39,404 bases of DNA. Origin: Candidatus Gastranaerophilales bacterium. Its GTDB lineage: Bacteria > Cyanobacteriota > Vampirovibrionia > Gastranaerophilales > Gastranaerophilaceae. This document shows positions 1 to 39,404 of the stretch, in pieces (positions within the stretch are counted from its first letter, which is position 1; each line of letters begins with the position of its first letter). The stretch is taken from contig CALUTD010000020.1 in assembly GCA_944323625.1 (NCBI GenBank), positions 1-39,404 of the forward strand. Reading direction: 5' to 3'. Made by a program: the position numbers and the translations under genes. The notes under the pieces were generated by a model. It made no database searches. It saw only the letters and a program-made list of their open reading frames with translations, and was not told the origin of the DNA.

Positions 1-52
1 CGCCTCTTCGGGCTCGCACGCTTCCGCGTGACTCTGCCCTACGGGAAATCCG

Positions 53-99
53 CTTCTTGGATTTCCCTCTCGGCTCAATCTTGTATCTCCGCTTTCAGA
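53..99 (-). repeat. Dispersed intergenic repeat, left copy
   Basis: The reverse complement of these 47 bases matches 38929-38975 at 46 of 47 positions by direct reading. The one difference is GGGAAATCC here against GGGAATTCC there. The two copies are in opposite orientation near the two ends of the window, both in gene-free DNA. This suggests a multicopy intergenic element rather than a gene fragment. Confidence 0.75.
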
Positions 100-360
100 A
101 ACCTTACGGTTCCTTACTGCTGTCTTGTTTTTGCTTCCTCTCGGACAAGTGTTTGCTTCGCTATCGCTGCCGCAAACTTTTGTCCTCTCATATTCGGGCT
201 GGGGCACTCTGTGCCACGGCGCCCTACGCAAAAACTGTCCTACGCAATGGACTTTAAATTTTTATTTTTTATTTAGTCAATTGTTAATGCTAATTTCAAC
301 TTAAGGTTACGTAACTCACGGACTAACGCCCGCTCAAACAGTACTTGGCCGAACATTTAA

Positions 361-540
361 AATAAGTTAGATAATGTTAAAAATGAGTTAAGTCAGTTAG
401 AAACCCGCCGCTGCGATAAAAATAAGTTGGGTAATGTCGAAAATAAGTTAAGTCAGTTAGAACCCCGCCGCTGCGATAAAAATAAGTTGGGTAATGTCGA
501 AAATAAGTTAAGTCAGTTAGAACCCCGCCGCTGCGGGTAT
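361..540. repeat. Three 60-bp tandem repeats
   Basis: Units run 361-420, 421-480 and 481-540. Units 2 and 3 are identical for their first 55 bases; unit 1 differs at a handful of positions. Each unit carries two AATAAGTT or related half-repeats, then GTCAGTTAGAA, then a GC-rich CCCGCCGCTGCG block. There is no variable spacer, so this is not a CRISPR array. It is a minisatellite-type array downstream of the usher gene. Copy number may vary between strains. Confidence 0.85.
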
Positions 541-659
541 GTATTTTTGAAATATTAAAAATTCAATTTTTGTCATTAAATTATTTAACATATACATAAA
601 CACAACGCTAAACTGTTTGGCAGGTAGTTTATTTCTTTTTCATTAAAATATTGCTAAAA

Positions 660-3419
660 CTAAAGGCATTTATATACAAGGTTTTGTTCATTTAATTCAA
701 CAAAATCTTTATATACATAAGGAATATTTATATTAATTACTCCGTTTTGGGCATCTGGGGTCAGATTATAATCATTAATAAAATTTTTATCTGCCATAAT
801 TTTATATTGCCCCGGCGAAATACCCGAAAAATAGTAATTTCCCTCTTTATCGACGGTAGAATATGCTGCTTCTTCACCGTTTGAATCATATAAAGAAACT
901 ATAAAATCGGAAATATTCATTTTTCTGTTAAAATCATCAACTATTTTAAGCTTTCCTCTTATATTGCCGACTGAACTCTTTAAAGGGAACTCAACACGTG
1001 TTATTTTTTGCGGTTCAACAAATATGTATTCTTTATCTTTTTTTTGGGCAGAAAGATTTGCATGCAGGTTATCAGTATCGAGGCTTACATTATAAAATCC
1101 TTTATCAACGCTTTGGAGGTCGCAAAAACCTGAGTTTTTAGTTTTTATAGGATTGCTTTTCCAGCTTACTTTTACCGGTACATCGGGAATTTTAATATCA
1201 TTTTTATCAAATACTCCGTTATTGTTTTTATCTATATATGCAACTACTTCAACAAATCCGCGATTTGGCGAATTTGTTCCTATTGAGTTTAATCTGTTAT
1301 CCGAAAACGCAAAAGTATCATTAAGGTTAAAATTTATTGAATGCCTTGCATTTGAAGGTATATACATATTATTAAAGAAATATCCGAGTGCGGTATTATA
1401 TTGATAATTTACACTCATAACCATGCCTGTTTTTGTTCTGTAACCTAAAGAGGCATTATATGTACATCCGTTATCGAGTCCTTCATATTTATATCCGATT
1501 CCGAGCCCAAGTAAAATTCGTTTAAACTCGGGAAACTGATAATTGATTTTTATCATGTTATAGTCATTGCTTGTTCCGTTGGAATCATATTTAACAGAGT
1601 CATGTCCCAATTTTAAACTGCCTTTATTTTTTGGCAGCCTGTAATTAAAATTTATGTAAGTTGTATCATACGAACTTTTAAAACCGCCTGAAGAGTCAGA
1701 CAGGGATAAATATTCTGTGTTATAAGCATTACCCATATTCCCGGCTTCAATAGAAGTATTTTGAGTTAAATTTTTTGATAAATTGACATTATAGTAATAG
1801 TTAAGGTTATTCCCCAAATTATTTTCGCCGTATCTTAAATTGCCGTTAAGCCGTAATCGTGCGGATTTAAATACTTTTGCACCTGCATTAAAATAAGCTT
1901 CATCAAATGAGATTAAACCTCCTGAATATTTATTATCCAAATTTGAATAATAACGGGTATATTTAACGTTGGCATTAAATTTTTCTTTTGCATAAGCGGC
2001 GGCAATTTCGGCACCCAAACGGTCGCATATAAACCCTGAGTCTGACCCTGCCACATAATAATCAGGGGATTGTTGATATAATCTTAATTTAAGAGTTGTA
2101 TTTCTAAAATCAAATACATTCTCTAAAGAAACGGAATAACCCGGTCTGTAATTACTCATATTATAGTTATAGTCTTTCATAAACGAAAGCCCTGAAAGCG
2201 CATTCAGGGTATAATGTTTATTTTTATAAAGACTTAATGTATTAATAACACTTAAGCCTTCCATTGTATTGGGGTTTCTATATACTCCCGAAGATAAAAT
2301 CGAATAATTATCATATAAACCTGATATAAATAATGCATTATCATTTCTTTGAATAATTTTATCATATATAACTTTTGTATCGAACTTTAAACGGTTAGAA
2401 ATACCGTATTGGCGCCCTATACCGGCAACAAACTTTTTAGAAGTCATTTGATATATATATCCGTTTGAACTGAAAAGTCTGTTATTATACCCTGAAATTC
2501 CGGCGAACATCCTGTTTTTGGTCTTGCCTCTTTCCAAAAATTCAAGCGGTTCAGAATCAGATTGTTTTTCTGCATACTCATCGTAATCGGAAATCTGTCC
2601 TCCTATAAGCATTGTACCGATTGAGTTATATTTATCATGGAACCCTGAAACCTGTCCGAGTTCATAATAATAATTTTTAAATTTATTTCTGTAGGTAAAA
2701 CTTAAGCCTCCAAAAGAAAATAACTCTTCTTCATAATTGTTGGTATTGAAATTCAACGCATAATCGCCTTTATATAATTTACCCTTAAGGCTCATCCTTG
2801 TATTATTGTTAAACATAATATCATTTTGAGCCATGTTTAGATAAACCTGTTTTGTTGAGTCACTCATCATTGAATTATTAATTTCAAAAGTATCAAATGA
2901 AAATTTCCCTTTTCCGCGCGGTTGTATATGTTTTATTTCTGCCGTCTTTTCATTTGATGACTCAGGATTTTCAGTTTTTTTAAGATATTTATTTGTAACA
3001 CTGACAAACAAAGAGAGAGAATCAATATTAAAATCGGAATCAAAAATTTTTGATGCTGTTATTTCATCAATGTAAAATTCATCTTTTTCAATAATTCCAT
3101 CTCTTTTGAACTTAGGAGAAGAACTGATTTCTTTGCCTTTTATAAAGACTCCCTTTTTATTAACAAGTACTTCTTCATTATTTCGTGTTAAAAATGTTAT
3201 TTCTTTTGAAGAATGATTTTCCTTGTATTTAATTTCCAAAATACGTGCTATCTGTTTAACCGGTATATATATTTTTGAATCGGATTCCATATAAATTTCG
3301 ATGTCTCTATAGTCCGAATTATTAAGTTCCAGTCCGCTTACGGTTGTTTCAACAGCAGCCATTGAAGCGGGTGAACAAAAAAACAAGAGCAGAAAAACAA
3401 TAATAAAAAAATGTTTCAT
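660..3419 (-). CDS. Outer-membrane fimbrial usher of a chaperone-usher system (non-classical type)
   Basis: 919 residues, in the usual range for ushers. Residues 1-21 are a signal peptide (hydrophobic run, then SMAA). Residues about 25-150 look like the periplasmic N-terminal domain that receives chaperone-subunit complexes. Residues about 165-700 are rich in alternating aromatic and polar residues (many Y, N and S strands), as expected for a 24-strand beta barrel; the LGQVSGFHDK and IGTMLIGGQISD stretches resemble the usher barrel start. From about 719 to the end there are two Ig-like or carboxypeptidase-regulatory-like repeats, the first with a DKNNNGVFDKND loop resembling calcium-binding motifs. 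Such C-terminal domains occur in some archaic or alternative-class ushers. The ATG overlaps the upstream subunit stop by one base (TAATG), preceded by AGGAAA. It is the last gene of a five-gene leftward operon. The family call rests on context as much as on sequence. Confidence 0.8.
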   Translation of the reverse strand: MKHFFIIVFLLLFFCSPASMAAVETTVSGLELNNSDYRDIEIYMESDSKIYIPVKQIARILEIKYKENHSSKEITFLTRNNEEVLVNKKGVFIKGKEISSSPKFKRDGIIEKDEFYIDEITASKIFDSDFNIDSLSLFVSVTNKYLKKTENPESSNEKTAEIKHIQPRGKGKFSFDTFEINNSMMSDSTKQVYLNMAQNDIMFNNNTRMSLKGKLYKGDYALNFNTNNYEEELFSFGGLSFTYRNKFKNYYYELGQVSGFHDKYNSIGTMLIGGQISDYDEYAEKQSDSEPLEFLERGKTKNRMFAGISGYNNRLFSSNGYIYQMTSKKFVAGIGRQYGISNRLKFDTKVIYDKIIQRNDNALFISGLYDNYSILSSGVYRNPNTMEGLSVINTLSLYKNKHYTLNALSGLSFMKDYNYNMSNYRPGYSVSLENVFDFRNTTLKLRLYQQSPDYYVAGSDSGFICDRLGAEIAAAYAKEKFNANVKYTRYYSNLDNKYSGGLISFDEAYFNAGAKVFKSARLRLNGNLRYGENNLGNNLNYYYNVNLSKNLTQNTSIEAGNMGNAYNTEYLSLSDSSGGFKSSYDTTYINFNYRLPKNKGSLKLGHDSVKYDSNGTSNDYNMIKINYQFPEFKRILLGLGIGYKYEGLDNGCTYNASLGYRTKTGMVMSVNYQYNTALGYFFNNMYIPSNARHSINFNLNDTFAFSDNRLNSIGTNSPNRGFVEVVAYIDKNNNGVFDKNDIKIPDVPVKVSWKSNPIKTKNSGFCDLQSVDKGFYNVSLDTDNLHANLSAQKKDKEYIFVEPQKITRVEFPLKSSVGNIRGKLKIVDDFNRKMNISDFIVSLYDSNGEEAAYSTVDKEGNYYFSGISPGQYKIMADKNFINDYNLTPDAQNGVININIPYVYKDFVELNEQNLVYKCL

Positions 3420-4027
3420 TAAGGTTTCCTGTAAATGTTAAGGGTAATTGCAGCTTCATACATACCTGAAGAGTCATCGGAAATTGAATATGTTCCAGCT
3501 AAAGGTGTATTGCCTATTCTTTGTGAAATATTGAAATTTTGTTTACCGCGGCTTTTAAATATACAGCTTAAAATACCGTTATATTTTTGATATGAAGTAT
3601 CAAATTCGGGATTCTTTAATACGGGGTATGCAATCATATTTTTATTATTTTGCGCACTGCCTGATGTTATATCCGAAAGTGCCGCCATATCCGGTAAATA
3701 TTCTTTATTCGCCAATATAAGATACAGGTCGCCGTTTTTTAAAAAGTAGCCGTTTGTTTCGCCCGATGTTGTATTAACAGACCCTGATAAGACAAAATCA
3801 TAAGTACTGTCATCACCATTTGTTTTTACGTTAAAAATAGCTTCTAATCCGTTATGTACACCTGTCTCGGGATTTATTGAACTGTTATTTCCCGAAGAAG
3901 TTATTGTATTTACTGATGCAGCGCACGGAACTATAACTGTCAGTACGCTTTCTCTTACAGCCGCACCGAAACATGCCGGTGCGGATATAATCGAAAGAAA
4001 TAAAAAGATAATAAAATTACTTTTCAT
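3419..4027 (-). CDS. Fimbrial subunit, second copy (probable minor pilin)
   Basis: 202 residues with a signal peptide ending near CFGA. The mature N-terminus has alternating hydrophobic residues (ESVLTVIVP), the form of a donor strand that is handed to the next subunit. It is a paralogue of the gene just upstream (4039-4650): both share INxETG, NG-Y/F-x-KNG-x-Y-x-ILx and a conserved IAYPV block, and both end in a beta strand after a G-x-YEA motif. It contains two mature cysteines (VPCA and LSCIF) that could form a disulfide. It is translationally coupled to the usher. Major or minor role cannot be told from sequence; its place next to the usher makes me favour a minor or initiating subunit. 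Confidence 0.75.
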   Translation of the reverse strand: MKSNFIIFLFLSIISAPACFGAAVRESVLTVIVPCAASVNTITSSGNNSSINPETGVHNGLEAIFNVKTNGDDSTYDFVLSGSVNTTSGETNGYFLKNGDLYLILANKEYLPDMAALSDITSGSAQNNKNMIAYPVLKNPEFDTSYQKYNGILSCIFKSRGKQNFNISQRIGNTPLAGTYSISDDSSGMYEAAITLNIYRKP

Positions 4028-4038
4028 TTATTATTTTC

Positions 4039-4650
4039 CTATGTAGTAGTATCTGTCAGGATAATATATGCTTCATAATTACCCGATTTATCGTTATATG
4101 AGTAAGTTGTTTTATCAACATTTGCGGATATAGTTGTTGTTGCTGTTGTTTCACCTTGCTTTACACTAAATTCATAGCGTGCTTTATCATCAACGAATAC
4201 AGGTTCTTTAGTGAAATTGCCGGTTAATTTAACACTTGAAACAGGGTAGGCAATGGCGTTTTGATTCTGTTCTGGGTCAGTATTACCCTGTCTTATATTT
4301 TCAATAGCAGTTGCGGTAGGTCTAACTCCTGTATGGCCGAGTATAATATATACAGTACCGTTCTTTTTATAAAATCCGTTAACGGCACCTACATTTTCTG
4401 CCATTGTTTCGGCTCTTAAATAAAGGTCTATATTGTCATTTGAACTTATTTTAAATACAGAATTAAAAGCTTCTGTCAAATTACCTGTTTCTGCATTGAT
4501 ATTACTTTTTAACATGCAGTCTTCGACTTTAATATTTACATAAGCAGGTAAATATGCCTGAATTGTTTGTCTTGCATAGTTATCTGCATAAGCGCCGGAA
4601 CATGTTGCCGCAAGAACTAACATTGATGCTAAAATTTTTGTTTTCTTCAT
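4039..4650 (-). CDS. Fimbrial subunit, first copy (possible major pilin)
   Basis: 203 residues. Signal peptide 1-22 ends at AYA. The mature N-terminus NYARQTIQAYLPAYVNI resembles the donor-strand segment of CS1/CFA-I-like pilins (pattern V-x-A-x-V-x-P) and is close to the N-terminus of the divergent gene at 6519 (EARQHVQASLPDVLHI). One mature cysteine only. It is a paralogue of 3419-4027, 11 bases downstream. A strong GGAG ribosome site precedes the ATG. The abundance of T, N and A and the lack of other motifs fit a structural pilin. Secreted to the periplasm, folded by the chaperone encoded just upstream, then threaded through the usher. Confidence 0.75.
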   Translation of the reverse strand: MKKTKILASMLVLAATCSGAYADNYARQTIQAYLPAYVNIKVEDCMLKSNINAETGNLTEAFNSVFKISSNDNIDLYLRAETMAENVGAVNGFYKKNGTVYIILGHTGVRPTATAIENIRQGNTDPEQNQNAIAYPVSSVKLTGNFTKEPVFVDDKARYEFSVKQGETTATTTISANVDKTTYSYNDKSGNYEAYIILTDTTT

Positions 4651-4662
4651 GTTTTCTCCTTT

Positions 4663-5490
4663 TTAGATTTTGTTTGTAACCTGAAACTGAGTTTCTTTTA
4701 TTAAATTTTTGTTTTCACCTTTTTCGTTTTTATAAGTTAGAATTACTTTTAGAATATATTCCCCGTTTTCAAGATTATCAGGAAGCAGTCCTTTTTCTTC
4801 AAAAATTCCGTTTGCACGCACTGTATTGCTGTTTACGGGAAACTCTTTAATGAGTTTATCGTTTTTAATTATTTGTGCTTTACCGTGATATCGGACTTTA
4901 CTGTTTCCGTTAGAGCTCAAATTTATTTTATAAACAAGATTGTTGTTATTTTGTTCAACCTTTAAATCATCAAAATTCCCAACTTTGACAAAACGGCCTT
5001 TATCAACATAAATAGGGATTCCTAGCCTTGTTTTTACAATCAGTCTTGTATTTAGATTCTTATTTTTATTGGGAAGAATAACTTCTTTTGCAGCAACATC
5101 TTCTATAAACATAACCATCCTTGATTCACCGTCAGGTAAACTTTTTAAATCGGTAAAGGTTACTCTTACAGTTTGTATTGCTCCGTCTTTCAAAGTAAAT
5201 TCATTCGGCACAAAACGCGCATGAGAAATAAGATTATCGGGGCTGTCAGAATCAGGCATGGAATTCATTTTTCCTTCGTCCGTAATCGTAAAATATTCGG
5301 GATAAATTTTGAATCTTACAACTTCGTCTTTTTCTGCCTGAACACTAAATGATGTTGTCAGATAATTGCTTTTGTTTTTATTTGCATTAAGCTCAATTAG
5401 TGTCGGCATAACCTTAACAGCCGCATAACACAAATTTATTTGTCCCAAAAGAATTATAAAAATTAATAAGCAGCCTAAGGATTTTTTCAT
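4663..5490 (-). CDS. Periplasmic fimbrial chaperone, PapD-like
   Basis: 275 residues with a signal peptide (1-23). Three landmarks of the PapD fold can be read: an opening strand VKVMPTLIEL (family pattern with a conserved P-T near the N-terminus); residues RFVPNEFTLKDGAIQTVRV, matching the chaperone pattern R-x-x-P-x-x-F-x-L-x-x-G-x-x-Q-x-V-R; and RLGIPIYVD, the family R-x-x-IP-hydrophobic strand before the second domain. The second Ig domain follows from about residue 155. The function is to cap and fold the subunits by donor-strand complementation and deliver them to the usher. It lies 12 bases upstream of the first subunit gene and one base after the gene before it, so all are one transcript. 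Confidence 0.85.
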   Translation of the reverse strand: MKKSLGCLLIFIILLGQINLCYAAVKVMPTLIELNANKNKSNYLTTSFSVQAEKDEVVRFKIYPEYFTITDEGKMNSMPDSDSPDNLISHARFVPNEFTLKDGAIQTVRVTFTDLKSLPDGESRMVMFIEDVAAKEVILPNKNKNLNTRLIVKTRLGIPIYVDKGRFVKVGNFDDLKVEQNNNNLVYKINLSSNGNSKVRYHGKAQIIKNDKLIKEFPVNSNTVRANGIFEEKGLLPDNLENGEYILKVILTYKNEKGENKNLIKETQFQVTNKI

Positions 5491-5491
5491 A

Positions 5492-6379
5492 TTATTCCCT
5501 TTCTAATATATAAGTGAATGAATTGTGTTTTAGACCTTCTTTAATATAAGAATCAGAATTTGTATTCTTAAATAAGTACTCAATTGTTATATCGCTGGGT
5601 GTTTTGTTTCCTGTGCAAATACCGTCCAAAGTAGGCTCTCCTGTTGCTAAAAGGTATCTTTTATCAGGTAAAAGTTTTATATTATTTCTATCAAAACTTT
5701 TAATTTTTCCCGTAGCATTTTTTATTTGGCAATAGTATTCGCATTCATCATTTTCCAGTTTTGAAGTTACAAGCCAAAGTTTCCAATTTGTATTAGAAAA
5801 AATATTGAGCCTTACATCACTTTTGTTTCTTATATAAGATTGTTTATTGAAAATGTCATCTTCCGATAAAACAATTAAAGGATCACCGGTTAAAAAAGTA
5901 ATTATATGTTTATCGTTGACTATAAAATTGAAAAAGAATTCAGATTCTACATCAGAACCCGCTTCATTTTTGTTTGAGAATCTGAGTAAAACGCTGTATG
6001 TTCCTGCGGGAAGTTCACCTATATTTTCAAGTCTTAAATTAATATTTTTTTGGACAGTACCTTCCGGATTTTGGTAGTCAATAAAAAATTGACGTTGAGA
6101 AGAATTTGTTATTTGAAATTCCTTTCCGTCACATAAAAGATATAAATTCTCGACGGGAATTTTTATGCTTGGATTTTCATTATTTGATATGTAAGGATCA
6201 ACCGCCATAACAGAAAGTTTGGAAAGTCCGTTTTTAATATAATTTAAATTAATATTCGCTAGAACATTGTTTTCACTGACAAACGGAAAACCTGACATTT
6301 CTGCTCTAAACGCCGGATTTGCATTTGCATTTGAACAAAATAATATTAAAGTTGTTAGTAAAATTAAAAATTTTTTCAT
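5492..6379 (-). CDS. Secreted protein of the fimbrial operon, putative tip or adhesin subunit
   Basis: 295 residues; signal peptide 1-20 (SNANA then NPAFRAE). It is the first gene of the usher operon, with GAGGA nine bases before its ATG, and is one base from the chaperone gene. The protein reads as two beta-rich halves: about 20-155, with LPAGTYSVLLRFS typical of an Ig-like strand pair, and about 160-295. Four cysteines (LLCDG, NDECEYYC, DGICTG) allow disulfides. I recognise no named family. Its size and position fit a two-domain tip adhesin or a second accessory chaperone; the usual PapD landmarks are absent, so I prefer the former. That is inference from context. Confidence 0.55.
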   Translation of the reverse strand: MKKFLILLTTLILFCSNANANPAFRAEMSGFPFVSENNVLANINLNYIKNGLSKLSVMAVDPYISNNENPSIKIPVENLYLLCDGKEFQITNSSQRQFFIDYQNPEGTVQKNINLRLENIGELPAGTYSVLLRFSNKNEAGSDVESEFFFNFIVNDKHIITFLTGDPLIVLSEDDIFNKQSYIRNKSDVRLNIFSNTNWKLWLVTSKLENDECEYYCQIKNATGKIKSFDRNNIKLLPDKRYLLATGEPTLDGICTGNKTPSDITIEYLFKNTNSDSYIKEGLKHNSFTYILERE

Positions 6380-6518
6380 ATCCGTAAATCCTCAAAGTAT
6401 TTTATAAATGTTTAGCTTAAACAAAAAATCCTCTTACAGGAGAACTCAATAAGAGAATAATTTTTATATCCGGCAAGATAATTTATATTTTGAGAAAACA
6501 GGTTAGGATTTATACGAG
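6380..6518. promoter_or_regulatory. Divergent promoter region of the fimbrial locus
   Basis: This 139-base gap separates the leftward chaperone-usher operon from the two rightward genes, so it must hold promoters for both. It is AT-rich and contains an inverted repeat CTCTTA (6431-6436) and TAAGAG (6450-6455), plus TCCT/AGGA inside it. I could not assign a convincing -35/-10 pair on either strand. A shared regulator would act here. Confidence 0.4.
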
Positions 6519-7007
6519 ATGAATGCTATGAAGAAATACTTATATATAATATTTATAATAATTATCAATCAGGGAGTCGTATTTGCCGGTAATGAGGCAA
6601 GGCAGCATGTACAAGCATCTTTACCCGATGTTCTTCATATAGATAAAATAATTGTTGCAGGAACGGAATACGAGAAAGACGATGTATTGACAAATATAAA
6701 AACGGAAAGCGTTGAAAAAATAAGCGATACCTGTTACAGATTAAATCTTACTCCGTTTACATTGAGAATTAACACTAATATATCAGACCCGATACAGGTA
6801 AGTGCAAAGTTTGAAACCTGCTGCAGTACTTGCGGAAGATATAATTTAAATAATAGTGATTTAACTGTAAGTCCGTCGTCTTATACAATACAAGAACCTT
6901 ATGACAAAATAGAAACAGATTTTTTTACTCCTCAGGTTCTTGCTCATGATTATACCGTTTGTACAACATATAATGCGAAATTAGTAGTTACACTGGGGCG
7001 TGTTTAA
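6519..7007 (+). CDS. Cys-rich fimbrial subunit-like protein
   Basis: 162 residues; signal peptide about 1-20 (hydrophobic IIFIIIIN stretch, cut near VFA). The mature N-terminus EARQHVQASLPDVLHI matches the start of the subunit at 4039-4650, so it most likely carries the same donor-strand segment and is assembled by the same chaperone and usher. It differs in being short and in carrying five cysteines, with a tight CCSTC cluster in the middle, unlike the other two subunits. ATG 6519 has AGGA ten bases upstream; ATG 6528 is an alternative. It is divergent from the main operon and is followed one base later by 7009-7773. Confidence 0.65.
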   Translation: MNAMKKYLYIIFIIIINQGVVFAGNEARQHVQASLPDVLHIDKIIVAGTEYEKDDVLTNIKTESVEKISDTCYRLNLTPFTLRINTNISDPIQVSAKFETCCSTCGRYNLNNSDLTVSPSSYTIQEPYDKIETDFFTPQVLAHDYTVCTTYNAKLVVTLGRV

Positions 7008-7008
7008 T

Positions 7009-7773
7009 ATGATAAAAAAAATCTTATCATTATTAATTATATTTATGATGACAGCGCCAATTACATTGGCGAATGTGGGCACTCCTGAATTTAACTTCGC
7101 AATAGATGATTATTTTAATACTGCGAGTACATTTTCGGGTGATAATACTTCATCGGGAGGCGGAGGAAGTTCAGGATTATCGGGAGGCGAAATTACCGCA
7201 ATAACACTTGGTTCTATAGGCGGTGCAGCATTATTGGGACTTGGAGGATGGCTTTATAAAAACAAAACTGCCCAAAGCCTTGCCGCAGGCTATATAAGAG
7301 GAGTTCAAAATCCGTTAATACCATTCTGTATGGATACTAATCCCAATTCTGAAGTATATGCACGTATTAATAATAACTATCCTTATTTAAGAAAAGCTTT
7401 AAGTCTTAATGAAATTCATTATTGTCCTGATTCAAAATATCTTTTGATTTATGATACGACAATTGAAAAACGAAAATATGATTCGGCAAGATTTGAAATT
7501 CCGCAGGGCACAAAATCGATGAAAATTACTCAAGTCTCAGACCCTTATAAAGAGGGTGAATTAACTTCAGAGCTGTTTTTATATCCCGACAATACAGCTT
7601 CAACTCAACCTGATACTGCTGTTTTAACAGATTTAACAAATGAAGAAACTCAAAGAAACGGTATTTTAATCAGAAGCGTAAATATTACTAAAAATTATCA
7701 AAACGGAGTATACGTTGTTTCAAATTACTCCGGAAAGAAAATTTATGCGGTTGTAATCGAATTTATTTTTTAA
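7009..7773 (+). CDS. Secreted or membrane-anchored protein of unknown function, linked to the fimbrial locus
   Basis: 254 residues from ATG 7009, which has GGGG eight bases before it; an upstream GTG at 7000 overlaps the previous gene and is less likely. Signal peptide 1-21 (ending ITLA). Residues about 22-50 are a short exported segment ending in a Gly/Ser-rich linker (SSGGGGSSGLSGG). Next comes a glycine-rich hydrophobic helix of about 20 residues (about 55-77, with GSIGGAALLGLGG), then KNK and a C-terminal domain of about 175 residues. I do not recognise a family. The layout suggests an envelope anchor or assembly factor for the fimbria. It is the last rightward gene; a terminator follows at 7909. 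Confidence 0.6.
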   Translation: MIKKILSLLIIFMMTAPITLANVGTPEFNFAIDDYFNTASTFSGDNTSSGGGGSSGLSGGEITAITLGSIGGAALLGLGGWLYKNKTAQSLAAGYIRGVQNPLIPFCMDTNPNSEVYARINNNYPYLRKALSLNEIHYCPDSKYLLIYDTTIEKRKYDSARFEIPQGTKSMKITQVSDPYKEGELTSELFLYPDNTASTQPDTAVLTDLTNEETQRNGILIRSVNITKNYQNGVYVVSNYSGKKIYAVVIEFIF

Positions 7774-7908
7774 TCCGATTACTGCAACGGACTAGATTAT
7801 ATTTAATATATTTAGTTCTTACAAATATACAAGCGGTTAATATACGAAACCATATTCAAACGATTATTATAAAGCTATACATATTCCACTCTCACTCGTA
7901 AACTGTTT

Positions 7909-7933
7909 GACCGAATTTTTCGGTCTTTTTTTT
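7909..7933 (+). terminator. Rho-independent terminator
   Basis: GACCGAA (7909-7915), a 3-base loop, TTCGGTC (7919-7925), then eight T. This closes the rightward fimbrial pair. The rest of 7774-8071 shows no gene. Confidence 0.85.
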
Positions 7934-8071
7934 GTTAAGTATGTAACAGGCATGAAAAAAAGGCATATAGACAACAGATAAGATACAAAACAGGATAAAA
8001 ACGCAAAAAATAAAGAAATTCAGGATTGAAAAATTTTTTCTATTTCTTAAAATTATATTAGGAGTTAAATT

Positions 8072-9109
8072 TTGGCTAATTATTATAATAAAGATTTATA
8101 TAAAGTTTTAGAAGTAAACTATGATGCGGATGAAAAAGAAATAAAGCAGTCATACAGAAGGCTTGTGCGAAAATATCATCCTGATTCTGCGGGTTCTGAT
8201 GCAAATGTATTAAAATTTAAGGAAATTCAAGAAGCTTATGAAATTCTCTCTAATGAAGATACAAGAAAGAAATATGATATACTGCATGGGTATTATAGAG
8301 AAAAAATCAAAAAAAGCTATAAAAATGAAACAACAAAAAATAAATATGAAGAATACATAAAAAGTGCTCAAAAGCATGCCCAAAGTTCAATGCCATTTTC
8401 TCAATCAGTAAATGAAGCGCTGGACAGTCTTTTTCATTCGAAAAAAACAACAGGAAAAAAAGAAGCCAAAATGCCGGTTAACGGAGATGATATTAATCTT
8501 GAAATATCACTGTCATGCTTTGAGGCAATAAACGGAACAAACAGAAAAGTAAATATACTGCATACACAACCATGCCCGAATTGTGAAGGCAGAAAGTTTA
8601 TAAACGGAACTGAATGTTCAATGTGCAAGGGAACGGGGCAATTATCTTTGCAAAAAAAAATAAACGTTAAAATTCCAAAAGGAGTAAACAGAGGGTCAAA
8701 AATCCGAGTAAAAAAAGAAGGCAACAAAGGGCTTAACGGTGGCAAAGACGGAGATTTATATTTAATAGTTAAAATAGAAAAAAATCCTTATTTTGATACA
8801 GAAGGAATGAATATATTATGCAATCTTCCCATTACTCCTTATGAAGCTGTTTTGGGGGCTGATGTTAATTTAAAAATTATGGATGAAAATATCATGGTAA
8901 AAATTCCGGCCATGACATCATCAGGTCAAAAATTGCGGCTTGCCGGGCTAGGACTTTATAATAAAGCAAAAACAAAACGAGGAGATATTATTATTACCGT
9001 TGAAATTAAACTGCCAAAAAAATTATCTCCTCAAGAAACAGAATTATACGAAAAACTAAAACAAATTTCAGACTACGATATAAGAGAAGAATTAAAATAT
9101 GTCAAATAA
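8072..9109 (+). CDS. DnaJ-like Hsp40 co-chaperone with a half-size zinc finger
   Basis: 345 residues from a TTG start, which is supported by AGGAG seven bases upstream. Residues 1-70 are a J domain with the HPD motif at 36-38, which stimulates DnaK ATPase. Instead of the four CxxCxGxG repeats of DnaJ, only two CxxC pairs are present (Cys 168, 171, 182, 185), enough for one zinc ion. The C-terminal substrate-binding domains follow (about 140-330). It is shorter than classical DnaJ (about 375), and the Gly/Phe region is replaced by a Lys/Ser-rich linker. It overlaps queE by 11 bases. It may be a second, specialised DnaJ beside a canonical one elsewhere. Confidence 0.85.
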   Translation: MANYYNKDLYKVLEVNYDADEKEIKQSYRRLVRKYHPDSAGSDANVLKFKEIQEAYEILSNEDTRKKYDILHGYYREKIKKSYKNETTKNKYEEYIKSAQKHAQSSMPFSQSVNEALDSLFHSKKTTGKKEAKMPVNGDDINLEISLSCFEAINGTNRKVNILHTQPCPNCEGRKFINGTECSMCKGTGQLSLQKKINVKIPKGVNRGSKIRVKKEGNKGLNGGKDGDLYLIVKIEKNPYFDTEGMNILCNLPITPYEAVLGADVNLKIMDENIMVKIPAMTSSGQKLRLAGLGLYNKAKTKRGDIIITVEIKLPKKLSPQETELYEKLKQISDYDIREELKYVK

Positions 9110-9770
9110 AGTATTAATAAAGGAAATTTTTGAATCAATTCAAGGGGAAGGTCCTTATATCGGAGTGAATCAGTTATTCGTCAGATTTTCAAAGTGTAAT
9201 CTTAATTGTGATTACTGTGATACTGATTTTCAAACAAACTTAAAAGAATATACGGAAACTGATTTTATAAATGAAATAAACAAATATAATAATATTCATT
9301 CAGTAAGTTTAACGGGCGGTGAACCTCTTTTGGAAGTCGATTTTTTGAAAAATACACTTAAAAATATCGATAAAAAGATATATTTGGAAACAAACGGAAC
9401 TTTATATGAAAATCTTAAACAAATAATAGATTATATTGAAATAATTTCAATGGATATTAAGCTTCCTTCTTCAACTAAAATGCCTGATATGTTTGATATT
9501 CATAAAAAATTTATTGAAACTTCAGCAGAAAAAAATAAAGAAATTTTTCTTAAAGTTGTTTTTGATGAAAATATTACACGAGAGGAAATTATAAAAACAG
9601 TAAATCTTGCGAAGTCACACAATTTGTTAATTGTATTGCAACCAAAAACAGATGGTGAGGTTTTGAATTTAAAGTCTGATTTTATAAGTTCAGTATTTTA
9701 TAAATATATAGAAATTTATAAAAATATAAGGTTAATTCCACAGGTACATAAGTTTATAAATATCAGATAA
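9099..9770 (+). CDS. queE: 7-carboxy-7-deazaguanine synthase, radical SAM
   Basis: 223 residues. The opening IKEIFESIQGEGPYIG is the QueE signature. The radical SAM cluster motif is CNLNCDYC (Cx3Cx2C), and GGEPLLE is the SAM-binding GGE motif. The enzyme rearranges 6-carboxytetrahydropterin into 7-carboxy-7-deazaguanine on the way to queuosine (and in some bacteria to deazaguanine DNA modification). No queC, queD or queF is in the window. The start overlaps the end of the DnaJ-like gene, so the two are co-translated. The length fits the short QueE form. Confidence 0.9.
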   Translation: MSNKVLIKEIFESIQGEGPYIGVNQLFVRFSKCNLNCDYCDTDFQTNLKEYTETDFINEINKYNNIHSVSLTGGEPLLEVDFLKNTLKNIDKKIYLETNGTLYENLKQIIDYIEIISMDIKLPSSTKMPDMFDIHKKFIETSAEKNKEIFLKVVFDENITREEIIKTVNLAKSHNLLIVLQPKTDGEVLNLKSDFISSVFYKYIEIYKNIRLIPQVHKFINIR

Positions 9771-9771
9771 A

Positions 9772-9800
9772 TTGTTAAATAAATATGTGTTTGATATAAT
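9772..9800 (+). promoter_or_regulatory. Sigma-70-type promoter of the CooC-like/folD pair
   Basis: TTGTTA (9772-9777), a 17-base spacer and a perfect TATAAT (9795-9800), 25 bases before ATG 9826, which has GGAG at 9815-9818. Confidence 0.65.
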
Positions 9801-9825
9801 AATAAATATTCATCGGAGATTTTGA

Positions 9826-10584
9826 ATGACGGTATCAATAGCAATTACAGGAAAAGGCGGTAGCGGGAAAACGACGGTTACAAAAGCATTGTGGCACGTT
9901 ATAAGAGAAAAGAACCCATCTAAAACGGTTTTATTATTTGATAATGATTTAACCTCTGAATTAGCACATAGTTTCGGAAAAGACATAAGGCAAACAATAT
10001 ATGGTATAAGAAGCGGAAAGCATGAATATAAAACCGGAATCCCCGAAAACATGACAAAACAGGAATATATTGAATGGGCCCTTGAGGATATTCTTGTTCC
10101 GTTGGATGAAAATACGGATATTATTGTTTCGTGGCTTATAGGCTCAAAGGACTGCCGATGCCCTATTACAAAACAAATAAACGATGCACTTGTAAAACTT
10201 ATAAACAGATACGATTTTGTAATATTTGACTGTGAGTTTGACCTTAAATATCTTTATCAGCTTGTTGACATTCCTATAAATGTTACTTTAGTAATAGCAA
10301 GACCAAATGAAGCTTCAATTCATCTTGCGAAAAGAATAGAAGAATATAGCGCAAAATATGCCGCAGGCGAACAGTTAGGTGTAATACTTAATAAAGTTGA
10401 TAAACAAGAGATAGAACCTTTATTTGATTTATTAAGTAAAAATGATTTAACTGCATTGGGAACTATTCCTAAAGATAATTTACTTAAACAAAAAAGAATT
10501 TCGAAAGAATCGGTAATTGTTCAAACTGCACTTGAACAATTATATTACAGATTAAATATACCACAGAATGAGGAATTAGAATGA
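9826..10584 (+). CDS. CooC/AcsF-type P-loop ATPase (putative nickel insertion factor)
   Basis: 252 residues of the MinD/SIMIBI class. The deviant Walker A GKGGSGKTT is at residues 9-17. A C-x-C pair (Cys110, Cys112, in KDCRCPITKQ) is followed by YDFVIFDCEFDLKYL; this matches CooC and AcsF, where the C-x-C binds metal at the dimer interface during nickel loading of CO dehydrogenase or acetyl-CoA synthase. Its stop overlaps the folD start (ATGA). In acetogens, genes of this type sit near folD in the methyl-branch cluster, but no CODH gene is visible here. The alternative is a CooC-like ATPase recruited to another metalloenzyme. The family is fairly clear; the substrate is unknown. Confidence 0.75.
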   Translation: MTVSIAITGKGGSGKTTVTKALWHVIREKNPSKTVLLFDNDLTSELAHSFGKDIRQTIYGIRSGKHEYKTGIPENMTKQEYIEWALEDILVPLDENTDIIVSWLIGSKDCRCPITKQINDALVKLINRYDFVIFDCEFDLKYLYQLVDIPINVTLVIARPNEASIHLAKRIEEYSAKYAAGEQLGVILNKVDKQEIEPLFDLLSKNDLTALGTIPKDNLLKQKRISKESVIVQTALEQLYYRLNIPQNEELE

Positions 10585-11429
10585 CTATAATCTTAGACGG
10601 GAAAAATCTTTCAAAAAAAATTATTGAAGATATTAAAATAAATACAACAAAATATGAAAAAAAACCTACACTGGCAGTATTTTTAGTTGGTAAAAATCCT
10701 GCCAGTCAAATTTATGTAAAAAATAAACAACGACAAGCAGAGTATGTAGGATTTAACTCGATTGTTAACGAACTTCCACATGACATATCCGAAAATGATT
10801 TACTTGAGCAAATATATATAATGAATGACTCACCTGACATAAATGCCATACTTGTTCAGCTTCCGCTTCCCGAAAACTTAAATCAACAAAAAATATTGGA
10901 AGCTATAGACCCGATAAAAGATGTTGATTGCTTTACATCGTATAATTTCGGTTGGCTGGCACTGGGGTATAATCCGTATGTGTTACCTTGCACACCAAAA
11001 GGAATAATAAGACTTTTAGATGAGTATAAAATTAATTTGGAAGGTAAAAATGCAATTGTTATCGGCCGCTCAAATATAGTAGGAAAACCATTGGCATTAT
11101 TGTTGCAACAAAGAAATGCAACTGTAACAACTGCTCATAGCAGAACAGAAAATTTAAAACAAATAACTAAAGAGCATGATATTGTTGTTGCTGCAATAGG
11201 AATGAAAGAATATATAACTGCAGATTATATAAAAGAAGGAGCAATTGTCATTGATGTAGGAATAAACAGAACAAATGAAGGTTTATTTGGTGATATAAAA
11301 TATGAAGAAGTAAAAGAAAAAGCTTCATATATAACACCTGTACCGGGAGGAGTGGGCCCGATGACTATAGCAATGCTTTTAGAAAATACTTTTGAGTTAT
11401 ATAAAATTCAAAGAAGTCTTGTAGTATAA
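10581..11429 (+). CDS. folD: Methylenetetrahydrofolate dehydrogenase / methenyltetrahydrofolate cyclohydrolase
   Basis: 282 residues, the normal FolD length. Motifs: SQIYVKNKQRQAEYVG with the catalytic YxxxK; VQLPLP; the substrate loop KDVDCF; the Rossmann segment GRSNIVGKPLALLL; and the C-terminal VPGGVGPMT. It interconverts methylene-, methenyl- and formyl-tetrahydrofolate in cytosolic one-carbon metabolism. It is translationally coupled to the CooC-like gene by a 4-base ATGA overlap. Confidence 0.95.
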   Translation: MTIILDGKNLSKKIIEDIKINTTKYEKKPTLAVFLVGKNPASQIYVKNKQRQAEYVGFNSIVNELPHDISENDLLEQIYIMNDSPDINAILVQLPLPENLNQQKILEAIDPIKDVDCFTSYNFGWLALGYNPYVLPCTPKGIIRLLDEYKINLEGKNAIVIGRSNIVGKPLALLLQQRNATVTTAHSRTENLKQITKEHDIVVAAIGMKEYITADYIKEGAIVIDVGINRTNEGLFGDIKYEEVKEKASYITPVPGGVGPMTIAMLLENTFELYKIQRSLVV

Positions 11430-11485
11430 ATGCGGTTGGACAAAAAAGCCTTTTTATTATAAAGTAGATATGAAAAAGGATTTTT

Positions 11486-12826
11486 ATGAAAATTGTAATA
11501 TACGGTGCAAATGAAACAGCTTGTCTTATAGCGGCAAAATTGTTTGAAGACCACGATATAATAGTTATTGATGACGGTACGGAAAATAACAGTAATATAG
11601 AAAAACTCGATATAGAATATGTTGAGGGGTCAGGCTCTAATATTGCATTATTAGAATCAATAGGAATAAAAGATGCCGATATATTTATTGCTTGTACCGA
11701 TAATGATGAAGCAAATATTGTTGCTTGTTTAACCGTTACAAATATGACAAAATTAAAAACAGTTTGTTTTGTCAGTAAAAAAGAAAATATGGAATCTCTT
11801 TCACTCGTTCGCGGTTCAAAATATCAAAGAGAACTTATGATAGATTATGTTCTTTGGCCTGAAGAATTAATGACACAAGAAATATTTAGGATAATAACTG
11901 TTCCAAAAGCAATAGATGTTGAAAATTTTGCAAATGGTAAAGCAAGATTATTTGAGTATCCAGTAGAAGAAGACACAAAATTTATTAATACAAAAGTGAA
12001 AGACTGTAATTTCCCGGATGAAACATTAATTGTAGGTATAACAAGAGATGATAAATTATTTATTCCAAATGGAGATACAGAGCTTTTATTAAATGATAAA
12101 GTTATTTTTATGGGGTCTTCATATTCTTTGGATATATTGGCGGGTAAGTTTTTTCAAGAAAAGAATGATGTTAAACAGGTAACAATAATAGGTGGTGGGA
12201 GTGTAGGACTTATGCTCGCTCAAAATCTTGAAAAAGCCAATATGAAAATAAAAATAATAGAATATGATTATGACAGATGTGTAGAGTTAACTGAAAATTT
12301 AAAAAATACACTTGTTATAAATGGTGATGGTGCTAATTTTGATCTTTTATCAGAAGAACGGCTTCAAGACTCTGATGTCGTTGTTAGTGTTACAAATAAT
12401 GATGAAAAAAATTTGTTATGTTCATTGCTTGCAAAACAATTAGGAGTTGAAAAGGTTATAACAAGAGTATCTAAAAATGCTAATGCAAATTTATTTGAAA
12501 AAGTTGGTATTGATGTAGCTATTTCTCAAAATGGTGCAGCTATAGACAATATAGAAAACCATTTAATTAAAACGGGTGAAATTCTTGCAACAGTTGAAAA
12601 AGGACAGGGGAAAGTTTTAGAAATATGTATACCTCAAAGTTTTAAACAAACTACTCTTATGGATTTGAAAATGCCATGTAAAGCTATTGTTGCTATAATT
12701 CAAAGAAGAAACAGAGTTATTATTCCAAAAGGCAGTACACAAATTATGCCTCTGGATAATTTAATTGTGTTTACAACACAAGAAAATGCAGATAGTGTTC
12801 TCTCTTTTTTCAAAAGGTGCGGTTAA
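11486..12826 (+). CDS. trkA: Trk potassium uptake regulatory protein TrkA
   Basis: 446 residues, two RCK units (each NAD-binding plus TrkA-C). The second Rossmann motif is intact (IIGGGSVGLMLA, near residue 235). The first is degenerate: GANETA in place of the usual GxGxxG, so its nucleotide binding may be weakened. TrkA is a cytoplasmic ring that gates TrkH in response to nucleotides. The gene is three bases before trkH. AAAGGA precedes the ATG. Confidence 0.92.
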   Translation: MKIVIYGANETACLIAAKLFEDHDIIVIDDGTENNSNIEKLDIEYVEGSGSNIALLESIGIKDADIFIACTDNDEANIVACLTVTNMTKLKTVCFVSKKENMESLSLVRGSKYQRELMIDYVLWPEELMTQEIFRIITVPKAIDVENFANGKARLFEYPVEEDTKFINTKVKDCNFPDETLIVGITRDDKLFIPNGDTELLLNDKVIFMGSSYSLDILAGKFFQEKNDVKQVTIIGGGSVGLMLAQNLEKANMKIKIIEYDYDRCVELTENLKNTLVINGDGANFDLLSEERLQDSDVVVSVTNNDEKNLLCSLLAKQLGVEKVITRVSKNANANLFEKVGIDVAISQNGAAIDNIENHLIKTGEILATVEKGQGKVLEICIPQSFKQTTLMDLKMPCKAIVAIIQRRNRVIIPKGSTQIMPLDNLIVFTTQENADSVLSFFKRCG

Positions 12827-12829
12827 AAA

Positions 12830-14326
12830 ATGAATTTAAGGTACATATTAAATATAGTAAGTCTTATTTTAAAGTATATGGCAATTGTAATGCTTGTACC
12901 TTGTATATGTGCTTTCATAATAAAAGAAACAAATGCTTGGCAGCCTTTTGCCGCTGCTTCAATTATAGCATTAGTAATCAGTATAATTTTTAAAAGTGAT
13001 AAAGAAATTACTGATGAAATAGATAATATGACAAGAGCAGAAGCTCTTACTATAGTGATGGTTACTTGGGTAATAATTTCTTTATTATCGGCTGCAACAT
13101 TTGTGTATTTTGGGCTTAGTCCTATAGATGCTTTATTTGAAAGTGTATCGGGGATTACAACTACCGGTGCCACAGTTCTTTCTGATTTTTCACTTTACCC
13201 AAAAACAATGTTTTTTTGGCGTTCATTTAGTCAATGGCTTGGCGGTATGGGTATCCTTGTATTATTTATAGCAATACTTCCTAAGTTCGCAGTTGCCGGA
13301 AGACAAATGTTTTTAGCCGAATCACCCGGAGCAAGCTCTACTGACAGTAAATTGACTCCGCGAATCAGACAAACGGCAGCTGCATTATGGGGAATATATT
13401 TTGCTCTGACTTTAATTGAGTTTATTGCACTTTTATATTTTGGAATGCCTGTTTTTGATGCTGTCTGTACATCGTTATCCACTCTCTCCGGAGGAGGATT
13501 GTCAAATTTATCGCAAGGTATTATTGTGTATGCCCAATCAAAATGTTTGTGGGTTATTGCTTTATTTATGTTCCTATCAGGAACAAATTTTGCACTTCAA
13601 TATAAAGTTTACGTAAAAAGAAATTTTTTGGCACTTTTTAAAGACGATGAATTTAAATCATATGTTTTTATTGTTTTGGCATTTACAATATTTATAGCTG
13701 TAACATTAACAACTCATCATATATATGATTTTGCAAAATCATTAAAAGAAGCATTTTTTCAGGTTGTATCCATTATAACAACAACCGGTTTTGCTTCCGT
13801 TGATTACAATCAGTGGAATTTAAGGGCCAAATTATTATTGTTTCTGTTGATGTTTACGGGGGCTTCAATAGGTTCTGCGGCCGGCGGTGTAAAGCTTTTA
13901 AGACTTGTTTTAATTTTTAAATATTTAAGAAGACAAATTGCAAAAATACACCATCCTAATGGAGTCTATCCTATAAAAATAAATAAAGTAATTGTTTCTG
14001 AAGATGTTGTAAGACAAATTGTTTCTTTTGTCATTTTTTATTATGTCATATTTGGGGTAAGTGCTGTACTTATGGTTTATATTGAACAAAATACTATTGT
14101 CGGAACTACTGCTGCTATTGCAACTTTAGGCAATGTCGGTCCCGGTTTTGGGGTTATAGGGCCTATGGGAAATTACGGTTCTTTAGAGTTCCTTTCAAAG
14201 TGTATTTGCATATTTAATATGCTTATAGGCCGTTTGGAATTGATTCCGTTTTTGGCTTTATTCCATCCTGATTTTTGGTACTTGAAAAGAACAATAAAAA
14301 ATTCTAAGATTAAAAAAGCTATTTAA
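12830..14326 (+). CDS. trkH: Trk potassium transporter membrane subunit
   Basis: 498 residues with about ten hydrophobic helices arranged as four pore-loop repeats. The four selectivity-filter segments can be read: SGITTTGATV (near 108-117), STLSGGGLSN, SIITTTGFAS and TLGNVGPGFG, each with its key glycine. It imports K+ across the inner membrane with TrkA. The end converges on the prepilin gene at 14336 with only nine bases between. Confidence 0.93.
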   Translation: MNLRYILNIVSLILKYMAIVMLVPCICAFIIKETNAWQPFAAASIIALVISIIFKSDKEITDEIDNMTRAEALTIVMVTWVIISLLSAATFVYFGLSPIDALFESVSGITTTGATVLSDFSLYPKTMFFWRSFSQWLGGMGILVLFIAILPKFAVAGRQMFLAESPGASSTDSKLTPRIRQTAAALWGIYFALTLIEFIALLYFGMPVFDAVCTSLSTLSGGGLSNLSQGIIVYAQSKCLWVIALFMFLSGTNFALQYKVYVKRNFLALFKDDEFKSYVFIVLAFTIFIAVTLTTHHIYDFAKSLKEAFFQVVSIITTTGFASVDYNQWNLRAKLLLFLLMFTGASIGSAAGGVKLLRLVLIFKYLRRQIAKIHHPNGVYPIKINKVIVSEDVVRQIVSFVIFYYVIFGVSAVLMVYIEQNTIVGTTAAIATLGNVGPGFGVIGPMGNYGSLEFLSKCICIFNMLIGRLELIPFLALFHPDFWYLKRTIKNSKIKKAI

Positions 14327-14335
14327 TATTATAAA

Positions 14336-14962
14336 TTATAATCTGTACGGATAGTCATCTTTAATTTCCCATCCGTCTTTCATAATAAGTTGAAAACCTT
14401 TAAATACAGCATCAAGGGTACTATTTTTTGCTGAAGCTATAATTTCATATCTATCTCTAGAATCTTCGATAACTATTTCTGTGGAAGAACCGATATAAAA
14501 TCCAAATATATCTCTTCCTGCTTGGTTAGGACCTTTTTCTCCATTTACATCTATGTAGAAAATATTTGATTCAGAACCTGAGCAACTCATAATTGTTCCA
14601 TCGTTTAAATAAACTGCGAATACAGGCTCCTCGACAAATCCTATAGTAGAATATACATCACTACCATAAGTTATTTTGGAATAACTAAAATGGTTTGCCA
14701 AATAATTATTAAATACATACATGCAGCTTTCTTTGTCAGAACATCTTTTCCATTCCCACGATTCATTGGGAATTCCGTGTTCTATTTCTGCAAGTTTTAC
14801 AGCATTTACAAATGTCGAATAAAACTTTTTTAATTTTGCTGCTGTTTCAGTTTTTTTATGATTTGCCATAATTGTAGGTACTGTTATTGCCGCAATAATT
14901 CCGATAACAACCAAAGTTATTAATACCTCTGCAAGAGTAAATGATTTTTTATTCTTTAACAT
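14336..14962 (-). CDS. Type IV prepilin-like protein
   Basis: 208 residues from ATG 14962, which has GGAG six bases upstream; an earlier in-frame TTG at 14974 lies across that site and is rejected. The leader MLKNKKS precedes FTLAEVLITLVVIG, the prepilin N-methylation motif with Glu5, then a hydrophobic helix and KKTETAAKLKKFYSTF. The C-terminal half has DVNGEKGPN-x-x-GRD and ends KDGWEIKDDYP. The last two blocks recur in the prepilins at 35973 and 37065. The gene is divergent from an XRE regulator. It is likely a minor pilin or pseudopilin; no pilus machinery is in the window. Confidence 0.88.
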   Translation of the reverse strand: MLKNKKSFTLAEVLITLVVIGIIAAITVPTIMANHKKTETAAKLKKFYSTFVNAVKLAEIEHGIPNESWEWKRCSDKESCMYVFNNYLANHFSYSKITYGSDVYSTIGFVEEPVFAVYLNDGTIMSCSGSESNIFYIDVNGEKGPNQAGRDIFGFYIGSSTEIVIEDSRDRYEIIASAKNSTLDAVFKGFQLIMKDGWEIKDDYPYRL

Positions 14963-14980
14963 TTTAATCTCCAATAAAAA

Positions 14981-15019
14981 TTAGTATTTATGCATAAGTA
15001 TATTAGCATAATATACTAA
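14981..15019. promoter_or_regulatory. Operator-like palindromes between prepilin and XRE genes
   Basis: A perfect inverted repeat AGTATATTA (14997-15005) / TAATATACT (15009-15017) with a 3-base centre lies next to an 8-base palindrome TATGCATA (14989-14996). TTAGTA (14981-14986) and TACTAA (15014-15019) form an outer dyad. The cluster is 19-56 bases upstream of the prepilin ATG, a natural position for XRE repressor binding. The promoter boxes themselves are not clear. Confidence 0.5.
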
Positions 15020-15099
15020 TTAATTCAATAATAATTATTTTTTAAGCAAATTATATTTCAAATCAAGATATTATATTATTTTATTTTGGAGAAAGTTTT

Positions 15100-15429
15100 A
15101 TGAAATCATTAAAAGAAAAGCTGGGGTTTAGAATACAGGAAATACGCAAAAGTAAAAATATGACACAGGAAAAACTTGCGGAAAAAATAGGACTGGATAC
15201 TCCAAATTTAAGCAATATAGAACGCGGAAAAAGATTTGTATCCGAAGCTACACTTGAAAAGATTATAAAAGCGTTAAATGTAACAGAAAAAGAACTGTTT
15301 GATTTTGAACATATAAAACCGAAACGGGAATTAATTGACAGAATTAATGAAATGCTAAATGAAGCAGAGGAAAAAGAAGTTCAATTTTGTTATAAAATAT
15401 TAACTGATTTGAAACAACTCTCTAAATAA
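15100..15429 (+). CDS. XRE-family HTH transcriptional regulator
   Basis: 109 residues. The HTH is at about 8-62 (MTQEKLAEKIGLDTPNLSNIERG), the classic Cro/C1 fold. A C-terminal helical tail from about 70 (KPKRELIDRINEML) probably serves dimerisation. GGAG precedes the ATG. It is divergent from a prepilin-like gene with palindromes in the gap; the same arrangement occurs at 36714-37763. Role inferred: local regulator of the prepilin and of itself. Confidence 0.85.
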   Translation: MKSLKEKLGFRIQEIRKSKNMTQEKLAEKIGLDTPNLSNIERGKRFVSEATLEKIIKALNVTEKELFDFEHIKPKRELIDRINEMLNEAEEKEVQFCYKILTDLKQLSK

Positions 15430-15452
15430 GTGTTTGATAACAAGTTGTATAG

Positions 15453-16733
15453 TTAATGACAAACAGAACTCATAAGTTTTAAAAATTCGGGGAACGAAAT
15501 ATCCACCCATTGAAATTCATTAATTGTAATCGGAGATTTACAGACTAAGCCGGCAACATATTCACTCATTGCAATTCTGTGATCATGATAACATTCAACA
15601 CAAGAACCGCCTTCTAAGTGTTTTTTACCTGTTATAATTAAACCGTCGGGCATTTCCTGAATATCCGCACCCAATTTTGAAAGTTCATTTCTAACAGCGG
15701 TAATTCTATCCGCTTCTTTATTTCTCAAATCACCCGCATCTTTTATAACGGTTGTTCCATCTGCCAATGCCGCCATAACCGCAATTACAGGAATTTCATC
15801 AATAAGTCTCGGTATAATTTCTCCTTCGATTACAGTTGAATTAAGTTTAGAATATCTTACTCTTATATCGGCAACTTTTTCATTTGATATTAATCTTTCA
15901 TTCAATATTTCTATATCACCGTTCATAGCTTTTACAACATCGATTATCCCTGAGCGTGTTTCATTAATTCCGACATTTTTAATTAAAATATCCGCCCCGG
16001 GTACTATTAAAGCAGCAGCGATAAAAAATGCGGCAGAAGAAATATCTCCTGCAACTGTTATATCAACAGGCTGCAGTTGAGATTTTTGAACTGAAACCTT
16101 ATTGTCTTCAATCTTTATATCGGCTCCCATATATTCAAACATAAGTTCTGTATGGTTTCTTGACTTATAAGGTTCCGTAAAAGAAGTAACACCATCAGCA
16201 TTCAAACCGGCCAATAACAGACAGGACTTAACCTGGGCCGAAGCTAGATGAGAATTATAATCTATTCCTTTTAAATTTGTTCCGTAAATTTTAACCGGCA
16301 GTTTATAATCACTATGGTCAAATTTGGCACCCATCATTTCCAAAGGACTAATGACTCGTTTCATTGGTCTTTTTGATAAGCTTTCATCTCCAAAAAGTTC
16401 AGTATTGAAATTCTGTCCTGCAAGAAGCCCCGTCATTAAACGGGTTGTTGTACCGGAATTTCCGCAATCAAGAGGACTGCCAGGTTCCTTGAGTGCATTT
16501 TTAGCATTTATAAAAAGTTCTTTTTCATTTAAATAATCAACACTGCAACCCAGCATTTGGATTATTTTTAATGTCGACATACAATCCGCGCCTTTTGAAA
16601 AATTTGCAATCTTGACTTTTCCTTTTGTCAGCGCAGAAAACATAAATGCTCTGTGAGTAATTGATTTATCTGCAGGAATCTCTATTTCACCTTTTAATGA
16701 TTCTGCTTTTTTAACGGTTATATCCATAACCAT
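15453..16733 (-). CDS. aroA: 3-phosphoshikimate 1-carboxyvinyltransferase (EPSP synthase)
   Basis: About 426 residues. Family landmarks: EIEIPADKSITHR at the N-terminus (phosphate-binding K and S), GNSGTTTRLM, SLSKRPMKRV, SRNHTELM, and DHRIAMS near the C-terminus. It joins shikimate-3-phosphate and PEP in the aromatic amino-acid pathway. The start is uncertain: a TTG at 16742 and ATGs at 16733 and 16727 are all in frame, with no clear ribosome site; the ATGs fit the family length better. It is the last gene of the rsmA-ispE-murQ-aroA transcript. The ADKS in place of the common GDKS/GSKS is a small variation. Confidence 0.93.
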   Translation of the reverse strand: MVMDITVKKAESLKGEIEIPADKSITHRAFMFSALTKGKVKIANFSKGADCMSTLKIIQMLGCSVDYLNEKELFINAKNALKEPGSPLDCGNSGTTTRLMTGLLAGQNFNTELFGDESLSKRPMKRVISPLEMMGAKFDHSDYKLPVKIYGTNLKGIDYNSHLASAQVKSCLLLAGLNADGVTSFTEPYKSRNHTELMFEYMGADIKIEDNKVSVQKSQLQPVDITVAGDISSAAFFIAAALIVPGADILIKNVGINETRSGIIDVVKAMNGDIEILNERLISNEKVADIRVRYSKLNSTVIEGEIIPRLIDEIPVIAVMAALADGTTVIKDAGDLRNKEADRITAVRNELSKLGADIQEMPDGLIITGKKHLEGGSCVECYHDHRIAMSEYVAGLVCKSPITINEFQWVDISFPEFLKLMSSVCH

Positions 16734-16769
16734 ATTAGACAATAAATAGTTTATATTTGCAAATATTTT

Positions 16770-17666
16770 TTAGTCTAACTCCTCAAAAACGCGTCTTAAA
16801 ATTCCGTTGTACTTTGATAAAAGCCCTTGAGCTTCATCAAAAGTTTTTGAATATTTTATTTGAATTACAGCCTCTTTTACTTTATATCCGTTAGTTTTAA
16901 GAATATTTTCCGCTTCATTTTGCTTACATAATGCGATTTCACTTACTATTCTTTTTGCTCTGTCTTTTAGTTTAATATTCGTTGGTTTTACATCTACCAT
17001 ATAGTTTTTATAAACTTTACCGATTTTAACCATTGCTCCTGTTGAGAGCATATTAAGAACCATTTTTTGCATTGTTCCGGCTTTCATTCTTGTTGAGCCC
17101 GTAACAGCTTCAGGACCTGTTTCTATACATATTACAATATCTGCATGTTTTGAAATTTTCGCATTCGGATTACAGGTAATTGAAATAGTTTTAGCTTTTT
17201 TTTCTTTTGCGCAATTTAGAATTTCTATTCCGTAATTTGCATTTCCGCTTGCGGAAATTATAATAACCGTATCATTTTCGTTAATATTTAACCGTTCAAA
17301 ATCTTCTTTCGCAAGTTCAACGGAATCTTCTGCGCCTTCAACCGCATATCTTAAAGCTTTATCACCTCCGGCTATAATTCCTTGCACCATATCATAAGGA
17401 GTATTATATGTCGGAGGACATTCAGAGGCATCCAAAACTCCCAATCTGCCGCTTGTTCCCGCTCCAAAATAAAACAGCCTTCCGCCCTTTAAAAAATTAT
17501 CACTTATTATATCTATAGCTTTGGCAATTTCATGAAGTTTTTCACTTACTTTTTGCGCCACTATTTTATCTTCATTATTTATCATTTCTGCAATTTTCAA
17601 AGATGAAGAAATATCAATATTTACTGTATTTGGGTTTGTTTTCTCTGTTAAAATTACATTAGTCAT
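16770..17666 (-). CDS. murQ: N-acetylmuramic acid 6-phosphate etherase
   Basis: About 298 residues, a SIS-fold lyase. FGAGTSGRLGVLDASECPPT is the MurQ signature (phosphosugar-binding and catalytic region), and GSTRMKAGTMQK is the second conserved block. It cleaves the lactyl ether of MurNAc-6-phosphate to give GlcNAc-6-phosphate during peptidoglycan recycling. ATG 17666 overlaps the ispE stop; a TTG at 17678 is an alternative, but its GGAG would be too close. No MurP or AnmK is visible, so the source of its substrate is not shown. Confidence 0.93.
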   Translation of the reverse strand: MTNVILTEKTNPNTVNIDISSSLKIAEMINNEDKIVAQKVSEKLHEIAKAIDIISDNFLKGGRLFYFGAGTSGRLGVLDASECPPTYNTPYDMVQGIIAGGDKALRYAVEGAEDSVELAKEDFERLNINENDTVIIISASGNANYGIEILNCAKEKKAKTISITCNPNAKISKHADIVICIETGPEAVTGSTRMKAGTMQKMVLNMLSTGAMVKIGKVYKNYMVDVKPTNIKLKDRAKRIVSEIALCKQNEAENILKTNGYKVKEAVIQIKYSKTFDEAQGLLSKYNGILRRVFEELD

Positions 17667-18516
17667 TAATTTCTTCAACTCCTGTATTAATTGTCGTTAA
17701 ATTTTCAAATATATCATAATTTTTTCTGTCCAAAGTGATTTTCAATTTCGAATCCGTCGTAAAAAACGCAGAACCGCTCCCTGACATTACCGAACCTTCT
17801 ACCGATTTTTTCACATCTCTTAATTCTTTATAATATGGTAGAAGTACTTTTTCTAAACTGTTATAGAAAAGAGTTTCATCACATTTACCTTCAAGTAATA
17901 ATTTTTTTAATTTATTTGTATTGTCAGGATTAGATTTATCTGCTGAAGAAGAGAATCTTGTATAGGCTTCTTTTGCGCTTATAGAAAGATTTTTAGGTTT
18001 GATTAATGAAATATTTTGAATAATACAGGGTAAAGGCTCAATAATTTCTCCTCTTGAAGTACAAAGTGCGCATCCGCCATTAAGGCAAAAATTTATATCA
18101 GACCCCAAAGAAGCACATAAATCTTTAAGTTCTTTATGGGCTAAAATATTATTATATAACTTATTTAAGGCAAAAAGTGTTCCTGCTGCATTTGCACTCC
18201 CGCCCGCAAGCCCAGCCGAAACGGGAATGTGTTTTTCTATATATACTTTTAATTTAACTTTATCAACAGCCGCTTTATTAAAGAATGCCATAGCCGCTTT
18301 ATATACAAGGTTCGACTCATCATAAGGTATGTTTTCACTGTTTCCGGTTAACTCTATTTTTAGACCGGAGAAAGGTTCAATAATAAATGTTAAATAATCA
18401 TATAAATTTATTGAATGCATTATCGATTGAATATTGTGAAAACCGTCACTACGGCGGTTTAAAACTTCAAGAGTTAAATTTATTTTGGCAGGAGTTCTGA
18501 CTTTAATTTTGTTCAT
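17659..18516 (-). CDS. ispE: 4-diphosphocytidyl-2-C-methyl-D-erythritol kinase
   Basis: 285 residues, GHMP kinase family. The N-terminal KINLTLEVLNRRSDGFH is the IspE substrate motif; PVSAGLAGGSANAAGTL is the glycine-rich ATP loop; VMSGSGSAFF is the third GHMP motif. It phosphorylates CDP-methylerythritol in the MEP pathway to isoprenoids. It overlaps rsmA (ATGA) and murQ. The organism thus uses the non-mevalonate route. Confidence 0.94.
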   Translation of the reverse strand: MNKIKVRTPAKINLTLEVLNRRSDGFHNIQSIMHSINLYDYLTFIIEPFSGLKIELTGNSENIPYDESNLVYKAAMAFFNKAAVDKVKLKVYIEKHIPVSAGLAGGSANAAGTLFALNKLYNNILAHKELKDLCASLGSDINFCLNGGCALCTSRGEIIEPLPCIIQNISLIKPKNLSISAKEAYTRFSSSADKSNPDNTNKLKKLLLEGKCDETLFYNSLEKVLLPYYKELRDVKKSVEGSVMSGSGSAFFTTDSKLKITLDRKNYDIFENLTTINTGVEEIND

Positions 18517-19349
18517 AAATTGTCCTTGAGTCTTTCGGATAACTCACCCATTTGAATAATAGAAAGTGTTTCTCCTCTTATATTTTCATTTATGCTAAGC
18601 TCTTTTAATGTTTTTTCTACCGAATTTCTTGCAAAGCCTGCATTTATTAATGAATTTTTTATATTTTTTCTTCTTGTCGCAAAACAAGCTTTAATTACTT
18701 TTCTAAAGAACGGATAATTTGTAAGTTCCAATAACGGTTTATCTTTTAAAATCATTTTAACAATTGCGGAATCAACTTTTGGCGCCGGGAAAAACGAGCG
18801 CGCCGGAACTTTTTGAACAAACTCAATATCAGACCAAAATTGCGCCAGTATTGATAATAATCCAAATTCTTTTGAAGGAGATTTTTCATTTGCCGTTAGT
18901 CTTTTAGCTACTTCATATTGAACGGTCAAAACTATCTGAGATAACGATTTTCTGTTTTTGTTGTCCAAGTCATCTGCTTCTCCAAGTAAATGCGCTATTA
19001 TCGGAGAAGTTATATAATATGGAATATTAGCAACAACTTTTAAATTATTTCCAAACTTTGAAATATCAGTTTTTAAAATATCGGCATGAATTATTTCTAA
19101 ATTATCCGCATCTATTTTATAAAGTTCATTAACCATATCCTCATCAATTTCAATGGCATAAACTTTTTTGGCGAGTTTAACAAGCTGTTCGGTGACAAAA
19201 CCAAGCCCCGGACCGATTTCAACAACTACATCATCCTTTTTTATATCTGAAACATCCAAAATTGTTTCAATACATTTTGAATCAGTCAGAAAATTCTGCC
19301 CGAGCCGTTTTTTTGCCCTATATTTTTTTGCACGTTCATAATAGTTCAT
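18513..19349 (-). CDS. rsmA: 16S rRNA dimethyladenosine methyltransferase
   Basis: 278 residues. Motifs: KRLGQNFLTD at the N-terminus, the SAM-binding VEIGPGLGFVTEQL, and the catalytic NIPYYITSPI. It dimethylates two adjacent adenines near the 3' end of 16S rRNA (the KsgA reaction). It is the first gene of the leftward operon and divergent from ogt across a 38-base gap. Confidence 0.95.
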   Translation of the reverse strand: MNYYERAKKYRAKKRLGQNFLTDSKCIETILDVSDIKKDDVVVEIGPGLGFVTEQLVKLAKKVYAIEIDEDMVNELYKIDADNLEIIHADILKTDISKFGNNLKVVANIPYYITSPIIAHLLGEADDLDNKNRKSLSQIVLTVQYEVAKRLTANEKSPSKEFGLLSILAQFWSDIEFVQKVPARSFFPAPKVDSAIVKMILKDKPLLELTNYPFFRKVIKACFATRRKNIKNSLINAGFARNSVEKTLKELSINENIRGETLSIIQMGELSERLKDNL

Positions 19350-19387
19350 AGTTTTTATAATACTACAAAATATGTTATTGTATAAAT

Positions 19388-19846
19388 ATGATTTTTTACG
19401 GTATATATAAATCTAAAATAGGTAATATTTATATAAAAGCCGATGAACACACGCTAATAGGTGTAGGATTTGATGATTCTCAAATTAAAGAGAATGAAAA
19501 TTCTATTGTGAAAGATACCAAAAACCAGCTTGATGAATATTTTAATAACAAACGGCAAGTTTTTAATCTCCCGATAAATCCTATCGGTACTGATTTCCAA
19601 AAAAAAGTTTGGGCTGAATTATTAAAAATACCCTACGGACAAACAGCAAGTTACCGAGAAATTGCAGTCAAAATCGGAAACCCCAAAGCTTCAAGAGCTG
19701 TTGGCAGCGCAAATAATAAAAATCCGATTGCTATAATTATTCCTTGCCACAGAGTAATAGGGGCGAATAAAAAACTTACGGGCTATGCGGGAGGCTTGGA
19801 TAAAAAACAAATGCTCTTGGATTTAGAAATGAATCTTTTATTTTGA
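19388..19846 (+). CDS. ogt: Methylated-DNA--protein-cysteine methyltransferase
   Basis: 152 residues, the short Ogt/MGMT form. The active-site IPCHRVIG (acceptor Cys), preceded by YGQTASYREIA and GNPKASRAVG of the DNA-binding helix-turn-helix, identifies it. It removes alkyl groups from O6-alkylguanine by suicide transfer. No clear ribosome site precedes the ATG; the upstream TATAAA is only a few bases away, so a leaderless message is possible. Followed by hemW. Confidence 0.92.
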   Translation: MIFYGIYKSKIGNIYIKADEHTLIGVGFDDSQIKENENSIVKDTKNQLDEYFNNKRQVFNLPINPIGTDFQKKVWAELLKIPYGQTASYREIAVKIGNPKASRAVGSANNKNPIAIIIPCHRVIGANKKLTGYAGGLDKKQMLLDLEMNLLF

Positions 19847-19864
19847 CGGTGATATAATTTCCTT

Positions 19865-20953
19865 ATGATAGAACACGCTTATATTCATATACCTTTTTGT
19901 TTAAGAAAGTGTAAATATTGCTCTTTTATTTCAGGACAAAATATAGAAAATAAAGATATATATATTGCAGCACTTATAAAAGAAATAAAAAACCGATATA
20001 ACAATGAAGAGCTAAAAACTATTTATTTCGGCGGCGGAACACCTTCTTTACTTGATGAAAATGATTTTCAAAAAATTCTTTCTCTGTTTAACGTTGAAAA
20101 TAATGCGGAAATAACAATCGAAGTTAACCCTGAAACCGTTGAGAAAACAAAAATCTTAGGATTAAAAAAATTGGGGGTTAACAGAATTTCTTTAGGTGTA
20201 CAAACTTTTAATAATAATATTCTCGGTTATATAGGAAGGCAGCATAATGAAAACAAAATTTATCATGCGGTTGATACAATTAAATCTGCAGGATTTAAGA
20301 ATATAAGTATTGATTTAATATACGGCTTACCGACGCAAACTCTTGAAATGTTTAAAAAAGATTTAGATAAAGCTATTGAACTTGAAATCCAACATATCTC
20401 AACTTACGGACTAAAAATAGAAAAGGGTTCTTTCTTTTTTCATAATCCGCCTGACAATCTTCCCGATGATGAAATGCAGGCAACTATGTTCTTGTTTTTG
20501 TGTGATTTTCTTAAAAAAAACAATTTTGAACATTATGAAATAAGTAATTTTGCACTAAAAGGTTTTGAATCAAGACATAATATATGTTATTGGAAAAATA
20601 AAAATTATTATGGCTTCGGACTTAATGCAAGCGGTTTTGAGCAAAATATCAGATATAAAAATCAATCGGATTTTAATGATTATATTAAGAATCCCCTAAA
20701 GCGCGAAGAAGAAATTTTTCTTACTTTTGAAGAAAACCTTGAGAATGAAATATTTCTTGCTTTAAGATTAAAAGATGGTATAAATATTAATAATATCAAC
20801 AAAAAGTTTAATATTGATTTCTTAAAAAAATATGAAAAAATTATAAAAAAATACAAAAAACTCAATCTTTTATCCGTAAATAAAGACAATATAAATTTGA
20901 CAGAAAACGGAATATTATTGAGCAACGAAATTATGTCCGAATTTCTTTTGTAG
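19865..20953 (+). CDS. hemW: Radical SAM protein HemW (HemN-like heme chaperone)
   Basis: 362 residues. IHIPFCLRKCKYC carries the radical SAM Cx3Cx2C; YFGGGTPSLL, the substrate-site ISLGVQTFN and SIDLIYGLPTQT are family blocks. It lacks the long N-terminal part of true HemN, which favours HemW, involved in heme delivery, over coproporphyrinogen oxidase. The stop is one base from the convergent gene at 20955. Confidence 0.9.
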   Translation: MIEHAYIHIPFCLRKCKYCSFISGQNIENKDIYIAALIKEIKNRYNNEELKTIYFGGGTPSLLDENDFQKILSLFNVENNAEITIEVNPETVEKTKILGLKKLGVNRISLGVQTFNNNILGYIGRQHNENKIYHAVDTIKSAGFKNISIDLIYGLPTQTLEMFKKDLDKAIELEIQHISTYGLKIEKGSFFFHNPPDNLPDDEMQATMFLFLCDFLKKNNFEHYEISNFALKGFESRHNICYWKNKNYYGFGLNASGFEQNIRYKNQSDFNDYIKNPLKREEEIFLTFEENLENEIFLALRLKDGININNINKKFNIDFLKKYEKIIKKYKKLNLLSVNKDNINLTENGILLSNEIMSEFLL

Positions 20954-20954
20954 T

Positions 20955-21782
20955 TTAATCTATTTCTTTAACATCAATAAAAATATCTTGGTTTTCATCA
21001 ACACTGTACGAAGTATCCGTATTATAATCAATATTACTATAGTCTATATTATCAAAATCAGAATTTAATTCAGTTTGTTTGTTATCGTTTTGCTTCATAC
21101 CCGACTTTGAACCCGCTACTATAAATGTTAAAGGTAATATTTTCGAAGTTAATCTTGATAAGTTTTTTGCATCTTTTAAAAGCATATTAGCAGTTAAAAT
21201 CACATCATCCGAATGGACAAGATAATCTTCCGGTCTTGCCATTTTTGGCTTTTTCTGTTCTTTAAATATTTTATTATTAACTTTATTCATGACCTTATTG
21301 CCAATTTCCATTCCACCCATTAAAGATACTGTAGTAACAACAACTCTAGGCAGTGCATTTAAAACGGTATTGGCTATTTTAGCCGGTTTTGAAGATGATT
21401 TTATATTCGGCATTTTAAATTTTGATTTTTCCAAAATTTTATTGCCTATTGCAAGAGTTCCTAACGGGAAAACCATATTCCCCACAATTTGTTTTAAACT
21501 TTCTCTCAGTTTGGGTTTGACATTATTTTTATCTCTGTCAACAGTCAAACCGCCGGCCAAACCACCGAGAATTGCCCCGGTCCCTATAATAAACGCATCT
21601 TTTTCATTATACTTTAAATTCTTTAAAGCAAGTCCCGGATTCCCCTTTCTTGCCATTGCATATACTCCGGCAACTGCTCCTGCTATACCTATTGTACTTC
21701 CTACAACGGAACCTATAGCTACTTTCTTTCTATTTGATTTTGTTTGTTGTTTCGGTATTGTATCTATGTTTCGGACTTTCAT
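20955..21782 (-). CDS. Glycine-rich membrane protein of unknown function
   Basis: 275 residues, no recognised family and no signal peptide. A basic N-terminus (residues 1-20, many K/R/Q) is followed by two glycine-zipper-like hydrophobic segments (about 22-44, GSVVGSTIGIAGAVAGVY; about 64-80, IIGTGAILGGLAGGL), another around 100-112 and one near 145-160. A Lys-rich loop (175-190) follows, and the tail from about 235 is very acidic, with repeated N-I-D-Y-S/N. The glycine zippers suggest helix packing in a membrane, possibly oligomeric. It converges on hemW and is divergent from tatD. Probably a lineage-specific protein. Confidence 0.7.
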   Translation of the reverse strand: MKVRNIDTIPKQQTKSNRKKVAIGSVVGSTIGIAGAVAGVYAMARKGNPGLALKNLKYNEKDAFIIGTGAILGGLAGGLTVDRDKNNVKPKLRESLKQIVGNMVFPLGTLAIGNKILEKSKFKMPNIKSSSKPAKIANTVLNALPRVVVTTVSLMGGMEIGNKVMNKVNNKIFKEQKKPKMARPEDYLVHSDDVILTANMLLKDAKNLSRLTSKILPLTFIVAGSKSGMKQNDNKQTELNSDFDNIDYSNIDYNTDTSYSVDENQDIFIDVKEID

Positions 21783-21924
21783 ATTGCTACCTGACTAAAA
21801 ACCTTTACACTTATATCAAAACTAAACATATAAATTTTTGCCTGTTTGTTAATTCTTTTTTACATAAATAAACAAACTTATGTCGTTATATTAAAATAAA
21901 AGTATTAGAAAGGCAATAATTAAA

Positions 21925-22680
21925 ATGATTGATACCCATGCGCATATAAATTTTGAAGAATATATTACCGATTTTGATAATTTTCTAAACAAAATATCAA
22001 TAAACGGAGTAGAAAAAGTTATAATTCCGGGGGTTGAACCTTCAAGTTTCTCACAAATAATATCTATGTGCGAAAAATATGATATGCTATATGCCGCAAT
22101 AGGAGTTCATCCTTCCGAGTTTAATACTTATAATGAAAAAACGGAAAAAGAAATATATAAACTTATAAATCATCCCAAGGTTAAAGCAATAGGTGAGATA
22201 GGGCTTGATTACCACTATGGCGCGGATTCTAAAGATGAACAAAAACAAGTTTTAAGAAAACAGCTTGAAATCGCTCAAGAATCCGGCATGCCTGTTGTAA
22301 TTCACGATAGAGAAGCTCATGAAGATGTTTATAATATATTGGAAGAATATAAACTTAACGATGTTATTTTTCACTGTTTTTCGGGTACTCCGGAATTTGC
22401 TGTGAAATGCATTGAAAAAGGGTATTATATAGCTATAGGAGGAGTTGTTACTTTTAAAAATGCGAAAGACTTAAAAGAAGCTGTTAAAATAATACCTTTA
22501 AATAAGATTCTTTTGGAAACGGATTCTCCTTATTTAGCACCTGTTCCTTTCCGCGGCAAAATCAACTCTCCTGAATATTTAAAATATATTGCACAAGAAA
22601 TTGCAGATTTAAAAGGTATTGATATTGAAGAAGTGAAAAAACGGACAAGCGCAAACTCAAAAAAGGTATTTAATATATAA
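21925..22680 (+). CDS. tatD: TatD-family metal-dependent DNase
   Basis: 251 residues, TIM-barrel metal hydrolase. Metal ligands can be read in order: DTHAHIN, GEIGLDYH, IHDRE, FHCFSG and ETDSPYLAP. Cytosolic 3'-5' exonuclease or deoxyribonuclease activity is known for the family (TatD/YcfH). It abuts tlyA directly (no bases between), so the two form an operon. Confidence 0.92.
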   Translation: MIDTHAHINFEEYITDFDNFLNKISINGVEKVIIPGVEPSSFSQIISMCEKYDMLYAAIGVHPSEFNTYNEKTEKEIYKLINHPKVKAIGEIGLDYHYGADSKDEQKQVLRKQLEIAQESGMPVVIHDREAHEDVYNILEEYKLNDVIFHCFSGTPEFAVKCIEKGYYIAIGGVVTFKNAKDLKEAVKIIPLNKILLETDSPYLAPVPFRGKINSPEYLKYIAQEIADLKGIDIEEVKKRTSANSKKVFNI

Positions 22681-23493
22681 ATGACAAAAGAAAGATTAGA
22701 TAAAATATTAACGGATAGAGGATTCTTTGAGTCAAAAAGTAAAGCTCAAGCCGCAATAATGGCCGGGGATGTAAGGGTTGACGGTGTTGTTATAACAAAA
22801 TCGGGTTATATGCTTGATTTTAAAGAAAATACCGTATTTGAAATAAAGACAGAACCCTTTGTTTCCCGTGGAGGATACAAACTCGACAAAGCAATAAAAG
22901 AATTTTCAATTAATTTAAAAGATAAAGTTTGTCTTGATGCAGGCGCTTCAACCGGAGGTTTTACCGACTGTATGCTCCAAAACGGAGCTAAAAAAGTATA
23001 CAGTGTCGATGTCGGCTACGGACAAATTGCTTGGAAACTTAGAACTGACAATCGTGTAAAAGTTATTGAAAGAGTTAATATTAAATCCTGTTCTTTGGAC
23101 GAAATTTATTCCGAAAATGACGAAAAAGCCCAATTTATTACTATGGATTTATCTTTTATTTCTATAACAAAAGTTTTGAATAATGTAATAAAACTGGCAG
23201 ATAATTCAGGGTTCGAAATAGTTTCTCTTATAAAACCTCAGTTTGAAGCCGGAAAAAACCGTGTAGGGAAAAACGGCGTAGTTAGAGAAAAAGAAGTTCA
23301 TTTTGAAGTTATTGATAATATTATAGAATATGCAAAATCATTAAACCTATTTGTTAAAAATTTAACATTTTCTCCGATAAAAGGACCAAAAGGAAATATT
23401 GAATACTTAATTTATTTATGCGATAAACCGCAAGATTCAATTATTAATATTACAGATATTATTAATCTTGCTCACAGTAAACTTACTGATTAA
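22681..23493 (+). CDS. tlyA: TlyA-type rRNA 2'-O-methyltransferase
   Basis: 270 residues. An S4 RNA-binding domain at 1-60 (RLDKILTDRGFFESKSKAQ) is followed by SRGGYKL and an FtsJ-like SAM domain with CLDAGASTGGFTDCML. TlyA methylates cytidines in 16S and/or 23S rRNA; the old label hemolysin is based on family history, not on function. The last 11 bases overlap the convergent XRE gene. Confidence 0.9.
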   Translation: MTKERLDKILTDRGFFESKSKAQAAIMAGDVRVDGVVITKSGYMLDFKENTVFEIKTEPFVSRGGYKLDKAIKEFSINLKDKVCLDAGASTGGFTDCMLQNGAKKVYSVDVGYGQIAWKLRTDNRVKVIERVNIKSCSLDEIYSENDEKAQFITMDLSFISITKVLNNVIKLADNSGFEIVSLIKPQFEAGKNRVGKNGVVREKEVHFEVIDNIIEYAKSLNLFVKNLTFSPIKGPKGNIEYLIYLCDKPQDSIINITDIINLAHSKLTD

Positions 23494-23713
23494 CCGCAAG
23501 ATTTAATTTTTGTTGAACTGGCTCCGCTTCAAATAAGTCACCTATATTGCAGTTCAAAGCTTCGCAAAGTCTGTCCATATTTTCATAAGAAGGTTGAGTT
23601 CTGCCGCTGGCCCAGGAATATACAGTTTGCTGAGGCAAGTTTAAAAATTTTGCAAGTTTATATAAACTCCAACCCTTCTTTTGTTTTACCGTTTCTTTGA
23701 TTTTAATTTTCAT
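23483..23713 (-). CDS. Small XRE-type HTH regulator
   Basis: 76 residues, almost all HTH: WSLYKLAKFLNLPQQTVYSWASG spans the helix-turn-helix (about 15-37), then RLCEALNCNIGDLFE, the usual end of a Cro-like domain. It resembles the YozG/transcriptional-repressor group. The ATG is preceded by AAAGGGAAAAG. Upstream is a perfect 7-1-7 palindrome (23756-23770) next to TGTATAAT on the minus strand, so autorepression is likely. Its other targets are not shown. Confidence 0.8.
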   Translation of the reverse strand: MKIKIKETVKQKKGWSLYKLAKFLNLPQQTVYSWASGRTQPSYENMDRLCEALNCNIGDLFEAEPVQQKLNLAVNQ

Positions 23714-23755
23714 GCTTTTCCCTTTTTACTCAACAAATACATATAATAAATTATA

Positions 23756-23770
23756 CATTTGTTACAAATG
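23756..23770. promoter_or_regulatory. Palindromic operator over the promoter of the small XRE gene
   Basis: CATTTGT (23756-23762), T, ACAAATG (23764-23770): perfect arms. On the minus strand it runs straight into TGTATAAT, an extended -10 for the XRE gene. The rest of the 23714-24002 gap is AT-rich, with a TATAAT at 23874-23879 and another at 23945-23950 that could serve the rightward TPR gene; no good -35 was found for either. Confidence 0.6.
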
Positions 23771-24002
23771 TTAATATAGTATTTAAAAATAAATTTCATA
23801 TTTATAGATGAAATAAAAAAACAAATATCCTTTAAAACGAGTATTAATAATTAAATAATAGTATTTTTTCGTGTATAATATTCTTATAAAGAAAATGAAA
23901 AAAAATTAATGCAAGAAATAGGATATTTTTTGTAAAATTGGGTATATAATCTATATAAGGACTTGTTTACAAAAACATACTGAAAACATTAGAGGATGTT
24001 AT

Positions 24003-24572
24003 ATGAAAACAAAATTAATACTGGGTTTAGTTTTATGTTTAATGATGAATTTTTGCTTCGTCAATTTTGCAATGGCAGAAAATGATGACTTGAAAGTAAT
24101 AAATAGTGCTATAAAAAAATATAAAGATAAAAATTATTTGGGCTGTATATCAGAGCTTACGGAATATACGGAAAAAAATCCAACAAGTGTTGCAGCCTGG
24201 TATTATTTGGGCAATTCTTATATGAATATAGCAATGCAGGATAAGGCAAATGAGGCATTTGAAAAAGTTATAACAATAAATTCCGTTCCTCAATTAACTT
24301 CTTATTCTATACAGGCTCAATTATGCATGAAAGATCCGACTCAGTGCGAATATAAAATATATACACTTGATGAAATTGAACAGTTAAAGCTAGATCCTGT
24401 TAAGTTTTTAGCAGAATATAATAAACCAAAAGAACCTGAAGTAGTTGTTCAGGATCCGAAAGTCGTTGAAATTAACAGGTTAATTAATGGGGAATATCCG
24501 GGAATTCATCCTGATGCAGACAACTTTATAAAACAGGAAAGTTTAAAGATTGAAAGTCAAAGAATGAATTAA
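24003..24572 (+). CDS. Exported TPR-repeat protein
   Basis: 189 residues with a signal peptide (1-25, cut after AMA). Residues about 33-100 make two TPR-like helix pairs (WYYLGNSYMNIAMQDKANEAFEKV). The rest is Pro/Glu-rich and ends without a domain I know. TPR proteins bind partners and this one should act in the periplasm. AGAGGA precedes the ATG. Its stop overlaps the next start by one base (TAATG), so the two TPR genes are coupled. Confidence 0.8.
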   Translation: MKTKLILGLVLCLMMNFCFVNFAMAENDDLKVINSAIKKYKDKNYLGCISELTEYTEKNPTSVAAWYYLGNSYMNIAMQDKANEAFEKVITINSVPQLTSYSIQAQLCMKDPTQCEYKIYTLDEIEQLKLDPVKFLAEYNKPKEPEVVVQDPKVVEINRLINGEYPGIHPDADNFIKQESLKIESQRMN

Positions 24573-25180
24573 TGAAAAGTTCATTTAGTTCTTTAGATAA
24601 GATTGAGTTTGCAAAATCTGCATTAAGAGAAAAAAAACTGCATGATGCGTATAATGGTTTTGAATCTGCAGTTTGTTTGTATGGATGTGCATATTGTAAA
24701 TTATTAAATGGAGAATTGAATGAAGCTAAAAATCTTTTAGAGTCATTGGAGAATTCTTCAAGTTTTGTTAACTGGCTGCTTATTTTAATTGAAATTATTG
24801 AGGGTAAAAAAGGCAAAATGCCTACTTATTTTCAAATTAGAAATTTTTATGAGCAGGATGTTGAAATGTTGTTTTTTTATGAAAGATATGATTTTATAAG
24901 CAAAATTTTCCAAAAAACTTCATATTTAGCGAATTTTAATATGGAAGTTTATAAATATAATGCAAGGTTGTTATTAAATCAAGGTTATTTGGCAGATAGT
25001 GAAATTTTAATAAAAAAGAGTCTGGATATTTGCTTTAAGGATCCCGAAACTCATTATATGTACGGCGAACTGCTTTTAAAAAGAAATGATATTGAAAAAG
25101 CAAAACAAGAATTTCAAAAGGCAATCCGGGTAAACGGAACATATTATCCTTCTTTAATCAAACTTAAAGAACTAACTTAA
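24572..25180 (+). CDS. TPR-repeat protein
   Basis: 202 residues, no signal peptide. The C-terminus has a clear TPR (about 150-195, ETHYMYGELLLKRNDIEKA), and weaker helical repeats precede it (SALREKKLHDAYNGFE). It is coupled to the exported TPR protein upstream, so the pair may work together on the two sides of the membrane or on one pathway. Function unknown. Confidence 0.75.
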   Translation: MKSSFSSLDKIEFAKSALREKKLHDAYNGFESAVCLYGCAYCKLLNGELNEAKNLLESLENSSSFVNWLLILIEIIEGKKGKMPTYFQIRNFYEQDVEMLFFYERYDFISKIFQKTSYLANFNMEVYKYNARLLLNQGYLADSEILIKKSLDICFKDPETHYMYGELLLKRNDIEKAKQEFQKAIRVNGTYYPSLIKLKELT

Positions 25181-25213
25181 CGTTATAATATATTCCCGTA
25201 TTAAAATATACCT

Positions 25214-25909
25214 TTAAACAACAGATGGGGTATCTTTGTTTTCTTTTTCGTTTGCATTATCTTTAATATATTCATAATCAATAAGCTTTGCGACTTTAAG
25301 ACCCCATTCGTCAATTATATCATCAAGTTCCTGATTATAAGAAATAGGTTCTCCTACAGCTACTTTAAGTTTACCTTTAAATGGAATCCAATTGTATTCT
25401 TCGCTTCCTGTGAGCCCGATTGGAAGTATATCAGTTTTCATTTGTTTTGCAATAACGGCAAAACCTTTATTTATTTTTTCAATTTTTCTGTTTCTTCTTA
25501 TTCCGCCCTGAGGAAAAATACCGAGCATCCAACGGTTTGTTTTAAACACATTTATTGCGGTTTTTATTGTCGATACTTCAAGTTTTTCTCTGTTAACGGC
25601 AAAACAGGCTAAACCATCGAGCAAAAAAGCCAATGTGTTATTTTCAAAGAGCTCTTTTTTCCCCATGAAAGCAATAGGTTTTTTAACAGCTTCTCCTGCA
25701 AGGAAAGGATCAAGGTATGAAATATGATTTGGTGCAACAATAAAATTTCTGTCGGATGGAACATTTTCAAGCCCTGTATATTCAACTTTATAAAATAAAG
25801 GAATTAATGTTCGCGAAATCAGCCAGCGCCCGAATAATTGAAATTTATATTTACCTTCGGTGAAATCCGAAATTTCTCTTTTGGTATAGTTTTTCTTCTT
25901 TTTCTCCAT
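25214..25909 (-). CDS. 1-acyl-sn-glycerol-3-phosphate acyltransferase family protein, copy 1
   Basis: 231 residues. The acyltransferase block I is NHISYLDP (H-x4-D catalytic), block III FPQGGIRRN with G in the place of the usual T, and block IV DILPIGLTGS. It transfers acyl chains to lysophosphatidate at the inner membrane. A Lys/Asn-rich N-terminus and a Glu/Lys/Asn-rich tail extend the core. It is 23 bases downstream of a second, related gene. True PlsC versus another glycerolipid acyltransferase cannot be decided. Confidence 0.85.
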   Translation of the reverse strand: MEKKKKNYTKREISDFTEGKYKFQLFGRWLISRTLIPLFYKVEYTGLENVPSDRNFIVAPNHISYLDPFLAGEAVKKPIAFMGKKELFENNTLAFLLDGLACFAVNREKLEVSTIKTAINVFKTNRWMLGIFPQGGIRRNRKIEKINKGFAVIAKQMKTDILPIGLTGSEEYNWIPFKGKLKVAVGEPISYNQELDDIIDEWGLKVAKLIDYEYIKDNANEKENKDTPSVV

Positions 25910-25932
25910 TCGTAAACCCTTTTTTCAAATAT

Positions 25933-26571
25933 TTATGACGGTATATATTCCAATCCTGAAAGTTCTGCTACTGAAATAGACCAGTTCTTTATTATCGTAT
26001 CAACATCATCATTGCTGGAAATAGGATTTCCGACTTTTATTTTAAAGTCCTTCTTTTTTGAGCCTGTATTTTCTTTTACTATTATTGCAACAGGTAATAT
26101 ATCTGCCTGTAATTTTTTTGCTATTGATGCAAAACCTTTAGTAACATTTTCCATCTTCCCATTATTAGAACGTGTACCTTGTGGAAATAAACCCAAATGC
26201 CAGTTAGTTTGTTTAATTGATAAAGCTGTTTTTATTGTCGAAACATCTACTTTATCACGGTCAACAGCAAAAGCGCCGCACCAATCCATAAGTACCATTG
26301 ACCAAAATGTTTCAAATAGTTGTTTTTTTGCCATATATGCAATTGTTAAATTTAGTGTAGCTGCTATAACAAAAGGGTCAAATCCCGTAACATGGTTACT
26401 TGCGACAATATACTTTTTACTACGGTCTATATTCTCCAATCCTTCTGTTTTTAACAGATTATATTTGCATCTGACTATATTTATGATTACTGCATTACAA
26501 GCTATATATTGAAATATTCTTCTCCATATATTAAAACTTTTGGAAGATTTTGATGAAAATTTTGTTGTCAT
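25933..26571 (-). CDS. 1-acyl-sn-glycerol-3-phosphate acyltransferase family protein, copy 2
   Basis: 212 residues, related to 25214-25909: NHVTGFDP (H-x4-D), FPQGTRSNNGK with the standard EGTR-type arginine region, and DILPVAI. Both keep the AFAVDRDK/CFAVNREK segment and the STIKTA block, so they arose by tandem duplication. The first gene of the pair. One may be PlsC proper and the other a paralogue with a different acyl or head-group preference. Confidence 0.85.
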   Translation of the reverse strand: MTTKFSSKSSKSFNIWRRIFQYIACNAVIINIVRCKYNLLKTEGLENIDRSKKYIVASNHVTGFDPFVIAATLNLTIAYMAKKQLFETFWSMVLMDWCGAFAVDRDKVDVSTIKTALSIKQTNWHLGLFPQGTRSNNGKMENVTKGFASIAKKLQADILPVAIIVKENTGSKKKDFKIKVGNPISSNDDVDTIIKNWSISVAELSGLEYIPS

Positions 26572-26628
26572 TGTTTGTTTATACCTTATTACGGTAATAT
26601 TATATCAGAAAAATAAAATAAATTTTAC

Positions 26629-26657
26629 TTGATAAAACTTTTTGTTTAATTTATAAA
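26629..26657 (+). promoter_or_regulatory. Strong sigma-70-type promoter of gapA
   Basis: TTGATA (26629-26634), a 17-base spacer, TATAAA (26652-26657). AAAGGAG (26691-26697) lies nine bases before the ATG at 26707. Confidence 0.8.
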
Positions 26658-26688
26658 TAACTCATGAACAATAAATCATGGTAGATAA

Positions 26689-27711
<1,023 letters not shown>

Positions 27712-27728
27712 TTTTAAATTGTTCAATC

Positions 27729-27768
27729 AAAAGTTACTCACAACCCGAAGGTTGTGAGTAACTTTTTT
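27729..27768 (+). terminator. Rho-independent terminator of gapA
   Basis: AAAAGTTACTCACAACC (27729-27745), CGAA tetraloop, GGTTGTGAGTAACTTTT (27750-27766), with a T-run to 27768. The stem is perfect over 17 base pairs, so it may also serve the convergent cheA operon. Confidence 0.92.
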
Positions 27769-27847
27769 GTTACCAAAACAAACAGCAGAGCCAAAGGCAA
27801 TGCTTGTGAGCTTGTATCCGCCGCAGCGTAGCTGATAGGTGAGGACT

Positions 27848-30490
27848 TTACATTAATTGTTTCATTAAAGATGAAGGAACTTGAGAATTGGATATTGTAT
27901 ATCTGATTAATTCATAAGGATTTATTATCAAGCATATTTCTCCGGTAGGCAGTGTTGTAAAACCGCTTATATTTTTAATTTTTATAATAGGCGGTACAAG
28001 TTTTTTTTGAAAAACCTCCTGAGCACCAAGCAGTTTATCTATTATAAATGCAGTTTGAACTCCTTGATTTTGCAAAATTATTACGGTTAAAATTTCATCT
28101 TCTATCTTTGTTTTTTTGTCTTCAAAAATATCCGATATCTTATATACAGGAATTGAGTGTTCATCAAAAATTATGCAATTATGTCCGTCTTTTGTAAATA
28201 TTTCTTCTCTTTTTATTTGTTTTACAAATTTAATTGAGTTAATAGGCAGAGCATATTTTTGCTGATTAACAAGTAAAATAAATGTTTTTAACGTAGACAT
28301 TGAAAGAGGTACTTTTATTGTAACTCTGCAGCCTTTATTAAGAATTGAATCTACTGTTATATCTCCATTTAAGTTTGCTATTTTAGTTTTAACAACGTCT
28401 AACCCGACACCTCTTCCCGAAATATCCGATATTGATTCTCTTGTGGAAAATCCCGGCAGAAATATTAATTTCATTAGCTGTTCATCTGTCATATTTTTGA
28501 CTTCTTCTTCTATTAATATTCCGTTTTTTATTGCAACTTCTTTTATTTTTTCTATATTTATTCCGTACCCGTCATCTTCAATGGTAATTATTACATTATT
28601 TTCCGCCTGTTTTGCATTTAGCCTTATTACACCTGTTTCATTTTTGTTTTTCTTTATTCTTTCTTCAGGTGATTCAATACCATGTGATATTGAGTTTCTT
28701 AGTATATGAATAAGTGGCATTTTTATTTCTTCTATTATTTTTTTATCAACAGTTGTATCACTCCCTGTTATATAAAAGTTTATTTTTTTATTGTTTTCTT
28801 TTGCTATATCTCTTACCATTCTAGGAAATGAATGAAATATTGTTGCTAAAGGTAATACCCTGATTCCTTTTGCTATTGTTTCTATTTCCAGTACAGTTTG
28901 ATTCAATTTGTTATCATCTTCAAATATAACGTTGTATAGATTTATAAATTCATTATTTAAATCAGTTATTATATTTACATTTTCTATAAAAAATGTTTGT
29001 ATTTTTTTCATAAAAATATTTGAAATATCCGAATTTTCAGAGTTAAAAAATCCCTTTTTTTCATAATATTTCATATAATTAAGAATTTTTTTACTTTCAC
29101 TATTCCATTTTGTTAGTTCTTCATTTATTTTGGAAAGTCCATTTATATGTTCTCTGTTTTTTATACCGTTAATAAGAAGTTCGCCGGTTTGAGCTATTAA
29201 ATTATCAAGTTTGGAAATATCAACTCTTAATGTCTTAATTTCTTCTAAATCAAATGGAGTTATATTTTTATTAAAATTGTCGTAACTGTCTTTAGATACT
29301 ATATTAACTTCCTGTTTAACGCTTAATTCATTTTTCGGTTCTTTTATGGTTGTATTCAACATATCTTCAACAAGGGATAACCTTTGAACTAAAAAACTTA
29401 AATTACTTAAATGTTCTTCACTTCCGCTAAATATTCTTTTTGCAAGGTAGATACACTGCAGAATAACCATATAACAGTCATTATCGATTATTATATCTTT
29501 GTTAAAAAATATATCAAGAATATTTATGGTCTTACTTAAAATATGATGAATTTTTTCATTATGTACTTTATCTTGAATTTCTTTTAATGTTTCTGTTATC
29601 TTTTTTATAAAATGTTTTTCATATTTTATTTGTTGCAAGTTAGAAAGAATGTAATTAAATTTATCATTAATTTCATTTTTTAATTTTGTTTCTTTTGATA
29701 TTGTTTCATTATTTAAAGATTTTTGTTCTTTCTTTTTAATGTTTGGATTAATAAATTCAATATCTTTATTTGTATTATAAATATTATTTCGTAATTCTGA
29801 TATTTTTTGTTTATAAAAATTCAAATCATTATTATCTTTTTCATCAGAATTCAATATTGTTCTTAGTTCGGAAATTTGAGTTTTTATGTTGTCAAAATCT
29901 GTATTGGCATATATATCGGAGAGCTGTGACAAATTCTCGTCTATTAAATCAAGTATTTCACTTTTATCATCTTCTGATTCACGCTCTATTATAAACATCA
30001 ATTCAAGTATTATGGCATTTATATCTATATTATTTAAGGATTTTTTTGTTTTTTCCTCATTTTGAGCTTTTTCAACAGGAATCATATGATTATGAATTAT
30101 AAAACGATTTAATTTCGTTAAAAATTCCGTTACTTTTTCATCATGAATATCTTCTTTTTTTTCTACACATTTATGGATTAATTCGGTAAGAAAGTCACAT
30201 ACATCATATACAATCTGAAAGAATTCCAAATTGATTTTAGAATTATCATGTTGCCAAAAAGAAAGTATATCTTCAATTCTGTGAGCAATATCCTGAATAC
30301 TGTTAAAGCCTATCATTCTTGCTCCGCCTTTTAGAGAATGCGACAGTTGTAATAACTTTTTTAACGGCTCTTTATTTTCGGGATTTTTTTCAAGTTCCAA
30401 AAAACCGTCATTCAACCCTTGTATAATTTCATCACTCTCTGTGTGGAATATTTTTAATATTTCATCGAATTCTTCAGGATTATATTTCAT
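27848..30490 (-). CDS. cheA: Chemotaxis-type histidine kinase CheA
   Basis: 880 residues, long for CheA. Residues 1-110 are an Hpt domain with phospho-accepting His51 (LSHSLKGGARMIGF). From about 115 to 420 lies a Lys/Asn/Ile-rich helical linker in which I see no typical CheY-binding P2 domain. Dimerisation helices follow (SKLDNLIAQTGELLINGI), then the ATPase core with HILRNSISHGIE (N box), EDDGYGIN (G1) and GRGVGLDVVK (G2), and a C-terminal CheW-like domain. It is 11 bases downstream of the receptor gene. The kinase should sit in an array with that receptor and the double CheW; the receiver it phosphorylates is not in the window. Confidence 0.92.
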   Translation of the reverse strand: MKYNPEEFDEILKIFHTESDEIIQGLNDGFLELEKNPENKEPLKKLLQLSHSLKGGARMIGFNSIQDIAHRIEDILSFWQHDNSKINLEFFQIVYDVCDFLTELIHKCVEKKEDIHDEKVTEFLTKLNRFIIHNHMIPVEKAQNEEKTKKSLNNIDINAIILELMFIIERESEDDKSEILDLIDENLSQLSDIYANTDFDNIKTQISELRTILNSDEKDNNDLNFYKQKISELRNNIYNTNKDIEFINPNIKKKEQKSLNNETISKETKLKNEINDKFNYILSNLQQIKYEKHFIKKITETLKEIQDKVHNEKIHHILSKTINILDIFFNKDIIIDNDCYMVILQCIYLAKRIFSGSEEHLSNLSFLVQRLSLVEDMLNTTIKEPKNELSVKQEVNIVSKDSYDNFNKNITPFDLEEIKTLRVDISKLDNLIAQTGELLINGIKNREHINGLSKINEELTKWNSESKKILNYMKYYEKKGFFNSENSDISNIFMKKIQTFFIENVNIITDLNNEFINLYNVIFEDDNKLNQTVLEIETIAKGIRVLPLATIFHSFPRMVRDIAKENNKKINFYITGSDTTVDKKIIEEIKMPLIHILRNSISHGIESPEERIKKNKNETGVIRLNAKQAENNVIITIEDDGYGINIEKIKEVAIKNGILIEEEVKNMTDEQLMKLIFLPGFSTRESISDISGRGVGLDVVKTKIANLNGDITVDSILNKGCRVTIKVPLSMSTLKTFILLVNQQKYALPINSIKFVKQIKREEIFTKDGHNCIIFDEHSIPVYKISDIFEDKKTKIEDEILTVIILQNQGVQTAFIIDKLLGAQEVFQKKLVPPIIKIKNISGFTTLPTGEICLIINPYELIRYTISNSQVPSSLMKQLM

Positions 30491-30501
30491 TTTTTTGCCT
30501 G

Positions 30502-31542
30502 TTAGTTTGCTATATTGTCCTTAATGTTAGATGATATTTCGGAAAATACTTTTATGTTTTCAATATTTTCTTCAACATTTTTAATTGATTCGGATATGGT
30601 TTGTTTCATACTGTCAATAACTTCCAAAACTTCATCGGTTATAGACTGCTGTTCTGCCGATGACTTTAAAACATCACTTAATTCTTCACTTAAGTCTTTA
30701 ACATTGTTAACAAGAGATAGAAAGTCTTTATTAATATTATCCGCAAACTTAACATCTGTTTCAATTGATTTAACACCGTCTTCCGTAGCTACAATTGTTG
30801 ATGATGTTGTTTGTTCTATTTCGGTAACAAGAGTAGTAATTTTATTTGTTGCCTGTTTTGACTCATCGGCAAGCTTTCTGATTTCACTGGCTACAACTGC
30901 AAAACCTTTACCGTATTCTCCTGCTCTTGCAGCTTCAACAGCGGCGTTTAAAGCAAGCATATTTGTTTGCTCAGATATATTTTCTACGATATTTACGGTT
31001 GAACCTATTTGTTTTACATAGTCAGTTAATTCAATAATAAGTTCTGCTATGACCTGTACTTTTTGTTTCAAGTTTTGAAGTGAGGTAACATTTTCCTGTA
31101 AATCTTTTAATTCTTTACCTGAAAACTCATAAGTTTCAAGCATTTTTGAATTTATTGACTGAGTTTTTTCTCTTGTTTTTAAAGCTTTATTTTTAAAGGA
31201 TTTTGTTGTATGTACAACATTTTCCAGCATATCTATATAATTATTTGTAAGTTGTCTTTGTTTTTCACTCAATTGAAGAATTTTGACCGAACTTTTTTGA
31301 AATTCTTTTAATTCATTATCTATCAATTTATCAATTGAACTCATTAATTCATTTCTTGAAAACTGGTACAAAATGTAATAAAAAGCCAAAGCTGTCATTG
31401 CAAGCCATATCATTTTAGTTTTATCAGTATCGCAAAAAATTATGATTGCCATAATAATTATACTTACGGCACCCAAAATAACCGTATCCAGTATATTCTT
31501 CTTTATTAATTTATTTAACAAACTTATATCTCTTCTTGCCAT
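30502..31542 (-). CDS. Methyl-accepting chemotaxis protein without periplasmic sensor domain
   Basis: 346 residues. Two hydrophobic helices (about 20-37 and 44-61) are separated by only about six residues, so there is no external ligand domain. A signalling coiled coil follows, with the highly conserved hairpin tip [16 protein letters not shown] (about residues 192-207) and [13 protein letters not shown]. It probably senses a cytoplasmic, membrane or protein-partner signal. First gene of the mcp-cheA transcript and divergent from the cheW gene. Confidence 0.92.
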
Positions 31543-31630
31543 TATTAACTCCTTTTTTGTAATTATATTTTAAATTGTTGATTTATTAATCATTGATTTA
31601 TATTATAATATTATAAAGGTTTTATTAATA

Positions 31631-32665
31631 ATGAACAATAATTTTGATTTAATTTTAAGGGAAGAAACAAAAGAAAAAAGTAAATACTTTATTGTTTTTA
31701 GTATTGCCGGTAAACGTTTTGCCATCAGTATTGAAAATGTTATTGAAATAATTAATTTGCCCGAAATTGAAACTTCGTTAGTTATGCCTGAAAACATTAT
31801 TGGCATATTTAACTATAACGGACTTATGATAAAAGTAATTGACCTTTGTGGTTTTTTGGGCTTACAACGGGAAAATTTTTCGATTAATAATAAATTAATA
31901 GTTACTATGGTTGAAGGGAATTGTTTTGCTATTCATGTATCGCAACTTGAAGATATTGTTCCGTTTGACATTAATATGATACAAGAAATACCTTATTATT
32001 TGGAAAATTCAATATTAAGTGAAATTTATAAAACCGAATATGATAACATTAATATAATTGACCTAAAACTTCTTGATTCTTTAGTTTCATCAAAAAAAGT
32101 AAAAGCAGGTAATTTTGATTATTCAACACTTTTGCCTTCAGATGAAAAATCAAAACAGGTATTAAAAATCAGAAACGAACAAAGCAAAAAATTTCAAGAT
32201 TCCGTTTCTTATCCGAACAATATAACTCTTGTTCATCAATATATTTTGTTTACACTTGACGGATTTAATTATTATCTTGATTTAAAATATGTAAAAGAAT
32301 TTATTTCTTTAAAACGTCAAAAAATTACACCTCTTCCTTATACATGTGATTATATTAAAGGACTTATTAACTATAGAGGGAATTTTCTTATGGTTGTTGA
32401 TTTAAAACGTTTTCTAAACAAAAATATAACGCAAGAGAACGAAGGAAATAAACTTATAATTGTTGAAAGTAAAAATTTTGATTTGGCATTTTTAGTTGAT
32501 GATATTAAATATATAAAAAATCTGAAAAATATAAGTAAGACACTTACAAATGATTCAAACTCTCCATACATTTATGCTGAATTTATAGAAAACAATACAC
32601 TTTTCAGTATTTTAAATTTTGAAAAAATTATTCATGACGAAAAATTATACGTTAATATCGAATAA
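31631..32665 (+). CDS. cheW: Tandem CheW-domain coupling protein
   Basis: 344 residues made of two CheW-like domains: about 15-155 (KYFIVFSIAGKRFAISIENV, then GIFNYNGLMIKVIDL) and about 195-340 (QYILFTLDGFNYYLDLKYV, then GLINYRGNFLMVVDL). CheW links receptors to CheA; a double CheW can bridge more array contacts. A TATAAT at 31604-31609 stands upstream. It is divergent from mcp-cheA, and no cheY, cheR or cheB accompanies it. Confidence 0.85.
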   Translation: MNNNFDLILREETKEKSKYFIVFSIAGKRFAISIENVIEIINLPEIETSLVMPENIIGIFNYNGLMIKVIDLCGFLGLQRENFSINNKLIVTMVEGNCFAIHVSQLEDIVPFDINMIQEIPYYLENSILSEIYKTEYDNINIIDLKLLDSLVSSKKVKAGNFDYSTLLPSDEKSKQVLKIRNEQSKKFQDSVSYPNNITLVHQYILFTLDGFNYYLDLKYVKEFISLKRQKITPLPYTCDYIKGLINYRGNFLMVVDLKRFLNKNITQENEGNKLIIVESKNFDLAFLVDDIKYIKNLKNISKTLTNDSNSPYIYAEFIENNTLFSILNFEKIIHDEKLYVNIE

Positions 32666-32686
32666 TATTATCAAAACATAATTTTC

Positions 32687-32695
32687 TGTTATAAT
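32687..32695 (+). promoter_or_regulatory. Extended -10 promoter of the rml operon
   Basis: TGTTATAAT (extended -10, TATAAT at 32690-32695); TTATCA (32668-32673) is a weak -35 at 16 bases. ATG of rmlC is at 32733. Confidence 0.6.
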
Positions 32696-32732
32696 AAACA
32701 TAATAACATGAGATAATATCAAAGAGAGATTT

Positions 32733-33284
32733 ATGCCGTTTGAATTTAAACAGTTAGAGATACAAGATGTTATATTGGTAGTTCCGAAAATTTTTGAAGA
32801 TGAAAGAGGTTTTTTTCTTGAAGGTTATAAAAAATCCGAGTTTGAAAAAAACGGAATTAATATTGAATTTAATCAGGATAACCATTCAAAATCTTCCAAA
32901 GGAGTTTTAAGGGGGCTCCATTATCAGTTGGCTCCAAAGGCACAGGCAAAGCTGGTAAGGTGCATACGCGGCGAAATTTTAGATGTAGCGGTTGATATCA
33001 GAAAAAATTCATTAACCTTCGGGAAATGGGTTAGTGCAAAATTGACGGAAGATAACAAATGTATGCTCTATATCCCTGAAGGTTTTGCTCACGGATTTGT
33101 TGTTTTGTCTGATACTGCAGAATTATTATATAAAGCATCAAATGAATATTCCAAAGAGCATGACAGAGGAATACTTTGGAATGATCCTGATATAAATATA
33201 AAATGGGATATAGATTTTGAACCTGTTTTAAGTGAAAAAGATAAAAAACAACCAAGACTTAAAGATGTAAAGGATGAGTTATGA
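32733..33284 (+). CDS. rfbC: dTDP-4-dehydrorhamnose 3,5-epimerase
   Basis: 183 residues, cupin fold. FEDERGFFLEGYKKSEF, NQDNHSKSSKGVLRGLHYQ with the catalytic His, LVRCIRGEILDVAVDIR and the YIPEGFAHGFVVLS block identify RmlC. It epimerises the 4-keto sugar, the third step to dTDP-L-rhamnose. First gene of the operon; the stop overlaps rmlB (ATGA). Confidence 0.95.
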   Translation: MPFEFKQLEIQDVILVVPKIFEDERGFFLEGYKKSEFEKNGINIEFNQDNHSKSSKGVLRGLHYQLAPKAQAKLVRCIRGEILDVAVDIRKNSLTFGKWVSAKLTEDNKCMLYIPEGFAHGFVVLSDTAELLYKASNEYSKEHDRGILWNDPDINIKWDIDFEPVLSEKDKKQPRLKDVKDEL

Positions 33285-34264
33285 AAATTTTAGTAACCGG
33301 CGGCGCAGGATTCATAGGCAGCTGCTTTGTAAGACATATTCTTCAAAAATACAGTGATTATAAAGTAATAAACCTTGATGCGCTTACTTATGCCGGAAAT
33401 ATAGAAAATCTTGAAGATGTTAGAGATAATAAAAATTATACTTTTATTCACGGAAATATTTGTGATAAAAAACTTGTAAGAGATATAGTAGCAGATGTTG
33501 ACTGTGTAGTTAATTTTGCGGCTGAAAGTCATGTGGACCGCTCAATTACAGGGCCTGAAATATTTATAGAAACAAATGTTCAGGGAACGTTAAATCTTCT
33601 TCAGGCTTCAAAAGAAGCAGGAGTTGAAAGATTCCTTCAGGTTTCAACAGATGAAGTATACGGGACACTCGGAGATACCGGTTATTTTTATGAAACGACT
33701 CCGCTTGCTCCAAACAGCCCTTATTCCGCTTCAAAAGCAAGTGCGGATTTACTTGTAAGAGCTTATTTTGAAACTTACAAAATGCCTGTTTTAAATACAA
33801 GATGTTCTAATAATTACGGGCCTTACCAATATCCTGAAAAGTTAATACCTTTCTTTATTTCAAAACTTTTAAGAAATGAAAAAGTATGTGTATACGGTGA
33901 TGGTTTGAACGTTCGTGACTGGCTTTATGTATATGACCATTGCAGTGCAATAGATACGGTTCTTCATAAAGGAAGAGTAGGAGAGGTATACAATATTGGT
34001 GGTCATAATGAAAAAACAAACCTTGAAATAACGAGGCTTATTCTTGAAGCTATGGGTAAAGATGAATCTTATATTGAATATGTTAAAGACCGTTTGGGAC
34101 ATGACAGAAGATATGCAATTTGTAATGATAAAATACAGTCTGAATTAGGCTGGACACCGTCTTTAACATTTGAAGAAGGAATAAAGCTCACAATTGATTG
34201 GTATTTGAAAAATCAACAGTGGATAAAAAACATAGAAGAAAAAAGATTGGGAGTTTTAAAATGA
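33281..34264 (+). CDS. rfbB: dTDP-glucose 4,6-dehydratase
   Basis: 327 residues, an extended short-chain dehydrogenase. NAD motif GGAGFIGS at the N-terminus, STDEVYG with the active-site region, YSASKAS with the YxxxK pair, and NNYGPYQYPEKLIP are RmlB signatures. It makes dTDP-4-keto-6-deoxyglucose, the second step. It overlaps rmlC and rmlD by four bases on each side. Confidence 0.96.
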   Translation: MKILVTGGAGFIGSCFVRHILQKYSDYKVINLDALTYAGNIENLEDVRDNKNYTFIHGNICDKKLVRDIVADVDCVVNFAAESHVDRSITGPEIFIETNVQGTLNLLQASKEAGVERFLQVSTDEVYGTLGDTGYFYETTPLAPNSPYSASKASADLLVRAYFETYKMPVLNTRCSNNYGPYQYPEKLIPFFISKLLRNEKVCVYGDGLNVRDWLYVYDHCSAIDTVLHKGRVGEVYNIGGHNEKTNLEITRLILEAMGKDESYIEYVKDRLGHDRRYAICNDKIQSELGWTPSLTFEEGIKLTIDWYLKNQQWIKNIEEKRLGVLK

Positions 34265-35082
34265 AAATCCTTGTTACGGGTGCAAACGGAATGCTTGGGC
34301 AGGATTTATGCCCGATGTTAGAAGATGAAGGATATGATGTAGTAGAAACAGATATTAATAATCTTGATATTACTAAAATTGAGGAAGTTGAGAACGTTTT
34401 AACCGAAAATATGCCTGATTTTGTCATTCACTGCGCTGCATATACAAATGTTGATAAGGCTGAAGAAGATAAAGATAATGCATATAAAATAAATGCAGAC
34501 GGTACTAAAAATATCGCATTAATTTGTAAGAAATTAAACATAACATTAATATATTTATCAACTGATTATGTGTTTGACGGTACAAAACAAGGAAAATATG
34601 TACCTGAAGATATAACAAATCCTCAAAATGTATATGGTAAAACAAAATTAGAAGGCGAAAAAGCTGTTAAACAGTGTGATAAATATTATATAGTAAGAAC
34701 AAGCTGGCTATACGGTCATCATGGTAAAAATTTTGTTGAAACAATGATATCATTGGCCGACAAACCCGAATTAAAAGTAGTTGATGACCAAAAAGGCTGC
34801 CCTACTTGGACTTGTGAACTTGCTAACGGGATTATAAAAATAATAGAAAATGAAATGCCATATGGCATATATCATGTATGCGGCTCAGGGGAAACTACAT
34901 GGTATAATTTCAGTAAAAAAATATTTGAGTTATGTAATCTAAATGTCAATTTAAAACCTTGTACAAGTCAAGAATATCCTCAAAAGGCAAAACGTCCTGC
35001 AAACAGTGTTATGGAAAATAATCATATATGCAGAAACTGGGAAACTGCACTTAAAGAATATATTGAATTGAGGTGCGAATGA
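34261..35082 (+). CDS. rfbD: dTDP-4-dehydrorhamnose reductase
   Basis: 273 residues from ATG 34261, which forms an ATGA overlap with rml[11 protein letters not shown] is the cofactor motif, STDYVFDG and YGKTKLEGE (YxxxK) the catalytic region, and VRTSWLYG the family block. It performs the last reduction to dTDP-L-rhamnose with NAD(P)H. Confidence 0.95.
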
Positions 35083-35951
35083 AAGGAATAGTACTTGCCG
35101 GCGGTGCAGGCACAAGGCTTTATCCGTCAACGCTTGTTGTATCAAAACAATTATTGCCTATATATGATAAACCTATGATTTATCATCCGATTTCAGTTTT
35201 AATGCTTGCTGGAATAAAAGATATTTTAATTATATCAACTCCTGTTGATATTCCTAATTTTAAAAAACTATTAGGTGATGGTTCTCAATTCGGAGTCAGA
35301 TTTTCATACAAAGAGCAGCCAAGTCCAGATGGACTCGCTCAAGCTTTTATTTTGGGAAAAGAATTCATAGGAAAGGATTCTGTTGCTCTGATACTGGGGG
35401 ATAATATCTTCTACGGCCCCAATTTTTCTATGACATTAAAAAAAGCAGTCGAGAAAACAGAAAAATATGGAGGAGCAACTTTATTTGCGTATCAGGTTAA
35501 AGATCCTCAAAGATTCGGAGTTGTTGAATTTGACAATAATAATAAAGTTGTTTCTATTGAAGAAAAACCTGAAAATCCAAAATCTAAATATGCAGTAACT
35601 GGATTATATTTTTATGATAACAATGTTGTTGAATATGTACGTAATCAAAAACCCTCTAAACGTAACGAGCTTGAAATTACGGATTTGAATAATACTTATT
35701 TGAAAAAAAATAATGTTAGTGTAGAACTCTTAGGCAGAGGTTTTGCATGGCTTGATACAGGTACACATGAATCATTGCTCCAAGCATCTCAATTTATAAA
35801 AACAATTCAGGATAATCAAGGAATTAAAATTGCCTGTTTAGAAGAAATAGCATACAGAATGGGATTTATTTCAAAAGAACACTTAATAGAAATTGGTAGT
35901 AAATATAAGAATAATCCATATTTTCAATATATTCTAAATATAAAAGATTAA
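35079..35951 (+). CDS. rfbA: Glucose-1-phosphate thymidylyltransferase
   Basis: 290 residues from ATG 35079 (ATGA overlap with rmlD). [16 protein letters not shown] is the nucleotidyltransferase P-loop; [24 protein letters not shown] and [10 protein letters not shown] are RmlA blocks. It makes dTDP-glucose from dTTP and glucose-1-phosphate, the first step. Last of the four rml genes; the switchable prepilin gene starts 21 bases later and may be read from the same transcript. Confidence 0.96.
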
Positions 35952-35972
35952 GAAAGTAGAAGGAGAAAAATA

Positions 35973-36726
35973 ATGTCAAAACTAATTATGGGGGGGGGGA
36001 TTTAGAACTTTAAAATCCGGATTTTATGGATATAGCGCATTTACTTTGTCTGAAGTTCTTATTACACTTGTAATAATAGGTATTATTGCTGCAATAGCTA
36101 TTCCAAATTTAGTTACAAGTTATCAAAAGAAGCAAACAACAATAAGATTAAAAAAAGTGTTTTCTGAAATAACTCAAGCCGTAAAATTGGCAGAAGTGAC
36201 ATACGGTAGTATGTATAATTGGAGACAAGATAATGCTTTATCTGTTCAAGAGCGTGCAGATAAATATTTATTTCCATTCATCAAAATGTCAGAAAAAAAA
36301 GTTGAAGATGTAAAAAAGGATGGCATAAAATTTTATTCATTAAATGGGCAGGAAGAAACAAGTTATAATGCAGTAAGCAATGATTCAAAATGTACAACAA
36401 TGATTTCAGGCGTGCAATTATATGCTTCAAACTCCGAATATAATCCTGAAAAACCTTTTGGTATGACCTTTATTGTAGATATAAACGGAGCAAAAAAACC
36501 AAATAAATTCGGAAGAGATTTATTTGTAATATATGTGGGAGAGAAAGGAATATTTGGACATCATAAAGATGATAGCCAAAGCTATCCGGTACAAAAAACA
36601 CGTGATGAACTTTTGAACGGCCCCAGCAGTGAAAACTATCAATGTAATAAACAAGGTCGCGGAATATGGTGTTCGCAACTCATTATGACAGACGGATGGG
36701 AAATAAAAGATGATTATCCCTGGTAA
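35973..36726 (+). CDS. Type IV prepilin-like protein, out of frame by a G10 tract (probable phase-variable gene)
   Basis: AGGAG (35961-35965) and ATG 35973 give a good start, but the frame MSKLIMGGGI hits TAG at 36003. The prepilin frame runs from 36001 to 36726 with no proper start of its own: its first usable TTG (36046) lies inside the FTLSEVLITL motif. Removing one G from the run of ten (35990-35999) fuses the two parts into a leader of 22 residues ending GYSA, then FTLSEVLITLVIIG with Glu5, and a product of about 250 residues. The C-terminal half has DINGAKKPN-x-x-GRD and TDGWEIKDDYP, as in the other two prepilins. It follows rmlA by 21 bases. A sequencing error in the homopolymer is the other explanation. 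Confidence 0.8.
35990..35999 (+). repeat. Poly-G homopolymer, ten G
   Basis: Ten consecutive G within AT-rich DNA, placed a few codons after a well-formed start. In this length the downstream prepilin is off; nine or twelve G would turn it on. It encodes glycines in the disposable leader peptide, where length changes by whole codons would be harmless. Confidence 0.9.
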
Positions 36727-36959
36727 AATTTATCATTGGTTTTTCTATTATAAAGTTTTTCAAAATCAAGATTTAGAGCATTCATTATACCAACAATTAC
36801 AGTCAAAGAAGTATTTGTTTCTCCTCTTTCTATTGTTCCTATAACTTGGCCGTATGAAACACCTATTTTTTCAGCGAGTTGTTCTTGTGACAACCCTGCT
36901 CTGTTTCTTTCCGCTCTTAAATTTCTGCCGAATTCTTTTAAAATTTCTTTTTTATTCAT
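36714..36959 (-). CDS. XRE-family HTH transcriptional regulator
   Basis: 81 residues from ATG 36959; the in-frame TTG at 36983 is less likely. The HTH is at about 20-45 (LSQEQLAEKIGVSYGQVIGTIERG), followed by IMNALNLDFEKLY. It is related in layout to the regulator at 15100. Its 3' end overlaps the upstream prepilin by 13 bases, and it is divergent from the prepilin at 37065. TATAAA with a TTAACA 16 bases upstream is a plausible promoter on the minus strand, and TTAACA lies inside the palindrome at 37006-37018. Confidence 0.85.
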   Translation of the reverse strand: MNKKEILKEFGRNLRAERNRAGLSQEQLAEKIGVSYGQVIGTIERGETNTSLTVIVGIMNALNLDFEKLYNRKTNDKFYQG

Positions 36960-36976
36960 ATAAAAATTGTAAAAAC

Positions 36977-37005
36977 TTGACAATTTTATATCTACAATTT
37001 ATTAT
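36977..37005 (+). promoter_or_regulatory. Near-consensus promoter of the 37065 prepilin
   Basis: TTGACA (36977-36982), a 17-base spacer, TATTAT (37000-37005). An inverted repeat AAAATTGT (36963-36970) / ACAATTTT (36980-36987) covers the -35 side. Confidence 0.75.
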
Positions 37006-37039
37006 TTGTTAATAACAATATATATGTTGTTTTTAACAA
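37006..37039. promoter_or_regulatory. Two palindromic operator-like sites over the prepilin start region
   Basis: Site 1 TTGTTA-A-TAACAA (37006-37018) is perfect and begins at the base after the -10 box. Site 2 TTGTT-TTT-AACAA (37027-37039) is its partner. Their centres are 21 bases apart, two helical turns, which would favour side-by-side dimer binding by the adjacent XRE protein. Confidence 0.6.
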
Positions 37040-37064
37040 AAAAAAGATTACAAAGGAGATTTAT

Positions 37065-37763
37065 ATGTCAAAAAAGATAAAATATGGAAAAAGCAGCTTT
37101 ACTTTGGCAGAGGTACTAATTACTCTTGTAATTATCGGAATTATTGCAGCAATAACAGTTCCTGTTATTATGGCAAATCATAGGAAAACAGAAACTGCAG
37201 CAAGATTGAAAAAGTTTTATTCAACGCTTTCTAATGCAATAAGACTTGCAGAAATAGATAATGGTACAACCTTAAGTGAATGGGGAAATACTGCTTTTGA
37301 TTATGTTGTTAATTATTTAAATATTACTGAAAAAGATGAAGATAATGATAAATATATTTTAACAGATGGAACTACTTTAACTATTGGTAAAGCTTCAATG
37401 GGTGGGCTATGGACTGAAGGTGCTCCTGGTCCTGGGCCTGAACAAGCTTATGCTACTATGTTAACATTTGATACGAATGGAGATAAAAAACCAAATGAAA
37501 TAGGACGAGATAGATTTATATTTTATTTCGTTACTGGTGGACAAAGGACAGCAGCTGTATCATCTAGTCGCACACAATCAGGGTTGGTAACTTTTCCCTG
37601 GGCATATGGGGAGAATACAACAAGAAGTTCTTTAATAGAAAGGTGTATTGAAACAAAGCAGCTTGTTGAGTCTTCGGATTTTCAGTTTACACTCGGTTTT
37701 TGTACTGAACTGGTAATGCGCGATGGCTGGGAATTTAAGGATGATTATCCATTAAAAATATAA
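37065..37763 (+). CDS. Type IV prepilin-like protein
   Basis: 232 residues; GGAG seven bases before the ATG. Leader MSKKIKYGKSS then FTLAEVLITLVIIG, Glu5 and a hydrophobic helix; then RKTETAARLKKFYSTL, nearly the same as in the 14336-14962 gene. The globular part contains a Gly/Pro-rich loop (EGAPGPGPEQ), DTNGDKKPNEIGRD (possible calcium-binding loop) and ends MRDGWEFKDDYP. Expression is probably controlled by the divergent XRE gene. Confidence 0.9.
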   Translation: MSKKIKYGKSSFTLAEVLITLVIIGIIAAITVPVIMANHRKTETAARLKKFYSTLSNAIRLAEIDNGTTLSEWGNTAFDYVVNYLNITEKDEDNDKYILTDGTTLTIGKASMGGLWTEGAPGPGPEQAYATMLTFDTNGDKKPNEIGRDRFIFYFVTGGQRTAAVSSSRTQSGLVTFPWAYGENTTRSSLIERCIETKQLVESSDFQFTLGFCTELVMRDGWEFKDDYPLKI

Positions 37764-37850
37764 GCTGTGCTGAAAATATATAAACAAAATTTACTTTTTT
37801 CAATTATTACCAGACTTTACATTTATTATATAAAATGCTATAAAATCTTT

Positions 37851-38759
37851 ATGAAAAGTATTACGGAAAAAAAAGCGGCAGCTGCACTTTCAATAATCTC
37901 AAATGCTGCTATTATAATACTTAAATTTATAGCGGGAATTATATCCGGCAGTATAAGTATTATATCGGAAGCAATACATTCATTAAGTGATTTTTTAGCC
38001 TCGGTATTAACATTTTTTGCAGTAATGAAATCATCAGAACCTGCAGATAGTCAGCACCAATTCGGGCATGGAAGATATGAAGATATGTCAGGTTTTATTG
38101 AAGGCGGACTTATAATTTTTGCATCTTTTTATATCCTTTTTGAAGCCGTAAAAAAGATTTTGGCGGGAAGTTCTATGCAAACAGAAACTTCTTTCGGTAT
38201 AATTGTTATGGCAATTGCAGTCATAGCCAATTTTTTTGTAAGCTCTTATCTTTTTTATGTAGGGAAAAAAACAAATTCTGTTTCTTTACTTGCGGACGGG
38301 GAACACCTTAGAACCGATATTTGGTCATCTTTGGGGGTTTTAATCGGATTGGTTTTAATAAAATTGACAGGACTTGAAATTCTTGATTCTTTGATTGCTA
38401 TTTTTGTTGCTCTGTTTATCTTTAAAGCAGGTTTTGCAATTTCAAAAACAACATTAAATAACCTTCTTGACGGTGCTTTACCTGAAAATGACATACAAAA
38501 AATTGAAACTGCTGTTGAAGAAATGAAATCAGAAGGTGTTATAAGTTATAAAGACCTTAAGTCACGGTGTTCAGGTCCTGAAAAAATGATTGAAATAACA
38601 TTAATTTTTCCAAAAGATATGACTATAGAACACTGCCATAATATTTGCGATAAAATAGAGTCTAAAATAAAGGCTCAACTTGGAATATGCAATATTTCAA
38701 TCCACGCCGAACCTCAACTTAAAAGTGATGATATAAAAAAGCAAACTATATCTGCTTAG
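37851..38759 (+). CDS. Cation diffusion facilitator (zinc/iron/manganese efflux) protein
   Basis: 302 residues from ATG 37851. A GTG at 37767 would add 28 residues with no family counterpart and is not favoured. About six membrane helices; metal-binding EAIHSLSD in TM2 and GEHLRTD in TM5 (H-x3-D pairs), with the FGHGRYEDM loop between TM2 and TM3. The cytosolic C-terminal domain (from about 215) ends in CNISIHAEP. It exports a divalent metal in exchange for protons. A stop at 38759 is followed by a branched hairpin with a T-run. Confidence 0.9.
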   Translation: MKSITEKKAAAALSIISNAAIIILKFIAGIISGSISIISEAIHSLSDFLASVLTFFAVMKSSEPADSQHQFGHGRYEDMSGFIEGGLIIFASFYILFEAVKKILAGSSMQTETSFGIIVMAIAVIANFFVSSYLFYVGKKTNSVSLLADGEHLRTDIWSSLGVLIGLVLIKLTGLEILDSLIAIFVALFIFKAGFAISKTTLNNLLDGALPENDIQKIETAVEEMKSEGVISYKDLKSRCSGPEKMIEITLIFPKDMTIEHCHNICDKIESKIKAQLGICNISIHAEPQLKSDDIKKQTISA

Positions 38760-38825
38760 TATCAAGCCTGTTATTCGTTCTCCTTCGGTTGTCCTCATTT
38801 CGGCTTTCGCCTCAACTCAAACAAT

Positions 38826-38909
38826 AAGTAGGATGCGGTAAATCATTGATTTACCGCATCAATAATGTATTTGTTTCGGTAATCAAAGATTACCAAAACC
38901 TACTTTTTT
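38826..38909 (+). terminator. Branched hairpin with T-run after the CDF gene
   Basis: Outer stem AGTAGG (38827-38832) / CCTACT (38899-38904) encloses two hairpins: GATGCGGTAAATCA (38832-38845) / TGATTTACCGCATC (38847-38860), perfect, and GGTAATC (38878-38884) / GATTACC (38888-38894). The outer stem runs into a T stretch. It could end the CDF transcript or be a structured intergenic repeat. Confidence 0.5.
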
Positions 38910-38928
38910 AATAATCATTTTCCGTCAT

Positions 38929-38975
38929 TCTGAAAGCGGAGATACAAGATTGAGCCGAGAGGGAATTCCAAGAAG
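38929..38975 (+). repeat. Dispersed intergenic repeat, right copy
   Basis: Inverted partner of 53-99 (46 of 47 bases). Here it is followed by hairpin arms ending in GTTCAGGATCTTA (39014-39026), a 13-base string that recurs exactly at 39391-39403. Confidence 0.75.
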
Positions 38976-39156
38976 TCTAAAAATCAAGCAAGTTATTGCG
39001 TAGATTTTGACTTGTTCAGGATCTTATCCTCTTGGAATAAAAACATAAATCTATAAATATAAAATCTTGTAAAATCCATGCGTATTTCCCTGCTCTGAAG
39101 AGGCAAAGCCGGATTCTAATTTGATTAAATTATATTTCCATATCGGTAATATCCTG

Positions 39157-39177
39157 AACCGGCCGCTGCCGGTTTTT
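39157..39177 (+). terminator. Terminator-like hairpin
   Basis: AACCGGC (39157-39163), CGCT, GCCGGTT (39168-39174), with T to 39177. No gene directly precedes it, so it may be part of the repeat array. Confidence 0.45.
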
Positions 39178-39211
39178 GTCCAAATTAAATTGTAATTCCA
39201 CGTTGGTAAGC

Positions 39212-39261
39212 TCCTGAACAGCTTGAAAACTACGCAAAGCTAGTTTTCTACGCTTTCAGGA
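39212..39261. repeat. TCCTGAA/TTCAGGA hairpin element
   Basis: Outer arms TCCTGAA (39212-39218) and TTCAGGA (39255-39261); inner arms GAAAACTA (39225-39232) and TAGTTTTC (39241-39248). Same plan as 39346-39398. Confidence 0.65.
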
Positions 39262-39345
39262 TTGTATATGTTACGTAATTCGATGACAAATATATAAAAA
39301 TAAGAGGAAAAACTATTAATATTTTATAAGTTATTTTAATTGTCA

Positions 39346-39398
39346 TCCTGAAAGATTAGAAAAACGTGCTTTAGCACAGTTTTTCAATCTGTTCAGGA
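39346..39398. repeat. TCCTGAA/TTCAGGA hairpin element, long stem
   Basis: TCCTGAA (39346-39352), AGATT, GAAAAAC and TGCT pair in order with AGCA, GTTTTTC, AATCT and TTCAGGA (39392-39398), giving about 23 pairs with small bulges and a 2-base loop. It lies at the window edge. Confidence 0.7.
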
Positions 39399-39404
39399 TC
39401 TTAC

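Follow-up and report, generated by a model that had tools for sequence, protein, structure and literature searches.

Poly-G tracts within prepilin leaders point to probable phase variation of a large type IV pilin repertoire in a Candidatus Gastranaerophilales genome

A G10 tract separates a prepilin start codon from its body

The window analyzed here is a stretch of 39,404 nucleotides from a Candidatus Gastranaerophilales bacterium (contig CALUTD010000020.1). It contains a prepilin gene whose start codon and body lie in different reading frames, with a run of ten G in the leader. The features of this locus, together with the other prepilin genes of the window, are as follows.

35073-35951, plus strand: rmlA, glucose-1-phosphate thymidylyltransferase (TIGR01207)
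35960-35965, plus strand: Shine-Dalgarno sequence AAGGAG of the prepilin gene, read directly from the sequence
35973-36005, plus strand: leader start ATG (35973-35975) and short OFF-state frame MSKLIMGGGI, ending at the stop codon TAG (36003-36005)
35986-36726, plus strand: prepilin body frame, open through the tract, with its stop codon at 36724-36726 (PF07963, PF20318)
35990-35999, plus strand: G10 tract, exactly ten G; the body frame is joined to the start at 9 or 12 G and is not joined as assembled
36040-36723, plus strand: predicted mature pilin FTLSEVLITL..., 228 aa, with cleavage predicted before F36040 from the motif
37065-37763, plus strand: adjoining prepilin gene, without a tract
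14336-14974, minus strand: further prepilin gene of the family, without a tract

An initial annotation of this DNA had described an ATG at 35973 with a good ribosome site, opening a frame that passes through the ten G to a stop at 36003, and direct reading bears this out exactly (ATG TCA AAA CTA ATT ATG GGG GGG GGG ATT TAG). Its further claims, that the body lies in the next frame with no start ahead of the FTLSEVLITL motif and that nine G would unite the two halves behind a 22-residue leader, were confirmed as well. ATG, GTG, and TTG are absent from the body frame ahead of the motif, the earliest TTG (36046) falling within it, and G9 in place of G10 fuses the halves with the leader MSKLIMGGGFRTLKSGFYGYSA. 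The prepilin gene lies 21 nt downstream of rmlA and may be co-transcribed with the rhamnose genes.

In a family profile search, the body matched both N_methyl (PF07963) and DUF6613 (PF20318) above their cut-offs. The features expected of a prepilin are present, namely, a short leader, a cleavage motif with F+1 and E+5, and a hydrophobic N-helix, and the profile of the body matched solved type IV pilins in the PDB over the N-helix. The predicted structure (mean pLDDT, 77) consists of a 53-residue N-helix followed by a beta-rich C-terminal part; a PDB fold search returned no solved fold matching the whole model at E 0.001. A prepilin peptidase is encoded in the same genome (Peptidase_A24, C6:6183-6650; E, 1e-10). 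This class of enzyme removes the leader, and the tract with it, so the number of glycines encoded there would be without effect on the mature pilin.

The G10 tract is the only G run of at least 8 in the window, where shuffled sequences gave 0.15 matches, and A9 runs are depleted over the same stretch (1 observed vs 24 expected). At ten G and at the 5' end of its gene, the tract falls within the class of hypermutable homopolymers as defined by the PhasomeIt criterion, poly-G/C of at least 9 (PMC5953494). Elsewhere in the window (660-6379, minus strand) is a putative chaperone-usher-like fimbrial cluster, judged by reading, which comprises a 919-aa surface-type protein, small secreted proteins, and a 275-aa chaperone-like protein.

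Poly-G tracts are enriched in the genome and vary across the genus

The host genome (G000; 1.99 Mb in 37 contigs, 96% complete, 31% G+C) contains 119 tracts of G9 or longer on either strand, against about 1 expected. The analysis drew on large pieces that together cover 20% of the genome and on short stretches chosen as targets. In a 400-kb sample, the number of G/C runs fell from 73 at length 5 to 4 at length 6, 1 at length 7, and 0 at length 8 and then rose to 11 at length 9, 11 at length 10, and 3 at length 11, with none longer, giving a bimodal spectrum. The resulting 25 runs of at least 9 compare with ~0.15 expected, while A/T runs of at least 9 in the same sample were fewer than predicted by the same model (21 vs >100). 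These counts and the window shuffles agree with the earlier statement that a G10 run is very unlikely to have arisen by chance. Loss of mismatch repair was considered as a cause of tract instability and rejected: MutS is present in the genome, so a general repair defect does not account for it.

Among 34 congeners, 19 carry at least 20 G9+ tracts and four carry none, while the other genera of the order have 0 to 6 each. The four congeners with zero tracts (G001, G006, G018, and G021) stand next to congeners with dozens, and poly-G use seems to turn over rapidly in this genus through gain or loss. The prepilin tract motif is also found in Candidatus Gastranaerophilales metagenome-assembled genomes (MAGs) from rabbit gut. 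For the window prepilin itself, the body found no relative when searched against GTDB contigs, viral contigs gave no useful match, and the best matches in the genus were 44 to 46% identical with the tract absent at the corresponding place, so that orthologous tract lengths are not comparable.

Tracts recur within the leaders of the prepilin repertoire

Prepilin-type genes gave 116 matches in the host genome. Sixty of these prepilins carry a tract of 8 to 11 inside the leader (56 G and 4 C on the coding strand), and leader tracts of like kind occur in two other species (G008 and G019). Homologous leaders are unequal in tract length, for example, G8/G9/G9 in three C22 copies and G9 vs G10 at C14:30354 and C19:37881, the differences seen being between paralogous copies only. 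A further 28 prepilins have no tract within reach, a tally in which one gene, C17:97, is truncated by a contig end.

In about 22 further prepilins, the tract lies in a short upstream open reading frame (ORF; MNKSxxRHGGG...). In this layout, an AT-rich hairpin (z = -6 in one example) comes after the tract ORF, and then a TTTAAA-18-TATAAT promoter-like site and a tract-less MKKIKSFTLAEV prepilin; the promoter-like sites were no more frequent than in shuffled sequences. Examples are found at C9:6251, C17:1067, C3:48331, and C22:3193-5060 and at some 18 more loci of the host genome, as well as in G008. The short tract ORF is a candidate leader relic, attenuator, or small peptide.

Pilin bodies are intact behind mostly out-of-frame tracts

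In the stretch between tract and motif, the body frame is open in all 60 leaders, compared with 3/60 and 17/60 for the other two frames (P ~1e-30), and few leaders have an alternative in-frame start 3' of the tract. Nearly all bodies are intact, at ~200 to 260 aa, and dN/dS is 0.08 to 0.34 between near paralogues, including pairs in which both members are out of frame. To judge from these sequences, out-of-frame pilin genes are in use and under purifying selection. Pseudogenes decaying after an expansion of the family would be mostly out of frame, as most of these copies are, but the intact bodies, the low dN/dS values, and the fact that tract length is the only recurrent lesion leave this explanation scarcely credible. 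Gene decay, which the initial annotation had raised, is ruled out for the window gene by the 60 open body frames and by the dN/dS range.

As assembled, only 6 of the 60 leader tracts are in frame. The length that would join start and body is 8 or 11 for 47 of the leaders, while the actual lengths are mainly 9 or 10. In contrast, among coding tracts of the genus outside prepilin genes, 15 of 28 are in frame (P value of the difference, 2e-5, for G000 alone). In G008, the corresponding value is 1 of 30 leader tracts, a biased figure because part of the set was fetched by an exact-G9 pattern; when prepilins of G008 and G019 were retrieved by family rather than by tract, length 9 again predominated. 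Furthermore, an exact G8 in the prepilin-tract context does not occur in G008 and hardly occurs across the genus. Because 6 of 60 is below the one third expected from random frames, a second factor is needed, for which a default-OFF design, selection, or an unseen correction of the frame are candidates.

We considered whether these frames could reflect errors of homopolymer length in otherwise intact genes. Homopolymers are error-prone and the relatives are metagenome assemblies; however, dozens of genes from three species agree in where the tract lies, in its frame, and in its flanks, and length errors would have to strike prepilins far more often than other genes. We therefore regard a sequencing or assembly artefact as highly improbable. 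A one-off assembly error at the window locus, also raised by the initial annotation, is ruled out by the uniformly open body frames and by the equivalent leader tracts in the two other species.

Correction of the frame could also be non-heritable, with slippage of RNA polymerase or the ribosome on the G run yielding some in-frame pilin from G9 or G10 genes and nothing being switched. This would reconcile purifying selection on the bodies with 90% of leader tracts being out of frame, and in the main leader family G9 directly precedes TAA or TAG, resembling some programmed shift sites. However, the shifts required by G9 and G10 genes would be in opposite directions, and neither a second leader family nor the C-tract leaders have the stop behind the tract. 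Tracts are moreover found on both strands and in more than one codon phase, and 15 of 28 non-prepilin tracts are in frame, which is what would be expected if frame matters. Slippage as the explanation is thus quite unlikely. Programmed ribosomal frameshifting was rejected as a general explanation, there being no constant direction and no common slippery site.

Tracts share DNA-level flanks and leaders recombine with different bodies

Prepilin tracts have in common a GCYAC 5' of the G run and a TA 3' of it. GCYAC is present in 31 of the 60 host-genome leaders vs 0 of 40 non-prepilin tracts. On the G strand, the GCYAC/TA flanks fall in two or more codon phases, and C-tract leaders of G000, G008, and G019 carry them too; being independent of frame and strand, the flanks are not maintained by the peptide. 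The window tract is without these flanks and needs 9 rather than 8 G to be in frame.

Pairs of prepilin genes were found to be chimeric, with breaks at +60 to +120 relative to the motif. C17:97 and C17:1067 have the same sequence from -90 to +60, beyond which they fall to ~0.57, and C6:32226/C6:39338 and C5:8691/C8:1102 have a similar pattern with the drop at +90 to +120. Conversely, C7:23086, which has no tract, and C2:81076, which has a G10 leader, share 82% identity in their bodies but carry unrelated 5' modules. A rough tree of 107 divergent bodies showed 40 changes in the type of 5' module vs 40.9 in shuffles, with no detectable association. The chimeric pairs are the stronger evidence, and they indicate that leaders recombine with different bodies.

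The same observations bear on the possibility that most tract genes are a silent cassette library, unexpressed in place and serving as body donors for a few expressed loci in the manner of pilS and pilE, the tract only silencing them. Most copies are indeed out of frame, recent chimeras place one leader and N-helix on different bodies, bodies and 5' modules are unassociated on the rough tree, and the 28 tract-less prepilins are possible expression sites. However, every copy retains a ribosome site, a start codon, and a leader open in the body frame, all of which would be needless in silent donors, and as the explanation of the tracts a cassette library is unlikely. It is compatible with phase variation, and both can hold.

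Slipped-strand switching as the probable explanation

Collectively, the genome-wide pattern, in which the window gene is one of about 60, supports the earlier proposal of a probable phase-variation switch. From this pattern we infer the switching itself, and we consider it highly probable that the tracts reflect phase variation, by slipped-strand changes in poly-G length, of a type IV pilin repertoire that is large, recombining, and mostly silent. Gain or loss of G at replication would shift the start codon into or out of the frame of the body, such that the window gene would be ON at G9 or G12 and is predicted to be OFF at the assembled G10. It would be one member of a repertoire of more than 100 prepilins, about 60 with a leader tract of their own and most presumably OFF at any moment. 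Leader modules with their tracts also recombine onto other bodies, so that a lineage would alter both the set that is ON and the body behind each switch. Tract length would be expected to vary within a population, the in-frame state being the expressed one, and the switch may have a role in antigenic or adhesive variation. The picture suggested is of a cell with a large wardrobe of surface fibers that is reshuffled and of which few are in use at once.

A more specific proposal, which we put forward tentatively as a possibility, is a dedicated pilin-diversification system in gut Gastranaerophilales. Here the 5' module (ribosome site, leader, and GCYAC-G(8-11)-TA) would be mobile and would sit on dozens of pilin genes whose bodies are swapped by recombination, and an ON length mostly at 8 or 11, offset from the prevailing 9 or 10, would make silence the default and leave one or a few pilins on per cell.

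Discussion

The closest precedents come from pathogenic Neisseria, in which pilC1 and pilC2 undergo poly-G/C phase variation (G 9 to 20) and genomes of the meningococcus, the gonococcus, and N. lactamica carry 15 to 19 poly-G tracts with a modal length of 9 to 10 (PMC5953494). As in pilC, a type IV pilus gene has inside its reading frame a homopolymeric G/C tract that would set ON or OFF by frame. Unlike pilC, where one or two accessory pilus genes are concerned, the tracts described here lie in about 60 pilin subunit genes, mostly OFF, in a member of the Cyanobacteriota, and they are located within the prepilin leader itself. As in pilE/pilS, pilin bodies appear to be swapped by recombination behind a conserved N-terminal segment; however, instead of a single expression locus with truncated, promoterless silent copies, the copies here are full-length, each with a ribosome site, a start codon, and a tract switch of its own. 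A further comparison is with Mycoplasma gallisepticum, whose vlhA genes form a large family of surface proteins, most of them off, with a separate switch for every copy made of GAA trinucleotide repeats that act on transcription. The prepilins, most of them out of frame, resemble vlhA in family size and in the repeat at each copy, but their homopolymers would act on the reading frame. The tracts also resemble the poly-G loci of Campylobacter and Helicobacter, which have ~8 to 17 G, occur in AT-rich genomes at gene 5' ends or promoters, and affect genes for surface structures. Unlike in those genera, the tracts here number 119, are concentrated in a single expanded family of pilins, are biased toward OFF, and have flanks in common at the DNA level; H. 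canadensis has 29 tract-associated coding regions with read-level variation (PMC2823697).

The mechanism is thus already known, while the scale, the OFF bias, and the lineage appear to be new. No literature linking Gastranaerophilales or Melainabacteria to pilin phase variation was found among open-licence papers, which is weak evidence of absence. If the proposed switching is correct, widespread and little-known non-photosynthetic cyanobacteria of the animal gut would have a phase-variable repertoire among the largest per genome, with 119 poly-G tracts in 2 Mb vs a Neisseria mean of 15 to 19 (PMC5953494), directed at their own pilin subunits. The biology of antigenic variation, familiar from classical pathogens, would then extend to a gut commensal, with the prediction of a default-OFF state in which few pilins out of many are expressed.

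Other tract-bearing loci

Tracts were also observed in other settings. G10 to G11 tracts lie within three consecutive genes of the host genome that read as sugar-biosynthesis genes (C4:4850, 6691, and 8729), and another lies in a dehydratase-like gene of G026 (C1:191239); these identities come from reading the translations rather than from a family search. We read them as ordinary contingency-type loci, classical targets of poly-G switching. In the host genome, the prepilin leader at C1:158716 has an interrupted tract, GCGCC-GGGGTGGGG-TA, which is in frame and looks like a switch locked ON.

In four other rabbit-gut Gastranaerophilales MAGs, CGCCAC-G9-TARA, with the flanks known from the prepilin tracts, lies immediately 5' of a surface-protein-like gene of a quite different kind (MKKKFNLNAAALLCTMA...), with the tract at the Shine-Dalgarno position (L150:1315, L158:7653, L164:4660, L168:1333, and L175:3181). 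These loci were found with the motif itself and are an observation rather than a count. Tract length at this position may tune the start of translation. Finally, G008 contains divergent prepilin pairs (L177:1491/1699, L161:6898/7105, and L157:5095/5302) in which two tracts ~207 bp apart have equal strand orientation, forming direct repeats around a shared promoter region.
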